Assembly: GCA_945876745.1 (NCBI GenBank)
Contig: CAMCPL010000006.1
Location: 1-64,000, forward strand
DNA: 64,000 nt
Source of the DNA: an uncultured Clostridia bacterium
GTDB taxonomy: Bacteria; Bacillota; Clostridia; Oscillospirales; Acutalibacteraceae
Reading direction: 5' to 3'
Part shown: in pieces, positions 1 to 64,000 of the stretch
How positions within the stretch are numbered: the stretch's first letter is position 1
Layout: each line of letters begins with the position of its first letter
Notes under the pieces: model-generated
What the model was told of the DNA's origin: nothing
Databases searched by the model: none
The model's input: the letters and a program-made list of their open reading frames with translations, nothing else
Position numbers and translations under genes: made by a program

Positions 1-62
1 ACTGCATCAGCATCTTTATTGTTTTTGGTCAACCCCAACTCTTGACAAAGAGCCATACTATT

Positions 63-1568
63 TTACAGCAAGCCGTCCCAGGTGTCAACCTCTTTTGCTT
101 TCATTTCTTCCTCGTCAAACCAATGCTGTGTTACAGACTTGCTTTCGGTGAAGAAGCGGTAAGCATCCTTTCCGAGGCAATGAAGGTCGCCGAAGAATGA
201 CTGCTTATGACCGCTGAACGGAATGAAGCCAACCGGTACAGGAATACCTACATTGATACCAACCTGACCGCCGTCTGTGTATCTTGCAAACTGACGAGCA
301 TAGTAGCCGCTTTGGGTATAAATAACGGAGCCGTTTGCATACGGGTTATTGTTCATAAGCTCCAAGCCCTCGTTAAAGTCCTTAACTCTCTTAATGCAAA
401 GAACAGGACCGAACACCTCGTCACGACCGATTGTCATATCCTCTGTTACATTATCAAATATTGTCGGAGCGATGAAGTAGCCGTTTTCATAGCCCTCAGG
501 TAATTGAGGATTTCTGCCGTCAACAACAAGAGTTGCACCCTCATTGATACCCTTTTCGATATCTGCAAGAACTTCCTTATAGTGCTTTTCGTATGTAATA
601 GGACCGAGTCTTGTGCCCTTATCCCAAGCAGGACCGCAGTTTACCGAAGCAACCTGCTTTTTAAGCTCGGCAACAAATTTATCTGCAATGCTTTCCTGTA
701 CAACGCAGCAGGAAAGGGCCATACATCTTTGACCGCCGCAGCCGAATGCAGAGTTGATAACGCCGGCAACTGTTCTTTCAAGTGCGCAGTCTTCAAGAAC
801 GAGAGCATGGTTTTTAGCCTGGCAAAGCGCCTGACATCTCTTGCCCGAAGCGGCAGCTCTTTGATAAATCTTCAAGCCGACAGGAGTTGAGCCGACGAAG
901 GTAATACCCTTTACATCAGGGTGGTCGAGAATAGTGTTAATTTCATTTCTTGAGCAGGTTACGATATTAACAACGCCCTTTGGAATACCTGCCTCAACAT
1001 AAAGCTCGGCGATACGCATAGCTGTTCTCGGAGTGAGTGAAGCAGCTTTAAGCACGATAGTATTACCGCACGCAACACAAACAGGTACCATCCAACCAAA
1101 AGGAATCATAGCCGGGAAGTTAACAGGTACGATACCTGCGAAAACGCCCATAGGCTCACGGTATTTTACTGTATCAAAGCCTGTTGAAGCGTCCATAAGG
1201 CTCTCGCCCATCATAAGCGACGGAGCCTGAGTTGCAAGCTCTGTGCCCTCAATAGCCTTGCCGACGTCGCCAGCGGCTTCACCCCAGGTCTTGCCGTTTT
1301 CTTCACAAACAAGCATTGTAAGCTCGTCAAGATGCTCATTAAGAAGCTCACGAACCTTATAAAGCACAGCGGCTCTTTTTCTTGCAGGAGTGCTTCTCCA
1401 AGCAGGATATGCAGCCTTTGCGGTTTCAATTGCCTCAAGAACCTCGTCATTTGTACAGCAGGGAGCCTGACCTGTAACCTCGCCTGTTGACGGGTTATGA
1501 AGGTCGTACCACACTTCAGCCTTTGAGTCCTTAAATTCGTTGTTTACAAAATACTTTAATCTTTCCAT
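63..1568 (-). CDS. mmsA: CoA-acylating methylmalonate-semialdehyde dehydrogenase
   Basis: Aldehyde dehydrogenase of the ALDH6 (MMSDH) family, 501 residues, full length. It oxidises (methyl)malonate semialdehyde to propionyl-CoA or acetyl-CoA in valine or myo-inositol breakdown. The catalytic cysteine is Cys282 in GQRCMA. The position that is Glu in ordinary ALDHs is Asn253 in AKNHA, which is the hallmark of the CoA-acylating subgroup. The protein starts MERLKYFVNN; an AAGGGG ribosome site precedes the ATG. No valine or inositol pathway genes lie next to it, so the physiological substrate stays open. It is the last gene before the window edge and has its own promoter. Confidence 0.9.
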   Translation of the reverse strand: MERLKYFVNNEFKDSKAEVWYDLHNPSTGEVTGQAPCCTNDEVLEAIETAKAAYPAWRSTPARKRAAVLYKVRELLNEHLDELTMLVCEENGKTWGEAAGDVGKAIEGTELATQAPSLMMGESLMDASTGFDTVKYREPMGVFAGIVPVNFPAMIPFGWMVPVCVACGNTIVLKAASLTPRTAMRIAELYVEAGIPKGVVNIVTCSRNEINTILDHPDVKGITFVGSTPVGLKIYQRAAASGKRCQALCQAKNHALVLEDCALERTVAGVINSAFGCGGQRCMALSCCVVQESIADKFVAELKKQVASVNCGPAWDKGTRLGPITYEKHYKEVLADIEKGINEGATLVVDGRNPQLPEGYENGYFIAPTIFDNVTEDMTIGRDEVFGPVLCIKRVKDFNEGLELMNNNPYANGSVIYTQSGYYARQFARYTDGGQVGINVGIPVPVGFIPFSGHKQSFFGDLHCLGKDAYRFFTESKSVTQHWFDEEEMKAKEVDTWDGLL

Positions 1569-1606
1569 AAAGCTACCCCTTCAATTATTAAAAATCGTTC
1601 ACTTAT

Positions 1607-1635
1607 ATAATACTAACATTTCAGTAATATGTCAA
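1607..1635 (-). promoter_or_regulatory. Predicted sigma-A promoter of mmsA
   Basis: On the minus strand TTGACA (1630-1635) is followed by a 17-bp spacer and TATTAT (1607-1612). It lies about 40 bp upstream of the mmsA start, in the gap between pyk and mmsA, so mmsA can be transcribed separately from pyk. Confidence 0.75.
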
Positions 1636-1650
1636 AGATTTTTTAGAAAA

Positions 1651-3069
1651 TTACACCTCGTGTACCTTAAGCATATTAGTTGTACCTGAAATACCGAGAG
1701 GAATACCTGCGGTAATTACTGCCAAATCGCCTTGCTTGAGCACGCCGGCATTTTTTGAAACCTCTACGGCGTGGTTGAAAAGCTCGTCGGTATTGTTCTT
1801 TATTTCGCACATTACAGGCATTACGCCCCAAGAAAGCACAAGCTGACGGTAAACTCTTTCGTCGGTTGTTGCGCCGACAATCAGCGTATGCGGTCTGAAC
1901 TTTGAAATCATCCTTGCGGTCGTTCCGCTTTTTGTTACGGTAACGATAGCAACGGCGTTCAAATCGTGAGCAGTAGTAACGGTTGCGTGAGAAATAGCGG
2001 AGGTTACATCTTCATTCTCGCTACGCTCGTAAAAATGGTTGAAGCGAACCTTATAATCAATATCGTTTTCGGTATTATAGGCAATTTTGTCCATAATCTC
2101 GACTGCTTCAACAGGGTGCTTTCCGACTGCGGATTCACCCGAAAGCATAATAGCCGAGGTGCCGTCATAAATTGCGTTTGCAACGTCCGTTATTTCGGCT
2201 CTTGTCGGGCGTGGATTTTCTATCATAGACTCAAGCATTTGGGTTGCCGTAACAACAATCTTGCCTGCCTTATACACCTTTTGAATAATCATTTTTTGGA
2301 TAGACGGAATTTGCTCAAACGGCACCTCAACTCCCAAGTCGCCTCTTGCAACCATTATTCCGTCGGAAACATCGATTATTTCATCGATATTGTCAAGTCC
2401 CTGACGATTTTCAATCTTTGCAATAATTTTTACAGTCTTCCAGCCGATAGCGTCAAGGTAATTTCGCATAATTGTTATATCGGTTGCGCTTCTGCAAAAC
2501 GAAGCGGCAACGAAATCAAAGTCCTTTTTTTTGCCGAAATTAAGGTCGTCCATATCCTTTTTTGAAAGATAGGGCATATTCAAATTTACATCGGGAACGT
2601 TAACGCCCTTATGGTCGGAAATAACGCCGCCGTCGATAACTGTACAGTAAATCTCTTTATCAACAACCTTTTTTACACGAAGCGAAATAATGCCGTCGTT
2701 AATAAGTATCGTTGTTCCGGGGTGAACGTCCTTAGGCAGTCCCTCATAATTTACATAGCTTTTTTGAGCAGTACCAATACACTCCTCGGTTGTCAAAACA
2801 AGCTCGTCGCCGGATATAATCTCTACTGCCCCGTTTTCAAAGCAGCCGAGTCGGATTTCGGGACCCTTTGTATCAAGCAATGTTGCAACGGGAAGTCCGA
2901 GCTCTTCTCTGATTTTAACGACCTCGTTAAAACGCATTTCGTGGGTTTCATAATCGCCGTGGCTGAAATTAAAGCGAGCGACGTTCATACCCTTTTGCAT
3001 CATTGAACGCATAATATTTTCGTCGTCCGTTGCAGGTCCGACGGTGCAAATAATCTTTGTTTTTCTCAT
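1651..3069 (-). CDS. pyk: Pyruvate kinase
   Basis: Final glycolytic enzyme, phosphoenolpyruvate + ADP to pyruvate + ATP. From the chosen start the protein is 472 residues, the usual bacterial length without the extra C-terminal PEP-utiliser domain found in Bacillus. Visible motifs are the N-terminal KIICTVGPAT, the active-site lysine stretch IAKIENRQG and the ATQMLESM motif. The reading frame stays open 32 codons upstream, but the start at 3067-3069 is preceded by AAAGGAAAT at good spacing and by a promoter and 5' hairpin that would lie inside a longer protein, so the longer start is rejected. A separate promoter makes it independent of the upstream tcdA operon. Confidence 0.96.
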   Translation of the reverse strand: MRKTKIICTVGPATDDENIMRSMMQKGMNVARFNFSHGDYETHEMRFNEVVKIREELGLPVATLLDTKGPEIRLGCFENGAVEIISGDELVLTTEECIGTAQKSYVNYEGLPKDVHPGTTILINDGIISLRVKKVVDKEIYCTVIDGGVISDHKGVNVPDVNLNMPYLSKKDMDDLNFGKKKDFDFVAASFCRSATDITIMRNYLDAIGWKTVKIIAKIENRQGLDNIDEIIDVSDGIMVARGDLGVEVPFEQIPSIQKMIIQKVYKAGKIVVTATQMLESMIENPRPTRAEITDVANAIYDGTSAIMLSGESAVGKHPVEAVEIMDKIAYNTENDIDYKVRFNHFYERSENEDVTSAISHATVTTAHDLNAVAIVTVTKSGTTARMISKFRPHTLIVGATTDERVYRQLVLSWGVMPVMCEIKNNTDELFNHAVEVSKNAGVLKQGDLAVITAGIPLGISGTTNMLKVHEV

Positions 3070-3098
3070 TTTATCATTTCCTTTTAAGCCGCAAATTT

Positions 3099-3128
3099 GA
3101 ACTGACATATATCCGTATATATCAGTTC
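3099..3128 (-). promoter_or_regulatory. 30-nt palindrome at the predicted 5' end of the pyk mRNA
   Basis: GAACTGA (3099-3105) is matched by TCAGTTC (3122-3128), and the arms continue through alternating AT sequence with one mismatch around a CCG centre. The predicted transcription start falls at or next to the palindrome, so the mRNA would begin with this hairpin. It could be a stabilising 5' stem-loop or an operator. Confidence 0.6.
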
Positions 3129-3134
3129 GTATAC

Positions 3135-3162
3135 ATTTTAGCACATTAATTATGAAATGCAA
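3135..3162 (-). promoter_or_regulatory. Predicted promoter of pyk
   Basis: Minus-strand TTGCAT (3157-3162), a 16-bp spacer and TAAAAT (3135-3140), with TG just upstream of the -10 box. It sits between tcdA and pyk. Confidence 0.55.
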
Positions 3163-3166
3163 CACA

Positions 3167-3889
3167 TTATTTTGTTAAATCTTTAATAACTTCTCCTGCT
3201 ATTATCAGCCCTGCTACCGACGGTACAAATGCCACAGAGCCCGGCAAGGCTCTTCGTCTTGCGAAATCCTTTTCGTCTTTGATTTCGTCAGCTTCAAACG
3301 GCGTAACAGCCTGCTCCTTTGAATAAACAACCTTAAGGTGATTTACGCCTCGTTTTTTCAGCTCCCTTCTCATAACTCTTGCAAGCGGACAGACAGAGGT
3401 TTTGCTTATATCGGCAACCTCAAATTGAGTCGGGTCAAGCTTATTGCCTGCGCCCATTGAAGAAATAATCGGAGCTCCTGCCGATATCGCTTTCATTACA
3501 AGCTCAATTTTTCCGCTGACGGTATCTATTGCGTCAACAACATAATCATATTTTGAAAAATCGAAGCTATCGGCGTTTTCGGGCAGGAAAAAGCAATTAT
3601 GCTTAATGACGATACAATCGGGGTTAATAGATTTTATTCGCTGTTCGGCGGCATCTGTTTTCAGCATACCCAAGGTATCGTGAGTTGCGATAATCTGTCG
3701 ATTAATATTTGAAAGGCTGACGGTATCGTTATCTATAATGACAATAGTACCCACACCGCTTCTTGCAAGCGCTTCAACGGTATAACCGCCGACGCCTCCT
3801 ATGCCGAAAACGGCAACCGTTGAATTCTTCAGCTTTTCAATTCCCTGCTTTCCTACAAGCATTTGAGTTCGTATAAACTGATTTTCCAT
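3167..3889 (-). CDS. tcdA: tRNA threonylcarbamoyladenosine dehydratase (TcdA/YgdL-like)
   Basis: E1-like, ThiF-fold enzyme of 240 residues. Family members cyclise t6A37 of tRNA to ct6A using ATP. An N-terminal nucleotide-binding motif FGIGGVGGY is followed by the DNDTVSLSNINRQ segment, and a Cys in SVCPLARVMRR matches the family. It lacks the tail of HesA/MoeB proteins and has no ThiS or MoaD partner nearby, which supports TcdA. The start overlaps the stop of the upstream nucleotidyltransferase by one base, so it is the last gene of the xth-yjjG-MFS-nucleotidyltransferase-tcdA operon. Confidence 0.88.
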   Translation of the reverse strand: MENQFIRTQMLVGKQGIEKLKNSTVAVFGIGGVGGYTVEALARSGVGTIVIIDNDTVSLSNINRQIIATHDTLGMLKTDAAEQRIKSINPDCIVIKHNCFFLPENADSFDFSKYDYVVDAIDTVSGKIELVMKAISAGAPIISSMGAGNKLDPTQFEVADISKTSVCPLARVMRRELKKRGVNHLKVVYSKEQAVTPFEADEIKDEKDFARRRALPGSVAFVPSVAGLIIAGEVIKDLTK

Positions 3890-5088
3890 TACAGCTCCAA
3901 GCCTACCTCGTCAAAAACTTTTTTAAGATTATCAATTTCCTGCTGACTTACTGAGTCAACATTATTGATTTCCGTTTTGATTTTATCTCGTTTTTCCTTT
4001 GATGAAAACGGGAGCATAACAAGCCTTGCCGCCCACAAAAAAGGAAGCAAAACAAATATCCTATGCTTAATTTTGAAGCGATTATAAAGCTCGATAGCAC
4101 TCGGAAAAAAGCGAGACAGATAAAATTTCAGCCTATCCTTTTTTGTGCCGTTAGCATTACGCTTTGCAAAGTTCATAATTGAAGCGTTCTTTACTATTCC
4201 GTAAACGTGGGTATCAAGCAGATAATTTTCAAAGGCGTCGAGACTGCCGTCGTTTTCTTCATCGTCAAACCATATTTTTCCAAGCGAAATAAGGGCGTTG
4301 TTAAAGTCTAAAACACCGATATTTTCGAGCCTTGAGGAAACACTTTTCTTTTCTTCTTCGTTAAGAGCGTTCCAAAGGACATAGCAATCCATAACCGAGC
4401 GAAAGCCTATTCCGCGGTTATAAATATTCTTGAGAAAATGACCGATATTGAAATAGTACAAATCCTCTGCGGTCATTGTATGAACAAGAGGGTTATCGTC
4501 CCACACCGGCATTTTGCTCCAGTCAATAATAAAATCCTCATAGTGTGAATGAGTTTTATACATAAATTCATAATGAATTTCGGCATAAAGCTGATTTCCT
4601 TTGCGAAAGGCGTCAACCTGACCGTCGTCAAGCACGTCGTCGGTGTAGCCGTTTTCGTGCATAATCTCTCGCACTTTAAGCCTTGATTGATTTGACATAT
4701 CGGTCTTAACAAGAAAATCAATATCACCCATAGTTCGCATATCGGGTTGAGGATAATATTTCCTGATAAGGCTTCCCTTAAGCGGCAAAACCTCGTAGCC
4801 CAAGGACGTGAATATACCGATAAGGTTCTCAAGCTCAATTTCCTGCAACGCAGTTTGATTAAGAAAAACGGCATAGTCCGTCTGCCATTTTCCGAGAAGC
4901 TGTGATGACGGCTTGTTTTCAAGCTCCATTATGACGTCCCACAAAAGATTGCTTACCTTTTGCTTTCGTGCGATTTCAAATATTTCCTCAAAGGCTACAC
5001 CCTCCGGCTTTTCGCAAGGAGTAAGCCCCTTTAAGGCGCATTTAGTCAGATGGATAAAATATCCCTTTGGCGAATTAAAATCAAGCAT
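3889..5088 (-). CDS. Nucleotidyltransferase family protein (NTP_transf_5, PF14907-like)
   Basis: A 399-residue protein of a widespread but poorly characterised nucleotidyltransferase-fold family. The diagnostic part is PLKGSLIRKYYP followed about 20 residues later by MGDIDFLV, in which D-x-D would bind the metal. The rest is alpha-helical and unlike classical polymerase-beta enzymes. Family members often occur in exopolysaccharide or peptide-modification clusters; here it lies in a mixed operon and overlaps tcdA by one base. A paralogue lies at 13719-14843 beside a PqqD-like gene. Substrate unknown. Confidence 0.75.
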   Translation of the reverse strand: MLDFNSPKGYFIHLTKCALKGLTPCEKPEGVAFEEIFEIARKQKVSNLLWDVIMELENKPSSQLLGKWQTDYAVFLNQTALQEIELENLIGIFTSLGYEVLPLKGSLIRKYYPQPDMRTMGDIDFLVKTDMSNQSRLKVREIMHENGYTDDVLDDGQVDAFRKGNQLYAEIHYEFMYKTHSHYEDFIIDWSKMPVWDDNPLVHTMTAEDLYYFNIGHFLKNIYNRGIGFRSVMDCYVLWNALNEEEKKSVSSRLENIGVLDFNNALISLGKIWFDDEENDGSLDAFENYLLDTHVYGIVKNASIMNFAKRNANGTKKDRLKFYLSRFFPSAIELYNRFKIKHRIFVLLPFLWAARLVMLPFSSKEKRDKIKTEINNVDSVSQQEIDNLKKVFDEVGLEL

Positions 5089-6438
5089 TTATATGTTTTC
5101 CTCCAGCTCAGACATTAATTCCCTATGCTTTTCGTCCTGCGCATTGCGTACGATTTTTGACGGAATAAGGCAGAAAAGCAAAACGACTGCGCTTACCAAA
5201 AAAAGCTCCATAGGATATACTATATCGCTATCGGCAACTCCCTTATTCATAGCGTTAATTACACCCTGTGCAAAAAGCGGACCGAATATCATAGGTATCA
5301 AAACGTACATAACAATTCTGCAACCCTGGAACAAGCCCTCTTTTCCGTGAGGAATGTAATCACGGTAGGAAGCGGTAAACAAGCCTGACATAACAAGATT
5401 CACGCCCATAGCAAGCACTCCGCCGATAATAAGAAGTGCCAAAAGTGCCTTTTCGTTTTTACCGATAAAGAATTTTGAACAGTAAATAACGACACAGCCG
5501 AGCGAGCCGATAATAACGGTCGGATAGTAGAAATTGCGTTTTCCGTGTTTGTCCATAGCAACGGAAACAACAACGGAAATACCTGCGGCAAGCACCATAA
5601 TAATTCCGACAGGGATAATATAATCCTTTATTTTCAAGGTGGTTTCTACGATATTGAAAAGATAGTTGATATACACCTGATAGCTGACTGAAGCAACTGT
5701 AAAGCCGGAAAGGCAGACATAAAGCATCTTATTTTCCTTAATGGTTTTCGGCTTTAAGGAATAAATGAAATCGTTTACAAAGGTATTGTCCTTATTTGCA
5801 TAAACACCCTTTGCATCCTTCATTACGAAAAGACCGATAATACCGCCTAAAGTCGGCATAACGCCCATAATGACAAAGAATTTTTGCCAATCATTTACGG
5901 TTGCGTTTGCATTTGTCAGACTGTCAAAGCCGCCAAAAACGACTGCCATTGCAAGAAGCGGCATAATTGCAAGAACTGTATCAACTCTTGCACGGTTTGC
6001 GGTATTCGACACGTCGGTTACCCAAGTGTTATAAGCAGCATCATTACTGATTGAGCCGATTACGGACATAATGCAGTCCATTGCGACAACTAAAATAACC
6101 ATAGGCAAAACCTTATCTGCCGACGGCTTCATAGGAACAAGAGAAAATGCGGCAATAGTAAAGCCCCATACAATATATCCCCAACAGATAAAGACCTTTC
6201 TTTTACCTGTTCTGTCGCACAGTGCGCCGCCGATAAGCGTTGCAAGAGTTGCAAAGGCGGCTGAAAACGCAACAAGAAGCGTAGTTGCATAAGGCGCTCT
6301 TGTTATCTCATTTTGCATAAAGCGTGAGAAATACATATTCTCTACAACCCACGCAATCTGTCCGATAAGACCGAAAAGCACCATAGAAATCCAAGTCCTT
6401 TTCGACATTTTTCCTAATGATTTTTGATTAGTCTTCAT
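5089..6438 (-). CDS. MFS transporter
   Basis: Twelve-helix integral membrane transporter of 449 residues. The loop GGALCDRTGKRK after helix 2 matches the MFS signature, repeated in weaker form as SVAMDKHGKRN in the second half. The overall look, with TWVTDVSNTANRARVDT in the middle, is closest to GPH/sugar-cation symporter-like MFS proteins of Clostridia; the substrate cannot be read from the sequence. The frame opens with GTG at 6450, but ATG at 6436-6438 has GGTGATT directly upstream and is preferred. It starts just after the yjjG stop and is directly followed by the nucleotidyltransferase gene, so it sits within the operon. Confidence 0.85.
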   Translation of the reverse strand: MKTNQKSLGKMSKRTWISMVLFGLIGQIAWVVENMYFSRFMQNEITRAPYATTLLVAFSAAFATLATLIGGALCDRTGKRKVFICWGYIVWGFTIAAFSLVPMKPSADKVLPMVILVVAMDCIMSVIGSISNDAAYNTWVTDVSNTANRARVDTVLAIMPLLAMAVVFGGFDSLTNANATVNDWQKFFVIMGVMPTLGGIIGLFVMKDAKGVYANKDNTFVNDFIYSLKPKTIKENKMLYVCLSGFTVASVSYQVYINYLFNIVETTLKIKDYIIPVGIIMVLAAGISVVVSVAMDKHGKRNFYYPTVIIGSLGCVVIYCSKFFIGKNEKALLALLIIGGVLAMGVNLVMSGLFTASYRDYIPHGKEGLFQGCRIVMYVLIPMIFGPLFAQGVINAMNKGVADSDIVYPMELFLVSAVVLLFCLIPSKIVRNAQDEKHRELMSELEENI

Positions 6439-6443
6439 AGTAA

Positions 6444-7142
6444 TCACCACAATTCATAATTATCAACAACCTCAATAATATCGCATATTCGGTAATCAAT
6501 TTTATATCCAACGTCAGCATCACAGCCGTTAGGACTGAACAAGCAGGTTTTTATGCCGACATTATTGCCGCCCTTAATATCGGAAGTCAGCGAGTCGCCG
6601 ACAATAAGTATCTCGTCCTTTTCGGCAAATTTCAACGCTTCGTTGAGCACAGGCTCAAAGAAGCGAGCAGACGGCTTTTCATAGCCTATTTCGTCTGAAA
6701 CGAACACTCCGTCAAGCAGTAAATCAAGCCCTGATTTTTCAAGTCTTTTATGCTGAACTGCCGATGCTCCGTTAGTGACAACATATTGCTTTACCCTGCC
6801 CTTTAGACACTTCAGCGCCTCGACTGCGTTATCGACAAAAGCAACGGTGTCGGGCAAGCGGCTTTCGTAATAAGCGGAAAATTCCGAATGCGACACAGGG
6901 CACTTTATGTTTTCCTTTGCAAAAAATCTTTTGAAGCGTTGTTCCATAACCTGCGGTTTCGTAAGCTCACAGCGTTCCAGCATACGCCAACATTCTTCAT
7001 TAATTTTTGAATACGACTTATGAAGTTCAAAATCAAGCTCGCCCAAGCCGAAATGCTCAAACGCTTTTTTGAGTGCGCAAAATTCACTCCTTTTGAAATC
7101 GAGCAGGGTTTGGTCTAAATCCCACAGTATTACCTTTATCAT
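6444..7142 (-). CDS. HAD-superfamily phosphatase, YjjG-like
   Basis: A 232-residue HAD hydrolase with all four motifs: [10 protein letters not shown] at the N-terminus (nucleophile Asp8), VTNGAS, the lysine in EKPSARFF and [10 protein letters not shown]. The N-terminus is that of the YjjG/YfnB subgroup, pyrimidine nucleotidases that clean up non-canonical nucleotides. The start overlaps the stop of exonuclease III in an ATGA arrangement, implying translational coupling; pairing with a DNA repair nuclease fits a house-cleaning role. Confidence 0.85.
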
Positions 7143-7894
7143 AAATCAATATCAAGCTCAACGGGACAATGGTCGCTTCCCATAATATCGGTATGGATTT
7201 TTGCATCAAGGAGCTTTTCATCAAGAGAATTAGAGGTAATGAAGTAATCTATTCTCCAGCCGGCGTTCTTTTCTCTTGCCTTGAACATATACGACCACCA
7301 GGAATAAATGCCTTCGGTGTCGGGATAAAAATATCTAAATGTGTCGGTAAAGCCCGATGCGAGCATAACGCTCATTTTTTCGCGTTCTTCATCCGTAAAG
7401 CCTGCGTTTGTGTGATTCGTTTTCGGATTTTTCAAATCAATTTCCTTATGCGCAACATTCAAATCACCGCAGAAAACAACAGGCTTTTTTGCATTAAGCG
7501 AAATAATATATTCCCTAAACGCATCCTCCCATTCCATACGGTAATCAAGGCGTAGAAGCTCACGCTTTGAGTTAGGAGTATAGACGGTTACGAGATAAAA
7601 TTTATCGTATTCGAGAGTTATCACTCTTCCCTCTTTGTCGTGCTGTTCAATACCCAAGCCGTAAAAAACATTCAGCGGTTCAGCCTTTGAAAAAACGGCA
7701 GTACCGCTGTATCCCTTTTTCTCGGCATAGTTCCAATAGCAATAATAGCCCTTTGGCGAAAAATCAATCTGACCTGCCTGCAATTTTGTTTCCTGCAAGC
7801 AGAATACATCTGCGTCAATATCCTCAAAAAACTGTTCAAAGCCCTTTGTCATACAGGCTCTTAGTCCGTTTACATTCCACGATACAAGCTTCAT
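7139..7894 (-). CDS. xth: Exodeoxyribonuclease III (AP endonuclease)
   Basis: Mg-dependent AP endonuclease and 3'-5' exonuclease of base-excision repair, 251 residues. Motifs are [12 protein letters not shown] at the start, CLQETKL (metal Glu), [14 protein letters not shown] and the C-terminal [10 protein letters not shown]. The frame is open 48 codons further upstream, but the ATG at 7892-7894 carries an AAGGAG site and begins the family N-terminus exactly. It is the first gene of a five-gene operon. Confidence 0.96.
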
Positions 7895-7924
7895 TATTCT
7901 ACTCCTTAATTTTAATACATTAAT

Positions 7925-7953
7925 ATTATACATTATACTGCCTCTTATTGCAA
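7925..7953 (-). promoter_or_regulatory. Predicted promoter of the xth operon
   Basis: Minus-strand TTGCAA (7948-7953), a 17-bp spacer and a perfect TATAAT (7925-7930), about 30 bp before the xth start. It lies in the divergent gap shared with the plus-strand membrane gene at 8008. Confidence 0.7.
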
Positions 7954-8007
7954 ATAATAAATCTTTTATTTTGCGACAAAATGTGGTAAAATAGAGGCGG
8001 TGATGAA

Positions 8008-8571
8008 ATGAAAAGAAAAACACAGGTAATTTCGGCATTGCTTTGCCTTGTCAGCACGGCGTACACAATTTGGTATATGCATTTTGCTCCGCCCTACAAA
8101 AATGTCGGCGCATTGTCAAAAATCGGACTTGAGCATCCTGTATACTTTGCAATATGGGGAATGATGACATATTTTTCACTTACACTCGCATTAACGCTTG
8201 CCTACAAAAAATACACAAAGACAAAAGCATATATACCGCTTTTGGTTGTTTCGGGAATCGGTATGGCGCTGACCTTGACAAACGACTTTGATTTCGATAA
8301 AAAGGTACAGTATTATCTTCATTGTACAGGCTCGCTGATGTTCTCGGCAGTTACGGGAATTACGGTATTTTTGCTGTTTTTGATATGCTTCAAAAAGGGT
8401 GCAATATTCAAAATATTTACCGTAGCGTCGGGAGTAATATTAACAGTCGATTTAATATGTCTGTTAATATTTAAGGAAACGGGGCTTATTGAAGCGCTTC
8501 CGATATTCGCAGGCTACATAATGCTTTCTGCTGTTAATTTAAGGAGAGAAAAAATTGAGACTACACGATAA
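8008..8571 (+). CDS. Multi-pass membrane protein, unknown function
   Basis: A 187-residue hydrophobic protein with about six predicted transmembrane segments, the first at residues 5-25, and a short basic tail. I do not recognise a family with certainty; the fold resembles small DUF998-like integral membrane proteins. The start has GAGGCGGTGATG upstream and follows a TAAAAT -10-like box at 7988-7993. The 3' end overlaps the next gene by 17 bp, so the two are likely co-transcribed and coupled. Confidence 0.7.
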
Positions 8572-9871
8572 ACTATCAACGCTTGACAAATATCCGTTTC
8601 ATATGCCGGGGCATAAAAGAAACGAAAAATTCGGCATTACGGGAAGCGATATAGACATAACCGAAATTGACGGCTTTGACAATCTGCACGCACCGAACGG
8701 CGTTATTGCAGATACGGAAAACCGTCTTAAAAAAATATACAAAAGCACTCGTTCATTCATCAGCGTAAACGGCTCTACTGCCGGAATACTGGCAGGAATA
8801 CACGCAGTTTGCGACAGAGGCGACACGGTTATTGTTGCAAGAAACTGTCACAAAAGCGTATTCAACGCCTGTATGCTTCTCGAACTAAACGTAAAATACA
8901 TTGAGCCTGAATTTGATTATACAAACGGCTACTACACGAGCGTTGCTCAAAAAACGGTTGACGAAGCGTTAAGAAATGTTAAAAACGCAAAGGCAATAAT
9001 TATCACCTGCCCCACATACGAGGGCTTTATAAGCAGGATAAAATGCGATATACCGATTATCACGGACGCCGCACACGGCGCTCATCTCGGACTCGGCTAT
9101 TTTCCCGAATACCCGAAAAGCGACATAGTCATATCCTCGCTTCACAAGACATTGCCGAGCCTTACGCAAACGGCGGTAGTAAACGTATACAACGAAAAAT
9201 ACATAAAAGGCGTTAAGCGGTATATGGATATTTTTCAAACTACGTCACCGAGCTATGTACTTATGAACAGTATTGATTTATGCTGTAACTACATAGAAAG
9301 CAATCCGCTTGATTTCGGCATTTTTTATGAAAGGCTTTGCGATTTAAGGCTTGCCGAAACGAACAATTTGAGAATACAGTACACCGACGATATTTCAAAA
9401 ATTGTTCTGTCCTGTGCAAACACAGACATAAGCGGTATTGAGCTTGCGGATAAATTCAGAAACGAATACAATATTGAGCCCGAATATGCAAGCGAGAGAT
9501 ACGTTCTGTTTATGGCGACAATCGGCGACACTCAAGAGGGCTTAAACGCCTTGAAGTCGGCTATTGAAAAAATCGACGAGGAATTGCTTTCAACCTATTG
9601 CGAAATAATAAAAAAGCCGCCTGTTTCAAGCGAAATTAAAAAAATTTGCATATCAAGTGAATATGAAGCGTGTAATTTAAGCGACAGCATCGGTAAAATT
9701 AGCAACGAATTTGTTTTTGCATACCCACCGGGAATACCGATAATTGCACCGAATGAGGTGATTTCGCAAAAGGCTGTCGAATATATCGCCCTTGCAAGTG
9801 AAAAGGGTGTAAACATATTATCGGACAGCGGCGAAGTTCCCAATAAAATATTGACAAAAAAAGCATTATAA
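8555..9871 (+). CDS. Orn/Lys/Arg decarboxylase-family PLP enzyme
   Basis: Fold-type I PLP enzyme, 438 residues. The N-terminal PFHMPGHKRN, the PLP-ring aspartate in TDAAHGAHLG and the Schiff-base lysine in SSLHKTLPSLTQ are diagnostic of the arginine/lysine/ornithine decarboxylase family. It lacks the wing domain of the large inducible decarboxylases and is the short Firmicute form, similar to Bacillus YaaO or SpeA. Which amino acid it uses cannot be decided, and no other polyamine gene is adjacent. Translation starts at TTG (8555) behind AAGGAGAG, inside the end of the membrane protein gene. Confidence 0.88.
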   Translation: MRLHDKLSTLDKYPFHMPGHKRNEKFGITGSDIDITEIDGFDNLHAPNGVIADTENRLKKIYKSTRSFISVNGSTAGILAGIHAVCDRGDTVIVARNCHKSVFNACMLLELNVKYIEPEFDYTNGYYTSVAQKTVDEALRNVKNAKAIIITCPTYEGFISRIKCDIPIITDAAHGAHLGLGYFPEYPKSDIVISSLHKTLPSLTQTAVVNVYNEKYIKGVKRYMDIFQTTSPSYVLMNSIDLCCNYIESNPLDFGIFYERLCDLRLAETNNLRIQYTDDISKIVLSCANTDISGIELADKFRNEYNIEPEYASERYVLFMATIGDTQEGLNALKSAIEKIDEELLSTYCEIIKKPPVSSEIKKICISSEYEACNLSDSIGKISNEFVFAYPPGIPIIAPNEVISQKAVEYIALASEKGVNILSDSGEVPNKILTKKAL

Positions 9872-9879
9872 TTTATAAT
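9851..9879 (+). promoter_or_regulatory. Consensus sigma-A promoter of the SCIFF peptide gene
   Basis: TTGACA (9851-9856), a 17-bp spacer and TATAAT (9874-9879) match the consensus at every position. The -35 box lies inside the last codons of the upstream decarboxylase gene. The predicted start at about 9886 gives a leader of roughly 27 nt before the peptide start. Confidence 0.85.
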
Positions 9880-9912
9880 AGCATAGAAATAAATTTTAAC
9901 GAGGTGTTTGAT

Positions 9913-10059
9913 ATGAAGAGAATCAATACTTTAAGCTCAAGAAATCTTTGCGAGTCTGCTAAAAAAGGCGGCTGCGGCGAGTGCCAGACTTCATGCCAGT
10001 CTGCATCAAAGACATCTTGCTCGGTAGCTAACCAAAAGTGCGAGCAGCTCAAGAAGTAA
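9913..10059 (+). CDS. scfA: SCIFF-family ribosomal peptide precursor (six Cys in forty-five)
   Basis: A 48-residue peptide in front of its radical SAM maturase. It has the SCIFF core with CGECQTSCQSA and ends in VANQKCEQLKK. Its six cysteines are at 13, 21, 24, 28, 36 and 43. In the canonical SCIFF core, as I remember it, the spacing is C-x2-C-x3-C-x3-C-x3-C-x6-C; here the fourth of these is Ser32, and Cys13 in the leader restores the count to six. Position 37, which I recall as the Thr acceptor of the Cys32-Thr37 thioether in Tte1186a/CteA, is Ser37. GAGGTG precedes the ATG. A consensus promoter and a hairpin terminator surround the gene, suggesting an abundant short transcript. The biological role of SCIFF peptides is unknown. 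Confidence 0.93.
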   Translation: MKRINTLSSRNLCESAKKGGCGECQTSCQSASKTSCSVANQKCEQLKK

Positions 10060-10083
10060 AATAGGCAAAGCTGATTACAGACT

Positions 10084-10111
10084 ACGGCGGCGTTGTGATG
10101 CTGCCGTTTTT
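10084..10111 (+). terminator. Hairpin with T-tract between scfA and scfB
   Basis: An 8-bp stem, ACGGCGGC (10084-10091) with GCTGCCGT (10100-10107), one G-U pair, an 8-nt loop, followed by a run of T to 10111. It would end most transcripts after the peptide gene and let a fraction read into the maturase gene. Confidence 0.75.
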
Positions 10112-10135
10112 CTGTATGACGGATAAGGAATAAAG

Positions 10136-11530
10136 ATGATACACGCATACAAGATGAACGGTTATAATATCATTATTGACCAAAACAGCGGTTGTGTTCA
10201 CAGCGTTGACGAGGTTGCATACGATATTATTACACGATATGAAAACGAAGACAAAGAAAGCATAAAAAAATACATACTTGAAAAATACTCGGATTGTGAA
10301 GATGTCAGCGACGAGGATATTGAGGAGTGCTTCGAGGATATTGAAGCGCTCAAAAAGCAGGGCAAGCTATTCACCGAGGATATTTTTGAGCCGACTGCCG
10401 ACGAATTCAAAAAAAGGCAGGGCGTAATAAAGGCAATATGCCTGCACGTTGCGCACGGATGCAATCTCAACTGCGAATATTGCTTTGCAGGCAAAGGTGA
10501 ATACGGCGGTGCGGACAAGGGACTGATGAGCCTTGAGGTCGGAAAAAGAGCGCTTGATTTCTTGATTGAGCAAAGCGGTACGAGGAAAAATCTTGAGGTT
10601 GACTTTTTCGGCGGCGAGCCGCTTCTCAACTGGGAGGTTTGCAAGGAGCTTGTCAGATACGGAAGAGAAAAGGAAAAGCAGTTTGACAAGAATTTTCGCT
10701 TTACACTTACTACAAACGGCGTTTTGGTTGACGACGAGGTTATTGATTTTTGCAACAGGGAAATGAGTAACGTTGTTCTTTCGCTTGACGGAAGAAAGAG
10801 CGTTCACGATAAATTACGCAAAACGCCCAACGGCAAGGGCAGCTATGACCTTATAGTGGACAAATTCAAAAAATTTGCCGACAGCAGAGGTCAAAAGGAC
10901 TACTATATGCGAGGCACCTACACTCATTTCAACACCGATTTTTCAAAGGATTTAATCCACATGGCAGACCTCGGATTTAGGGAATTATCGGTTGAGCCGG
11001 TTGTTTGCCCGCCCGACGAAGAGTGGGCGTTAAAGGAAAGCGATTTGCCGATACTCAAAGAGCAGTACCAAATTCTCGCAGACGAAATGCTCAAAAGATA
11101 CAGAAAGGGCAACGGCTTTACATTCTATCACTATATGATTGACCTTGACCACGGTCCTTGCGTTGTCAAGAGAATAAGCGGTTGCGGAGTAGGAACGGAA
11201 TATATGGCAGTAACGCCGAGCGGAGACCTGTTCCCCTGTCATCAGTTTGTCGGCGACGACAATTTCAAATTAGGCAACATATACGACGGTGTAACTAATC
11301 CGAGTGTTTTGGAGCAGTTCAAAAAATGTAACATATATTCGCACAGAGAATGTAAGGACTGCTTTGCAAAAATGTATTGCTCGGGCGGCTGTGCGGCAAA
11401 CGCATACCACACAACAGGAAGCGTCAACGGCGTATACGAATTCGGTTGTGAACTTCACAGAAAGAGGATTGAATGTGCGATTATGCTCAAGGTTGCCGAA
11501 GCAGAAGAAAATTTGAAAGTTGAATATTAA
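10136..11530 (+). CDS. scfB: Radical SAM SCIFF-peptide maturase (thioether-forming)
   Basis: Radical SAM/SPASM enzyme of 464 residues that installs a thioether cross-link in the adjacent SCIFF peptide. Residues 1-80 form a PqqD-like peptide-recognition region. The [4Fe-4S]-SAM motif is CNLNCEYC with cysteines 109, 113 and 116. FFGGEPLLNW is the SAM-binding GGE motif. The C-terminal SPASM domain supplies the auxiliary cluster cysteines in SGCGVG, LFPCHQF, CKDCFAKMYCSGGC and EFGCELH. Nothing is missing, so the enzyme should be active despite the unusual peptide. Its start has AAGGAA upstream. It ends before a repeat-rich convergent region. Confidence 0.95.
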   Translation: MIHAYKMNGYNIIIDQNSGCVHSVDEVAYDIITRYENEDKESIKKYILEKYSDCEDVSDEDIEECFEDIEALKKQGKLFTEDIFEPTADEFKKRQGVIKAICLHVAHGCNLNCEYCFAGKGEYGGADKGLMSLEVGKRALDFLIEQSGTRKNLEVDFFGGEPLLNWEVCKELVRYGREKEKQFDKNFRFTLTTNGVLVDDEVIDFCNREMSNVVLSLDGRKSVHDKLRKTPNGKGSYDLIVDKFKKFADSRGQKDYYMRGTYTHFNTDFSKDLIHMADLGFRELSVEPVVCPPDEEWALKESDLPILKEQYQILADEMLKRYRKGNGFTFYHYMIDLDHGPCVVKRISGCGVGTEYMAVTPSGDLFPCHQFVGDDNFKLGNIYDGVTNPSVLEQFKKCNIYSHRECKDCFAKMYCSGGCAANAYHTTGSVNGVYEFGCELHRKRIECAIMLKVAEAEENLKVEY

Positions 11531-11534
11531 GCAA

Positions 11535-11607
11535 AAACGACTTGTCGAATTAAAGACAAGTCGTTTCAGCGTGTCGAAAAAGACAAATAATAAATTTCGA
11601 CACGCTG
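11535..11607. repeat. Two adjacent perfect hairpins after scfB
   Basis: Arms AAACGACTTGTC (11535-11546) and GACAAGTCGTTT (11555-11566), followed directly by CAGCGTGTCGAAA (11567-11579) and TTTCGACACGCTG (11595-11607). The first hairpin could help end scfB transcription, though no long T run follows. The whole 11531-11882 stretch holds no gene I can support; it is made of hairpins and repeat-like segments. Confidence 0.7.
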
Positions 11608-11695
11608 GTAGGCTGTTGAGAAATGGGCTGAATTTCGTTTTCTTGCGAGGGAAGATGTACATCGGTACCTCGACCGAACAAAAAACGAAAAACAC

Positions 11696-11730
11696 AAAAA
11701 TGGCTTGGATTCGATGTCCAAGCCATTTTT
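11696..11730. terminator. Bidirectional terminator hairpin
   Basis: Perfect 14-bp stem AAAAATGGCTTGGA (11696-11709) and TCCAAGCCATTTTT (11717-11730), with A-rich and T-rich ends that work in both directions. It lies between convergent scfB and lepA. Confidence 0.7.
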
Positions 11731-11743
11731 CCAATCCTTCCGT

Positions 11744-11783
11744 CAGCACATAAGTGCTGCCACCTCCTTTTACACAAAGGAGG
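11744..11783. repeat. Double-hairpin dispersed repeat
   Basis: CAGCAC/GTGCTG (11744-11749, 11754-11759) followed by CCTCCTTT/AAAGGAGG (11763-11770, 11776-11783). The same architecture, a short variable hairpin next to a pyrimidine-rich one, recurs at 48398-48442. This looks like a member of a dispersed intergenic repeat family. Confidence 0.55.
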
Positions 11784-11841
11784 CAGAAATCGGTTATGTT
11801 TTTATAATATGTGTGGTTCAGTCCACTTTATCGACAGTCTG

Positions 11842-11873
11842 AAAGACTTGTCGAATCAAAGACAAGTCTTTTT
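11842..11873. terminator. Terminator hairpin, second copy of the GACTTGTC stem
   Basis: AAAGACTTGTC (11842-11852) and GACAAGTCTTT (11861-11871) with T's following on the plus strand and A's preceding, so it can terminate lepA on the minus strand. The core is nearly identical to the hairpin at 11535-11566, differing at one loop base and at the stem base. Confidence 0.7.
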
Positions 11874-11882
11874 GATATTATA

Positions 11883-13703
11883 CTAATTTTCATCGTCAGA
11901 GGACAGGCGAAGCACGGCAAGAAACGCCTCCTGCGGAACCTCGACAGAGCCGAAGCGACGCATACGCTTTTTGCCCTCCTTTTGCTTTTCAAGAAGCTTT
12001 TTCTTTCTCGTAACGTCACCGCCGTAGCATTTTGCAAGAACGTCCTTACGAAGTGCCTTAACGGTTTCACGAGCAATAACCTTTCCGCCGATTGCAACCT
12101 GTATGGGAATTTCAAAGAGGTGTCGGGGGATATATTTTTTGAGCTGCTCGGCAATTCGTCTTGCACGCTGATACGCCTTTTCCTTATGAATAATGAACGA
12201 AAGTGCGTCGATAATATCGCCGTTTAGAAGAACATCAACCTTTACCAAATCACTCTTGCGATAATCCTTCATTTCATAATCAAAGGAAGCGTAGCCCCTC
12301 GTTCTCGATTTGAGTGCATCAAAGAAATCGTAAATAATTTCATTCAGCGGAAGCTCATAATGAATATCGACTCTCTCCGGAGTGATGTAGTCCATATTCT
12401 TAAATATTCCTCGCTTATCCTGACACATATCCATAACAGTACCGACAAATTCGCTGGGAACATATATATGAGCGTCTGCAAACGGTTCCTCGCAATAATC
12501 AATATTTGCAGGGTCAGGATAGTTTGTCGGGTTATCAATTTCAACCATAGTACCGTCTGTCAAATGAATTTTATAAACAACGGACGGAACAGTTGCAATA
12601 AGGTCAAGATTATATTCCCTATCAAGTCTTTCCTGAATAATCTCCAAGTGTAGAAGACCCAAGAACCCGCATCTAAATCCAAAGCCGAGCGCCGAAGATG
12701 TTTCGGGCTCATACGACAATGAAGCGTCATTTAGCTGGAGCTTTTCAAGTGCGTCACGAAGCACCTCATAATCCGAGCCGTCGGCAGGATAAAGACCGCA
12801 ATAAACCATAGGATTTACCTTGCGATAGCCGGGCAATGCCTCGGTTGCAGGATTTTCGGCGGTTGTAACGGTATCTCCTACGTGAGCATCTCCGACAGTT
12901 TTTATCGAAGCGGTGATATATCCAACCTCACCGGCTGTAAGCTCCTGCGCTTTTTCCATAGAGGTTGCACGCATATAACCTACTTCAACAACATTAAATT
13001 CTGCGCCTGTTGACATAATACGCATTGTGTCGCCGGCTTTAATCCTACCCTGCATAATGCGAACATAAACGATAACGCCGCGATACGAGTCGTAAATACT
13101 GTCGAAAATAAGCGCCTTAAGCGGCTTATTATCATCGGCAACAGGCGGCTTAATCTCGTTTACGATATATTCCAAAACAGCCTCGACATTCTCACCTGTT
13201 TTAGCGGAAATTCGAGGAGCGTCCATACAGGGTATACCGATAATATCCTCAACCTCTGCGGCTACTCTGTCAGGGTCAGCGGCAGGCAGGTCAATCTTGT
13301 TAATCACCGGCAAAATATCGAGATCGTGGTCAAGCGCAAGATAAGTATTTGCAAGCGTTTGAGCTTCTACGCCCTGAGAAGCGTCAACAATAAGCAAAGC
13401 GCCCTCGCAAGCGGCAAGTGAACGGGAAACCTCATAGTTAAAGTCTACGTGACCGGGAGTGTCAATGAGATTAAAAACATATTCCTCGCCGTTTTTCGCC
13501 TTATAATTCAGCTTTACGGCGTGAGCCTTAATAGTAATTCCACGCTCACGTTCCAAATCCATATCGTCCAAAATCTGCTCTTGCATATCACGTTGTGCAA
13601 CGGAGCTTGTAAGCTCCAAAAGCCTGTCGGCAAGGGTAGATTTGCCGTGGTCGATATGGGCAATTATTGAAAAATTACGAATATTGTTCTTATTTACAGA
13701 CAA
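11883..13703 (-). CDS. lepA: Elongation factor 4 (LepA)
   Basis: Translational GTPase of 606 residues, the standard length. It back-translocates stalled ribosomes or assists 30S biogenesis. G1 motif [10 protein letters not shown]3 DTPGHVDF and G4 NKIDLP are present, as is the LepA-specific C-terminal domain with [10 protein letters not shown] and a basic end. It is the last gene of an operon that begins with the FAD oxidoreductase at 16520, with only 15 nt between it and the upstream nucleotidyltransferase gene. Confidence 0.97.
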
Positions 13704-13718
13704 AAATCCGTCCTCCGT

Positions 13719-14843
13719 TTATTCAGATTCTACATCCTTAATATTTGAAATTTCATCAAGTGTTTTTTTGCCGTTGAACATCGCCTTAAACAGCCGCAAA
13801 ATATAGTATAAAGGCAGAAGATACGGCTTTTTTTCGAGTATACGGTTATCGGCTACCATTTTTGCTTTAGGCGGGAAAAGACGATACAAGAGATAATCCT
13901 TTTTCGCCTGTTCGAGATTTGAATTTTCCGACATTTTCTTTATTCTGTTTGCAATTCTGATACTGCCGTTTCCGAAAATTCCGAAATTCATAAACGTTTC
14001 AAGAAGCTCAAGCTCCCCGTCATCAAGCTCGTTTTCATCAAACATATCAAATGCGAGCTTTCTGCATTTGTGCTCATATTCGGAAATATTATATTCACTC
14101 ATAAAGCTGTCAATACGCTTCCAGTCGAGCTTGTCCTGCTCTTTTTTTAGGAACAGATAGTTATCTGCTAAAAAGCGTATTCCGCAGCCCGCAGTTGTAA
14201 AGTGCTTATACATATGACACACGGAATAGATATAAATATCCTCCAAGCCCATATGATACATACACGGTCTTTCGTCGTCCTTTACTGCGTTTTCCCAAAG
14301 ATTATCAAATTTCGGGCAAAAATCGTGTTCATCAAAAAACAAGCTGCGATGAAATTCAAATGTACAGTAAGGGGGCTTATGATAATCGTCGCTGTTCTCG
14401 CCGGTTGCAATACATTTATAGCCCATTGACTTCATTAATTCGGCAACGCCATCACGATATTTTATATCGAACAAAATATCATTGTCGCTCATTTGGCGCA
14501 TCGACTCCATAGGATAATAATCCTTTATTATCAAGCCTTTAAGAGGCATATATTTTATACCGTGTTCATCAAACGCGTCATAAACTTCGCTACGCTCGTT
14601 ATTAATAACGAGCATACGGGATATTTCGCTCAAATTATAATCCCTGAATTTCTGCTTATATTCATCGGGAACACTTAAATCGTCTTTTATTAGCGGAAAA
14701 ATAATATTGTATACCTGATGCTTACGGGCAAGCGACAGCAGGGTTGAATAGTCAATTCCCTCCTGATGCCGTACCTCTTTGCCGTTTAGCGCACAAGAGA
14801 GAAGATGAACAAGATATTCAACCTCTTTCTTTTTGTTGTCCAT
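13719..14843 (-). CDS. Nucleotidyltransferase family protein (NTP_transf_5), PqqD-linked paralogue
   Basis: A 374-residue paralogue of the protein at 3889-5088. The equivalent motif is YMPLKGLIIKDYYP followed by QMSDNDILF, so the D-x-D is kept as DND while the Ser after LKG is replaced by Leu. Helical central part and basic C-terminal tail are shared. It starts 2 nt after the stop of a PqqD-like gene, which suggests a functional pair; such pairs are known from RiPP and polysaccharide clusters, but no precursor peptide or kinase is visible next to this one. Function unknown. Confidence 0.75.
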   Translation of the reverse strand: MDNKKKEVEYLVHLLSCALNGKEVRHQEGIDYSTLLSLARKHQVYNIIFPLIKDDLSVPDEYKQKFRDYNLSEISRMLVINNERSEVYDAFDEHGIKYMPLKGLIIKDYYPMESMRQMSDNDILFDIKYRDGVAELMKSMGYKCIATGENSDDYHKPPYCTFEFHRSLFFDEHDFCPKFDNLWENAVKDDERPCMYHMGLEDIYIYSVCHMYKHFTTAGCGIRFLADNYLFLKKEQDKLDWKRIDSFMSEYNISEYEHKCRKLAFDMFDENELDDGELELLETFMNFGIFGNGSIRIANRIKKMSENSNLEQAKKDYLLYRLFPPKAKMVADNRILEKKPYLLPLYYILRLFKAMFNGKKTLDEISNIKDVESE

Positions 14844-14845
14844 TA

Positions 14846-15112
14846 TTATTTCTCCAAAATTCCGTATTCGTCGAGCTTTGCAATAATTTCGTTCACATCT
14901 GCTCTGATTTCTTCCTCACTTGCGTCATATCTTTCGGTCATAGCGGACACAATACTGTCAACAGTCTGCTCCTTTTGAAGCAGCTTGAATATATAATTTG
15001 CTGTTTCGTTATTGTTGATAATGCCGCTTACGGTTTGAGAAAGCTTGCCGGTTGCAATAGCAAAATCCTGTCCGTCAATGTTACCGAGTACAATTCCTTT
15101 TTTCAGTTTCAT
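14846..15112 (-). CDS. PqqD-like (RRE-fold) protein
   Basis: An 88-residue protein with the PqqD/RRE winged-helix profile: an N-terminal strand pair (KLKKGIVLGNIDGQDF), the NETANYIFKLL helix where family members have a hydrophobic G-x-x-A-x-x-I-W/F motif, and a C-terminal helix in DVNEIIAKLDEYGIL. Such domains bind leader peptides for modifying enzymes. It lies 2 nt upstream of the nucleotidyltransferase gene and 22 nt downstream of the FAD oxidoreductase gene. No peptide substrate is obvious; the SCIFF maturase at 10136 already has its own recognition domain. Confidence 0.75.
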   Translation of the reverse strand: MKLKKGIVLGNIDGQDFAIATGKLSQTVSGIINNNETANYIFKLLQKEQTVDSIVSAMTERYDASEEEIRADVNEIIAKLDEYGILEK

Positions 15113-15134
15113 AAAATATTACCTCTGTTAAAAA

Positions 15135-16520
15135 TTAATTTGAATACTTTTCTATAATCTTATGCGCAACGTATACGCCGCTTGCGCTTGCGTGAGACAG
15201 CGAATGAGTAACACCCGAACCGTCGCCGATAACATAAAGACCCTTATGCACGGTTTCAAGATTTTCATCAAGCTCAACCTGCATATTGTAGAACTTAACC
15301 TCAACGCCGTACAAAAGCGTATCGGGATTTGCAGTACCCGGTGCGATTTTATCGAGCGCATAAATCATTTCGATAATGCCGTCTAAAATACGCTTAGGCA
15401 ATACGAGTGACAAATCGCCGGGAGTTGCCGCCAAGGTGGGAACAACCAAGCCCTCTTCAATTCTCTTCGGTGTACTGCGGCGACCGCTTACCAAATCACC
15501 GAAGCGCTGAACAATAACGCCGCCGCCAAGCATATTAGAAAGCCTTGCGATACTTTCGCCGTAGCCGTTGCTATCCTTAAACGGTTCTGAAAAATGCTTC
15601 GCAACAAGAAGCGCAAAGTTTGTATTTTCAGTCTGCTTTTCAGGATCCTCAAAGCTATGACCGTTTACTGTTACAATTCCGTTTGTATTCTCATTTACTA
15701 CGCTGCCCTTCGGATTCATACAGAATGTGCGCACGTGATCCTCGTAATTCTTCGTTCTGTATACAATCTTGCTTTCATAAAGCTCATCGGTAAGGTGGGA
15801 GAAAATAACGGCAGGAAGTTCAACACGAACGCCGATGTCAACTCTGTTTGAAAGAGTCTTAATATCGAGGCTTTCGCAAACGCTTTCCATCCACTTGCTT
15901 CCGCTTCTGCCGACTGAAACGATACAATCCTTACAGGTGAATTCGCCCTTTTTGCAAACCACCTTATAACCGTCATCAAGCTTTTGAATCTCATCAATAT
16001 GAGTATTGAAATGCCAATCCGCTTTATCCTTTAATTCGTTATAAAGATTTTCAAGCACGACATGGTTTATATCGGTTCCTAAATGTCTTACGGAAGCGTC
16101 AAGAAGATTAAGCTGATTTTGCATACAAATCTTCTTAAAGCCGGAGCCTGCCGTTGAGTACAGCTTGCAGTCCTCACCTCCGTGAGATACATTGATGCTG
16201 TCGACATATTTCATCAAATCTATAGCTTTTTTCTTTCCGATATATTCAAAAAGCGTTCCGCCGAAGTCGTTGGTAATATTATACTTACCGTCTGAAAATG
16301 CGCCTGCACCGCCGAAGCCGCTCATTATAGCACAGGTCTTGCAATGAATACAGCTCTTTATTTTGTCTCCGTCAATCGGACATTTTCTTTTTGCAAGAGA
16401 ATTTCCTGCTTCAAATACGCCGATTTTCAAATCGCACTTTTTCTGCAAAAGCTCATAAGCGGAGAAGATACCGCCCGGTCCTGCGCCGATAATTATTACA
16501 TCATAATCCGTATTAAACAT
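15135..16520 (-). CDS. FAD-dependent oxidoreductase (COG2509-like)
   Basis: A 461-residue flavoprotein. The N-terminus has the dinucleotide-binding motif VIIIGAGPGGIFSAYEL; a cysteine-rich stretch CPIDGDKIKSCIHCKTC at about 50-70 is typical of the subgroup, and the C-terminal GLYVIGDGSGVTHSL completes the FAD site. Members are predicted dehydrogenases with unknown substrate. It is the first gene of the operon running to lepA. No cofactor pathway is adjacent. Confidence 0.85.
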   Translation of the reverse strand: MFNTDYDVIIIGAGPGGIFSAYELLQKKCDLKIGVFEAGNSLAKRKCPIDGDKIKSCIHCKTCAIMSGFGGAGAFSDGKYNITNDFGGTLFEYIGKKKAIDLMKYVDSINVSHGGEDCKLYSTAGSGFKKICMQNQLNLLDASVRHLGTDINHVVLENLYNELKDKADWHFNTHIDEIQKLDDGYKVVCKKGEFTCKDCIVSVGRSGSKWMESVCESLDIKTLSNRVDIGVRVELPAVIFSHLTDELYESKIVYRTKNYEDHVRTFCMNPKGSVVNENTNGIVTVNGHSFEDPEKQTENTNFALLVAKHFSEPFKDSNGYGESIARLSNMLGGGVIVQRFGDLVSGRRSTPKRIEEGLVVPTLAATPGDLSLVLPKRILDGIIEMIYALDKIAPGTANPDTLLYGVEVKFYNMQVELDENLETVHKGLYVIGDGSGVTHSLSHASASGVYVAHKIIEKYSN

Positions 16521-16657
16521 AATTTACCCCTTGTTTTTGGTGTTTGCAGACACAAAGCACCATTATTCACTCTAATGATACCACATTCATAGGGCAAAAA
16601 TCAATATGTATTATATAAAATATATAATTTAGCAAGAAACGAAGTGATAATATTCAA

Positions 16658-16688
16658 GCTCCCCGAAGCCGTAAAGACCTCGGGGAGC
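16658..16688 (-). terminator. Hairpin between the GNAT remnant and the FAD oxidoreductase
   Basis: GCTCCCCGA (16658-16666) pairs with TCGGGGAGC (16680-16688). On the minus strand it is followed by TTGAATATTAT, a weak T-rich tract. The remaining 16521-16718 gap is AT-rich and holds no gene. Confidence 0.55.
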
Positions 16689-16718
16689 CGCCGTTTTGAG
16701 CTAACGCTCGTTATTCAA

Positions 16719-17039
16719 TCAGAAAATTTGACCTGGGAGTCTCAGTTTTTCCTTATAAGGAAATTGTTTATCAAACTCCTCTGCCTCGGCTTCATCTACA
16801 AAATAGCCTTGCGGAGTAGAATACTCGCCTGTCACCGCGTCAATATATCCGTCTATAAGCTCACCGTCCTTTTCCATTACAAAATCAAGCTCTTTTACAA
16901 ACGCTTCGTCATTTCTAAGCTGATTCAAAACATAATGCTCAAGACAACCGGGACGGTATACGTTCCAAAATGCTTCTCTTACAAGGTTTTCAACCTGTCT
17001 ATGCTCTTCTTTTCTTTCTAATCGAATAATACCAGTCAT
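16719..17039 (-). pseudogene. GNAT N-acetyltransferase remnant with internal deletion
   Basis: A 106-residue open frame whose first part (EAFWNVYRPGCLEHYVL, then ELDFVMEKDGELI) matches the N-terminus of YhbS-type GNAT acetyltransferases, and whose end (AEAEEFDKQFPYKEKL) matches their C-terminus as I remember it. The middle, which holds the acetyl-CoA-binding RxxGxG/A motif, is absent, so about 75-80 residues were lost in frame. An AGGAGG lies 14 nt before this start and fits an upstream out-of-frame ATG better. Catalysis is unlikely. Confidence 0.6.
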
Positions 17040-17218
17040 TGTTCTTCATTATTTTTCCTCCTGATAATTAAATGACCGAAATTCCGGGAGGCTTGTTAGA
17101 GATTGAGATTACAAACCTACCGGTTACAATTCAATCTCCGAGATGTTGTTTTTCTTCAAACAGCAATCTCCTTAAAATAAATTTATATATAATCAAGCCT
17201 TACGGCTGATTAACACAG

Positions 17219-17698
17219 TTATGCCAATTTAGGCTTTTTTCTTTTTGCCGTGAGCGAATCCACTTTAAGGCAATAAACAAGGGTGCGAGGAATTGCATCG
17301 GAGCTGAAATACGCATTTTCACCGAGGTGATAATGCTCCATAATCAAACCAAGAGCTTTTTGTTTTTCGTCGTCGGGTAAAATTCGCAGTCTGCCCTTTC
17401 CCATAACGCTTTCATAACACATCGTACAGTAACCCTGTTCTTTAATATATTCGAGCTTATGAGAACAATCCATTTCAAATGCAACAAGCTCATTTTTATT
17501 CATAAGCTCAACCTTGTAGCCCTCTAATGCGCTGTGAAAATACAGCGTAATTTCGCCGTTTTCAACGCTCATTCCGAAATTCAGCGGAAGAATATACGGA
17601 CATTCACCGTCATTAAACGCCAAACGACAAACATCGCAGTTTTCCATAATTTTCACTATTTCATCAAAGTCCTTAACTTCTCTTTTACTTTGCCTCAT
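17219..17698 (-). CDS. Pyridoxamine 5'-phosphate oxidase-like flavoprotein (NimA-like)
   Basis: A 159-residue split-barrel FMN-binding protein. It starts MRQSKREVKD and has the family pattern CDVCRLAFNDGECPYILPL followed by LYFHSALEGYKVELM. Related proteins include NimA nitroimidazole reductases and many uncharacterised flavoproteins; the His that marks NimA cannot be placed securely here. GGAGGATAATT precedes the ATG. Transcribed alone or with the remnant downstream. A hairpin array begins immediately upstream. Confidence 0.82.
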   Translation of the reverse strand: MRQSKREVKDFDEIVKIMENCDVCRLAFNDGECPYILPLNFGMSVENGEITLYFHSALEGYKVELMNKNELVAFEMDCSHKLEYIKEQGYCTMCYESVMGKGRLRILPDDEKQKALGLIMEHYHLGENAYFSSDAIPRTLVYCLKVDSLTAKRKKPKLA

Positions 17699-17722
17699 AA
17701 TTATCCTCCGGTTAGTTATATT

Positions 17723-17824
17723 GATATATTTTGCCTAAAGGCAAAATTCGATATGGCTTTTCGCCTCGATATATGTTGACTATGTCAACATTCGATATAA
17801 AGCGAAATTTCATTTCGATTTATG
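17723..17824. repeat. 102-bp direct repeat, copy 1 (hairpin array)
   Basis: Same length as the copy at 18336-18437 with 4 mismatches. It contains four short hairpins separated by TCGATAT: ATTTTGCC/GGCAAAAT, GGC/GCC, ATGTTGA/TCAACAT and CGAAAT/ATTTCG. Three of the four mismatches between copies lie in hairpin loops; the fourth lies after the last stem. Confidence 0.85.
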
Positions 17825-17841
17825 AAGCGAGATAAATCTCA

Positions 17842-18207
17842 TTATTTTTGTTCATTTTTATTAGCTTTTGCCGTCGTCACAGACGCAATCAATTTACGAC
17901 GAATTGAACCACAAAAACTCTTTAAGTGTTCATATTGTTCTTTAGGTAATTTTCCTTTTTTATAAACTAATTCTAACCAATATTCTGTTTCTGATGCTTC
18001 TTTCAACGCAATTTCTAACTTGTTTATAAAATCGGCACGACTCTGTGCATATTTCGCTTCATGAATATTGGCACCAATAGACGATGAAGAGCGAAGCAAC
18101 TGATTAATATACGGCGAAATACCCTTTATATCTTCACACACGTCAGAAACAGCAATTGCAAAATCAATTGACATTTCACGCAAAATGTTTTTTTGGTCTG
18201 ACATCAT
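17842..18207 (-). CDS. Four-helix-bundle protein (S23 / IVS-type)
   Basis: A 121-residue all-helical protein of the S23/TIGR02436 family: VSDVCEDIKGISPYINQLLR, then SSSSIGANIHEAKYAQSRAD, then LKEASETEYWLELVYKKG. Relatives are encoded in intervening sequences of 23S rRNA genes in Leptospira and Coxiella, and the Avd accessory protein of diversity-generating retroelements shares the fold. No rRNA gene and no reverse transcriptase is present here. AAGGAGATGAA precedes the double ATG. The gene lies between two 102-bp direct repeats made of hairpins. Molecular function unknown; nucleic-acid binding is likely from the family. Confidence 0.88.
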   Translation of the reverse strand: MMSDQKNILREMSIDFAIAVSDVCEDIKGISPYINQLLRSSSSIGANIHEAKYAQSRADFINKLEIALKEASETEYWLELVYKKGKLPKEQYEHLKSFCGSIRRKLIASVTTAKANKNEQK

Positions 18208-18227
18208 TTCATCTCCTTAATTATCAG

Positions 18228-18437
18228 CATTTATATCTTGCAAAGCTTTGCATATCGAGTGCAACGCACATATCGAATACAAAGTATATATCGAAAATTT
18301 CGTAAGAAATTTATATCGACAAAATTTATTATCTCGATATATTTTGCCCAAAGGCAAAATTCGATATGGCTTTGCGCCTCGATATATGTTGACTATTTCA
18401 ACATTCGATATAAAGCGAAATTTCATTTCGTTTTATG
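18228..18437. repeat. Modular hairpin array including 102-bp repeat copy 2
   Basis: About nine short units joined by a common heptamer. From the left the stems are TGCAAA/TTTGCA, GTGC/GCAC, ATAC/GTAT, AAATTTC/GAAATTT and an unclear AT-rich unit, separated by ATATCGA; then ATTTTGCC/GGCAAAAT, GGC/GCC, ATGTTGA/TCAACAT and CGAAAT/ATTTCG, separated by TCGATAT, the reverse complement. The linker flips near 18325-18335. The right-hand 102 bp (18336-18437) repeat copy 1. The end of the array supplies the last codons and stop of the recombinase gene. Confidence 0.85.
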
Positions 18438-20099
18438 TAATAAGCAGACGGTTTCGACTGTGTTTTCGAAATTCGGAATAAACATATCGGCTTCGTTTCC
18501 TTTATAATATACCGGGAAACGAAATTGTATGCTCTTTAATATCTGACCGTTTTCCAACGGTTCGGGATATATCTCGATTTTCTTTATAAAGCTGTGAAGA
18601 AATTCTTTCTTCTCAAATTCGGTAAATTCATTATATATTATATCAAATAATTCCAAAAATTCAAATATTCGTTTCTGAGAGATTTTTTGTTCCTTTATAG
18701 CCTTGATTTGTGTTTGTATAGTTTCAAGATTTTCGGTTGCCTCTGCAATCTCATCATATAATGAATTTATACGATTTTGCATATCGCAAAATTTTTGCTC
18801 ATAATGCCTGTCGGAACAGTCAAGCCTGTCAATTTGAAAGCCGAGTCGTTCCTTTGCGGCATTAAGCTGTCTTATCTGTGTCATTAAATATGCTTCTTCT
18901 TTTTCATACTTAGATAAATCCACGCTTGCATCTAATTTTTCTTTTATTGCAGAATCAAATTTTGAGTTTTTAACGATATTTCTTATTACTTCCACAACCG
19001 CTTCATTTATCTTTTCCTGATGAATTTGCTTTTTGAAAGTACATTTGTGACCGTCATATTCCAATCTGTGTTTGCAGGCGTAATACCAATAATCTCTGTA
19101 AAAACTTCCGTCTTTTTTGCGTTTGCGGTTGACACTGCCATACAACCCGGCACCGCATATCGGACATTTAATTATACCGGTCAATAAATGCTGATGTTCT
19201 GTACTGTATATTTTTTCATTCTTTATACCTGTCTTTTTTCTCTTATCCTGAGCTAAAAGCCAATCTTCTTCGCTGATAATCGCATCATGAATACCGTCAT
19301 AAATAGGATATTCTTCTTGCTTTACCACGTGATATTCATTACGGCTACCCTGTATTTTTTCTGTTTTTCTTCGCCCGAACGCAATTTTTCCGCAATAAAT
19401 AGGGTTGTCCAACACGAGCTTTACAAAATGTGCTGTGAACGCATCCAAAGTTCCGTTTTGGCGTTTCTTTTTGATATAGCCTTGGCGATTCAGATATTTT
19501 GCAACAGTACCGGCACCCATTGTGGTATGAATGAATTTATCGTAGATAATGCGAATAATTTCTGCCTCATCTTCGGCTATTTTTAACTCGCCGTCAACAA
19601 GTTCATAACCGTATGGGGCAAACCCTCCGTTCCATTTGCCTTCACGAGCCTTCTGCTTTCTGCCTTCCATTGTTTGAACAAGAATATTTTCTCGTTCAAT
19701 TTCCGCAACGGCAGACAGCACCGAAATCATAAGTTTGCCGCTGTCCTTTGAACTGTCAATACCGTCCTCAACGCAGATAAGATTAACCCCGTAATCCTGC
19801 ATCAGTTGTAAAGAATTAAGAACATCGGCTGCGTTTCTGCCAAATCGAGACAATTTGAACACCATCACATATTCTACATTGTCTTTTCCTTCGGATATGT
19901 CGTTAAGCATAGTTTGGAATTCAGGTCTGCCTTCAATATTTTTACCGGACTTACCTTCATCGGAATATTCTCCTGCAATCATAAAATCCTGAAATTCAGC
20001 ATACCTTCTTAGCTTTTCTTTCTGTGCATCAAGACTGAAACCGTCGACCTGCATAGAGGTTGATACACGGGTGTATATATAGCAATTTTTCCTTTTCAT
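18423..20099 (-). CDS. Large serine recombinase (resolvase/invertase, TnpX-type)
   Basis: A 558-residue site-specific recombinase. The N-terminal resolvase domain starts KNCYIYTRVSTSMQVDGFS with the catalytic Ser in RVST, and FKLSRFGRNAADVLNSL is the second active-site region. A recombinase domain with PYGYEL and a zinc ribbon (CPICGAGLYG with a later CKHR) follow, then a long coiled coil at roughly residues 400-490. ATG at 20097-20099 has AAGGAG; the frame is open 19 codons upstream, which is not needed. It is the last gene of a minus-strand group with ParB and small element proteins. The last four codons and the stop lie in the hairpin-array repeat, so the extreme C-terminus may have been altered by that repeat. 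Confidence 0.93.
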   Translation of the reverse strand: MKRKNCYIYTRVSTSMQVDGFSLDAQKEKLRRYAEFQDFMIAGEYSDEGKSGKNIEGRPEFQTMLNDISEGKDNVEYVMVFKLSRFGRNAADVLNSLQLMQDYGVNLICVEDGIDSSKDSGKLMISVLSAVAEIERENILVQTMEGRKQKAREGKWNGGFAPYGYELVDGELKIAEDEAEIIRIIYDKFIHTTMGAGTVAKYLNRQGYIKKKRQNGTLDAFTAHFVKLVLDNPIYCGKIAFGRRKTEKIQGSRNEYHVVKQEEYPIYDGIHDAIISEEDWLLAQDKRKKTGIKNEKIYSTEHQHLLTGIIKCPICGAGLYGSVNRKRKKDGSFYRDYWYYACKHRLEYDGHKCTFKKQIHQEKINEAVVEVIRNIVKNSKFDSAIKEKLDASVDLSKYEKEEAYLMTQIRQLNAAKERLGFQIDRLDCSDRHYEQKFCDMQNRINSLYDEIAEATENLETIQTQIKAIKEQKISQKRIFEFLELFDIIYNEFTEFEKKEFLHSFIKKIEIYPEPLENGQILKSIQFRFPVYYKGNEADMFIPNFENTVETVCLLHKTK

Positions 20100-20174
20100 A
20101 CGATAACTCCTTTCTGATTTGCTTACATTATATTGTCGTCTAAATAAATACTCCAATGTACGGCAGAAGGGGGG

Positions 20175-20354
20175 CTAAGCCCCTTTCTGCGAACTGTTAC
20201 GATTTTTGCATTGGCGGTTTGGAAATTGTCTCAAAATATCTTCCGTTGTTACCAAACGATATTTATCCCCATATTTTAAGTACATCTTTGCCATTAGGTC
20301 TAAGAACCTATCGTATTCGGCTTGCCCGGTTTTATCGCTTTTTAGTATCATCAT
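20175..20354 (-). CDS. Small mobile-element protein, 59 residues
   Basis: A short frame that starts MMILKSDKTGQAEYDRFLDL and ends at TAG 20175-20177. The ATG overlaps the parB stop (ATGA, 20351-20354), which argues for translational coupling and for a real gene. It is mostly helical and charged, with no domain I can name. Similar short proteins next to recombinases are common in Firmicute integrative elements. A GC-rich hairpin (20165-20190) overlaps and follows its stop and could end or slow transcription before the recombinase gene. Confidence 0.6.
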   Translation of the reverse strand: MMILKSDKTGQAEYDRFLDLMAKMYLKYGDKYRLVTTEDILRQFPNRQCKNRNSSQKGA

Positions 20355-21193
20355 CTTGCTTCACCTCTGTTTCTTTCTCTCTGTCTCTGCCATTTTTCAA
20401 GCAGGCTGATAATTGTCTTTTGCATATCAAGGCTTGTATAACTTTTGGGAAAATACTTGCGAATATCTTCGGCTTTGAATTTGACCTGTTCTTTTTGATT
20501 TGGCTTTTCTTCACTTAACACGGCAAATATCGTGTCTATGGACAATCTGCCTTGCTCGCTGAATTTTCGCAGTCGCTGTGCCTGAGATAACGAAGGCGTG
20601 GCGTCTGTGTATTCTATTTCTTCGGCTAATATTTTCTGCTCATTTTCGGGCAGATACGAAAGCTCGACAGCCGGAGTAAAGGCTATCCTTTCTTCGTCAA
20701 CGAGTTTTAACAATTCGGGGATAAGGTATGTTAAGCGAATATATCGTTGGACTTGTCTTGCACTGTCATTTACTGTTTCGGCGATTTGTTCATCTGTTCT
20801 TGACTTTGTGCCAACTTGGCACGAAGTTTTTCCCTGATGTCTCATCGCTTCCAATTTCATCTTGTAAGCAAAGGCTTTTTCGCTTGGCAGTAGGTGTTCT
20901 CTTTGAAAATTTGAATCCACCATTGCAATAATTGCTTCATCTTTTGTCATATCTCTGACTATGGCGGGAACGGTTTGTATCCCCAATTCCTTGCAAGCCT
21001 CAACTCTCCTGTGACCGCTGATGATTTCATAAGTACCGGCGGAAAAAGAACGAACGATTATCGGCTGGAGCAAACCGTTTTCTTTTACGCTCTCTTTCAG
21101 TTCTTCGTTTTCAATTCCGTCTCTTTTCTTAAACGGATGGTTTTCAAAGGGAATAAGTAAATCTATGTTGATGTTCTTTATGGTTTCCTGCAT
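20351..21193 (-). CDS. ParB/RepB/Spo0J-type partition protein of the element
   Basis: A 280-residue ParB-like protein. LLIPFENHPFKK opens the ParB/Srx domain, and IISGHRRVEACKELG is the CTPase/arginine-box motif. A helix-turn-helix follows at about residues 110-160 (TDEQIAETVNDSARQVQRYI) and a basic C-terminus. Its position beside a serine recombinase, away from any ParA or chromosomal origin genes, marks it as element-encoded, likely for maintenance or regulation. It lies downstream of the 100-residue gene at 21206 with an AAGGAG site between. Confidence 0.88.
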   Translation of the reverse strand: MQETIKNINIDLLIPFENHPFKKRDGIENEELKESVKENGLLQPIIVRSFSAGTYEIISGHRRVEACKELGIQTVPAIVRDMTKDEAIIAMVDSNFQREHLLPSEKAFAYKMKLEAMRHQGKTSCQVGTKSRTDEQIAETVNDSARQVQRYIRLTYLIPELLKLVDEERIAFTPAVELSYLPENEQKILAEEIEYTDATPSLSQAQRLRKFSEQGRLSIDTIFAVLSEEKPNQKEQVKFKAEDIRKYFPKSYTSLDMQKTIISLLEKWQRQRERNRGEAR

Positions 21194-21205
21194 TTCAATT
21201 TCTCC

Positions 21206-21508
21206 TTAATTCAATATTTCAATTTCTTTCAGTGAGATGCCTTTGCCGTTTTTCTCATAAATCAATCTCAAATTCGTACCGTTATCTATTTCGTAAAAGC
21301 CGAGATAACTCTGCCACCAAAACACAGGCGTGATTATCTTTCTTCCGTCACTTAACTGAAAGAAAAGACGCATCATATTTTTGCTTGCTTCTGCTCTCAT
21401 TATCAGTTTTGCGAAGTATTCGCCCTCTTTGTCTATGAAGTGATAATCGGTAGTTATTATGTGTTCCTCTCTCATTTCGTCTCTTGTGTATACTTTATTT
21501 GCTATCAT
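21206..21508 (-). CDS. Hypothetical element protein, 100 residues
   Basis: Starts MIANKVYTRDEMREEHIITT, with a beta-rich central part (YFAKLIMRAEASKNMMRLFF, then ITPVFWWQSYLGFYEI). I recognise no family; the length, acidic and aromatic composition and position upstream of parB are typical of conserved hypotheticals in Clostridial conjugative or mobilisable elements. AAAGGA lies upstream of the ATG. Likely first or second gene of the parB-recombinase operon. Confidence 0.6.
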   Translation of the reverse strand: MIANKVYTRDEMREEHIITTDYHFIDKEGEYFAKLIMRAEASKNMMRLFFQLSDGRKIITPVFWWQSYLGFYEIDNGTNLRLIYEKNGKGISLKEIEILN

Positions 21509-21584
21509 ATTTAAGTCCTTTCTTTTACGGCAGGTAAGAACTATATATTTATTTATATATTTATACGGTTACCTGCTATTTGAA

Positions 21585-21818
21585 TTATTTTGAACGGCGA
21601 GTGAGAATGATAACCCGACAGCCTTTTTTCTGTATCGAAAAGGTGCCGAAATTATCAAAATTTTTCTCTGTAAGCCGTTTTGTTTCGAAACGAATATCGG
21701 TTATCCTTTTATCCCGAATCGTTGAAATCGTTGCTGTTTGGTGCCGATTTGATACTTCTTTTAGAACAATACAGAGGACAGCACACAACGATTGCCCGAA
21801 AGCTCTGTTTACAGTCAT
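21585..21818 (-). CDS. Possible gene overlapping the small basic protein
   Basis: A 77-codon frame on the same strand, overlapping most of the gene at 21709-21918 in another phase. Its second half (DIRFETKRLTEKNFDNFGTF, ending RVIILTRRSK) has the balanced charge pattern of real protein and runs 124 bp past the end of its partner. No clear ribosome site precedes the ATG, so it could be translated by coupling or be an extension of the partner after a frameshift. Weak call. Confidence 0.3.
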   Translation of the reverse strand: MTVNRAFGQSLCAVLCIVLKEVSNRHQTATISTIRDKRITDIRFETKRLTEKNFDNFGTFSIQKKGCRVIILTRRSK

Positions 21819-21918
21819 TCCGACATTTGCGGCATAAGTCGTTGTATGTTCTTCTGCCTGTTTTGGGACTGATAAAAAAGTCCCATTCCTGTTTTAATTT
21901 CTTTGATAATCTTGCCAT
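21709..21918 (-). CDS. Small Cys-rich basic element protein
   Basis: A 69-residue protein beginning MARLSKKLKQEWDFFISPKT with five cysteines (LCRKCRNDC, then VVCCPLYCSK), possibly zinc-binding. I recall close relatives as short proteins in Firmicute mobile elements that end near the RSK after the last cysteine; here the frame continues about 15 residues more (SIKSAPNSNDFNDSG), which look unlike protein from that family, so a frameshift near 21755 is possible. ATG at 21916-21918 has AAAGGAG; an upstream ATG at 21936 is less suitable. Confidence 0.6.
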   Translation of the reverse strand: MARLSKKLKQEWDFFISPKTGRRTYNDLCRKCRNDCKQSFRAIVVCCPLYCSKRSIKSAPNSNDFNDSG

Positions 21919-22010
21919 AGAAAAAACTCCTTTCACTCATTTGGACAAAGGGTACCGAAATGCACACCCAAATTGACCGATTTTTCAAATATTTCTTTGA
22001 GAAAATTTAT

Positions 22011-22124
22011 CCCCTCAATTGTTTGAAGCGGGAATCGAAAAAATGGGGGGGATTTTGAAAAGAAAATTAAAAATCCCCTCACTTGTTTGAAATGGGAAAC
22101 GATTCTTGGGGGGTGTTTTTGAAA
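22011..22124. repeat. Two imperfect tandem repeats of about 50 bp
   Basis: CCCCTCA-x-TTGTTTGAA followed by GGGAA-x-CGA and a GGGGGG run occurs at 22011 and again at 22075, a period of 64 bp. A third C/G-rich inverted pair, CTCCTCTC with GAGAGGAG, sits at about 22143-22172. The 21919-22286 stretch otherwise has no gene. The position between the divergent recombinase/ParB group and the ATPase gene would suit a control or replication region, but this is not shown. Confidence 0.6.
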
Positions 22125-22216
22125 AAATTTTTGAAAAAAAAACTCCTCTCAATTCATCGAACCGAGAGGAGAAAGTGTTTGAAAAACTATTAAGCTGTAA
22201 GCTTTACAACATTAAC

Positions 22217-22265
22217 TTCCCAAAATTAAAAATATATTGATTTTGGGAAACAAATGCGATATAAT
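22217..22265 (+). promoter_or_regulatory. Promoter with inverted repeat upstream of the AAA ATPase gene
   Basis: TTGATT (22237-22242), a 17-bp spacer and TATAAT (22260-22265). A perfect inverted repeat TTCCCAAAAT (22217-22226) and ATTTTGGGAA (22240-22249) overlaps the -35 box, which looks like an operator. A single TTTCCCAAAA recurs just after the gene at 23485. Confidence 0.65.
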
Positions 22266-22286
22266 AAATTTGCGAGGTGATTTTGT

Positions 22287-23480
22287 ATGAAGCTGATTGA
22301 AAGAAAACAATATTTAGATAAAATGATAGGCGTTATCGGCACCCCGGATATTAAAGTGCTAACCGGTGTAAGACGCTCAGGCAAATCAAAACTGTTGGAA
22401 GCTTTCAAATCCTATGTGCAGAAAAACATTCTGAACGCTAATATAATTCACATAAATTTTAACCTGTCTAAATATGACAATTTGAAAGAGTATGAGGCCC
22501 TTAACGAACATATCGAAAGCAATTATGCAGAGGATAAGGAAAATTTCGTTTTAATCGACGAAATTCAAATGTGCAACGGCTTTGAGCTGTGTATAAACAA
22601 TCTGCATGCAACCGAGAAGTATGATATTTATATCACCGGCTCAAATGCTTTTTTGCTCAGTTCGGACTTGGCAACCCTGTTTACCGGAAGAACCTTTGAA
22701 ATCAAAGTGTACCCATTCTCTTTTGCAGAGTATGTTCAATACTTCAGTCTGTCCGACAAATATACAGCTTTCGATAGATATATGCTTGAAGGCGGCATGT
22801 CCGGCTCTTATTTGTATAAAGAACAGGAAGACAAATTTGATTATATCGAAAATGTTTTTGATACCTTGATTTTAAGAGATATTAGGCAAAAATATAACAT
22901 CAAAAATCCCGCCTTGATGGACAGAATCTCTCAGTTTTTGATGGACAATGTATCAAACTTAACTTCCGCAAGAAGTATCACAGATACACTCGCATCAAAT
23001 AAAGATAAAATCAACCATAAAACAGTCGGTAATTATCTTCAGTATCTGTGCAATGCTTTTGCTTTTTACAAAGTACGCAGATATGATATTAAAGGCAAAA
23101 AGTATCTTACTACGAACGATAAATATTATTTGAGCGACCATACTTTCCGTTATGCAAAGCTCGGCACAAAAAACTTGGATACCGGCAGAGTGATTGAAAA
23201 TATCGTTGCTATGGAATTGCTCAGGCGCGGATATGAAGTCTATGCCGGCGTGTTGTATAAAAAAGAGATTGACTTTGTAGCTCTTAAAAGAAGCGAGAAG
23301 ATATATATTCAGGTTTCGGATAATATTTCATTGCCGGAAACATTTAAACGAGAAGTTGAGCCTCTGCTCAAAATAAAAGACGCCTATCCTAAAATGGTAA
23401 TCGCACGAACGAGAAATCCTGAATATCAATATGAAGGCGTAAAAATTGTTGATGTGGCAGATTGGCTGCTTGATAAATAA
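22287..23480 (+). CDS. AAA ATPase with DUF4143 domain
   Basis: A 397-residue ATPase. Walker A is TGVRRSGKSKLLEAF, Walker B is FVLIDEIQMCNG, followed by the sensor segment ITGSNAFLLSSDLATLFTGR. The C-terminal DUF4143 part contains an E, then KKEIDFVAL and YIQVS, resembling a degenerate PD-(D/E)xK nuclease fold. Such proteins are very common in gut Clostridia and Bacteroidetes; their role is unresolved, with toxin, defence or regulatory roles suggested. GAGGTGAT precedes the ATG. It lies upstream of the type III restriction genes in the same orientation, separated by 230 bp. Confidence 0.85.
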   Translation: MKLIERKQYLDKMIGVIGTPDIKVLTGVRRSGKSKLLEAFKSYVQKNILNANIIHINFNLSKYDNLKEYEALNEHIESNYAEDKENFVLIDEIQMCNGFELCINNLHATEKYDIYITGSNAFLLSSDLATLFTGRTFEIKVYPFSFAEYVQYFSLSDKYTAFDRYMLEGGMSGSYLYKEQEDKFDYIENVFDTLILRDIRQKYNIKNPALMDRISQFLMDNVSNLTSARSITDTLASNKDKINHKTVGNYLQYLCNAFAFYKVRRYDIKGKKYLTTNDKYYLSDHTFRYAKLGTKNLDTGRVIENIVAMELLRRGYEVYAGVLYKKEIDFVALKRSEKIYIQVSDNISLPETFKREVEPLLKIKDAYPKMVIARTRNPEYQYEGVKIVDVADWLLDK

Positions 23481-23713
23481 CCGTTTCCCAAAAATGAAAA
23501 ATTTTATGTTTTGGATAACAATACTTTTTGCGTATATCTTTTCTTCAATACTATGTGCGTAATTTGCAGAAATATATGAAAACCAAAACAATGAGTGTTT
23601 AGAACTATAAAAACATTTTAAAAAGCCGTTTACAGTGGCGGTCAGAGACAAAGAATTTACCGGAAAATGGTCTGCCGCCAATGGCGAGTGGATGTATTTT
23701 AGGAGGAAATATT

Positions 23714-25408
23714 ATGAATTTCTACAATGAGGTTTTAAATGCATTAAAAAGTGATGAGCGTTTCTTTTCTGATGACGGGCAGCTGCTCCGCAATGCCGTT
23801 TACGAAGCCGCAATGCAGATGGATGCAAAACTCATAAAAGCACTCTATGCTAACGAAGAAACAAGAAAACACTTTTTTACAGATGTAGACGGCATTGCCG
23901 TTTTTGATAAAGTCGGTTTCGGCTGGGTAATCAATAACCGCGAATTTTTGCCGGATAGCTATACCCGTTATAAAAACAAAATCGGACTTGTAAACAACAA
24001 AGGTGAGTACATTTCTGCATCTAACGATGTAGAGCTTGTTTTCCCATACAAAGATTGTGTGTTAGAGGGTGGTCAGACAAAGGAAGACCAAAAACGAAGC
24101 GAGATTTTTTATAACGAAACACTTGCACCGGATGAAGTGGACAGACTTCTTTATCCGAAAGTATTTACGAATGCTAAAAGATATACTGCGGACGGTGTGC
24201 AAAATATTACCGATATTTCAGAAAATGATAACTTGATTATCAAGGGTAATAATTTGCTTGCTATTTCATCACTGCTCAAAGCGTATGAAGGAAAAATCAA
24301 ATTGATTTATATTGACCCGCCGTTTAATACTGGCTCAGATAGTTTTCGATATAATGATTCTTTCAATCATTCTGCATGGCTTACTTTTATGAAAAATCGT
24401 TTAGAAATAGCAAGAAAACTGTTAGCAGATGATGGTTCAATTTATGTACAACTTGATTACAATGAGGTTCACTATTTTAAAGTGTTAATGGATGAAGTTT
24501 TTGGCATGGATTGTTTCCAAAGAGAAATAATTTGGGATACTCAAGTTTTATCTGGTTATAAAACTATGGTTGATAATTGGATTCGTGGTCACGATACTAT
24601 TCTGTTTTATACAAAAAGAGCAAATGGATTTACTTTTAACAAACAAAAAATGCCTCATAGAAAAGAATATTTAGATAGATTTGATAAAGTTGATGAAAAC
24701 GGCAGAAAGTATTTTGATGGTAGAGGAAAAATAAGGTACTTAGATGAAGCAATAGCAAACGGAAAACCTGTTGGCGACGTTTGGTATGATATTATGTCTT
24801 TCCAACAAATACCGACTGCAAAAGAACGTGTTGAGTTTAGTACACAGAAACCGGAAGCATTGCTTCGTAGAATAATCCAAGCAGCAACAAACGAGGGAGA
24901 TATCGTATTGGATTTCTTCGCTGGAAGTGGTACAACTGGAATTGTAGCCCATAAACTGCGTAGAAAATATATAATGTGTGAACAGATTGATAGTCAAGTT
25001 TTAATTCAAGTCAAAAGAGCAACAAGTGTAGTATTGGGAACTGATCCAGGAAATCTAGCAAACGAACTCAACTGGCAAGGTGGTGGCTCATTCGTATATT
25101 GTGAACTTGCAAAACTAAATCAAAATTATGTTGATGCCATTGAGAAAGCAACAACGGATGAAGAATTGACAAAGCTATATGCCGATGTACTCGAAACAGG
25201 CTTTATCAGTTACAAAGTCAATCCGAAGGATATTGATGTAAATTCAGACGAATATATCAAATTATCAATCGGTGACAAGAAAAGATTGCTTATGGAACTT
25301 CTGGATAAAAATCAGCTTTATGTAAATTACTGCGACATAGACGATGAAACATTTAAAATTTCAGAAGAAGATAAAGCGTTTACAAGAAGCTTTTACGGGG
25401 AGGTATAA
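23714..25408 (+). CDS. mod: Type III restriction-modification DNA methyltransferase (Mod)
   Basis: A 564-residue N6-adenine methyltransferase that supplies sequence recognition for the type III complex. The beta-class motif order is visible: catalytic YIDPPFNTG with FRYNDSFNHSAW first, SAM-binding DFFAGSGTTGIVA later, and the target-recognition region between them at about residues 245-385. AGGAGGAAAT precedes ATG 23714; the frame is open 11 codons further up without a site. It is somewhat short for the family but has both domains. Res begins 3 nt after the stop. By hand count the region coding the target-recognition domain is much more AT-rich than the 5' part. Confidence 0.93.
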   Translation: MNFYNEVLNALKSDERFFSDDGQLLRNAVYEAAMQMDAKLIKALYANEETRKHFFTDVDGIAVFDKVGFGWVINNREFLPDSYTRYKNKIGLVNNKGEYISASNDVELVFPYKDCVLEGGQTKEDQKRSEIFYNETLAPDEVDRLLYPKVFTNAKRYTADGVQNITDISENDNLIIKGNNLLAISSLLKAYEGKIKLIYIDPPFNTGSDSFRYNDSFNHSAWLTFMKNRLEIARKLLADDGSIYVQLDYNEVHYFKVLMDEVFGMDCFQREIIWDTQVLSGYKTMVDNWIRGHDTILFYTKRANGFTFNKQKMPHRKEYLDRFDKVDENGRKYFDGRGKIRYLDEAIANGKPVGDVWYDIMSFQQIPTAKERVEFSTQKPEALLRRIIQAATNEGDIVLDFFAGSGTTGIVAHKLRRKYIMCEQIDSQVLIQVKRATSVVLGTDPGNLANELNWQGGGSFVYCELAKLNQNYVDAIEKATTDEELTKLYADVLETGFISYKVNPKDIDVNSDEYIKLSIGDKKRLLMELLDKNQLYVNYCDIDDETFKISEEDKAFTRSFYGEV

Positions 25409-25411
25409 GCA

Positions 25412-28000
25412 ATGCCGTTCCTTTATGAAAAAATTGATACTTTGCGTGAAGTCGGCGTTTCAAAAGAACTTGTGCAATATATACCGGACAATTTGAACCT
25501 AAATTTTGAACTGCGCCCTTATCAGACAGCGGCTTTTGAAAATTTCATTACATATTTTGAGAATGATAAGCTTTGCCAAAAGCCGACACAAACGCTTTTT
25601 CACATGGCAACAGGCTCCGGCAAAACACTTATTATGGCAGGGCTTATGCTGTATCTTTATAAGCAAGGCTATCGCAATTTTCTGTTCTTTGTAAATCTAT
25701 CGAACATTGTTCAAAAGACAAAGGAAAATTTTCTAAACAGCTTATCAAGCAAATATCTTTTTGCAGATGAAATAACCATTGACGGCGAAAAGGTAAAAAT
25801 TAAGGAAGTATCCAACTTTCAGTATAGTGATGATACTGCTATCAATATCTGCTTCACTACCACCCAGGGGCTTCATTCGGATATGTGGGGTGTAAAAGAA
25901 AATTCTCTGTCAGTTGACGATTTTGCAAACAGAAAAGTGGTGCTTATCTCCGATGAAGCACATCACTTAAACGCTGATACCAAGAAGATGACTAAAGATG
26001 AAGAAGAAAGCAGGAGAAGCTGGGAATACACTGTCCATCGCATTTTCGAAGCTAACCGTGATAATGTTCTGCTTGAATTTACGGCGACCTGTGATATTAA
26101 AAACCCGTTAATAAAAGCAGAATACGAGAATAAAATAGTCTTTGATTATCCTCTTTACAAATTCCGTGCGGACAGATATTCAAAAGAAATAAAGACCTTG
26201 CGTTCAGACTTAGATGTTGAAGACCGTGCTTTACAGGCTTTAATATTAAGTCAGTATCGCTATAAAGTGTTTCAGGATTACCGCCAAAATATAAAGCCGG
26301 TGGTATTTTTTCAGTCAAGATTGGTAAAAGAAAATGCCGCAAATATGGCAAAAATCATCGATATGGTGAAGTCTTTATCCGGTGAGCGTATAAAGAACCT
26401 TTTTGAACAATCAACGAGTAAAACGCTTGCAGAGGCACAAAAATACTTTATTAAAAACGGTATTTCCTATGATGAATTGGCAAGTGAATTGAAAGATGAT
26501 TTTTCGAAAGAACATTGCATTTCAGCAAATGACAATCAAGATGTTGAAAATAAGCAAATAATGCTTAACTCATTAGAGGATAAGACGAATCCGTACCGTG
26601 CTGTTTTTGCAGTGGACAAATTAAATGAGGGTTGGGATGTACTTAACCTTTTTGATATCGTGCGCCTTTATGAAACCCGTGACGGTAAGAACGGTATTCC
26701 CGGAAAGACGACAATGAAAGAAGCCCAGCTTATCGGTCGTGGTGCCCGTTATTGTCCTTTCAAAATTACAGAAGAACAGGAAAAATATCAGCGCAAATAC
26801 GATAATGATATAGATAATCCACTCCGCATATGCGAAGAGTTGTATTATCATTGTTGGAATGAGCCTCGTTATATCAGCGAGTTACATACTGCTTTGCGTG
26901 AAATCGGTATTGACCTTGATAAGACGGTTACGAGAAATTATGTATTAAAAGACGAATTTAAAGAGGATGATATTTACAAGAGCGGATATGTTTTTGTAAA
27001 CGAACGCCTTTTGAAAAGCCGTAATGAAGTTGTTGGCTTGTTGCCGTCTGTCCGTGATAAGATATTCAATATTTCTATCGCTACGGGACGTTCAGGCGAG
27101 GATATTATTATGGAAGATAATTCGTCGCAAGACAGCAATCCGAATACTTATACATACAAAACTACAATAGGTGATATTGCGGATATAAATTATGCAATCG
27201 TTTATAAGGCATTATGTAAATACAGTGTTTTCAAATTTAATGTATTGAAATCATATTTTCCAAACTTAAAATCAACAAAAGAATTTGTTTACGACAAAAA
27301 CTATTTAGGATATATACGACTTCACATTACATCAAAATATGAGACGCCAACTGCCGATATCTTGTATTCTGCGTGTGTAAAGACTCTTGGAAATATTGCG
27401 GAAAGTATCTCCGGCATTGAAGAAACATATGAGGGCAGCAGTGAATTTACGGCACGGTACATTCACGACATTTTTAAGAACAAGCGTTGCAATTATATTG
27501 ACCCACACGATGGCGGGGTTGGCATATCCCAAAACGACAACAGCGTACCCATTGCTTGGAAAATGGATCTTTCAAAAGAAGACTGGTTTGCTTTCGAGGA
27601 TAATTACGGAACAAGTGAGGAAAAAGCATTTGTCGCTTACTTTAAAGAGTATGTGAAAGAATTAAAAGATAAATACGATAAAGTGTATCTTGTTCGTAAC
27701 GAACGCCAGCTTGCAATATATTCTTTTGATGGCGGCGAGCGCTTTGAGCCGGACTATCTTTTGTTCCTGCATCTGCCGAAGCAAGATGGTTATGAACAAT
27801 TGCAAATATTCATTGAACCGAAAGGAACACATCTTGTTGACAAAGATAGTTGGAAAGAGGATTTCCTTTTACAACTTGAATCAAAAGCAATACCTGTTAC
27901 TAAATTTGCTGATGACAACAAATATAAGATTTGGGGATTCCATTTCTTTAACAGAGATGTGCGTACGGTGGAATTTGATAGTGATATGAAGAAATTATAA
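25412..28000 (+). CDS. res: Type III restriction enzyme, Res subunit
   Basis: An 862-residue superfamily 2 helicase-nuclease that cuts DNA with Mod. Walker A is MATGSGKTLIMAG, motif II is ISDEAHH, motif VI is QLIGRGARYCPF. The C-terminal PD-(D/E)xK nuclease is visible as FEPDYLLFLH and IFIEPKG. No stop or frameshift is seen, so the system should be complete. Shorter than many Res proteins of about 950 residues but with all key motifs. Transcribed with mod. Confidence 0.93.
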   Translation: MPFLYEKIDTLREVGVSKELVQYIPDNLNLNFELRPYQTAAFENFITYFENDKLCQKPTQTLFHMATGSGKTLIMAGLMLYLYKQGYRNFLFFVNLSNIVQKTKENFLNSLSSKYLFADEITIDGEKVKIKEVSNFQYSDDTAINICFTTTQGLHSDMWGVKENSLSVDDFANRKVVLISDEAHHLNADTKKMTKDEEESRRSWEYTVHRIFEANRDNVLLEFTATCDIKNPLIKAEYENKIVFDYPLYKFRADRYSKEIKTLRSDLDVEDRALQALILSQYRYKVFQDYRQNIKPVVFFQSRLVKENAANMAKIIDMVKSLSGERIKNLFEQSTSKTLAEAQKYFIKNGISYDELASELKDDFSKEHCISANDNQDVENKQIMLNSLEDKTNPYRAVFAVDKLNEGWDVLNLFDIVRLYETRDGKNGIPGKTTMKEAQLIGRGARYCPFKITEEQEKYQRKYDNDIDNPLRICEELYYHCWNEPRYISELHTALREIGIDLDKTVTRNYVLKDEFKEDDIYKSGYVFVNERLLKSRNEVVGLLPSVRDKIFNISIATGRSGEDIIMEDNSSQDSNPNTYTYKTTIGDIADINYAIVYKALCKYSVFKFNVLKSYFPNLKSTKEFVYDKNYLGYIRLHITSKYETPTADILYSACVKTLGNIAESISGIEETYEGSSEFTARYIHDIFKNKRCNYIDPHDGGVGISQNDNSVPIAWKMDLSKEDWFAFEDNYGTSEEKAFVAYFKEYVKELKDKYDKVYLVRNERQLAIYSFDGGERFEPDYLLFLHLPKQDGYEQLQIFIEPKGTHLVDKDSWKEDFLLQLESKAIPVTKFADDNKYKIWGFHFFNRDVRTVEFDSDMKKL

Positions 28001-28081
28001 ATCATAATTATCACCGATATGTTGGTTGTTTTTTAGACAAAATCAGATGTATTATTAATGAGAAAATCGAGGAATGTCTCT

Positions 28082-28618
28082 ATGGATTGGAATTTGTTTT
28101 GGACTGCTTTTGGAGCAATAGGCGGAACTTTAGGAGCTCTTGCAACATTTGTTGCAGTTATTGTTGCATTATGGCAAACTAAACTAAACTATAAGAAAAA
28201 AGTGCAATTATCTTTTACCGATAATATAACTATTGTACCGGAAAACGGAAATACATTTCGCCATTATATTGGCGTTACCATTACTAACATAGGCAACCGA
28301 GATGTCGTAATCCAAAACTGGGGATTTGAACTTGACGATGGCTCACAGATGTTAATTGTTCCCGACACTTCTCCCCTTGGTCGCATATTACAAGTTAAAT
28401 TACCGCACAGATTGCAAATTGAAGAAGGAACCACTCTGGTTTATGAAAAAACGCTCTTTTATAATGCCCTTTCAGATTGTATAAAAAAAGGAAAGCTCAA
28501 AGAAAACAAAAAAATAAGATTTTATGTTTCTGATAGCACTACTAAAAAACATTATGTGTTAACCAATAAGACAGCGACAGAACTATTAAGTGATATGCTT
28601 CCTAAAAAAGATAACTAA
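28082..28618 (+). CDS. Small membrane-anchored protein downstream of res
   Basis: A 178-residue protein with one transmembrane helix near the N-terminus (GALATFVAVIVALW) and a soluble beta-rich domain that begins QLSFTDNITIVPENG and includes YIGVTITNIGNRDVVIQNWG. No family recognised. ATG 28082 is chosen because CGAGGAATGTCT sits directly upstream; an in-frame ATG lies at 28058. Similar one-helix proteins occur in defence islands. It may be cargo linked to the restriction system or an independent gene. Confidence 0.65.
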   Translation: MDWNLFWTAFGAIGGTLGALATFVAVIVALWQTKLNYKKKVQLSFTDNITIVPENGNTFRHYIGVTITNIGNRDVVIQNWGFELDDGSQMLIVPDTSPLGRILQVKLPHRLQIEEGTTLVYEKTLFYNALSDCIKKGKLKENKKIRFYVSDSTTKKHYVLTNKTATELLSDMLPKKDN

Positions 28619-28735
28619 AACTAAATTAGGTCTTAGGGTGTCACCCTAACGAGGCATTTATGGAATGTATCCATAAATACACTGCTCGCTGAAAGCACGA
28701 GCGACAGCACCGTTTTGGACAACCTGTCCATAAAT

Positions 28736-28861
28736 GGTCTGCTCGCTCAGTATGTGCAGAAAGCGGGCAGATTACCGTTTGGTTATCCAACCGGTCTGCT
28801 CGCTCAGTATGTGCAGAAAGCGGGCAGATTACCGTTTGGTTATCCAACCGGTCTGCTCGCT
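28736..28861. repeat. 57-bp tandem repeat, 2.2 copies
   Basis: GGTCTGCTCGCTCAG begins units at 28736 and 28793, with 12 bp of a third at 28850. The two full units appear identical. Each holds a small GGTT/AACC hairpin. The flanking 28619-28735 segment is also full of short hairpins, such as AGGGT/ACCCT and TTTATGGA/TCCATAAA. The 28619-28969 stretch has no supportable gene. The unit is 19 codons long, so frames stay open through it on both strands without meaning much. Confidence 0.8.
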
Positions 28862-28920
28862 AAGATTGCACATACCTTTTTATCTCAGGTAATTTTACAT
28901 TCAAAATTAAATATCAAACA

Positions 28921-28962
28921 AAAAATAAGCACGGACAACAGAGTATTTCTGCAATCCGTGCT
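28921..28962 (-). terminator. Intrinsic terminator of the lipoprotein gene
   Basis: Stem AGCACGGA (28928-28935) with TCCGTGCT (28955-28962); on the minus strand it is followed by a T tract from the A run at 28921-28925. It starts 8 bp after the lipoprotein stop. Confidence 0.8.
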
Positions 28963-28969
28963 CAATTCT

Positions 28970-29611
28970 TTATGCGTATCCGATGTAGAGTTCATACTGT
29001 GTATCGGATATTTTTTCTGCCCATATCCAAACCGATATAAAGCCTTCATCATTCCTATATCTATTCAATCTGCTTTCAATATCAAAGCCGATATTTTTGT
29101 TGTTTGCATTAGCAGATATGGGGTTGTCCCAACATTCTGTTGCAGTTTCATCAATAATCAAGCCAATACTTTTAGCGTAATTCTGAGCATAAGAAATCCA
29201 ATACGATATATCAAATTTTTCACCTTGTTCAACTGCTGTTGTGACTTCCGAAACAGTATTTGTTGTGATTTCAGGCTCAGATTTTTCGCTTTTTGGCATT
29301 TCTTTTTGTGTATGAGTATCTTGCTTAGGCTCGGTATTTGCTGTTGTTGTTTGAGAAAAAATCGTCTCATTTGGCACCTTTTCTGTACCGGTTTCAGCGG
29401 TAGTCGTCAGTGTTGGTTCTTCCGTAAATGCCCTTTTCTCAACGGTTTCGGTTATAGTTTTCTCGGTTAATTCTTCCGATTGCGTTGTATCAATTACAGC
29501 GTTAGTCGATGAATTTTCAATCGCCTTTTTGTCCGGCTTGCTATGGGCAGTGCAACCAACCGTACCAAAAATGAGAGTCAATATCATTGTGAATATTACG
29601 ATTTTTCTCAT
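28970..29611 (-). CDS. Thr-rich lipoprotein, unknown function
   Basis: A 213-residue secreted protein. The signal peptide ends in the lipobox FGTVGC with Cys20 as the lipidation site. Residues 30-135 are a low-complexity linker rich in Thr, Glu and Ser. The C-terminal 75 residues form a small folded domain beginning KFDISYWISYAQNYAKSIGL and ending QYELYIGYA. I recognise no family. The start overlaps the tnpV stop by 4 bp, so the two are co-translated, and a terminator follows. It is likely surface-exposed element cargo. Confidence 0.75.
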   Translation of the reverse strand: MRKIVIFTMILTLIFGTVGCTAHSKPDKKAIENSSTNAVIDTTQSEELTEKTITETVEKRAFTEEPTLTTTAETGTEKVPNETIFSQTTTANTEPKQDTHTQKEMPKSEKSEPEITTNTVSEVTTAVEQGEKFDISYWISYAQNYAKSIGLIIDETATECWDNPISANANNKNIGFDIESRLNRYRNDEGFISVWIWAEKISDTQYELYIGYA

Positions 29612-29979
29612 ACAAAAATCACCTCGCTATTCACAATTTCCATTGCTCTGTTGCGGATGTTATTCATCTTCCGCACCCATAGTATAGGATTATCCGCTTT
29701 CAATTTTTCGGTAACATTTTCTTTTTCGGCAAATGATTTGACAAGTTGTGAAAATATTGTTTGTGCCTGTTCTTCGATTTTTGCAAGGTAAGGGTACAGC
29801 CTTTCCGATGTGAGCAGATTGTAATATCTTATGCGATGATGTAGTTTAAGATATTGCCTGTGACGGTTTGCCCACACGCCGATATGTAATTCATTCTGCT
29901 CTTTGACAGTAATGCAAGGCAGATGATAATTGCCATGTATTACATAACTTACATTTTGATTTTCGTATTCTTTGCTCAT
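29608..29979 (-). CDS. tnpV: TnpV-like transposon-encoded protein
   Basis: A 123-residue protein like TnpV of the Tn4451 family and other Clostridial mobile elements. Matching segments are YVIHGNYHLPCI, GVWANRHRQYLK, YYNLLTSERLYPYLAKI and RKMNNIRNRAMEIVN. TnpV is dispensable for transposition and its role is unclear. ATG 29977-29979 has GGAGG; the frame is open 31 codons upstream without support. It marks the rlmD-proximal end of the accessory region as mobile DNA. Confidence 0.85.
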   Translation of the reverse strand: MSKEYENQNVSYVIHGNYHLPCITVKEQNELHIGVWANRHRQYLKLHHRIRYYNLLTSERLYPYLAKIEEQAQTIFSQLVKSFAEKENVTEKLKADNPILWVRKMNNIRNRAMEIVNSEVIFV

Positions 29980-30057
29980 AATGAAACCTCCGTGTATTTG
30001 GTAAAACAATTTTACAAGGAGGTCTTTGTTTTGTCGAATGTGCGGATTTTTAAGCAT

Positions 30058-30090
30058 AGAAAAAGACACCAACCTTTCGATTGATGTCTT
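30058..30090 (-). terminator. Terminator of rlmD
   Basis: Read on the minus strand, AAGACATCAATC pairs with GGTTGGTGTCTT around GAAA, with two G-U pairs, and is followed by TTTTTCT. It starts 13 bp after the rlmD stop. The pairing is better on the minus strand than on the plus strand. Confidence 0.7.
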
Positions 30091-30102
30091 CCCGCTATGC
30101 GA

Positions 30103-31734
30103 TTAAGATATCATTTTAAAGTGTCGCAGGGCTTCCTCAATCAACTTTACCTTTTCAGGCGGACATTGAGGTTGTTTCTGGTTATCTTTCTTAGAATTGT
30201 TGTAACAATCTCTTTCGATAATACCGTGTTTTTGCTTTACCTGAGCAATATAAAGAGAAGATACTTTCACACGATACTTGTCAAATATGTAATCTTTGAT
30301 TTCATCATAAGTTGCCTTTGCTTCGGATGATGTTAAATCCAGCTCGTCCATATCAACGGTAATGTCGATATATGTATCCGGCTTTTTTCTAACCAACTGG
30401 ACAACCGTCTCGACGTGGGGCGTGCGGGGGAACATATCAACAGGGGTGGCTTCGACGGCTTTGTAGCCTTTTGAATCAAGTATGTTCAAATCACGGGCTA
30501 AGGTTGCGCTATCGCAGGAAACATAAACAATACGATTCGGCGACATCTTTTCAACAACGTCGAAAAGCTCCGACTGACAGCCCTTACGCGGTGGGTCAAG
30601 AATTAGAACATCGGGCTTAATTCCTTTGTTTTCCAGAATTTTTGCCGCTTCAAAGGCATCGGCGCAGAAAAATTCAGCATTATTTATACCGTTAATTTCG
30701 GCGTTCAGCTTTGCATTTTCAATAGCCTGCGGTATAATCTCAACGCCGTAAAGCGTTTTGATTTTATCCGCCATAGTAAGTCCGATTGTACCCGCACCGC
30801 AATAGAGGTCTACAACAGTTTCGTTTCCTGTCAACTCGGCATACTTCCCTGCTATTGAATACAGCTTTTCACATTGATTATGATTAACCTGATAAAAGCT
30901 ATTTGGTGAAATGACAAATTTTTTGCCGAGAAGAATATCGGTTATATATTCCTTACCGTATATTATTTTTGTTTGGTCACCCAAGATTACGTTAGTATCG
31001 TTTTTGTTGATATTAACACAAACCGAGCAAACGCCGTCAATACCCGAAAGCAATTCTACAAGCAGATTTTCATTAGGCAGAGAATTTCCGTTAATAACGG
31101 CGCACGCCATAATTTCACCTGTTGCGACAGCCTTTCTCAAATAAATATGACGCAGCAAGCCCTTGCCTGTTTTTTCATCATAGGAAGTAACGCCGCTTTC
31201 CTTTGCCCATTTTGAAAAAGCGTCGATACAAAGTGAAAATTCTTCAGGCTGCAAAAGGCAGGAATTACACGGTACAATTCTATGACTTTTATAAGCGTAA
31301 AAGCCTGCGACAAGCTCGCCGTTTTGAACATCAACGGGATACTGCGCTTTGTTGCGATAATGATTTATTTCATCAGCACCTATAATATCACGTACGGGAG
31401 CGTCTATATTCCCTATTCTTTTAAGTGCATTTTCAACCCTACGCTGCTTATATTCAAGCTCTGCGGAATAAGTCATATTCCTAAACGAACAACCGCCGCA
31501 CTTATCGGAATAAGGGCAATCGCTCGAAATTCTATTAGGGGACGGTGTTATAATGCTCATACATTTTGCTACGGCATAATTTTTCTTTGCCTTAATAATA
31601 TGAGCGCACAGTTCATCGCCTGTTACACCTCCGGTAACAAAAACCGCCTGTCCGTCATAATGACCGACAGACGAGCCTTCGTTAGTCATATCTTCAATTT
31701 TCAGTATAATATCGTCATTCTTTTTCAAAGACAT
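30103..31734 (-). CDS. rlmD: 23S rRNA (uracil-C5)-methyltransferase RlmD/RumA with C-terminal extension
   Basis: A 543-residue SAM-dependent methyltransferase of the TrmA/RlmD family that methylates uracils of 23S rRNA. An N-terminal TRAM domain, the iron-sulfur ligands in CPYSDKCGGCSF, ISPNSFYQVNH, the SAM motif DLYCGAGTIGL and the catalytic Cys in YVSCDSATLARDL are present. The core ends at about PHVETVVQLVR. The last 94 residues, including VSSLYIAQVKQKHG and KQPQCPPEK, are absent from E. coli RlmD but recur, as I remember, in Clostridial homologues. The 3' end of this gene is a known landing site of Firmicute integrative elements, and TnpV lies just downstream. Confidence 0.92.
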   Translation of the reverse strand: MSLKKNDDIILKIEDMTNEGSSVGHYDGQAVFVTGGVTGDELCAHIIKAKKNYAVAKCMSIITPSPNRISSDCPYSDKCGGCSFRNMTYSAELEYKQRRVENALKRIGNIDAPVRDIIGADEINHYRNKAQYPVDVQNGELVAGFYAYKSHRIVPCNSCLLQPEEFSLCIDAFSKWAKESGVTSYDEKTGKGLLRHIYLRKAVATGEIMACAVINGNSLPNENLLVELLSGIDGVCSVCVNINKNDTNVILGDQTKIIYGKEYITDILLGKKFVISPNSFYQVNHNQCEKLYSIAGKYAELTGNETVVDLYCGAGTIGLTMADKIKTLYGVEIIPQAIENAKLNAEINGINNAEFFCADAFEAAKILENKGIKPDVLILDPPRKGCQSELFDVVEKMSPNRIVYVSCDSATLARDLNILDSKGYKAVEATPVDMFPRTPHVETVVQLVRKKPDTYIDITVDMDELDLTSSEAKATYDEIKDYIFDKYRVKVSSLYIAQVKQKHGIIERDCYNNSKKDNQKQPQCPPEKVKLIEEALRHFKMIS

Positions 31735-31746
31735 AACACAAAATAC

Positions 31747-32841
31747 CTATATATTTCTAATAATCTCTTCCATTTTGGACATTTTTTCGTCCATATCGTG
31801 AACAAGCTTCATTTGATTTCTTGCTCTGACTAAATTATGCTCGGGATATGCGGTCTTGAAATAAGTGTCGCCGTTTATGTAGTCGGTAAGAAATCTCATA
31901 CCACATTCAAGCGTCATAAGAAGTGCAGAGAAAGCAAGGTTATCCTTTTCAGCCTGATTAAACGCTTCGCCTGCTTCACTCAAAAAACCCTCGGCGTAAG
32001 CCTTGAAATAGTCAAGGCTCATTTCAACCTTTGATAAATCTGCCTCGTCCTCGCTTGCAGTAGAAGCGCCGAAGCGAATTGAGTCGCCGAAATCATAAAG
32101 TGCAAGTCCGGGCATAACTGTATCAAGGTCGATAACGCAAACACATTCCTTTGTGTCCTTATCGAACATAACGTTATTAAGCTTTGTATCGTTATGAGTA
32201 ACACGTATGGGAAGCTCGCCCGTTTCAATCATAGAAGTGAGCCTACCCATACAATCGGCATAGGATTTAACATCCTCAACCTCGGCAATACAGGTATCAA
32301 GTCTGCCGCTTAAATTCTTTTCTACGGCAGGTAAAAACTCATTTTCGTATCTCCAGAGAGTATCGTGGAAATGAGGGATAGTTTCGGTAAGAGAATCAAC
32401 ATCAAAGTCGGCAAGAAGTCTCTGGAATTTTCCGAAAGCCTGACCGCTCGACTTAAATACCTCCGGAGAATCGGCGGTATTGTAGCTTATTGAGTCACGA
32501 ACGAAGATATAAGCTCTGTAAAACGAGCCGTCGCTATGAGTATAAAATCTGTGACCATCCTTTGTTTTAATATAATGCAGAGTTTCACGGTCGGGGTCAC
32601 CGCCGTAGCCCTTGATTATTCCGCGCAGGTACGAGGTAACGGAAAAGACGTTGCGCATAAGCTCGTCAATATTCTTAAAAACATTGTCATTAACTTTTTG
32701 CATAACGTATTTTTGCTCACCGTTTTCGGTATCATAGGTTACAAGATAGGTCTTGTTGATATGACCGGAGCCAAATTCCTTAACCTCCTTGAAATTGCCC
32801 TTGAAATCAAACTGATTTACGATTGAAATAATGTCATTCAT
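31747..32841 (-). CDS. nahK: N-acetylhexosamine 1-kinase-like phosphotransferase
   Basis: A 364-residue kinase of the choline/aminoglycoside-kinase fold. It aligns by eye over its length with Bifidobacterium NahK: GSGHINKTYLV at the nucleotide loop, LTETIPHFHDT, catalytic RVTHNDTKLNN, metal site VIDLDTVMPG and YDFGDSIRFGAST. NahK phosphorylates GlcNAc or GalNAc at C1 in the lacto-N-biose/galacto-N-biose pathway. No lacto-N-biose phosphorylase is in the window; a GH2 beta-galactosidase lies 20 kb away. It is 12 nt downstream-adjacent to rlmD, possibly in one transcript. Confidence 0.85.
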   Translation of the reverse strand: MNDIISIVNQFDFKGNFKEVKEFGSGHINKTYLVTYDTENGEQKYVMQKVNDNVFKNIDELMRNVFSVTSYLRGIIKGYGGDPDRETLHYIKTKDGHRFYTHSDGSFYRAYIFVRDSISYNTADSPEVFKSSGQAFGKFQRLLADFDVDSLTETIPHFHDTLWRYENEFLPAVEKNLSGRLDTCIAEVEDVKSYADCMGRLTSMIETGELPIRVTHNDTKLNNVMFDKDTKECVCVIDLDTVMPGLALYDFGDSIRFGASTASEDEADLSKVEMSLDYFKAYAEGFLSEAGEAFNQAEKDNLAFSALLMTLECGMRFLTDYINGDTYFKTAYPEHNLVRARNQMKLVHDMDEKMSKMEEIIRNI

Positions 32842-32939
32842 TGATTATATCCTCCATTACTGTTTCTTTTTTCCACGTTGAAAAAGGTATTGAGTTTATC
32901 AACGCATCTTCTTCTGTCCCTCATAAGCTAAATATTCAC

Positions 32940-34586
32940 TTAAATTTGTCTGATTAATTTTTTATCCGTTCTTGCAGCCCATGCGATATTATATGAATGG
33001 TCGCCGACTCTTTCGAGGTCTTGAAGCGCCTTTGTAAATATTACGCCGGACGAGGTGTGACATTTCTTTTCACGAAGTCTTTCAACATGATTATCCTGCG
33101 CCTGCAAAGTGAGATAGTCGATAGTGTCTTCGATATAATGAAGCTGATGCTCCTCGTCGTCATTGAGCTTCATATTCAAAAATGCGCCTATTGACCTGTC
33201 AAGAAGCTCCAAATCAAGCTCGTAAATTTCCTTAAATTCATTCATACCTTTGTCGGTAAAGCTGATATCGTTCTCTTTGGCAATTTCAATTCTACCCATA
33301 ATATTTTCGGCGTGGTCGCCTATTCTTTCAAGGTCGGTTATAACGTGGAACAAGCGGCCTATGTATTCGGAAACATCACCTGTAAGCTCACGCGAGGTTA
33401 CCGTTACCATAAAATCGGAAATGCTGTGATTAAGCCAGTTTATAAGCTCCTCGTTGTCGGCAAGCTCACGCTTTTTGCTATCGTCCATAACGAGGAAGCT
33501 CTCGCACGCCATACAGAAATTATTTCTTGCAAGACACGCCATACGCTCAACCTCGCTTCGGATTTGAAGCTGGGTCGCAACAGGGTTGTCCATAATCTTT
33601 GTATCAATAAATTCAAAACGAAGTCTTGTTTCATGCTCCTTATTTTTTATTATCTTTTCGCTGAGCTTAACAACAACATTAACAAACGGAAGCATAACAA
33701 GTGCAGTTACTACCTTAAAGATAATATGAGCAATAGCAACCTTTACGGAGCCGTTGACATCAAGCGAGCTAATCCACTCCATATACTGCGGAAATATAAG
33801 TGCAATCGGGGTGAATATAAGCATACCGACAAAGTCGAATATGAAATAAATTACAGCCGCACGCTTGGCATTTGTCTTCGCACCGATAGCGGAGAGGAAA
33901 AGCGGCATTGCAGAACCGACATTAATACCGATAATGAGGTAAATCGCAAAATTCATCGGCATAAGCTCGGCGCTCGTTGCGGCAAGAGCCTGTAAAACAC
34001 CGATAGACGCGCTTGAGCTTTGAAGTACGGAGCACATAACAAAGCCGATAAGAAGTCCCAAAATAGGATTATCCGCCTTTTGAATAAAGGAAAGGAAGGC
34101 TTCGGACTCTTTGAGCACACCCATTGCATCGGGTCCACTCATATATTTAAGACCGAAGAACAAAATACCGAAGCCGAGAATAATCTGACCGATATATTTT
34201 TGAGTCTGTTTTTTGCAAAACAGCGCCATTACCATACCCACGAAAATGCAGATATACGGCAGAGATTTCATTTGAAGCGAAATCAAAATTGCCGTTACGG
34301 TCGTACCGATATTAGCACCGATAATAACGCCGGTTGCCTGAGCCAAATCCATAATTCCTGCGTTCAAAAAGCCCATAAGCATAACGGTTGTTGCACTTGA
34401 AGACTGAATTACCGCCGTAACAAGAACGCCGAGTAAAAAGCCCTTAAAGCGATTTCTTGTCAGCTTTTCAAGGACTTCCTTCATCTTTTTGCCGGCAACC
34501 TGATTCAAGCCCTCGGACATATATTTCATTCCGAAAAGGAACAAGCCGAGGCCTCCGAGTAAACACATAATATTTAGGAAGCTCAT
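32940..34586 (-). CDS. Na/Pi cotransporter with PhoU-like domain
   Basis: A 548-residue NptA/YjbB-type phosphate transporter. Two inverted PNaS repeats carry the QSSS motifs in TAVIQSSSATTVML and MCSVLQSSSASIGVL, with about nine membrane helices in residues 1-320. The C-terminal 200 residues form a PhoU-like helical domain that likely senses phosphate status. ATG 34584-34586 has GAGAGGTG; an upstream open frame would run through the tRNA gene and is rejected. The start codon is only 23 nt after the tRNA-Arg 3' end, so tRNA and transporter are probably co-transcribed. Confidence 0.92.
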   Translation of the reverse strand: MSFLNIMCLLGGLGLFLFGMKYMSEGLNQVAGKKMKEVLEKLTRNRFKGFLLGVLVTAVIQSSSATTVMLMGFLNAGIMDLAQATGVIIGANIGTTVTAILISLQMKSLPYICIFVGMVMALFCKKQTQKYIGQIILGFGILFFGLKYMSGPDAMGVLKESEAFLSFIQKADNPILGLLIGFVMCSVLQSSSASIGVLQALAATSAELMPMNFAIYLIIGINVGSAMPLFLSAIGAKTNAKRAAVIYFIFDFVGMLIFTPIALIFPQYMEWISSLDVNGSVKVAIAHIIFKVVTALVMLPFVNVVVKLSEKIIKNKEHETRLRFEFIDTKIMDNPVATQLQIRSEVERMACLARNNFCMACESFLVMDDSKKRELADNEELINWLNHSISDFMVTVTSRELTGDVSEYIGRLFHVITDLERIGDHAENIMGRIEIAKENDISFTDKGMNEFKEIYELDLELLDRSIGAFLNMKLNDDEEHQLHYIEDTIDYLTLQAQDNHVERLREKKCHTSSGVIFTKALQDLERVGDHSYNIAWAARTDKKLIRQI

Positions 34587-34609
34587 AAAACACCTCTCTT
34601 GCTTTTTAA

Positions 34610-34686
34610 TGGCCTGCCCGGTGAGAATTGAACTCACAGTCTCCCGAGTCGGAGTCGAGTGCATTATCCGATTATGCTACGGGCAG
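34610..34686 (-). tRNA. tRNA-Arg (anticodon CCG)
   Basis: Read on the minus strand: acceptor CTGCCCG/CGGGCAG, a D arm with GCAT/ATGC, anticodon arm CTCGA-CTCCGAC-TCGGG, T arm GTGAG-TTCAATT-CTCAC, discriminator G and encoded CCA. The seven-base anticodon loop gives CCG, which reads CGG (Arg). All four stems pair, with one G-U in the anticodon stem. Confidence 0.95.
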
Positions 34687-34699
34687 ATGTAACATACTT

Positions 34700-34728
34700 A
34701 TATTATAATAAACAGCACCGTTTGTCAA
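34700..34728 (-). promoter_or_regulatory. Predicted promoter of tRNA-Arg and nptA
   Basis: Minus-strand TTGACA (34723-34728) with TAATAT (34700-34705) at 17 bp, or TATAAT (34702-34707) at 15 bp. The predicted start is a few bases before the tRNA 5' end. Confidence 0.65.
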
Positions 34729-34761
34729 ACATATATAATACACAAGTAAAAAATGTGTAAA

Positions 34762-35454
34762 TTATCTTATTGAAAGTGTTACGGCAAAAACCTCACAGGC
34801 GCCGTAGCAGTCGAGAACGGCGGCACACTCATTGAGTGTTGAGCCTGTCGTTTTTACATCATCAACGACGAGATATGTTTTGCCCTTCGGCGAAATTCCC
34901 TCGTTAATATCAAATGCTCCGAAAATATCCGCCGCACGCTTTTTGGCACTCTTTCCACGTTGAGGGCCACGCTCAAATTCCTTATAAAAGGTATGCTCAA
35001 GCTCAACATTCAAAAGCTCGGAAAGCCTTTTGGCAAGGAGCTCGGACTGATTATACCCTCGTGCGTTGGCGCGCTTTTTAGTCATCGGTACATAAGTTAC
35101 AGCATCGAAATTTATATTGCGAAAATCCTCTTTTACGCACACCGCCATTTCCCTTGCCATTTCATCGACAAGCTCGCTGTAATGCTGAAATTTCAGCCTA
35201 TGTACGGCGGTTATAACATTACCGTCAAAATAAAAGGGCGCAGTAATTTTCTTATATTGAGGCGTTTTTGAAGAATATTTGCAGGAGCATTTTGATTTTT
35301 CTTTGCCGCATTTATCACATTTTTCACCGACAATACGAGGGGCGCATTTACATTTTTCGCACAGTCTACTGTCAAGCTCCACAACCTTGCCGCATAGCGC
35401 ACATCTTCTCGGAAAGAAGCAGTACAAAATTTTATTTTTAAGGCTACTGCTCAT
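34762..35454 (-). CDS. comFC: ComF-family phosphoribosyltransferase-like protein
   Basis: A 230-residue ComFC protein. An N-terminal zinc ribbon (CALCGKVV, CEKCKC, CDKCGKEKSKC) is followed by a phosphoribosyltransferase domain with the PRPP loop YLVVDDVKTTGSTLNEC. The family acts in DNA uptake together with ComFA and ComEC and may assist recombination. It overlaps comEA by 4 bp and ends the TepA-to-ComFC operon. Confidence 0.92.
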   Translation of the reverse strand: MSSSLKNKILYCFFPRRCALCGKVVELDSRLCEKCKCAPRIVGEKCDKCGKEKSKCSCKYSSKTPQYKKITAPFYFDGNVITAVHRLKFQHYSELVDEMAREMAVCVKEDFRNINFDAVTYVPMTKKRANARGYNQSELLAKRLSELLNVELEHTFYKEFERGPQRGKSAKKRAADIFGAFDINEGISPKGKTYLVVDDVKTTGSTLNECAAVLDCYGACEVFAVTLSIR

Positions 35455-35810
35455 ACTGTAAAATATGCGGCAACCTGCAAATACAGGCTTTCGCCGAAGC
35501 CGTCAATTTCCATAAGCTGTTCAACCGAGGTATACGAGCCGATTTTGTCGCGGTATGCAATAATTGCTCTTGCTCTGCCTTCACCTATACCGTTAACGCT
35601 CATTAATTCCTCCACGGTGGCGGTATTCAAATCAAGAGGATATTCAATATCTAAGGTTGAGTGCTCATCGCTTTTCAACGTTTGCTGTGAAGCGTCCTTT
35701 TCTTTATTCTCGTATACATTCGGCGAGGAATACGAAACGAACAATATAATCCCCGCAAGAACTACGAGGGCAACGCTCGTCATAATTCCTATTTGCTTTT
35801 TCTCGTCCAT
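35451..35810 (-). CDS. comEA: ComEA-type helix-hairpin-helix DNA-binding protein
   Basis: A 119-residue protein with one N-terminal membrane anchor (VALVVLAGIILFVSYS) and a C-terminal double helix-hairpin-helix: LNTATVEELMSVNGIGEGRA and TSVEQLMEIDGFGESL. ComEA binds incoming DNA at the membrane. It lacks the SLBB region of Bacillus ComEA, the short form seen in many Clostridia. Its start overlaps the ygiQ stop. Confidence 0.92.
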   Translation of the reverse strand: MDEKKQIGIMTSVALVVLAGIILFVSYSSPNVYENKEKDASQQTLKSDEHSTLDIEYPLDLNTATVEELMSVNGIGEGRARAIIAYRDKIGSYTSVEQLMEIDGFGESLYLQVAAYFTV

Positions 35811-37708
35811 TATCTCTTCTTTTTGTTGTTTTGGTTTTTTCCTTTACTTTTATTTTTGTTAAAATCCGAATGAGCCTTATTGCCGTATTGTCTGCTTGTA
35901 TTCTTTGAACGGCTTTTATCCGACGGACGTACAAGACAATTTTCGCCAAAGCCGATAAGGTCGTAGCGGTGAACTATTTTCAGCGCCTGCTCAACAAGGC
36001 GGGCGTTTTTCGGATTATAATACTGCAAGAGTGCCCTTTGCAAAGCCTTATCCTGCGGTGTTTTTGCACAATAAACCTCCTGCATTGTATAAGGGTCAAG
36101 ACCTGTATAAAACATTGTCGTTGAGATTGTACCCGGCGTCGGATAAAAATCCTGTACCTGTTCGGGACGTATACGGTGCTTTTTCAAAAACAGTGCAAGC
36201 TCGACTGCATCCTCAAGCGTTGAGCCCGGGTGACTTGACATAAGATACGGTACCAAATACTGCTCCTTATTCACTTCGCCGGTATATTTGAAATATCTTT
36301 TTGAAAAGTCAACATATGCTTCGATGTGAGGCTTTCCCATTTTATCAAGAACCGCCGCGGAGCAATGCTCGGGTGCAACCTTGAGCTGACCCGAAACGTG
36401 ATGCTCAACAAGCTCTTTGAAAAATGCGTCGTTTTTATCCTGCAAAAGATAATCATATCTTATGCCCGAACGAATGAAAACCTTTTTAATCTTGGGCAGA
36501 GAACGAACCTCACGCAAAATATCAAGATACTCGCTATGGGTTGAAACAAGGTTTTTGCAAGGCGTAGGAGCAAGACATTTTTTGCCCTTACAAAGTCCGT
36601 GCTCAATTTGCATATCGCACGACGGTCTGCGAAAATTCGCAGTAGGTCCGCCTATGTCGTGGATATATCCCTTAAAATTCGGAAGAGTTGTAAGCAGCTT
36701 TGCCTCTTTAATTATACTTTCCTTGCTTCTCGTTGTAACATATCTTCCCTGATGAAAGGCAATTGAACAGAAATTACAACCTCCGAAGCAGCCTCGGTTA
36801 TGAGTTATTGAAAACTCAACCTCCTGAATTCCGGGTACACCGCCGAGTGCCTCGTACATAGGGTGATACGTTCTCATATACGGCAAGGAATAAACCCAAT
36901 CAAGCTCTTCGGTCGTAAGCGGAGGCATAGGCTTATTTTGGACAAGCATTTTTTTGCCGTGCTTTTGCTTAATCACTCTGCCTCGAATATGGTCCTGTTC
37001 ATCTTGCTGAATACGTGAAGCCTTTGCATACTCCTTTTTTGATGAACAAACATTTTCAAAGCTCGGACATTCCACACCGACATAGGGCGTATCCATTGTG
37101 TCAACTGCATAAACTGTGCCCAAAACATCGTGTATTTCATCAATACTCTCGCCGTTATTAAGTCTGTCGGCTATCTCGATACATTGCTTTTCACCCATAC
37201 CGTATATGAGCAAATCAGCCTTACTGTCAAGCAGTATCGACTCATGAACGCAGTCGTCCCAGTAATCATAATGTGCAAAACGGCGAAGCGAAGCCTCCAA
37301 ACCGCCGATTATAACAGGAACATCGGGATAAATGGATTTCACTATATTTGAATATACCTTAACTGCACGGTCGGGACGTTTTCCCGCAACGCCTCCGGGC
37401 GTGTATGCGTCGTTTGAACGAGGCTTTTTCGCCGAGGTATAGTGAGCAACCATTGAGTCGATATTGCCGGAAGAAATAAGGTATGCAAGTCTCGGCTTTC
37501 CGAACTGAACAAAATCAGCCGTACCGTGCCAATCAGGCTGACACAGTACAGCTACCTTATATCCCCTTGCTTCAAGAACACGGGTAATTATACTTGCCCC
37601 AAAGGAGGGATGGTCTACATAAGCGTCGCCCGAAATGTAGACAAAATCGGGCTGTTGCCACCCTCTTTGAAGCATATCCTTTTTGTTAACAGGTAAAAAA
37701 TCAGTCAT
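35810..37708 (-). CDS. YgiQ-family radical SAM protein
   Basis: A 632-residue UPF0313-type enzyme. A long N-terminal B12-binding-like region (ISGDAYVDHPSFGA) precedes the radical SAM cluster motif RGCFGGCNFC (Cx3Cx2C), followed by IRSGIRYDYLL and YLMSSHPGSTLEDAVE. The C-terminal 40 residues are a basic, low-complexity tail. Function in the cell is unknown. It overlaps ftsK upstream by 8 bp and comEA downstream by 1 bp, firmly inside the operon. Confidence 0.9.
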   Translation of the reverse strand: MTDFLPVNKKDMLQRGWQQPDFVYISGDAYVDHPSFGASIITRVLEARGYKVAVLCQPDWHGTADFVQFGKPRLAYLISSGNIDSMVAHYTSAKKPRSNDAYTPGGVAGKRPDRAVKVYSNIVKSIYPDVPVIIGGLEASLRRFAHYDYWDDCVHESILLDSKADLLIYGMGEKQCIEIADRLNNGESIDEIHDVLGTVYAVDTMDTPYVGVECPSFENVCSSKKEYAKASRIQQDEQDHIRGRVIKQKHGKKMLVQNKPMPPLTTEELDWVYSLPYMRTYHPMYEALGGVPGIQEVEFSITHNRGCFGGCNFCSIAFHQGRYVTTRSKESIIKEAKLLTTLPNFKGYIHDIGGPTANFRRPSCDMQIEHGLCKGKKCLAPTPCKNLVSTHSEYLDILREVRSLPKIKKVFIRSGIRYDYLLQDKNDAFFKELVEHHVSGQLKVAPEHCSAAVLDKMGKPHIEAYVDFSKRYFKYTGEVNKEQYLVPYLMSSHPGSTLEDAVELALFLKKHRIRPEQVQDFYPTPGTISTTMFYTGLDPYTMQEVYCAKTPQDKALQRALLQYYNPKNARLVEQALKIVHRYDLIGFGENCLVRPSDKSRSKNTSRQYGNKAHSDFNKNKSKGKNQNNKKKR

Positions 37709-40244
37709 AAAAATCTTCGTTATTATCTTGGTTGTCGATTACCTCGGCGTCGGTGCCAAAGCTAATTTGCTCCATATTGTCCGAAGTATATTCGTCAACT
37801 CCGCCCTGCGCCTGCATTTGAATCCATTGTTGCTTGTTAATCAAAATCTTTCTTGGCTTTGCACCCTCGGCAGGACCGATAATATGCTTTTCCTCCATTT
37901 GATCCATAATCTTTGAGCCGCGTGAATATCCTACGCCTAACTTACGCTGTAAAAACGAAGTGGAGGCTTTGCCGTTTTCGAGCACAACATCAACTGCTTC
38001 GGCAAAAAGCGGATCAAGATTTTCACCCGACTCTCCGTCGTCGGTGAATTTAGACGATGTTTTATCCTGTACAGCCTTGCTTTCAATTTCCTTTTGAATT
38101 TCCTCGCTGTAATCGCTTTCACCCTGATTTTTGATGAAATCGCAAAGCTGTTCAACCTCGTCGTCGCTGATATAGCAGCCCTGAACACGAAGCGGCTTGT
38201 TTGCGCCGATAGGTGAATAAAGCATATCACCCATACCCAAAAGCTTTTCGGCACCGCCTGAATCAAGAATTGTACGGGAATCAATAGCGGAAGATACGGT
38301 AAGCGCAATACGTGAAGAAATATTTGCCTTAATAAGACCTGTAATAACGTCGACGGACGGTCTTTGGGTTGCAATTACAAGGTGCATACCTGCCGCACGC
38401 GCCATCTGTGCAAGACGACAAATGCTGTCTTCAACCTCTTTAGGCGCCGCCATCATCAAATCGGCAAGCTCGTCGATACAAATAACGATTTTCGGCATAG
38501 GCTCCATACCGTCGTGCTTTGAAACATAACGGTTATAGCCCTCGATATCACGAACGCCGGTATCACTGAACTTTTGATATCTATTTAGCATTTCGGAAAC
38601 AGCCCAACCGAGCGCACCGGAAGCCTTGCGAGGGTCGGTAACAACGGGAACAAGCAGGTGCGGAATATTCTCATACTTTGAAAACTCAACCTTTTTCGGG
38701 TCAATCATAAGGAATTTAACCTCGCTTGGAGTAGCCCTATAAAGAATCGAAACAATAATCGAGTTCATACAAACGGATTTACCGGAGCCTGTTGTACCTG
38801 CAATAAGAAGGTGCGGCATTTTTGCAATATCGCAAAACACAGTCTTACCGGCAATATCCTTGCCAAGACCTGCGGAAAGAAGCGACTTTTGATTTTTGAA
38901 GTCAATACTGTCAATAACCTCGCGCATTGAAACAGAATTTTTCACCGTGTTGGGAATTTCAATTCCGACTGCCGCTTTACCCGGAATCGGCGCTTCGATA
39001 CGAACATTAACAGCGGCAAGATTAAGCGCAATATCGTCTGCAAGGTTTGTTATCTTACTAATACGAACGCCCGAAGCCGGCTTTAATTCATATCTCGTTA
39101 CTGTCGGACCTCGTGAAATATCGGTAATTTCGGCGTGAACGCCGAACGAAGCAAGAGTTTCAACCAAAAGCTCGGCATTGCTTTTGAGCTCGGTGGAAAC
39201 GTCCTTTGCCGACTTATGCTTTACCTCTTTAAGCAGATTAACGTCGGGCAGCTTATATTCCTTAACGGAGCTGTTCATTTCCTCCTCGCTGACCGTAAAC
39301 TGCTCCGGCTCCTTTTTTTGAGACGTTTTTTCCTCGCTCGCTTCCTTGACAATTTCGTCAAGCGATTTTGAATCCTCGCGAGCCTTTCTGTTGCGGCTCA
39401 CGGTTTGATTAATCTCGTTAATGAGCTTGGAATAATCGTCGGTTTGTTCATCCTCCTGCTCGTTTTTAGGTTGATTTTTTGCTTTTTTTGTTTTCTTTTC
39501 GGGCTTTTTAGCTTCGGCATCTATCGGCGGCTCGTCGTCAAGATAAACGTCAATATTGCTTTTACGTCTTTCACGGCGTTCCTCAATATAAGGTGTTGCC
39601 TTTTCAACCGCCTTTTTAACCGGCTTTGCAGTTGTCTTGAAAAACTGATTAACCGTCAGTTTTGATGTGAGCATAATCACAACAAGGATTAAAAGCAGAT
39701 CAACGATAATTGCCGGAGCCTTACCCATTGTGAGCAAAAGCCAACCGACTGCCGCACCGAAAAGACCCGCATTAAATTTCTGCGGTGCAGATAAAAATTC
39801 GTTTTTGACCGATTCAACAAAGTCGGTACTGTTATCATTTTGCACAACGAAAACGAACGCAGAAACAAGCAAAATAAATATGATTATACAAAAAGGCTCT
39901 GCGCCGATTTTCTTTTCGCCCTTTTTTGTTTGAAAAAGGATAGAATAAACAAGGCACAAAATCGGGAGCAATATGCTTGCAATCCAGCCGAAAAGTCCGA
40001 TATAGAAATTATGTACTTTATTCCACACTCCGTCGCCGCTGATTACCGCAATAAAGAAAAACAAAACGGAAAAAGCGAAGATTACAACGCTGAGTATTCT
40101 AAATTTGTTTTCAAGCGCCTGTTCGTCAAGCATTTGTTGCTGCATTTCGAGCTGTTCAAGCTCCGCCTTTGTATGACGAACGGGCTTATTAACCTTTTTC
40201 GGTTTTTGATTAGTCGGTTTTTGATTAGTCTGTTTTTTTGCCAT
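37701..40244 (-). CDS. ftsK: DNA translocase FtsK/SpoIIIE
   Basis: An 847-residue septal DNA pump. Four membrane helices lie in residues 50-195, then a charged linker, the alpha/beta motor domain with Walker A GTTGSGKSVCMN and Walker B VICIDELADLM, and the C-terminal gamma winged-helix domain (SFLQRKLGVGYSRGSKIMDQ) that reads KOPS/SRS. It moves chromosomal DNA through the division or sporulation septum. The TepA-YlzJ-SpoIIIE order is shared with Bacillus; here a UppP-like gene is inserted between. Confidence 0.97.
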   Translation of the reverse strand: MAKKQTNQKPTNQKPKKVNKPVRHTKAELEQLEMQQQMLDEQALENKFRILSVVIFAFSVLFFFIAVISGDGVWNKVHNFYIGLFGWIASILLPILCLVYSILFQTKKGEKKIGAEPFCIIIFILLVSAFVFVVQNDNSTDFVESVKNEFLSAPQKFNAGLFGAAVGWLLLTMGKAPAIIVDLLLILVVIMLTSKLTVNQFFKTTAKPVKKAVEKATPYIEERRERRKSNIDVYLDDEPPIDAEAKKPEKKTKKAKNQPKNEQEDEQTDDYSKLINEINQTVSRNRKAREDSKSLDEIVKEASEEKTSQKKEPEQFTVSEEEMNSSVKEYKLPDVNLLKEVKHKSAKDVSTELKSNAELLVETLASFGVHAEITDISRGPTVTRYELKPASGVRISKITNLADDIALNLAAVNVRIEAPIPGKAAVGIEIPNTVKNSVSMREVIDSIDFKNQKSLLSAGLGKDIAGKTVFCDIAKMPHLLIAGTTGSGKSVCMNSIIVSILYRATPSEVKFLMIDPKKVEFSKYENIPHLLVPVVTDPRKASGALGWAVSEMLNRYQKFSDTGVRDIEGYNRYVSKHDGMEPMPKIVICIDELADLMMAAPKEVEDSICRLAQMARAAGMHLVIATQRPSVDVITGLIKANISSRIALTVSSAIDSRTILDSGGAEKLLGMGDMLYSPIGANKPLRVQGCYISDDEVEQLCDFIKNQGESDYSEEIQKEIESKAVQDKTSSKFTDDGESGENLDPLFAEAVDVVLENGKASTSFLQRKLGVGYSRGSKIMDQMEEKHIIGPAEGAKPRKILINKQQWIQMQAQGGVDEYTSDNMEQISFGTDAEVIDNQDNNEDFYD

Positions 40245-40269
40245 AAATACCTACTTTACTAACTTAATT

Positions 40270-41130
40270 CTACCTTAATATTAACTGAAAAATTCCGATA
40301 ACCGCCGCAATCACGCCGAACGATATATCATAAATACCGAAATATTTAAGTTGCTTTTTTATCGTTAAAATTCTAAACACCTTAACTGCAAGGAAAGATA
40401 ATGCAGCCGATACAACAAGTCCGACAACAGCGCTTATAATATCCGCCTTAACCTCGTTAGTCACCACCTCAACAATACCCGTTACGAGAAAAACAGGAAA
40501 TGACAAAACGAATGTAAAATTCAGCGCCTGCTTCGTTCTTACGCCGAACAAAAGCAAAATGCAAAGCGAAACGCCGATTATTGAAAGTCCCGACACCGTT
40601 GCGCTGAAAATGCAAAGCACACCCGATGCTATTGCAGGAACGACCCATATCGCACGGTCATTCTTTTCCCGGGTAATATTAATATTCGCCGCAATAAGCA
40701 GACCGCCTAAAAGTGCCGCAAAAATACCGTCGTCAAGAAGTGTTTTGTTGACTTGGGTTAAAGCCAAAACGTTATAGAGTGTTCCCTTTTCGCCACAGGG
40801 TATCAACCAAAAAAGCAACGGCAAAAACGAAATAATCACGAAATACAAAAACGCTCTTGCAGGCTTTTTTGAATTTTCACGTATTTTCTTACTTTTCAAG
40901 TCGGAAAAGCCCAAAAAGAACTCGCCTATAAGTCGTATAAAAAAACGGTACATAGCGACAAATATTCCGACAGCTATTCCTATATGTACAAATCCCGTAA
41001 GAGTGGACTGACCTGACGCAAAACAATTTGAAAAATCGTGAAACATCGAGCTATGGGCAGTTTGGCTTATCGGGAATATTGTGGCAAGAACCTGCAAAAT
41101 TGCCTGAATCAAGGCAGTTAATACTGACAT
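40270..41130 (-). CDS. Divergent UppP/BacA-like membrane protein lacking catalytic residues
   Basis: A 286-residue multi-pass membrane protein with about eight helices. The N-terminal ILQVLATIFPISQTAHSSM aligns with the first UppP motif (E. coli VVEGLTEFLPVSSTGH), but both glutamates are replaced (Gln and Thr) and only part of the Ser/His segment remains. In the second motif, PGFSRSGATI becomes FSATVSGLSI, so the conserved Arg is gone. It is unlikely to hydrolyse undecaprenyl pyrophosphate; it may have kept a lipid-binding or transport role. ATG 41128-41130 has GGAGG; the upstream open frame overlaps ylzJ and is not used. Confidence 0.75.
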   Translation of the reverse strand: MSVLTALIQAILQVLATIFPISQTAHSSMFHDFSNCFASGQSTLTGFVHIGIAVGIFVAMYRFFIRLIGEFFLGFSDLKSKKIRENSKKPARAFLYFVIISFLPLLFWLIPCGEKGTLYNVLALTQVNKTLLDDGIFAALLGGLLIAANINITREKNDRAIWVVPAIASGVLCIFSATVSGLSIIGVSLCILLLFGVRTKQALNFTFVLSFPVFLVTGIVEVVTNEVKADIISAVVGLVVSAALSFLAVKVFRILTIKKQLKYFGIYDISFGVIAAVIGIFQLILR

Positions 41131-41275
41131 TATTATATCCTCCGAGGGGGCTTGGGATATCAAGAAAATATCCCTTTCGTATATAATCATAAGGATTTGT
41201 CGAAAAAGCGGTTGCATTATTGATACTGCTGTTTTCGCAGAAAATGTCATTATAATCAATTATTGTATGAAGCAT
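41051..41275 (-). CDS. YlzJ-like small protein
   Basis: A 74-residue frame that starts MLHTIIDYNDIFCENSS right after tepA, with GGGAGTGATG at the end of tepA as its ribosome site. The start MLHTI and the segment FSTNPYDYIRKG resemble YlzJ-family proteins (start MLhT, later STdPxxYLdp). In Bacillus ylzJ also follows tepA. The last 27 codons overlap the start of the uppP-like gene, which is long for an overlap, so the C-terminus may be non-native. Function of the family unknown. Confidence 0.6.
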   Translation of the reverse strand: MLHTIIDYNDIFCENSSINNATAFSTNPYDYIRKGYFLDIPSPLGGYNNVSINCLDSGNFAGSCHNIPDKPNCP

Positions 41276-41279
41276 ATCA

Positions 41280-41954
41280 TCACTCCCTGTCTATCTTTTT
41301 TTCAAGATAATCGAGAGCGTCACCCAGACCGCCAAGTTCATCAATCAAGCCGCATTTTACCGCCGCTTCACCGTCTAATACAGAGCCGACATCCATAATA
41401 AGCTCGCCTGTTTTCATCATAAGGCTACGAAAATCCTCAGCCGAAATTTGAGAATTATTACTGACAAAGCTCACTATTCTGTCTTGCATTTTTTCAAAAT
41501 AAGAAAGCGTTTGCGGAACGCCGAGAACGGTGCCGTTCATACGAACGGGATGCACGGTCATAGTCGCAGTAGGAACAATAAAGCTCCTGTCACAGCTTAC
41601 TGCAAGCGGAACGCCGATACTGTGACCTCCGCCGAGAACAAGAGAAGCAGTAGGCGTTTTCATAGTCGACAAAAGCTCGGCTATCGCAAGCCCTGCTTCG
41701 ACATCTCCGCCGACGGTATTAAGAATTATTAGAAGACCCTCAATTTCCCTGCTTTCCTCAATAGCGACAAGCTGGGGAATTACGTGCTCATACTTCGTCG
41801 TCTTATTTTGGCTCGGCAAGATATAATGCCCCTCAATCTGACCTATAACAGTCAAGCAATGAATAAAATGACCGTCCTTTTTTACGGTAATTGAGCCGGT
41901 TTCAAATTGGGAATTTTCCTGTTGATTATTAACATTTTCATTATCCTCGCACAT
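41280..41954 (-). CDS. tepA: ClpP-family protease TepA
   Basis: A 224-residue ClpP/crotonase-fold peptidase. [18 protein letters not shown] holds the serine nucleophile; VHPVRMNG follows where ClpP has its catalytic His (MHQP). [20 protein letters not shown] is the oxyanion-side GG motif. TepA degrades signal peptides or enhances preprotein translocation in Bacillus. First gene of the operon that runs through ftsK to comFC; TGAGGTGTTG precedes the ATG. Confidence 0.88.
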
Positions 41955-42061
41955 AACAACACCTCAGTAACATTATGTGCAAAAATACTCATTATATTTT
42001 AACATTATTATACACATTTTTCAATGCTTTTTAATAAATTTTATATGCATAGGCAATAAAT

Positions 42062-42093
42062 AATTCCCCTTGCTTTAGTGAACAAGGGGAATT
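42062..42093 (-). terminator. Terminator after the PRTase gene
   Basis: Perfect 11-bp stem AATTCCCCTTG (42062-42072) and CAAGGGGAATT (42083-42093); on the minus strand it is followed by ATTTATTG. It lies directly after the stop at 42097 and separates this unit from tepA. Confidence 0.75.
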
Positions 42094-42096
42094 ATT

Positions 42097-42639
42097 TTAC
42101 TTAAAGAATAGCGGGAGCTTTTCGAGATAAATGATATCGTCTCTGTCTGCAGCGTCGCCCTCGGCTATCGGAAATGCCGAAGCAACAACATTCGCATTAA
42201 ACTTTGCCAAAAGCTCTTTAACTGCCTTTAAGCTGCCACCTGTTGAAACAACATCATCGACAATAAGAACACGCTTACCGTCAAGCAAATCGCCGTCCTC
42301 GTGGCCGAGGTAAAGTGCCTGCTCCTTTTGGGTGGTAATTGAAACGTCGCTTACCTTTTCAGGTCTATCCATATAAACCTTTACACCCTTACGGATAACG
42401 ATATATTTCTTGCCGCTTTGCTTACTCATTTCGTAAGCGAGAGGAATTGACTTTGCCTCTGGGGTTACTATGTAGTCGAAATCGGGAACCTTTTTGAGCA
42501 ATTCCCTTGCGCAAACCTCGGTAAGTTCAACATCACCGAAGAGGATAAACGCTGCAATATCAAGCGTATCGGATACTGCAAATTTTTGAAGCTGACGTTC
42601 AATGCCGCCGATTTTTAATGTATAAAATTCTTTACTCAT
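42097..42639 (-). CDS. Phosphoribosyltransferase, adenine-PRTase-like
   Basis: A 180-residue type I PRTase with the PRPP-binding loop VLIVDDVVSTGGSL and the upstream VTPEAKSIPLAYEMS segment found in Apt-like proteins. It could be adenine phosphoribosyltransferase itself or a related purine-salvage enzyme; substrate cannot be fixed by eye. Start overlaps the HIT gene stop by 4 bp, so it is coupled to it and downstream of alaS. Confidence 0.82.
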   Translation of the reverse strand: MSKEFYTLKIGGIERQLQKFAVSDTLDIAAFILFGDVELTEVCARELLKKVPDFDYIVTPEAKSIPLAYEMSKQSGKKYIVIRKGVKVYMDRPEKVSDVSITTQKEQALYLGHEDGDLLDGKRVLIVDDVVSTGGSLKAVKELLAKFNANVVASAFPIAEGDAADRDDIIYLEKLPLFFK

Positions 42640-42968
42640 ATCAGTTTTTCTCCTAACTGTGTTCCGCCGATAACGTGGAAATGAAGGTGCATAACAGTTT
42701 GTCCTGCGTCAGCGCCGCAGTTATTTATTACTCTGTAAGACTCTATTCCCTGTGATTTTGCTATCTCGGGTATTTTTGAAAAAATGTGGGCAACATATTC
42801 GCTGTTATCAGGTGTAATTTCATTCACATTTTCAATATGCTTTTTAGGAACACAGAGAAAATGAACGGGAGCCACAGGATTCAAATCCTTAAACGCAAGC
42901 ATTTTGTCGTCCTCATACACCTTTGTTGACGGAATATTACCGTTTATTATTTCACAAAAAACGCACAT
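42636..42968 (-). CDS. hinT: HIT-family nucleotide hydrolase (HinT)
   Basis: A 110-residue HIT protein. CVFCEIINGNIPSTKVYED at the N-terminus and the histidine triad VMHLHFHVIGG near the C-terminus are diagnostic of HinT, a purine nucleoside phosphoramidase. HinT hydrolyses aminoacyl-adenylates such as those made by aminoacyl-tRNA synthetases, so its position 12 nt behind alaS may be meaningful. Confidence 0.93.
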   Translation of the reverse strand: MCVFCEIINGNIPSTKVYEDDKMLAFKDLNPVAPVHFLCVPKKHIENVNEITPDNSEYVAHIFSKIPEIAKSQGIESYRVINNCGADAGQTVMHLHFHVIGGTQLGEKLI

Positions 42969-42980
42969 TGCACATTCTCC

Positions 42981-45608
42981 TTATTTTACAATAGCTTTTA
43001 CAATTTCAACAGTTGAAGCAATCGCCTCGTCGAGCTTTGAAACATCCTTTGCGCCTGCCATAGCGGAATCGGGACGACCGCCGCCTCCGCCTCCTGCGAG
43101 CTTTGCAACCTCACGGACAACGTCTCCCGCCTTAACACCTGCGGCAATTGCATTTTTACCGCACACTGCAACAATAGTTGCCTTTTCGCCGTTTGCACCG
43201 GCAATAATTGCTACTGCGTTATCATTTGACGCCTTAAGGTCGTCACCCATTGAACGAAGGGCATCGGGTGTTGAGCCGTCAACTCTTGCGGTATAGACCT
43301 CAATTTCACCCACCATTTCGGGATTTGAGAACATATCGGCACTCTTGAGCCTTGTAATCTCGGCGTTGAGTCTTTGGATTTCCTTATCCTTTTCCTTATT
43401 ATCTGCAACGATGCCGTCAACTTTTGAAACGACATCACCGTCGGAAATTTTGAGAGAGGAAATAAGCGACTTTACAACAGCTTCCTGCTCATTGAGATAC
43501 TTAATTACATTTGAACCTGTAAGAGCGGTAATTCTGCGAACTCCCGAAGCAACGGAGCCCTCGCTTACAATCTTAAACAAGCCGAGCTCGGCAGTATTTG
43601 CAACGTGAGTACCGCCGCAAAATTCGGTTGAAAATTCTCCTGCCTTTACAACACGTACAACGTCGCCGTACTTCTCGCCGAAGAGCATCATAGCGCCCAT
43701 CTTCTTTGCTTGTTCAATAGGCATTTCCATCATATCAACCTTTTGAGCCGACAGAATCATATTGTTTACATCGTCTTCAACCATAGCAATCTCATCGTGG
43801 GTCAAGGCGTTGAAATGAGTGAAGTCAAAGCGCACCTCATTTTCATTTACAAGCTGACCTGCCTGTTCAACATGGGTACCCAAAATACTGCGAAGCGAAG
43901 CCTGAAGCAAATGAGCCGCAGTATGATTGCGCATAATGGCACGACGTCTGTCATAATCAACATCGGGGATAACGGCATCACCGACGGATATTACATCCAT
44001 TGCAACGCCGGAATGAAGGAAGATACCGTCTTGATTCTTCGTTGTATCAAGCACCTCAAAGACCTTTTCTTCACCCTTTTGAATAAAGCCAGTATCGCCG
44101 ACCTGACCGCCCGAAAGCGCATAAAACGGAGTTTTATCAAGAACTACCGTTCCCTTTTCGCCTGCGCCGAGAGCGTCAACAAACTCGCCGTCCGTATTAA
44201 CGATTGCAAGCACCTTTGCATCACAGGCAGTTTGCGTATAGCCGACAAATTCAGTCTTCTCAACCTCAAATTTTACGCTTTCTCCCTTCCAAGCGTCTGC
44301 ACCTGCATCCTTGCGTGCAGCACGTGCAGTCGCCTTTTGGTTAGCCAAAAGCTCGTTAAATCTATCCTCGTCAACGGTCATTCCCTTTTCTTCAAGAACG
44401 TCCTTTGTTAAATCAAGCGGGAAGCCGAAGGTATCGTTGAGCTTAAACGCATCGTCACCCGAAAATACGGTGCCCTCGGTTTTCTCAACATATTCGTCAA
44501 GAAGCGCAAGACCTGCGTCAATAGTCTTTCCGAAGCTCTCCTCCTCGGCAAGAATAACTTTTTTGATAAGCTCTGCCTTGTCCTTAAGCTCGGGATAAGC
44601 AACCTTGTTATCCTCAAGCACAGTTTCGCAAACCTTATACAAAAACGGCTCGGTAACGCCTAACAGTCTACCGTGGCGGCACGCTCTGCGGATAAGACGG
44701 CGAAGAACGTATCCTCTGCCGTTATTCGACGGAATTACGCCGTCGCCTATCATAAAGGTTGATGAGCGAACGTGGTCGGTAATAACACGAAGCGAAATAT
44801 CGTTTTTTGCATCCTCGTGATACTTAACGCCTGAAATCTCGCTGATTTTGTTCATTGTATTTTGAACAGTATCAACCTCGAAAATATTATCAACGCCCTG
44901 CATAATGCAGGCAAGTCTTTCAAGACCCATACCCGTATCAATATTCGGGTGTGCAAGAGGAGTGTAGTTATTATTACCGTCGTTATCAAACTGGGTAAAG
45001 ACGTTATTCCAAAACTCGGTAAATCTGTCACACTCACAGCCGGGGCCGCAATCGGGAGAGCCGCAGCCGTACTTTTCGCCTCGGTCAAAATATATCTCCG
45101 AGCAAGGACCGCACGGACCTGAGCCGTGCTCCCAGAAATTATCAGCCTTGCCCAAACGAACGATATGAGACGGGTCAACGCCGTTTTGCTTCGTCCAAAT
45201 TTCAAAAGCCTCGTCGTCGTTTTCGTAAATCGTTACATATAGCTTATCGACAGGCATTCCAAGAACCTCGGTGCAAAATTCCCACGCCCAGGCGGTCGCT
45301 TCCTTCTTAAAGTAATCGCCGAACGAGAAGTTTCCGAGCATTTCAAAAAATGTTCCGTGACGTGCAGTTTTTCCTACCTGCTCGATATCGGGAGTTCTTA
45401 TACACTTTTGGCAGGTGGTTACTCGCTTTCTCGGAGGAGTTACCTCGCCTGTAAAATACTTTTTCATCGGCGCCATACCGGAGTTTATAAGAAGCAGGCT
45501 CTTATCTCCGTTTGGCACAAGAGAAAAGCTCGGCAGGCGCAAATGTCCCTTACTCTCGAAAAACGAGAGGTACTTTTCTCTTATATCATTTAATGACATC
45601 CATTCCAT
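42981..45608 (-). CDS. alaS: Alanyl-tRNA synthetase
   Basis: An 875-residue class II synthetase. The N-terminal aminoacylation domain has IREKYLSFFESKGH and CQKCIRTPDIEQVG, motif 3 in MGLERLACI. The editing domain carries HTAAHLLQ and, further on, FCGGTHVANT. The C-Ala domain with AGGGGGGRPDSAMAGAKD closes the protein. All domains are complete. No T-box leader is apparent in the short 110-bp gap upstream. First gene of the alaS-hinT-PRTase unit. Confidence 0.98.
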   Translation of the reverse strand: MEWMSLNDIREKYLSFFESKGHLRLPSFSLVPNGDKSLLLINSGMAPMKKYFTGEVTPPRKRVTTCQKCIRTPDIEQVGKTARHGTFFEMLGNFSFGDYFKKEATAWAWEFCTEVLGMPVDKLYVTIYENDDEAFEIWTKQNGVDPSHIVRLGKADNFWEHGSGPCGPCSEIYFDRGEKYGCGSPDCGPGCECDRFTEFWNNVFTQFDNDGNNNYTPLAHPNIDTGMGLERLACIMQGVDNIFEVDTVQNTMNKISEISGVKYHEDAKNDISLRVITDHVRSSTFMIGDGVIPSNNGRGYVLRRLIRRACRHGRLLGVTEPFLYKVCETVLEDNKVAYPELKDKAELIKKVILAEEESFGKTIDAGLALLDEYVEKTEGTVFSGDDAFKLNDTFGFPLDLTKDVLEEKGMTVDEDRFNELLANQKATARAARKDAGADAWKGESVKFEVEKTEFVGYTQTACDAKVLAIVNTDGEFVDALGAGEKGTVVLDKTPFYALSGGQVGDTGFIQKGEEKVFEVLDTTKNQDGIFLHSGVAMDVISVGDAVIPDVDYDRRRAIMRNHTAAHLLQASLRSILGTHVEQAGQLVNENEVRFDFTHFNALTHDEIAMVEDDVNNMILSAQKVDMMEMPIEQAKKMGAMMLFGEKYGDVVRVVKAGEFSTEFCGGTHVANTAELGLFKIVSEGSVASGVRRITALTGSNVIKYLNEQEAVVKSLISSLKISDGDVVSKVDGIVADNKEKDKEIQRLNAEITRLKSADMFSNPEMVGEIEVYTARVDGSTPDALRSMGDDLKASNDNAVAIIAGANGEKATIVAVCGKNAIAAGVKAGDVVREVAKLAGGGGGGRPDSAMAGAKDVSKLDEAIASTVEIVKAIVK

Positions 45609-45690
45609 AATCTATTCTCCAAACCTAACGCTATGAACGTTAAATTAATAATTTCTTTTAGTAAAAGCAACAAGTCTAAAACAACATCAA

Positions 45691-45710
45691 GGCAGGAGTG
45701 CCCTCCTGCC
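45691..45710 (-). terminator. GC-rich hairpin after ydbC
   Basis: GGCAGGAG (45691-45698) and CTCCTGCC (45703-45710) with a 4-nt loop. On the minus strand it is followed by TTGATGTTGTTTTAG, a moderate T-rich tract. It separates ydbC from alaS. Confidence 0.6.
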
Positions 45711-45718
45711 TGCTGTTA

Positions 45719-45934
45719 TCAAAGCTTTGATACTATCTTGGTTAATTCAACAAGCTCTTCCTTTGTAAAGGTAAGACCCTTGCTCATTTTTGTATGGTCA
45801 GGCGACCAGTCTCTGACATCGACCTTCGGTTCTCTGCCATTCCAAGAAATCATATTGACCTCTCTTGTCCAACCACGAGATGTTTCAGAAATTACACCCA
45901 AGCTTTCTGTGATTTCATACTTAATTTCCGGCAT
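45719..45934 (-). CDS. YdbC-like PC4-fold ssDNA-binding protein
   Basis: A 71-residue protein of the YdbC/PC4 family: a four-stranded sheet with GWTREVNMISWNGREPKVDVRD, and a C-terminal helix TKEELVELTKIVSKL. Lactococcus YdbC binds single-stranded nucleic acid as a dimer. GGAGGAG lies upstream of its ATG. It follows ackA in the same direction with a 50-bp gap. Confidence 0.88.
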   Translation of the reverse strand: MPEIKYEITESLGVISETSRGWTREVNMISWNGREPKVDVRDWSPDHTKMSKGLTFTKEELVELTKIVSKL

Positions 45935-45984
45935 TGTTGCTCCTCCTTCCTTAAAACCTTTATGCTAAAATTATTTCTGCTAAT

Positions 45985-47205
45985 TTATTGAAGCTTTGAT
46001 ACAAGCTCTGCGGTATCCTTTGCAATCATAAGCTCTTCATCGGTTGCAAGGATGAATACTCTTACCTTATCGCTCGGCTCTGTAAGCTCTGCTTCCGCAC
46101 CCTTTTGGGTTGTTTCATTAATTCTCTCATTGATATGAACGCCGAGATAACCGAAATACGAACAAATCTTTGAGCGAAGCCATACGCCGTTTTCACCGAT
46201 ACCGCCTGTAAATACGATTGCGTCAACGCCGTTCATAGCCGCAACATACGAGCCGACGAACTTTGCAATTTCATAAGCCTGCATTTCGTGAGCAAGGATT
46301 GCTCTTTCGTTGCCCTCGCTTTGAGCCTCTACGATATCTCTGTCGTCGCTCGAAACGCCCGATATAGCCAGAACACCTGATTTCTTATTAAGAATTGTAT
46401 CCATTTCATCGGGAGAAATACCCTCTTTTTTCATAATAAAGGTTATTGCCGACGGGTCAACACCGCCCGAACGAGTACCCATCATAAAGCCGTCAAGAGG
46501 AGTAAAGCCCATTGAGGTATCAACTACTCTGCCGTGATTAATTGCGGCGATAGACGAGCCGTTGCCGAGGTGACAGGTAATGATTTTAAGGTCCTTAAAG
46601 TCCTTGCCCATTTTGTCGGCTACTCTGTGAGATACAAACTTATGTGAAGTACCGTGGAAGCCGTAACGGCGAACACCGTACTTTTCGTAATACTCATAAG
46701 GAAGCGCATACATATATGCCTTTGCCGGCATAGTTGAATGAAATGCGGTGTCGAATACAAATACCTGAGGTACGTCGGGACCTACAACATTCAAACAAGC
46801 CTCGTAGCCTTGAATATTTGCAGGGTTATGAAGCGGAGCAAGCGGAGAAAGTGCCTTTACATCGGCTGCAACCTTCTCGTCTACGATAACGGACTTCGTA
46901 TACTTATCGCCGCCCTGAACAATTCTGTGTCCGATAGCGTCGATTTGGTCAAAGCTGTCAACAACCTTATGCTCGCCCTCTGACAAAATATACTTAACCT
47001 CGTTAAAGGCGTCTGTGTGAGTAAGAAGCTCCTTATCATAGGTGAATTTTGCGTCGCCTATTTTGATGATGACGTTTTCCTCACCGCCCTTGATTTCCAT
47101 TCCGATACGCTCGATAGCGCCTTTGCACATTACTTCTTCATTTTTCATATCAATAAGCTGATATTTAAGTGAAGAGCTGCCGCAGTTAATAACTAAAATA
47201 TTCAT
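45985..47205 (-). CDS. ackA: Acetate kinase
   Basis: A 406-residue ASKHA-fold kinase, acetyl phosphate + ADP to acetate + ATP, the substrate-level ATP step of acetate fermentation. LVINCGSSSLKYQLID, VFDTAFHSTMP, the GFHGTSHK signature and IITCHLGNGSSI are present. No phosphotransacetylase gene is adjacent in the window. GGAGAG precedes the ATG; a strong promoter lies upstream. Confidence 0.97.
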   Translation of the reverse strand: MNILVINCGSSSLKYQLIDMKNEEVMCKGAIERIGMEIKGGEENVIIKIGDAKFTYDKELLTHTDAFNEVKYILSEGEHKVVDSFDQIDAIGHRIVQGGDKYTKSVIVDEKVAADVKALSPLAPLHNPANIQGYEACLNVVGPDVPQVFVFDTAFHSTMPAKAYMYALPYEYYEKYGVRRYGFHGTSHKFVSHRVADKMGKDFKDLKIITCHLGNGSSIAAINHGRVVDTSMGFTPLDGFMMGTRSGGVDPSAITFIMKKEGISPDEMDTILNKKSGVLAISGVSSDDRDIVEAQSEGNERAILAHEMQAYEIAKFVGSYVAAMNGVDAIVFTGGIGENGVWLRSKICSYFGYLGVHINERINETTQKGAEAELTEPSDKVRVFILATDEELMIAKDTAELVSKLQ

Positions 47206-47267
47206 TTTTTCTCTCCAACTCTTGAATTTGCTGCGTAATGATTGTATAATACAACAGTATATTATTT

Positions 47268-47296
47268 ATAATATTATTATTAATTAAAAATGTCAA
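47268..47296 (-). promoter_or_regulatory. Predicted promoter of ackA
   Basis: Minus-strand TTGACA (47291-47296), a 17-bp AT-rich spacer and TATTAT (47268-47273). It gives a leader of about 55 nt. The region also serves the divergent tmcAL gene. Confidence 0.75.
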
Positions 47297-47324
47297 TAGT
47301 AAAATATACAAAAAGGATAATTTT

Positions 47325-48380
47325 ATGAATTTTGGGGTAATATGCGAGCTTAATCCCTTACACAAGGGGCATAAATATCTGTTTGACGTATGCAAAAATA
47401 ACGGCGACGGCTTGATTTGTGCTATGAGCGGTAATTTCACACAAAGAGGTGATTTTACCGTTTACAACAAATTTGAGCGTGCCCAAGCCGCAATAAATAA
47501 CGGTGCCGATTTAGTATTGGAAATTCCTGCCTTATGCACAATTCAGTCTGCACAAGGATACGCAAAATCAGGTGTTAAAATCCTTGAGGCAACAGGTATT
47601 TGCGACTGTCTTGCGTTCGGAGCAGAAACCGACGATATCGCACAGTTAAAGGCTGTTTCGCAAAGAATAAAGGACTGTGACGAGCAAATTATCAACGAGC
47701 TTGCAAAGGGTGTTTCATATCCTACGGCAAGGCAAAAAGCCGTTGATTCACCGCTTCTAAAAACTCCTAACAACATACTTGCAATAGAATACCTAACTTA
47801 CACAAAGCTAAACGCACTTGCAGTTAAGCGACTCGGCAAGGGACACGATACAGATGACCTTGAATACAGCGCAAGCGAAATAAGAAAGCACCTTGACAGG
47901 AACGAAATTTGCACACTTGAGCGTTGCGAAAGAGCAATTCTTTACAAATTAAGAAATATGACAAGCGAAGACTTCCTGAAAATTGAGGACGTGTCGGAGG
48001 GACTTGAAAACAGAATTGAAAAATGCGTTAAAAATGCCACCTCGCTGGGCGAGCTTTATGACGCAATAAAAACGAAAAGATACACCCATTCAAGAATACG
48101 GCGTATTATTTTAAGAGCATTTCTCGGAATAACAAGGGATATGCCTACACAGCCGGAGTATTTGAGAATTTTGGCGTTCAACGAGCGTGGCAAGGAAATG
48201 CTTGCACAAATGAAAAAAACGGCAAGTCTGCCGATAATTACAAAATATTCAAACATTACTGACGAACATATAAAAGAATTGTTCGATTTGGAATGTAAAT
48301 TTACGGACATATACAACTTGGGATTAAAAACGCCCCTGCCCTGCGGCGAGGAGCAACGCTCAAAGGTGAAAATATTGTAA
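47325..48380 (+). CDS. tmcAL: tRNA(Met) cytidine acetate ligase
   Basis: A 351-residue TmcAL protein that makes ac4C34 in elongator tRNA-Met from acetate and ATP. The HIGH-like nucleotidyl-transfer motif is CELNPLHKGHKYL at the start, followed by MSGNFTQRGDF and the conserved FGAETDD. Shorter than the usual 390-420 residues, mainly at the C-terminus. Its use of acetate fits its place next to acetate kinase. AAAGGATAATTTT precedes the ATG; a bidirectional terminator follows. Confidence 0.92.
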   Translation: MNFGVICELNPLHKGHKYLFDVCKNNGDGLICAMSGNFTQRGDFTVYNKFERAQAAINNGADLVLEIPALCTIQSAQGYAKSGVKILEATGICDCLAFGAETDDIAQLKAVSQRIKDCDEQIINELAKGVSYPTARQKAVDSPLLKTPNNILAIEYLTYTKLNALAVKRLGKGHDTDDLEYSASEIRKHLDRNEICTLERCERAILYKLRNMTSEDFLKIEDVSEGLENRIEKCVKNATSLGELYDAIKTKRYTHSRIRRIILRAFLGITRDMPTQPEYLRILAFNERGKEMLAQMKKTASLPIITKYSNITDEHIKELFDLECKFTDIYNLGLKTPLPCGEEQRSKVKIL

Positions 48381-48397
48381 ATTCTTTTATCCCCTCA

Positions 48398-48447
48398 GTC
48401 TGCAAAGCAGACAGCTCCCCTTGATGACAAATCAAGGGGAGCCTTTT
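48398..48447. terminator. Double hairpin, bidirectional terminator
   Basis: GTCTGC/GCAGAC (48398-48403, 48407-48412) is followed by a 12-bp stem GCTCCCCTTGAT (48414-48425) with ATCAAGGGGAGC (48431-48442) and a T-rich tail. It separates convergent tmcAL and the flavodoxin-like gene. The two-hairpin layout matches the element at 11744-11783. Confidence 0.8.
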
Positions 48448-48455
48448 ATTATGTA

Positions 48456-49133
48456 TTATGGTGTTTCTTTCAATTTTTGTTCTACGCCTATGATAGTTTC
48501 GGCGGAGTTGAAGCGAATACCGTCTTGCCATTTTGCGTTTGGCTGTAAGGCTTTAAGCTCATCAACACTGCTTTCAATCGGGCTTTCACTCGACGTGCAA
48601 AACGGCACTACCGTTTTTGAGGAAAGATCACTTTCAGTCAAAAAAGTACAAACTGCACGAGGTGCTTTTTCGTACCAAACAGGATAGCCGATATACACTG
48701 TATCGTAGTCGGAAATACTGACATTGGGTGCTTTTATTTTTACATCATTTACATTTGAATGTTGCTCAATATACGCACGGGAGTCCTCATTCTTTGACAA
48801 ATCCTCGCTTGTATATGGCTTTTGAGGCTCAATTTCAAGCAGGTCGGCATTTTTTATTTCGGCAATATATGACGCAATTTGAGCAGTATTTCCCGTACAC
48901 GAGAAATATACAACAAGCGTTTTTTCGTATGCTGCATTTGTTTGAGCCGTTTGACCGGCGTTTTCCGCTTCATTGCTGTCTTGAGCATCTGCGCTTTGAG
49001 TTGTGCTTTGCGACTTGTCAACGCCGTTATTTGCCGTCTTTTTTGCACACGAGCAAAGCCCGATGACTGCTATAACGCACAAAATAAGGCAAAGTATTTT
49101 CTTATATTTTTTCTGCAAGTTCAAAAAATTCAT
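48456..49133 (-). CDS. Flavodoxin-like lipoprotein
   Basis: A 225-residue protein. The signal peptide ends in the lipobox IGLCSC with Cys29, then a Ser/Gln/Asn-rich linker to about residue 70, then a flavodoxin domain: VVYFSCTGNTAQIASYI binds FMN phosphate and YIGYPVWYEKAPRAVC follows. Membrane-anchored extracellular flavodoxins occur in gut Firmicutes and may work in extracellular electron transfer. Its start overlaps the end of rnmV by 32 bp, which is unusual and suggests that a later start is possible, though the lipoprotein signal needs this one. Confidence 0.85.
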   Translation of the reverse strand: MNFLNLQKKYKKILCLILCVIAVIGLCSCAKKTANNGVDKSQSTTQSADAQDSNEAENAGQTAQTNAAYEKTLVVYFSCTGNTAQIASYIAEIKNADLLEIEPQKPYTSEDLSKNEDSRAYIEQHSNVNDVKIKAPNVSISDYDTVYIGYPVWYEKAPRAVCTFLTESDLSSKTVVPFCTSSESPIESSVDELKALQPNAKWQDGIRFNSAETIIGVEQKLKETP

Positions 49134-49689
49134 CTCTATTCATCATATTATTTATGCAGGAAATAAGGGAGGACACCGACAGAAATTCCGGCAGGTCAAG
49201 CGCTTTACACAGCGCCTTCCTTTTTGCCTTTGAATTTTCGCCGCCGGAAAAACCAAAATCATAAAAATCAAAGCTCGTTACGGGATTTTCGCACACAACG
49301 CTTTGTGTATTTACATTTGCTTTTTCAAACGCTTTAAGCAAAGCCTCCCTGCTCATTCCCTCAACGCCGAGCTTTCCCTCTTTAGACGGGGCTTGCTTGC
49401 GTTTTTCCTTTCCTGCAATATCGGGGATATATACATTTATTATTTGGCTTTTGGGCACAAAGGAGGATATATGATTTCTTATCATAAAGCCGGCGTGGTC
49501 GGAGTCGGTAAGAATAATTAACCCACGTTCCTCGGCAAGCCTTTTTATGAATTTCATTTTTTCCTTATCCTTATAAACGCCAAAGCCGTTTGTTTCGATA
49601 ATAAAGGCGTCGATTATATTTGAAAGTTTAATTTTATCGTACTTTCCCTCAACAATAACCGCCTGCGATACTTTCAGTTTTTCAGCCAT
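49102..49689 (-). CDS. rnmV: Ribonuclease M5
   Basis: A 195-residue TOPRIM nuclease that matures 5S rRNA in Firmicutes. QAVIVEGKYDKIKL gives the TOPRIM Glu and LIILTDSDHAGFMIRN the DxD. The C-terminal RNA-binding part (EGMSREALLKAFEKANV) is complete. Start overlaps the holA stop by 1 bp. Confidence 0.92.
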   Translation of the reverse strand: MAEKLKVSQAVIVEGKYDKIKLSNIIDAFIIETNGFGVYKDKEKMKFIKRLAEERGLIILTDSDHAGFMIRNHISSFVPKSQIINVYIPDIAGKEKRKQAPSKEGKLGVEGMSREALLKAFEKANVNTQSVVCENPVTSFDFYDFGFSGGENSKAKRKALCKALDLPEFLSVSSLISCINNMMNRDEFFELAEKI

Positions 49690-50726
49690 TATCCGTTCCT
49701 CAATGCAATCAGCTTCGTTACGGTTTCTTCAAGCAGAAGATTTTTGTCAACTGCGGTTGACTTCATTTTTTTATCTGTTTTGCTCAAAACGTCAATAGCG
49801 CAACGCAGATTTTCAAGGCTCAAATTCTTACTGTCGCGAACGGCGTTTCTGATAAGCCATTCCCTGCCCTTATAGTTGAAATACTGAGTAAGCGACTGTT
49901 CGCCCTGACCGCTTGCCTTTGCGCACTTAACTCTATACATATCTATATAGCAAGAGGAGATTACGGCAAGGATTACAATAGGCTCCTCCTTTTGTGCAAA
50001 AAGCACTCTCAAAACGCCGTAAGCCTCGTCACTTTTTCCGTTAAGAATAAACTTCGACAAATCGTAAACTCTCGCCTGAAGGCATTTTACGGCAAGCAAA
50101 TCAATAGTCTTTCTCGTTATTTCGCCGCCGTCCAAGCTATTGCAGATTTTTTCAGTTTCGTTGAGAATTGTTTTTAGATCGTTGCCGACAACGGAAATAA
50201 GATATTGAGCGTTTGCGCTGTCAATAGTGCAACCGCTTTTTTTAACCTTTGACGACACAAGACGTACAAGCTCGCTCTCGGTTTTTCTATTAAGCTCAAC
50301 GGCAGTACCGTATTTTGAAACAGCGGCTTCCAAGGCTTTGAGCTTTGTATTTTTCTTTGTATCAATCTCTAAATTATCAAACCAAAATACAATTACGGCA
50401 GCTTCGTTTACGTCTTTTAGATATTCCTTAAGCAGTTCAACATCCTCCTTTGATTTATCAAAAGGATAGTCGCGAACGAGCAAAAAGGTATTACTGCTCA
50501 TCATCGGCATCATATCCGCGTCGGTTAGTATTTCGGACAGCGGCACTTTTTTGCCGTCATAATGATGATAGTTAAAATCGGCAAAGGCACTCTCAACAAG
50601 CTTTTCCTTTAGCTTTTTAACATAAAATTCCTTGAGATAGCCCTCGTCACCGTATATCATATAGACGTTGGAAAAGTCGTTATTCTTTATTTGGTTTTTA
50701 AGCTCGGCTTCTCCTATTTTTGCCAT
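49689..50726 (-). CDS. holA: DNA polymerase III subunit delta
   Basis: A 345-residue clamp-loader wrench subunit. YMIYGDEGYLKEFYVKKLKE opens the AAA-like domain; the lid and collar helices follow, ending with LLEETVTKLIAL. Standard length. It overlaps comEC by 13 bp upstream and rnmV by 1 bp downstream; comEC-holA linkage is common in Firmicutes. Confidence 0.93.
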   Translation of the reverse strand: MAKIGEAELKNQIKNNDFSNVYMIYGDEGYLKEFYVKKLKEKLVESAFADFNYHHYDGKKVPLSEILTDADMMPMMSSNTFLLVRDYPFDKSKEDVELLKEYLKDVNEAAVIVFWFDNLEIDTKKNTKLKALEAAVSKYGTAVELNRKTESELVRLVSSKVKKSGCTIDSANAQYLISVVGNDLKTILNETEKICNSLDGGEITRKTIDLLAVKCLQARVYDLSKFILNGKSDEAYGVLRVLFAQKEEPIVILAVISSCYIDMYRVKCAKASGQGEQSLTQYFNYKGREWLIRNAVRDSKNLSLENLRCAIDVLSKTDKKMKSTAVDKNLLLEETVTKLIALRNG

Positions 50727-52780
50727 TTATTCAGTCTCCTAACACTATATGTATTATCGTTATCAATTGTATAGCAAACGCCCTCGTCCTTGATTGAGAT
50801 TTCTCCGATATCGTCGATAATCTTATCATTACCGACAAAAGCATTCGCCGTCTTATATTTACTGCTTAAATCAAAGCCCTTGACGTTCAAGGTAATATCA
50901 CCTTCGTCGTAGTAAAGTTCAAAATCATCACACAGCTTTATGTTATAATAATCGTGAATTTCGAGGCTTTGATGAGAGGCGTCAACAAGTATTGTATCAT
51001 TAAATTCATTATAAATCAAGGTGTTTACACTCACATCATTAGACAAAAGAGACGAATACAAAAGAAGATTATCACACACAAGGTAATCAATATATCCGCC
51101 GTTTGAGTTAACTGCCGAGCGCACGCTGTAATATTCGTCGGCAGTATCAACACCCCATACTACATTAATATTCTTGTAGCATACAAAAACGGCGTTTTCA
51201 CCGAAGACATAAATTTTTGCTCTGTCTCTGTCGGATATACAAAACGACACGCTGCAAACAAGTATCAAAGCGGCAGAAAGTAAGGCTCCGATCTTAAAGG
51301 CGGTTTTTCTTCTTATCAAGAACGCACAGGCTATAATTAAGAGAACGCCTGCGATAACGGCACCGTATCTGTAATCGAAATAAAAATATGTATTACCGAG
51401 CGACGAAAGCATATTTACCTCTTTAAGAAGCAAGGTATCTGCCTGTTTTGTCAAAAAAGCAATACCTATTGTAATAAAGTCTATTTTGACAACGCTTGCA
51501 AAATATGTCAAAAAGCTGAGTACAACGCATACACTTGCGAGAGGTAGAACGAGCAAATTAGACAGCGGTGAAATTACACAAACAGACGAATAAAACATAT
51601 ATGTTACAGGCAGGCAATAGACGCTTATACATACAGAGGCATAAAAAACGCAAAGCAAATCCAAAAAGCGGTCGCGAAGTCTTTCCTTTTTTGTTTTGAA
51701 AAGCGGGTCAACGTATGTCCTCGGCAGTCTTTTCATCAACAAAGGATAAAGAGTAACGAGCGACAATACGGCACAAATACTGAACAACATTCCGACATCC
51801 GATACGGCATACGGATTAAAGCACATAAGAAACACTGCAATACCGAGTGAGTTCAGGCTATCGCTTCGTCGTGAAAACAAATCTCCGATAAAAAGAACGC
51901 TCATCATAATACCTGCTCTTACGACGGAACCCGAAAAGCCGACAACCGCCATATAAACAAATACTGCAACAATACCGACGGCGGAGGATATTTTTCTGTT
52001 TACCTTCAGCTTTTTCAGTGCAAAAACAAGAACGCCGGTAATAAGCGACAAATGAAGTCCCGATACTGCCATAATGTGGGAAACGCCTGCCGTTGTAAAC
52101 TCTGCTTTAACCGAAGACGGCAACAAGGAGGTGTCGCCCGTTATCAAGGCTGTTGACAGCACGCCCTCTATATTGCCGATAATGTAGGTCAATTTGTTAA
52201 TTATGCTTTGCTTAAGAATACCGACCGATTTGAAGACGGTATAAACACTTTCGTCAAGCGACGTTACATTCCCTGCCGTTGCGCTGATAAAAATACCGTC
52301 AGCATATTTTCCGTAGGATTCAAACGGCTTTTCGTACTGTGTAAAAAATGAAAAATGTCCGCTGTACGCTTCATATTCCTCAAGCCTTGCGTCAGACGTT
52401 GTATAAACTATGAGCTTCATATTTTCGGGTACCTTTTCAAGGCTGCTCGATTGTATCCTTGCAAGATAGGAATTAGAGGCATAAGAAGAGTTTAACTTTT
52501 CAATCACATAAAAGCGGCAATCTGCTTCGTTTTCGGCAAGGCTCAACTGCGGAGAAACAACATAGCTTTTATATATCAAAAACAAAAAGCAGGCAAAAAT
52601 TACGGTTGCAAGGCATATTTCAAAAGGTCTGTTATTTCTAAAATACGGCAAGAAAAGGCTTACAGCGAAAATCACTGTAAGCCCGATTACGGTTATAAAA
52701 ATGTAGTAAGCATCAACAAGATTTGCCACAAGCATGGTAAGCGCCATAGTAAATCCGATTACCGCAAAAACTCTTTTCAT
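50714..52780 (-). CDS. comEC: ComEC/Rec2 DNA-uptake channel with degenerate C-terminal domain
   Basis: A 688-residue membrane protein. Three N-terminal helices and an OB-like extracellular domain (AENEADCRFYVIEKL) precede the Competence domain with HIMAVSGLHLSLITG and GFSGSVVRAGIMM and about ten membrane helices. The C-terminal 180 residues sit where the metallo-beta-lactamase nuclease domain belongs, but there is no HxHxDH motif: the equivalent region reads DYLVCDNLLLYSSLL. The channel may still work, the nuclease should not. It lies 26 bp downstream of lacZ. Confidence 0.88.
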   Translation of the reverse strand: MKRVFAVIGFTMALTMLVANLVDAYYIFITVIGLTVIFAVSLFLPYFRNNRPFEICLATVIFACFLFLIYKSYVVSPQLSLAENEADCRFYVIEKLNSSYASNSYLARIQSSSLEKVPENMKLIVYTTSDARLEEYEAYSGHFSFFTQYEKPFESYGKYADGIFISATAGNVTSLDESVYTVFKSVGILKQSIINKLTYIIGNIEGVLSTALITGDTSLLPSSVKAEFTTAGVSHIMAVSGLHLSLITGVLVFALKKLKVNRKISSAVGIVAVFVYMAVVGFSGSVVRAGIMMSVLFIGDLFSRRSDSLNSLGIAVFLMCFNPYAVSDVGMLFSICAVLSLVTLYPLLMKRLPRTYVDPLFKTKKERLRDRFLDLLCVFYASVCISVYCLPVTYMFYSSVCVISPLSNLLVLPLASVCVVLSFLTYFASVVKIDFITIGIAFLTKQADTLLLKEVNMLSSLGNTYFYFDYRYGAVIAGVLLIIACAFLIRRKTAFKIGALLSAALILVCSVSFCISDRDRAKIYVFGENAVFVCYKNINVVWGVDTADEYYSVRSAVNSNGGYIDYLVCDNLLLYSSLLSNDVSVNTLIYNEFNDTILVDASHQSLEIHDYYNIKLCDDFELYYDEGDITLNVKGFDLSSKYKTANAFVGNDKIIDDIGEISIKDEGVCYTIDNDNTYSVRRLNKWQK

Positions 52781-52805
52781 AACACAGTTAAATATAAATC
52801 AATAA

Positions 52806-55800
52806 TTATTTTGTGTATGGCTCAACAAGGAATGAAAGCGACTGCTTCGTTCCTGCCTTAACCTGATACTTATCTCGTACAAACGCCTGACCCGGCATAT
52901 CGCCGCCGATACCATACTGTGAGGAATCTACGTTTACGGTAATGTCGTTATCACGGTTAACATCTGCAACGTGAGTAAATTTGTCAAGCATAAACGGAGT
53001 ATAAGGCAAAGCGCTGAACATAAACGGCTCTTCGTAGTATGCCGAAACCTTAATACCGCTTCCCTTTTTATCGGTAAGAGTGAAATACCTTACGTCTGCT
53101 CTCGTTGAAGATTCCTGCGGACGCATATAGGTGTATTCAAACTTATCAATAGGCAGGCTGTATTTGCCGATTTTGTAGCCTGTTTTTCTGTCGGGATAGG
53201 ACGGAGCTTCGCCTCTGCCGTACCACGAAATCTGCGTTAAGCTACGGTCAACATCCCATTGGAAGCCGAAGCGAAGCAATGCCGCAGTCGGCGTTGCACT
53301 GTGATAAACCGCTATCTTACCGTCGGCATAAACGGTATAGGATACAAACGCATTTTTCATAAACGGCACTTTGAGCGCAACTCGCACCTTTACACAGCCC
53401 GGCTGCTCCTCAACGGTGGTTTTTACAGCCTTAACTGATTTTGTCGCCTGCTTCCACTTATAATAAGGATGAGCGAAAATAAGCGGAGATACGAAATTCA
53501 AGAAGTCGATATCGTTATCGGTAAGCGCTCTGAAATAATTAGGCGCCATAGGTGCTTTAAGAAGCTCCTTTGAGTTATATTCAAACGAGGTTACCGCACC
53601 ATTTACTATTCTCACGCCGAAATTCTCACCTGTAAGGGCAACGGTATTCGAGCTTTGAGCTACGGAAATAGTCTTATCCGAACGCTTTTCCACCGGCTTT
53701 GCGGCTTTGGTAAGAATAAATTGGTCAAACGCAATTTCGGCATTATTCTTTATTCCGAGCGTCTTTTTCTTTGAGTGGTAGGAAACGGTAAGTACACATT
53801 CCTTATCCTGAGGAAGCTTTGAATAATCATAAGGAATATCTATAAAGTCCTCCTGAAGCGGAGAAACGGAGAATTTTTCAATTTCACCCGACTGAATATC
53901 CTCACCCTCGCATTGTATTTTCCACTTACATTTGAGTGAAGAAACATCGGTAAACAAATATCTTGAGCGAACGTTAAACCTGCCCTTTGAAAGGTCGAAC
54001 GCAGTCGTTACAACAGGCTGATAAACGTGGCGCATTTCAAAATACTGCGGGTGCGGCTCTCTTGTTGCAGAGATTACGCCGTTTGCACAGAAGAAGGTGT
54101 TTGAGCCGGTCATAGCTGTTGTGTTAATACCGCTATACCAATGGCGGGGCTCGTCCTTTTCAAAGTCTGTTCCGTAAAGATAATTATCCTTGCCGTCCTC
54201 ATTTACTACGTGGAGAGTCTGGTCAACCCAGTCCCAAATGAATCCGCCTGCCATATTATCGTACTTCTCAAAGTCGTCCATATACTCTTGGAAATTACCG
54301 AGGGAATTCTCCATACTGTGAGCGTATTCGCAGAGTAATACCGGCTTTGTGTACATCTCGGCGGTAATCGGCTTTGAATCAGCGGCAAGCTGATTTGCGA
54401 TATTGTCATAAAGCGAAATAGTGATAGGCTCTTTATTTCCGAGCTTTCTCATAGTTTCCTCATCGGGATACATTCGGGAAATAACGTCGCTCTTTGTTAA
54501 ATCAAAATCGCCCTCATAATGGAATTGACGTGTATCGTCAAGCTCAAGCGCCGCCTGCTTCATCTTCATAAAGTTGTCGCCGTCGCCTGCTTCATTACCG
54601 AGAGACCACATAAAGATACAGGGGTAGTTTCGATCACGAAGAACCATTCTCTGCATCTTATCAACAGCCAAATCTGTCCAAAGCGGATTTGAGCCCGGAA
54701 CGCCCTTACGGCGAACGCCGTGGGATTCCAAATCACACTCGTCCATTACATAAAAACCGTATTTGTTGCACAAATCATAGAAATACGGGTCATCCGGATA
54801 ATGAGATGTACGAATAGCATTTACATTTCCGGCTTTCATCAAGTCAAGGTCTTGGGTGTATCTTTCCTTCGGTACAGCCCAGCCGTTGTCCATATCGAAA
54901 TCGTGACGGTTTACGCCTCTAACCATAAGCGGCATACCGTTGAACAAAATCTTTTCACCGATAATTTCAACCTTTTTGAAGCCGATATCAAAGGTTTTTA
55001 CACAAATTACGTCGCCGTTATCATCAACGAGCTGCATAACGAGCTTATAAAGATTCGGCGTTTCGGCAGACCATTTCTTTACATTCTTTATTTCCTCGGA
55101 AATGCAGAGTGTTGCGGTTGAATTTTTTTCAACCTCGCAGGACGCGTCAGGCAGTTCAATTTCCTTATCAGTGTCGCTGATAAGATATGACTTAACTGTA
55201 ATTTTCTGCTTTTCGTCGGTTGTGTTATTAACATAATAATCAACGCTTAAGGTAGAATTTTTGAAATCCTCGTCGAAGTCGGTTTTTGCATAGAAGTCAA
55301 AAAGGCGCTTCTTCGGCTCGGCGAAAATGTAAACCTCTCTGTAAATTCCGCAAAGCCACCACATATCCTGATCTTCAAGATAGGTTGAAGCGGCATAGCG
55401 GTAAACCTTTGCACAAACGGTATTCTCGCCGTCCTTGATATACTTTGTTATTTCAAACTCGTGAGGAGTCATTGAGCCGGTCGAATAGCCGACATATTCG
55501 CCGTTAACCCAAACCTCAAGCGCCGCCTTGCATGCGCCGAAATGCAGGAAGATATCTCTGCCTTTCCAGCCTTCGTCAACGGTAAAGTTTCTTCTGTAAT
55601 AGCCGATTTCCTGCATAGAGTGGTCGATTTTAGGAATTTGACCTCTTGACCTGCTGAACGCTCTCGGAAAAGTGCTCGCATAATAATACGGCACGGAATA
55701 TCCCTGCGTTTGCCATACTGACGGAACCTTTATTTCATCCCACGAGCTGTCGTCGAAATCTGTTTTTTCAAAGCCGTTGTCGGAATTTTCAAGTCCTCTT

Positions 55801-55961
55801 TGCCAAAAGAACTTCCACATTCCGTTAAGGCTCTGCTTATACTGTGACTCCTCGCCCGAAAGTGCGTCGTCAACAGTATCGTAGGGCATAAAAATCGTAT
55901 GCCCCTTTTCCTTATTTATGTAGACCTTTTTCGGATCCTCCCAAATATACTTTTCTGCCAT
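52806..55961 (-). CDS. lacZ: Beta-galactosidase, glycoside hydrolase family 2
   Basis: A 1051-residue LacZ-type enzyme with all five domains. Jelly-roll start with GMWKFFWQRG, catalytic TIM barrel with RTSHYPDDP, acid/base Glu in WSLGNEAGDG and nucleophile Glu in LLCEYAHSMENSLG, then the small-chain domain near the C-terminus (TRADVRYFTLTDKKG). No signal peptide, so cytoplasmic, acting on imported lactose or other beta-galactosides. A GPH-family transporter gene lies 4 kb upstream, transcribed divergently from the minus-strand cluster that includes lacZ. Confidence 0.96.
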   Translation of the reverse strand: MAEKYIWEDPKKVYINKEKGHTIFMPYDTVDDALSGEESQYKQSLNGMWKFFWQRGLENSDNGFEKTDFDDSSWDEIKVPSVWQTQGYSVPYYYASTFPRAFSRSRGQIPKIDHSMQEIGYYRRNFTVDEGWKGRDIFLHFGACKAALEVWVNGEYVGYSTGSMTPHEFEITKYIKDGENTVCAKVYRYAASTYLEDQDMWWLCGIYREVYIFAEPKKRLFDFYAKTDFDEDFKNSTLSVDYYVNNTTDEKQKITVKSYLISDTDKEIELPDASCEVEKNSTATLCISEEIKNVKKWSAETPNLYKLVMQLVDDNGDVICVKTFDIGFKKVEIIGEKILFNGMPLMVRGVNRHDFDMDNGWAVPKERYTQDLDLMKAGNVNAIRTSHYPDDPYFYDLCNKYGFYVMDECDLESHGVRRKGVPGSNPLWTDLAVDKMQRMVLRDRNYPCIFMWSLGNEAGDGDNFMKMKQAALELDDTRQFHYEGDFDLTKSDVISRMYPDEETMRKLGNKEPITISLYDNIANQLAADSKPITAEMYTKPVLLCEYAHSMENSLGNFQEYMDDFEKYDNMAGGFIWDWVDQTLHVVNEDGKDNYLYGTDFEKDEPRHWYSGINTTAMTGSNTFFCANGVISATREPHPQYFEMRHVYQPVVTTAFDLSKGRFNVRSRYLFTDVSSLKCKWKIQCEGEDIQSGEIEKFSVSPLQEDFIDIPYDYSKLPQDKECVLTVSYHSKKKTLGIKNNAEIAFDQFILTKAAKPVEKRSDKTISVAQSSNTVALTGENFGVRIVNGAVTSFEYNSKELLKAPMAPNYFRALTDNDIDFLNFVSPLIFAHPYYKWKQATKSVKAVKTTVEEQPGCVKVRVALKVPFMKNAFVSYTVYADGKIAVYHSATPTAALLRFGFQWDVDRSLTQISWYGRGEAPSYPDRKTGYKIGKYSLPIDKFEYTYMRPQESSTRADVRYFTLTDKKGSGIKVSAYYEEPFMFSALPYTPFMLDKFTHVADVNRDNDITVNVDSSQYGIGGDMPGQAFVRDKYQVKAGTKQSLSFLVEPYTK

Positions 55962-55991
55962 AATTTACCCCTTTATAATATTTTCGATTGT

Positions 55992-58064
55992 TTATTCAAC
56001 CGACATAACGGCATCAAACGCCGCCTGTGTTGCATTTGCTATTCTGCCGATTTTTACGCTGTCGCCGATATTAATAACCTTGTAGTTCTTGCCGTCCTTT
56101 ATTTCGTCAAGCAAGGTATTATCCGGTCGGCAACCGAGTGAAAGAACAACAAAATCGGCACCTATATTTTTCTTTTCGCCTGTTTTCGTATTTTCAACAA
56201 CAACGCAGTCGCTTTGAATATCCGTCAGCTTTGAAGAAACGAAGAACTGCGTTCCTGCCGCTTTCAGCTTCGGTAAAGCGTCGTCAAGCTGTTGGAAATA
56301 AGCACCGGGTGCAATTTCATCAGCCATCTCAATAATCGACACCTTATTTCCCTGCTCACAAAGAAGCTCGGAGGTTTCAAGTCCTGTCATACCGGAGCCG
56401 ATTACGGCAATCTTTTTATTATTCAAAACGACCCTGCCGTTCAAAATATCGGTAACCGTACAGACATTCTCTTTTTGGAAAGGCTTTGGAAATACTGCGT
56501 TTGCACCTGTTGCGTTAATTACAATTTCAGGCGCAAAGGAATCAAGAATTTCGGGTGTTGCCAAAGTATTAAACTCGAACTTAACGCCGTTTTCCTTTGC
56601 ATTTGTATACAAGTCGTCAACGCACCAATGAAGTTTTTGCTTATGCGGCGGCTTATCTGCAAGATTGATCTGTCCGCCGTAGGTCTCTGCCTTTTCAAGC
56701 ACGGTAACGTCAAAGCCTCGTTTTGAAAACAGCTCGGCGGCTGTAAGTCCTGCAACGCCGGAGCCGACAACAACTACCTTTCTGCCGTTGCCGTTTTGCT
56801 TGAGCTTCACATTATCCCTGCCGATAAACGGATTTACGGAGCAATTTCCGTGAGTATAACGGTAAGCGTTATTTTCCATACTCTCGAAGCAGTAAAGGCA
56901 ACAAATACAACGCTTTACGGTATTTTCCTTTCCCTGCCGGACCTTATTTACCCAATGCGGATCGGCAAGCAGAGGTCTGCCGAGAGATACAAAATCCTGT
57001 ATGCCGTCCTCAAGCTGTTGTTCAGCCTGTTCGGGAGAACGAATAAGATTTGCGGCAAGAACGGGAATATCGACAACCTTTTTCACCTCGGCGGCAAGAT
57101 ACTTACGCCAGCCACATTCAAAGGTTGTAGGTTCAAGCCAGTAATTGAAGGTATCGTAAGCCGCAGACGAAACGTCAATGGCGTCTATACCCTTATCGGA
57201 GAGAGCCTTTGCGATTTTCAGTCCCTCCTGCAAATCGTAGCCCTTGCCCTTTTGACCGATTTTTTCATACATTTCGTCAACGGAAAGTCTTACTATAATA
57301 GGAAAATCTGCGCCACATTCACGCCTTATGCCGTCGATTATTTCCATAAGAAAGCGCATACGGTTTTCAAGGCTTCCGCCATATTCATCATTTCTCTTGT
57401 TTGTATTAGGCGACAAAAACTGTTGAATAAGATATCCGTGAGCCGCGTGTAATTCAACGCCGTCACAGCCTGCTTTTTTCACTCTCACGGCACCGTCAAC
57501 AAACTGACGGATTAATTTTTTAATTCCTGTTTTTGTCAGTCCTCTGTTTACACTTTCCGCCATTTTTGACTTTTCGCATTTTGAGGGAGCAACGGTGCGG
57601 GGAACGATATCCTTATCCTGTAATTTTTTGCCCGGCGGGATAATTGCGCCTGTAAGAAGTCTCGCATACGCCTTGCCCATAATTTTGTCACAGGCAACGG
57701 ATAGCGGAACGGTGCCTATCATAAGACCTAAATTCTGACGTCCCGGATGATGAAGCTCAACCATAATTTTTGCACCGTAGGAATGGATATCCTGTGCCAT
57801 TTTGCGAAGTCCCTCGATTTGATAATCATGAGAAACGCCGAGCTGACCGAACGAAGCGGCGCCTGTAATATCGTTTACTCTCGAAATCTCGGTTATAATC
57901 AGTCCGACTCCGCCCTTTGCCCTTTCGACATAATGGTTATGCATAGCCTCGGTTACTCTTCCGTCAAACTGTCCGAAGCCCATACACATCGGAGCCATAA
58001 CAACTCTGTTTTTTATTTCCAAATTTCCTATTTTCATAGGTGAAAATAACATATCGTAACCCAT
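55992..58064 (-). CDS. NADH:flavin oxidoreductase, 2,4-dienoyl-CoA-reductase type
   Basis: A 690-residue multi-domain enzyme. An N-terminal old-yellow-enzyme barrel (IKNRVVMAPMCMGFGQ, HAAHGYLIQQFLSPN) binds FMN, a cysteine cluster (RCICCLYC, then NCSVNP) should bind 4Fe-4S, and C-terminal FAD/NAD domains have VVVGSGVAGLTAAELF and IAVIGSGMTGLETSELL. Relatives reduce enoyl-CoAs, enoates and bile-acid intermediates (BaiCD/BaiH type); the substrate here is unknown. It is 30 bp upstream of lacZ. Confidence 0.92.
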   Translation of the reverse strand: MGYDMLFSPMKIGNLEIKNRVVMAPMCMGFGQFDGRVTEAMHNHYVERAKGGVGLIITEISRVNDITGAASFGQLGVSHDYQIEGLRKMAQDIHSYGAKIMVELHHPGRQNLGLMIGTVPLSVACDKIMGKAYARLLTGAIIPPGKKLQDKDIVPRTVAPSKCEKSKMAESVNRGLTKTGIKKLIRQFVDGAVRVKKAGCDGVELHAAHGYLIQQFLSPNTNKRNDEYGGSLENRMRFLMEIIDGIRRECGADFPIIVRLSVDEMYEKIGQKGKGYDLQEGLKIAKALSDKGIDAIDVSSAAYDTFNYWLEPTTFECGWRKYLAAEVKKVVDIPVLAANLIRSPEQAEQQLEDGIQDFVSLGRPLLADPHWVNKVRQGKENTVKRCICCLYCFESMENNAYRYTHGNCSVNPFIGRDNVKLKQNGNGRKVVVVGSGVAGLTAAELFSKRGFDVTVLEKAETYGGQINLADKPPHKQKLHWCVDDLYTNAKENGVKFEFNTLATPEILDSFAPEIVINATGANAVFPKPFQKENVCTVTDILNGRVVLNNKKIAVIGSGMTGLETSELLCEQGNKVSIIEMADEIAPGAYFQQLDDALPKLKAAGTQFFVSSKLTDIQSDCVVVENTKTGEKKNIGADFVVLSLGCRPDNTLLDEIKDGKNYKVINIGDSVKIGRIANATQAAFDAVMSVE

Positions 58065-58125
58065 TTTTTTACCCCTTGTTTGTACAAATAGGCTCGCCTA
58101 AAAACAAGGCAAGCCGATTCATTAA

Positions 58126-58713
58126 TTACTTATTTGGATTTAGCTTTTTGTGGTAATCCTTATCCTTTTTAACTTTTACGATAAGATATATCAAGTAGCC
58201 GAGAAGCGCAACTGAAACGACAATAAGAACTACAAACACGGCAATTATTACCTTTTGAAGCACCTTAAGGCTATTCATACCTGCGATAAAAAAGCCGATA
58301 AGCGGATACATCGTTTCGGTATTACCTCTGTAAATACCGTTTGAAGCAATGAGCTTTTTGCCGTCCTTATTGTAGTAATACACTCTATACTGCTCGATGG
58401 GGTCGTCGGTTTTGCTGTTATATTTATCGTTTACCTCGATATAAAACTTAACCTCCTCACCGTTGTCGTAGCCTGAAATCGTTTCGGGCATAGCGGCAAC
58501 AATAGCGTGGGAATAAATCGTTGAAGTAACCTTATAAACGTCAACCTGTCCGTCCTTAACGTCATAAGGCTTTGCGCTGAAAACAGCGATAGCAAACGCA
58601 AGCAAGCCTAAGAGGAGTGCAAGCACTACCGACGTTACGGCAACTCTCGAAACAGGTACATTAGTCCCTGCGATACATTTTCTGTTCTTCTTTTCTTTTG
58701 TGTTTTTATCCAT
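58126..58713 (-). CDS. Membrane protein, unknown function
   Basis: A 195-residue protein with two membrane helices, residues 25-46 (VAVTSVVLALLLGLLAFAIA) and 150-182, flanking an outside domain that includes YDNGEEVKFYIEVND. It resembles DUF3592-type proteins in layout but I cannot confirm the family. It starts 14 bp after the zinc-ribbon membrane protein gene, likely co-transcribed. Confidence 0.65.
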   Translation of the reverse strand: MDKNTKEKKNRKCIAGTNVPVSRVAVTSVVLALLLGLLAFAIAVFSAKPYDVKDGQVDVYKVTSTIYSHAIVAAMPETISGYDNGEEVKFYIEVNDKYNSKTDDPIEQYRVYYYNKDGKKLIASNGIYRGNTETMYPLIGFFIAGMNSLKVLQKVIIAVFVVLIVVSVALLGYLIYLIVKVKKDKDYHKKLNPNK

Positions 58714-58727
58714 ATCAATATCCTAAA

Positions 58728-59651
58728 TTAATTATTTTTATTATTTTGATCTCTTGCGGCAAGCTCTGCCTTTGCCTTTGCAACCTTTTCGGCTTGCTCC
58801 TGCTTTGCACGAGCCTCCTCTTCACGGCGAGCTATCTCATTTTGAAGCTCCTTTTCGTGCTCTGCGGCTTCCTTTGCAGCTTTTCTTTCAAGACGTTCGT
58901 TTTCAAGCTCCTCATCGGATTTTGCAGGAGCCTTTGCAACCATACCGTTCATAACGGTTGCAACCAAAAGAAGCACAAGTGCAACATAAAAGCCCCAATT
59001 AACCTGCGCGCTGATATTGTAAAGCGGGAAGCTTCCGAAATTAGCGGCAGTCTGTCCTACGCAAGCGGATGACGCGAAATGAATCATAACAGCACTTGCA
59101 CATGCGCTCAAAACGCTCAGTATATCAAAAGTAACCATAGCCTTTGTTTTTGAGTGCTTGGCGGTTATAAGTATAAGGAAGAAAGCAATTACGGCAAATA
59201 CAAGTGAAAGCGCCATAAGCAAAACGCCGTACATAGTAAAGCTCAACACACCCGAAAAGCCCTCGTAGCCCATATTAGTTATGTAATTTGAGGCGTTTGA
59301 GAAAAAGTCGCTCAAAATATCCAAAAGTGATTTTTCGCAGGTGATACCGAACAAATCAAGTCCTACGCTTTTTGCATCACTCTTTATCGTTGCCCAAGGC
59401 AAAATAAAACCGATAGCCGGAACAAAGGACAGAATAATTCTCGCTATTCTCAGCTTCGTTCCCCAAATAGAATAAGCCAGTCTGTTAAGCGCACGATAGA
59501 AGGTTGCAAACTTTCTTTCCGCAAGCTCGTTATCGGCTTCAAGTCTCGCTTCCCAATTAAAATTAGGTATGCTGACGCCACACTCGGAGCAATCAGCCTT
59601 AACATCATACCAATGAAGTTTTTTTCCGCAATTCGGACAGGTACTTGCCAT
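58728..59651 (-). CDS. Zinc-ribbon membrane protein with C-terminal coiled coil
   Basis: A 307-residue protein. The N-terminus has a zinc ribbon CPNCGKKLHWYDVKADCSEC, the middle has about five membrane helices, and the last 70 residues are a charged coiled coil rich in Glu, Ala, Lys and Arg. ATG 59649-59651 has AGAGGTG; 23 upstream codons in frame are not used. No function known; such zinc-ribbon membrane proteins are frequent in Clostridia. Confidence 0.7.
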   Translation of the reverse strand: MASTCPNCGKKLHWYDVKADCSECGVSIPNFNWEARLEADNELAERKFATFYRALNRLAYSIWGTKLRIARIILSFVPAIGFILPWATIKSDAKSVGLDLFGITCEKSLLDILSDFFSNASNYITNMGYEGFSGVLSFTMYGVLLMALSLVFAVIAFFLILITAKHSKTKAMVTFDILSVLSACASAVMIHFASSACVGQTAANFGSFPLYNISAQVNWGFYVALVLLLVATVMNGMVAKAPAKSDEELENERLERKAAKEAAEHEKELQNEIARREEEARAKQEQAEKVAKAKAELAARDQNNKNN

Positions 59652-59775
59652 TTTGACACCTCTTAATAAAAAATGTTTATTCCTGTTTATTCTATAATTT
59701 TTTCGAGCGAATGTCAACAATAATTAGGTAACTTATATGTAAAAAAATAAATACGACTCAAAATTCAAAAAAGTG

Positions 59776-59804
59776 TTGAATTCGAGAAAGGTATATGATA
59801 ATAT
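59776..59804 (+). promoter_or_regulatory. Possible promoter of the GPH transporter gene
   Basis: TTGAAT (59776-59781), a 17-bp spacer and TAATAT (59799-59804), about 37 bp before the GTG start. The rest of the 59652-59841 gap is AT-rich. Confidence 0.45.
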
Positions 59805-59841
59805 TAATTTGTATTATATCATTTGGAAATGAGGGAATAAA

Positions 59842-61377
59842 GTGACAGAATCAGCGACTATTGACGAAATCACTATGAGCGAGGAGGAGCTTGACAAGCT
59901 CGCCTACACTAAAAAAAGATACCTGACGCCAAAGGAAATTGCGGCTTATGTTCTTGTTAATTTCGGTCAAAAGAATTTAAGTCAGTTCGTTGACGCCTTC
60001 AAGGAATTCTTTATGATTCAGTTCTTGAAGCTGAACACAACCGCTTATGCAAACATCAATCTTTTTGCTTCGATTTATGACGCTTTGGATGATACCATTT
60101 CGGGTCTTATTATCGACAGAACGAGAACACGTTGGGGCAGAATACGACCTTTCTTTATCATACCGCTTCCACTATGGGTTATCGGCGGTTATATGATGTT
60201 TACCGCTCCCGACATAAGCTCTACGGGTAAGGTTGTTTGGGCTACTATTGCAATCATTATCTATGGTCTTGGTATGAGCTACTTCGGTGCGTGGGGTCTT
60301 ATGATTTACAACATCACCCCGAATACCGACGAACGTAACAATCTTATTACAATAACAAAATTCTTTGAGCTTTTCGGAACATGGATTCCGGCGCTCGTAC
60401 CCGTACTCGTAACGCTTTTGCCGAAAATCAGCGACAGTATTTCGATGAGAAGCATTTACAGCGGCTTTGCAAGATTTATGCTTATTCTTTCGGCAGGATT
60501 TGCTATTTTCGGATGCTTCAATATGAGAGAGCGTGTACCGCTTATGAGCCGTGAGGAAATGAAAGAGACCTCCGTGCTCGAATCTCTCAAAAACATCGTT
60601 ACAAACAGACCGCTTATTGCAGTTATTTTGGCTAACTTCTTTAACTCATTCAAGGCTGTCGGCGGTTCGTCCGAATCTTATTTCTGGCTCAACAACACAG
60701 GCTCGCTTATGAATGCAACAATCTGCGGTCTATTCACCGGTATTCCTAACTATATTATGGTTCCGCTCGCCGCAAAGATGGTTAAAAAATGGGGTGCGAG
60801 AACAACATCAATCATCGCAGGATTGTTTGGCTTCTTCGCTTATATGACACTATTCTTCGTAGGATATCACCCATTCGGACAAACATTTGCCGACCACAAG
60901 ATACTCAATCTTGCGTGGGTAATCTTCGGTCTTACGATATGCGGTTTACCTAACAAAATTCTCAACGTTTCCGGACAAATTGTTACTGCCGAGGCGCTTG
61001 ACTATATGGAATGGAAGCACGGTCTTCGTAATGAGGCTCTCGTTACTACCGTACAGGGCTACTTCGGAAAGCTCGCAACATCTGTTACAGGCTGGCTTTC
61101 GGGTATGGTACTTACATGGATTAACTACATACCGCTTACAGACTCACTCGGAAACGCTATTCCGCAGACAGACCCGACAATGCTTAACGGTATTTGGGCA
61201 ATCTTCTGTATTCTCCCTGCACTTGCAAGAGGACTTTACGGCGTATCGTTTATACTCTATCCTATCCACGGCAAGCTCCAGCAGCAAATGATAGTTGAGC
61301 TTGCAGACAAGCGTGCACAGAGAATAGCCGAGCAGGAGGCTCTTAATTCAAACATCAACAGCACAAGCGAACAATAA
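59842..61377 (+). CDS. GPH-family (MelB-like) sugar-cation symporter, MFS
   Basis: A 511-residue transporter with 12 membrane helices. DALDDTISGLIIDRTRTRWGRIRP carries the GPH hallmark D-x3-D-x3-D pattern of the cation site and the loop RWGRIRP; DERNNLITITKFFELFG follows in the cytoplasmic loop. Substrate likely a glycoside or uronide. Translation starts at GTG 59842 behind GAGGGAATAA. Cytoplasmic LacZ on the opposite strand nearby would be a fitting partner, but this is inference. Confidence 0.85.
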   Translation: MTESATIDEITMSEEELDKLAYTKKRYLTPKEIAAYVLVNFGQKNLSQFVDAFKEFFMIQFLKLNTTAYANINLFASIYDALDDTISGLIIDRTRTRWGRIRPFFIIPLPLWVIGGYMMFTAPDISSTGKVVWATIAIIIYGLGMSYFGAWGLMIYNITPNTDERNNLITITKFFELFGTWIPALVPVLVTLLPKISDSISMRSIYSGFARFMLILSAGFAIFGCFNMRERVPLMSREEMKETSVLESLKNIVTNRPLIAVILANFFNSFKAVGGSSESYFWLNNTGSLMNATICGLFTGIPNYIMVPLAAKMVKKWGARTTSIIAGLFGFFAYMTLFFVGYHPFGQTFADHKILNLAWVIFGLTICGLPNKILNVSGQIVTAEALDYMEWKHGLRNEALVTTVQGYFGKLATSVTGWLSGMVLTWINYIPLTDSLGNAIPQTDPTMLNGIWAIFCILPALARGLYGVSFILYPIHGKLQQQMIVELADKRAQRIAEQEALNSNINSTSEQ

Positions 61378-61387
61378 TTCATAAACA

Positions 61388-61420
61388 AAAAATCACTTCG
61401 GATTTTGAAGTGATTTTTTT
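61388..61420 (+). terminator. Terminator after the GPH transporter gene
   Basis: AAAATCACTTC before about 61399 pairs with GAAGTGATTTTTTT (61407-61420), with a long T run. It lies directly after the stop at 61377. Confidence 0.85.
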
Positions 61421-61430
61421 GTTTATTGTA

Positions 61431-61459
61431 TTGACTTTTTTTGAAACAGCGTTTATAAT
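61431..61459 (+). promoter_or_regulatory. Predicted promoter of the SDR gene
   Basis: TTGACT (61431-61436), a 17-bp spacer and TATAAT (61454-61459). It follows the upstream terminator directly, so the SDR gene is its own unit. Confidence 0.75.
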
Positions 61460-61515
61460 TGTTTAAGAATTAACAATAATTTAACCGATACTATTTACTC
61501 ACGGAGGTAATAAAA

Positions 61516-62364
61516 ATGAGATACGCATTGGTTACAGGCGCAACAAGCGGTCTGGGTAGAGAAATCGCAATCAGACTTTCAGAAAGCGGCTGGTTTGTTT
61601 TTGCCTGCGGCAGAAACGAAAAGGCTCTTGAAGAAATCGAAGCAACAACCTACTGCCGTCCGCTTAAAATGGATGTCAGCGATCAGGAAAGCATCAACGC
61701 AGCTTATGATGAGGTTTGCAAGGAAACCAATCACCTCAACGCTATCATCAATTTCTCAGGTATTCAGCAAATGGGTTCTCTTATCGAAGGCGACATAAAA
61801 ATTATTGAGCAGTCGCTTGATGTAAATCTTTTAGGTATGGTAAGAGTTAACAAGACCTTCTTCCCTCTTGTTAAGCAATGCAACGGCAGAATTATCAACT
61901 GCTCGTCGGAATGCGGTTGGATGACTCCGCAGCCCTTCAACGGCTCATATACTCTTTCTAAATACGCAGTTGAGGCATATAACGACTCTCTCAGAAGAGA
62001 GCTTATGTTCCTTGACATTCCGGTAATTAAGATTCAGCCGGGCTCATTCAAGACTGCAATGCACGGCAAGACCCTTGACTCATTCGACAAGCTTATGAAC
62101 AGCACAAACCTTTATCGCGACGTGCTTGAAAGAATGAAGGGCATGATGTTGATCGAGCTCAAGATGGCTAACGATCCTAAGGCACTTATCGACGCTGTTA
62201 TGGCTGCTGCCAACGACCCGAAGCCTCGTCAGAAGTACAGAGTAAAGAACTCACCTATTCTCGGCATAATCGAAACAATGCATCCTGTTGCAGTTGACAG
62301 TCTTTACAAGAGATTCCTGAAGTCCGAGCTTGTAGGCAAGGTAATGGACAAAATTAACCTATAA
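61516..62364 (+). CDS. Short-chain dehydrogenase/reductase
   Basis: A 282-residue SDR. The cofactor motif is TGATSGLGREIA, NFSG matches NNAG, the catalytic Ser is in NCSSECGW and the Tyr/Lys pair in YTLSKYAVE. FVFACGRNEK follows the second strand and suggests NADP(H) preference through Arg. Slightly long, with a C-terminal MHPVAVDSLYKRFLK tail. Substrate unknown. CGGAGGTAAT precedes the ATG; a strong terminator follows. Confidence 0.9.
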   Translation: MRYALVTGATSGLGREIAIRLSESGWFVFACGRNEKALEEIEATTYCRPLKMDVSDQESINAAYDEVCKETNHLNAIINFSGIQQMGSLIEGDIKIIEQSLDVNLLGMVRVNKTFFPLVKQCNGRIINCSSECGWMTPQPFNGSYTLSKYAVEAYNDSLRRELMFLDIPVIKIQPGSFKTAMHGKTLDSFDKLMNSTNLYRDVLERMKGMMLIELKMANDPKALIDAVMAAANDPKPRQKYRVKNSPILGIIETMHPVAVDSLYKRFLKSELVGKVMDKINL

Positions 62365-62373
62365 AAAACAGAT

Positions 62374-62408
62374 TCCCGATGCTTCAAAAAAGCATCGGGA
62401 TTTTTTTG
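62374..62408. terminator. Terminator after the SDR gene
   Basis: TCCCGATGCTT (62374-62384) pairs with AAGCATCGGGA (62390-62400), followed by TTTTTTTG. It separates convergent SDR and rqcP genes. Confidence 0.9.
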
Positions 62409-62409
62409 T

Positions 62410-62649
62410 TTACAATACCTTATACATATTTGCCGCATCTTCCTTAAGGGCGTGCTCCGTAACCTCAAGCACCTGAAAGCTACGCTCATTTTGACCGAGC
62501 GATACCTTGATTACATCGCCTACCTTGACGTCGTAGGAAGCACGTGCCACCTTGCCGTTTACCTCTACTCTGCCGGCGTCACACGCCTCATTTGCGACAG
62601 TTCTGCGTTTTATTATTCGTGATACCTTTAGATATTTATCAAGTCTCAT
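62410..62649 (-). CDS. rqcP: S4-domain RNA-binding protein RqcP (YlmH/Hsp15-like)
   Basis: A 79-residue S4 protein. MRLDKYLKVSRIIKRRTVAN starts the S4 fold and GRVEVNGKVARASYDVKVGD follows. RqcP cooperates with RqcH in Ala-tailing of stalled nascent chains on 50S subunits. Its position downstream of HU and MazG is conserved in many Clostridia, where yabP and yabQ usually follow; here the SDR gene follows instead. Confidence 0.9.
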   Translation of the reverse strand: MRLDKYLKVSRIIKRRTVANEACDAGRVEVNGKVARASYDVKVGDVIKVSLGQNERSFQVLEVTEHALKEDAANMYKVL

Positions 62650-62660
62650 ATTGTCACCCT

Positions 62661-62688
62661 AAAAAAGAAGGTGTCCAAAGGACACCTT
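62661..62688 (-). terminator. Terminator after the HU gene
   Basis: AAGGTGTCC (62668-62676) and GGACACCTT (62680-62688) form a 9-bp stem with a 3-nt loop; on the minus strand TTCTTTTTT follows. It ends most transcripts after HU, so rqcP expression would depend on read-through or an own promoter. Confidence 0.85.
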
Positions 62689-62703
62689 ACAATTTTGCAA
62701 AAC

Positions 62704-62979
62704 TTATGCGTTTACAGCGTCTTTAAGAGCCTTACCTGCCTTGAATGCAGGAGCCTTTGATGCAGCGATTTCAATCTTTTCCTTAGTCTGAGGGTTAAGA
62801 CCTGTACGAGCTGCGCGCTCCTTAACAGCGAATGTGCCAAAGCCAACAAGTGCAACCTTGTCACCCTCTGCGAGTGCTGCTGTGATAGCGTCGAAGGTAG
62901 CTGTTACAGCTGCTTCTGCATCCTTCTTTGAAATTTCTGCCTTTGCAGCAACTGCTGCTACGAGTTCGGTTTTATTCAT
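62704..62979 (-). CDS. hup: HU-family DNA-binding protein
   Basis: A 91-residue nucleoid protein. [20 protein letters not shown] is the HU start, [20 protein letters not shown] is the DNA-bending arm, and the C-terminal helix is complete. Codon use looks more biased (many GCT, GTT codons) than that of its neighbours, in keeping with high expression. It begins 2 bp after mazG, probably with an extra promoter inside mazG. Confidence 0.95.
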
Positions 62980-62981
62980 TT

Positions 62982-63809
62982 TTAATCCTCCATTGCCGAT
63001 TTTTCGGCATTTTTTATTTTCTTAGCATTGTCCCAAAGCTCATCAAGCACCTGCAATGACGACGATTTCATATCAATACCCTTTTCCTTCGCCATCTGCT
63101 CAACCGATGAAAAGCGAGAAATGAACTTGTCGGTCGATTTTGTCAACGCTTCCTCGCTTTCGACATTTATAAACCGTGCAATATTCACGCAGGAAAAAAG
63201 CACATCTCCGAATTCGTCCTCTATAAGTGATGAATTACCCTGATTCATTGCTATTTTTAACTCATTAATTTCTTCATACAGCTTATCGAAAGCACCGTGC
63301 GCACTCTGCCAATCAAAGCCTGCCTTTGAAGCCTTATGCTGAACCTTTTGAGCCCTCATAAGAGCAGGCAATTCTCTGGGAACGCTTTGCATAGACTGCG
63401 TTTTATTCTTTTCGCCTTTAAGCCTTGATTTAGCTTCGTTCCAGCTTTCGAGCGCCTGTGAAGAATTTTCGGCAACTACGTCGCCGAATACGTGAGGGTG
63501 CCGCGCAACGAGCTTTTTCACTACCTCGTCAACAACGTCTTCAAAGCAAAAGCCGCCCTGTTCCCTCTCCATTTCGGTATGCATAACGATTTGGAGCAAA
63601 ACATCGCCGAGCTCCTCACGAAGCATATCGGAATTATTCTTGTTTATAGCTTCGACAACCTCGTAGGTTTCTTCAATAAAGTTTTTCTTAATCGAGGTAT
63701 GCGTTTGCTCTGCGTCCCACGGACAGCCGCCCGGTGCACGAAGCACCTTTATGATTTCGAGCAAGTCGCCAATATCATACCTATCCTTAATTTCAAACTT
63801 ATTCGACAC
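62982..63809 (-). CDS. mazG: Nucleoside triphosphate pyrophosphohydrolase MazG
   Basis: A 275-residue tandem MazG protein. The first domain has [30 protein letters not shown] and [12 protein letters not shown]; the second has LYEEINELK and [13 protein letters not shown]. It removes aberrant NTPs. The start is a GTG at 63807-63809, with GGAG about 11 nt upstream; an ATG between them is out of frame. First gene of the mazG-hup-rqcP unit. Confidence 0.93.
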
Positions 63810-64000
63810 GAGGCATCATTCTCCTAATTCCTACAGATAATATTACACTATTTAGTCAGTATTTGCAAGGGTTTCGGGAATTTTTTTATGGTTAAAGTAA
63901 CGAAAAAAATCACTAAATTTCAGCAATCTACACAAAAAACACAAAATTAAATAAATAATTGAACAAAAAACGCATTTTGTGAGGCAGGAAACAACGCCGT
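63810..64000. other. AT-rich end of window, nothing supported
   Basis: This 191-bp stretch has no open frame with a ribosome site and no clear hairpin. It is AT-rich and likely holds the mazG promoter, but no box pair at good spacing stands out. Confidence 0.5.

Follow-up and report, generated by a model that had tools for sequence, protein, structure and literature searches.

Among the described systems closest to the present locus, the REP sequences and BIMEs are recognised by the TnpAREP (RAYT) protein. In this REPtron, single-stranded REP is recognised while iREP is not, and the tag and the protein have co-evolved (PMC8266576, in the part considered here). In the Bordetella phage DGR, a hairpin is needed in the target; the stem sequence is free, the loop fits 5′-GRNA, and with a CTTT loop the activity is near background (the part of PMC3240598 considered here). 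The same paper describes group IIC introns as lying downstream of terminators and recognising single-stranded DNA hairpins. The intervening sequences (IVSs) of 23S rRNA contain an S23 ORF with inverted repeats, and the S23 proteins are described as being without known function (PMC4990558, in the part considered). Finally, DNA mini-hairpins with GNA or GNNA loops on G-C pairs are extraordinarily stable (PMC4686876, likewise in part). Here we compare with these systems an array of small hairpins that lies beside an S23 gene in a 64-kb stretch of DNA (the whole of which is hereafter called the window).

Structure of the array locus in the window

The features of the locus are as follows.

17716..17824, array 1: near-copy of the right half of array 2, 3′ of the S23 gene; one TTGATAT and three TCGATAT linkers (linkers at 17748, 17766 and 17792) and four hairpins
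17842..18207, minus strand: S23 / TIGR02436 / PF05635 four-helix-bundle protein, 121 aa, between arrays 1 and 2
18239..18437, array 2, whole: four ATATCGA and then four TCGATAT linkers, with eight hairpins
18239..18319, left arm of array 2: hairpins at 18240-18251, 18259-18269, 18277-18287 and 18295-18312; ATATCGA linkers starting at 18252, 18270, 18288 and 18313
18320..18333, flip spacer of array 2: CAAAATTTATTATC
18334..18437, right arm of array 2: hairpins at 18341-18360, 18368-18378, 18386-18404 and about 18411-18437; TCGATAT linkers starting at 18334, 18361, 18379 and 18405
18423..20156, minus strand: large serine recombinase (Resolvase, Recombinase, zinc ribbon), a neighbour only

The initial annotation of array 2 had described about nine stem-loops joined by ATATCGA in the left half and by TCGATAT in the right half, with a reversal near the middle. 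The linkers are indeed arranged in this way (four and four, at 18252-18411) and flip at 18320-18333, while eight hairpins were counted instead of nine. Each gap between like linkers in array 2 holds a different hairpin. The description of a constant linker with unrelated stems thus fits the window array; among the arrays of other S23 clades the linker differs, being constant only within a class. Array 1, beyond the S23 gene, had been overlooked; its alignment with 18329-18437 has 103 identical columns of 109.

The words ATATCGA and TCGATAT occur 31 times in the window, against 11.3 expected and a maximum of 21 in 100 shuffles, and 11 of the 31 are within arrays 1 and 2. Folding of the region, which had been proposed as a check, gave for 18200-18460, as RNA of either strand, a fold that beats all of 200 shuffled sequences (z −6.2 and −5.6).

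The gene between the arrays, which had been annotated as encoding a four-helix bundle, is an S23 gene: its product matches PF05635 (2.3e-21; 87.6 bits against a cut-off of 24) and TIGR02436 (6e-25; 76.5 against 33.8). In the AlphaFold monomer model (mean pLDDT 92.9), the protein is predicted to be a four-helix bundle like 2rld and 2gsc, which are the nearest solved structures of the model by Foldseek and are followed by the DGR Avd protein 4dwl. The match of the model to 4dwl, from the Bordetella phage DGR, has a TM score of 0.75-0.80 by query length, E of 0.02-0.07 and 12-13% identity.

A Pfam scan of six proteins around the window array gave S23, the recombinase, ParB, an oxidase and two proteins without a family. 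With its last hairpin, array 2 extends into the 3′ end of the serine recombinase gene; at 18423-18437 the stop codon of this gene lies within that hairpin, as if the array had settled at the gene end. An empty site of the window element was not recovered in a genus search, which aligned about the first 1,000 query bases in 16 relatives and short pieces elsewhere.

Arrays beside other S23 genes

A search for arrays near other S23/TIGR02436 genes had also been proposed. We used a detector that is blind to the linker word and that by design requires near-complementary linkers in the two arms. The set of 164 S23 genes, our own choice among the matches listed rather than all matches, consists of 103 genes of a family sample, 24 of a phylum-wide sample, four of the window's genome, 29 from seven genomes and four from an array scan; three of 167 genes with less than 250 nt upstream were left out. 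An array was detected upstream of 56 of the 164 genes, a proportion that is biased by the seven genomes, picked for TCGATAT arrays, and by the four genes reached via the array scan; the other 108 gave no array by this detector. The controls gave 0/164 for Markov sequences, 0/92 for upstream regions of other genes at the same loci and 1/159 for regions downstream of S23 genes; the other-ORF control is 9/161 when loci fetched for their arrays are included and 0/92 without them. The least biased set is the family sample, whose choice did not depend on arrays: 33 of its 103 genes have an array upstream. In the phylum-wide sample, none of 24 genes has one. Arrays of this kind are thus present beside further S23 genes, and the part of the refutation named in the initial annotation that required their absence does not hold. 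The explanation of the window array as chance AT-rich palindromes was rejected on the word-count shuffles and the Markov and other-gene upstream controls.

Genomes were also searched by word. Among 200 genomes of the same family, 11 contain a pattern of three TCGATAT and 3 contain the reversed pattern. Inspection by eye of the matches listed indicated that three of the 11 (G035, G050 and G077) resemble chance matches or coding repeats; the remaining eight contain hairpin arrays, with many matches each in G174, G073, G064 and G184. In a scan of genome contigs, at least 36 of the 120 stretches listed have two or more strict linker-hairpin-linker units; these 36 are from Clostridia, mostly animal-gut assemblies. 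Among 80 viral-contig loci examined, at least three (L403, L410 and L415) have real arrays.

Linker classes and the S23 tree

The same plan was found upstream of S23 genes with other words: TGAAAT/ATTTCA, ATGAAGC/GCTTCAT, GTGATGC/GCATCAC, GTTATAT/ATATAAC, GCGATAT/ATATCGC and ATGATAT/ATATCAT. The window's genome, which has five S23 genes, contains three classes (ATATCGA at the window gene, ATTTCA at L001 and L002, ATATCAT at L005). In a FastTree tree of 160 of the 164 proteins (126 columns, many weak forks; four short proteins left out), arrays are present in 53 of 77 members of one S23 clade (support 97) and in 1 of 83 proteins outside, and several of that clade's 24 members without a detector call show an array by eye. 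The array family is real and goes with a single S23 clade. The word differs between subclades and tracks the protein tree: 9 changes of class were counted for 51 labelled proteins (3 of 54, with unclassified linkers, were left out), while the minimum in 500 shuffles was 24. Since the array and the gene are adjacent and hence co-inherited, the correspondence by itself is no proof of recognition.

Loops and strandedness of the arrays

Read by eye along the S23 strand, a typical locus consists of a terminator hairpin, about four word-hairpin units, a core, about four hairpin-word′ units (word′ being the word of the second arm), a promoter and the S23 gene. The left end recurs in inverted form within the core: over 51 arrays, the longest complementary match has a mean length of 9.5 bases, compared with 6.0 after swapping cores (largest mean of 200 swaps, 6.7). 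The window departs from this plan in that the S23 gene lies between the arms. The same is seen on contig C67 of G174, with the arms in the other order. Most loops of the window array are not GNA/GNNA, and it has no clear S23 promoter. Several other arrays have outer ends, noted by eye, of the form ...ATATCGACAAAA or TTTTGTCGATAT, and the flip spacer of array 2 may therefore be two outer ends side by side.

Explicit words yielded 784 segments containing 425 distinct hairpins, which were read on the word strand. GNA/GNNA loops account for 229 of the 425 and the reverse type for 2; nearly half are of neither type. The triloops are GNA in 126 hairpins, TNC in 1 and others in 94, and the tetraloops are GNRA in 56, GNYA in 47, TNNC in 1 and others in 69; 31 loops are longer. 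The closing pair is C-G in 354 of the 425.

The loops are strand-specific. In the family sample, loops of the arm that has the TC[AG] word on the coding strand are G..A in 34 cases, T..C in 1 and others in 38, while the opposite arm has 2, 34 and 13, respectively. The labelled arrays of this sample include no TCGATAT class, so that these counts escape the ambiguity of TCG. In the whole set, the numbers are 59, 6 and 53 against 3, 51 and 23 (p 9e-23), with the orientation of the TCGATAT class unreliable: because TCGATAT and ATATCGA both contain TCG, its arms are possibly misoriented. Four of the 56 arrays, having no orientation, were left out of the counts by arm. The least biased samples (33/103 genes; loops 34:1 versus 2:34) carry the same reading of the array as a DNA element. 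The ratio of G.T to A.C mismatches by arm was 17:3 versus 3:10 in a small set (p 0.0007), 20:10 in a larger set (p 0.10) and had p 0.20 in the S23 set.

Terminators, promoters and tRNA genes at the array sites

A terminator (perfect stem of 8 or more) precedes the array in 39 of 56 cases and in 29 of 560 Markov sequences; this strict detector was used because a permissive version was positive in 193 of 280 Markov sequences. In 21 of 56 cases (shuffles, 11/560), the interval between the array and the S23 gene contains a promoter with 10 or more matches out of 12; for 18 of these 21, the start is −2 to +18 bases from the last linker detected. Of 53 array-associated S23 genes, 30 are preceded within 450 bases by a tRNA or tmRNA gene on the same strand, and the other 23 have none there on either strand; the corresponding numbers are 21 of 103 for other S23 genes and 2 of 85 for other ORFs, with one more on the opposite strand only (three array-associated and five other S23 genes with less than 450 nt upstream were left out). 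At L247:930-1275, a tmRNA gene instead of a tRNA gene precedes the array.

Among 18 ATTTCA arrays, 10 have a tRNA gene within 120 bases pointing at the array, and these loci (L375-L391) were hand-picked, so that the share is not a genome-wide rate. At L381, a second tRNA gene lies on the other side, pointing away. An S23 gene is present beside one of the 18 (L386). No tRNA gene was found within 120 bases of any of 64 TCGATAT array pieces, and because of this difference from the ATTTCA arrays the choice of site may be class-specific.

Dispersed copies

Of the 64 distinct TCGATAT array pieces, 6 have an S23 gene within 300 bases; these 6 come from five loci. Among the S23 genes fetched from the array-rich genomes G064, G073 and G184 (3/3, 9/10 and 6/8 of those listed), none is of the TCGATAT class. 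The window's own genome has an S23-less array copy (L375). At L382:795-1447, tandem ATTTCA arrays, two whole and one single-arm by eye, adjoin a tRNA-Leu gene. At L118, one contig has two array copies, one of them beside an S23 gene, which are 97.7% identical over 213 bases and whose left border is sharp and falls at the first word. One intergenic site carries a TGATGTT half-array and a TCGATAT half-array in G073, the TCGATAT half-array only in G356, and neither in G184 and G357. Such presence and absence among sibling genomes would be compatible with gain or with loss, in a direction that these sequences do not distinguish. No target duplication was established at the array sites. From the S23-less dispersed copies and the sibling variation, we infer that the arrays may be mobile.

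Comparison with known systems

Like REP sequences and BIMEs, which the part of PMC8266576 considered here describes as palindromes scattered between genes that carry a short conserved tag and form inverted pairs, the arrays are dispersed, tagged, arranged in inverted pairs and tied to a protein family; the contrast with REP drawn in the initial annotation was therefore too strong. The differences are that the partner is S23 and not an HUH nuclease, that each element has about 2 × 4 different hairpins, that on the active strand the hairpin comes before the word and that the sites adjoin terminators. Membership in REP/RAYT was rejected for the window locus: no HUH (Y1) transposase gene was found among the six Pfam-scanned proteins.

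With DGRs, the arrays share DNA hairpins with free stems and a loop fixed on one strand (GRNA in the DGR target, according to the same part of PMC3240598), and S23 shares the Avd fold as judged from the model. Unlike DGRs, they comprise many hairpins with loops of both the GNA and the GNNA type, and no reverse transcriptase (RT) was found at the locus. Membership was rejected, as the genome's one RT, group II-like by eye, is on contig C9, away from all five S23 genes. Group IIC introns resemble the arrays in their position downstream of terminators and in the recognition, proposed for the arrays, of hairpins in single-stranded DNA; they differ in that no RT was found in the array element. The 23S rRNA IVSs share an S23 ORF with inverted repeats; in contrast, the array is not in rRNA, consists of hairpins and linkers, and often has a promoter beside it. 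The IVS explanation was discarded since an Rfam search of the window at gathering score gave one tRNA but no rRNA. A CRISPR array, already doubted in the initial annotation, was also rejected because the linkers invert and the gaps are hairpins, instead of repeats in one direction with unrelated spacers.

The arrays are judged to be of a new kind because their partner, plan and word classes match no family tested, while their logic is that of REP/RAYT. The array family is apparently undescribed: no prior description of an array/S23 system was seen among the results of searches of open-access full texts, several of which were aimed at the comparison systems.

Possible function of the arrays

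As related S23 genes carry the same array plan, each with its own word, the results suggest that the S23 protein and the array form one undescribed, possibly mobile, DNA system. With moderate confidence, we favour the reading of the array as a palindromic element acting at the DNA level, with the Avd-fold S23 protein as its reader, in a REP/RAYT-like logic lacking the HUH nuclease. The element would have two parts, the four-helix-bundle protein and an array of two inverted arms, each with about four units of a hairpin (typically with a GNA/GNNA loop) and a linker word, read on one strand; the linker class would go with the S23 subclade. An S23 oligomer may recognise the folded single-stranded or cruciform units, and the likeness to Avd suggests, by analogy, that S23 reads DNA hairpins. 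The arrays might be small elements that spread in trans, with the help of an enzyme of the host or another enzyme, to sites beside terminator hairpins, and S23 binding beside the promoter could also regulate S23. We advance more tentatively, and hold to be somewhat doubtful, the broader proposal that proteins of the S23/Avd fold read DNA hairpins having GNA/GNNA loops and that the clade comprises many mutually specific protein-array systems inserting beside terminator hairpins.

The initial annotation had suggested small RNAs or RNase III products. If the array were transcribed, its arms could pair through the linkers into a branched RNA bound by S23, a possibility that fits the strong predicted RNA folds, the presence of Avd in solved DGR ribonucleoproteins and the near-complementarity of the arm linkers in every class, which holds by the design of the detector. 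However, because the loop types are mirrored between the arms, a single RNA would carry the reverse type (TNC/TNNC) in one arm; the GNNA tetraloops show little GNRA preference (56:47), and no Rfam family was found at the window array at gathering score. Since the arms mirror the loop types and the arrays often sit between a terminator and a promoter, action as RNA is less likely than the DNA-level reading, and we consider it improbable. The arrays might instead be ordinary small palindromic elements moved by another enzyme, with S23 as a frequent neighbour or passenger. The scarcity of S23 beside TCGATAT pieces, the lack of TCGATAT-class S23 among the genes fetched from the three array-rich genomes, and the serine recombinase adjoining the window array all fit this explanation; nevertheless, the confinement of arrays to one S23 clade (53/77 versus 1/83) and the tracking of that clade by the linker class make it unlikely.

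An immobile operator or insulator for S23 and the upstream tRNA gene, spread by descent and gene duplication, would account for the promoter starts near the last linker (18/56) and for the upstream tRNA genes and terminators, while it accords poorly with the S23-less arrays, the tandem copies of L382, the sharply bordered pair of L118 and the presence/absence among sibling genomes; its probability appears low. In another scenario, S23, like Avd, would serve a group II-type RT in trans, and array copies would be inserted after terminator hairpins. This recalls the target choice of group IIC introns, and the window's genome does have one RT of group II-like appearance. Nevertheless, the sole RT found sits on another contig and one RT per genome is commonplace, so that we regard retromobility as very improbable.

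In the favoured reading as a DNA-level element, one S23 clade gains a candidate substrate whose natural variants of specificity could be swapped, and the function of S23 would thus become directly testable. If true, it would be a palindromic element system with a partner of non-nuclease fold, located beside terminators including those of tRNA genes. Were the broader hairpin-reader proposal also true, the arrays would be the first substrate for the S23 family and would link the IVSs, the DGR target hairpins and the arrays.

Other observations at S23 loci

Several loci showed further features by eye. At L148:245-335, an S23-like start lies after an array and soon runs into a stop codon, and is probably a pseudogene. 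Four S23 genes of other clades without detected arrays (L169, L171, L177 and L193) have a short word on one side and its reverse complement on the other, for example CAGTGTT / AACACTG. Six loci (L317, L330, L331, L332, L291 and L326) have tRNA-like stretches and terminators upstream of S23, and in these the hairpin arrays are replaced by long complementary purine-rich/pyrimidine-rich stretches. In a genus relative (L357:629-988), an S23 gene lies just beyond the homologue of the 15135-16520 gene, with the word CATGAATTG / AAATCATG. In the window itself, the pyridoxamine-oxidase-like protein of 17219-17698 matches, in NCBIfam, solely nitroimidazole reductase models, with scores far under the cut-offs (51.9 against 260 and 50.9 against 270 bits).
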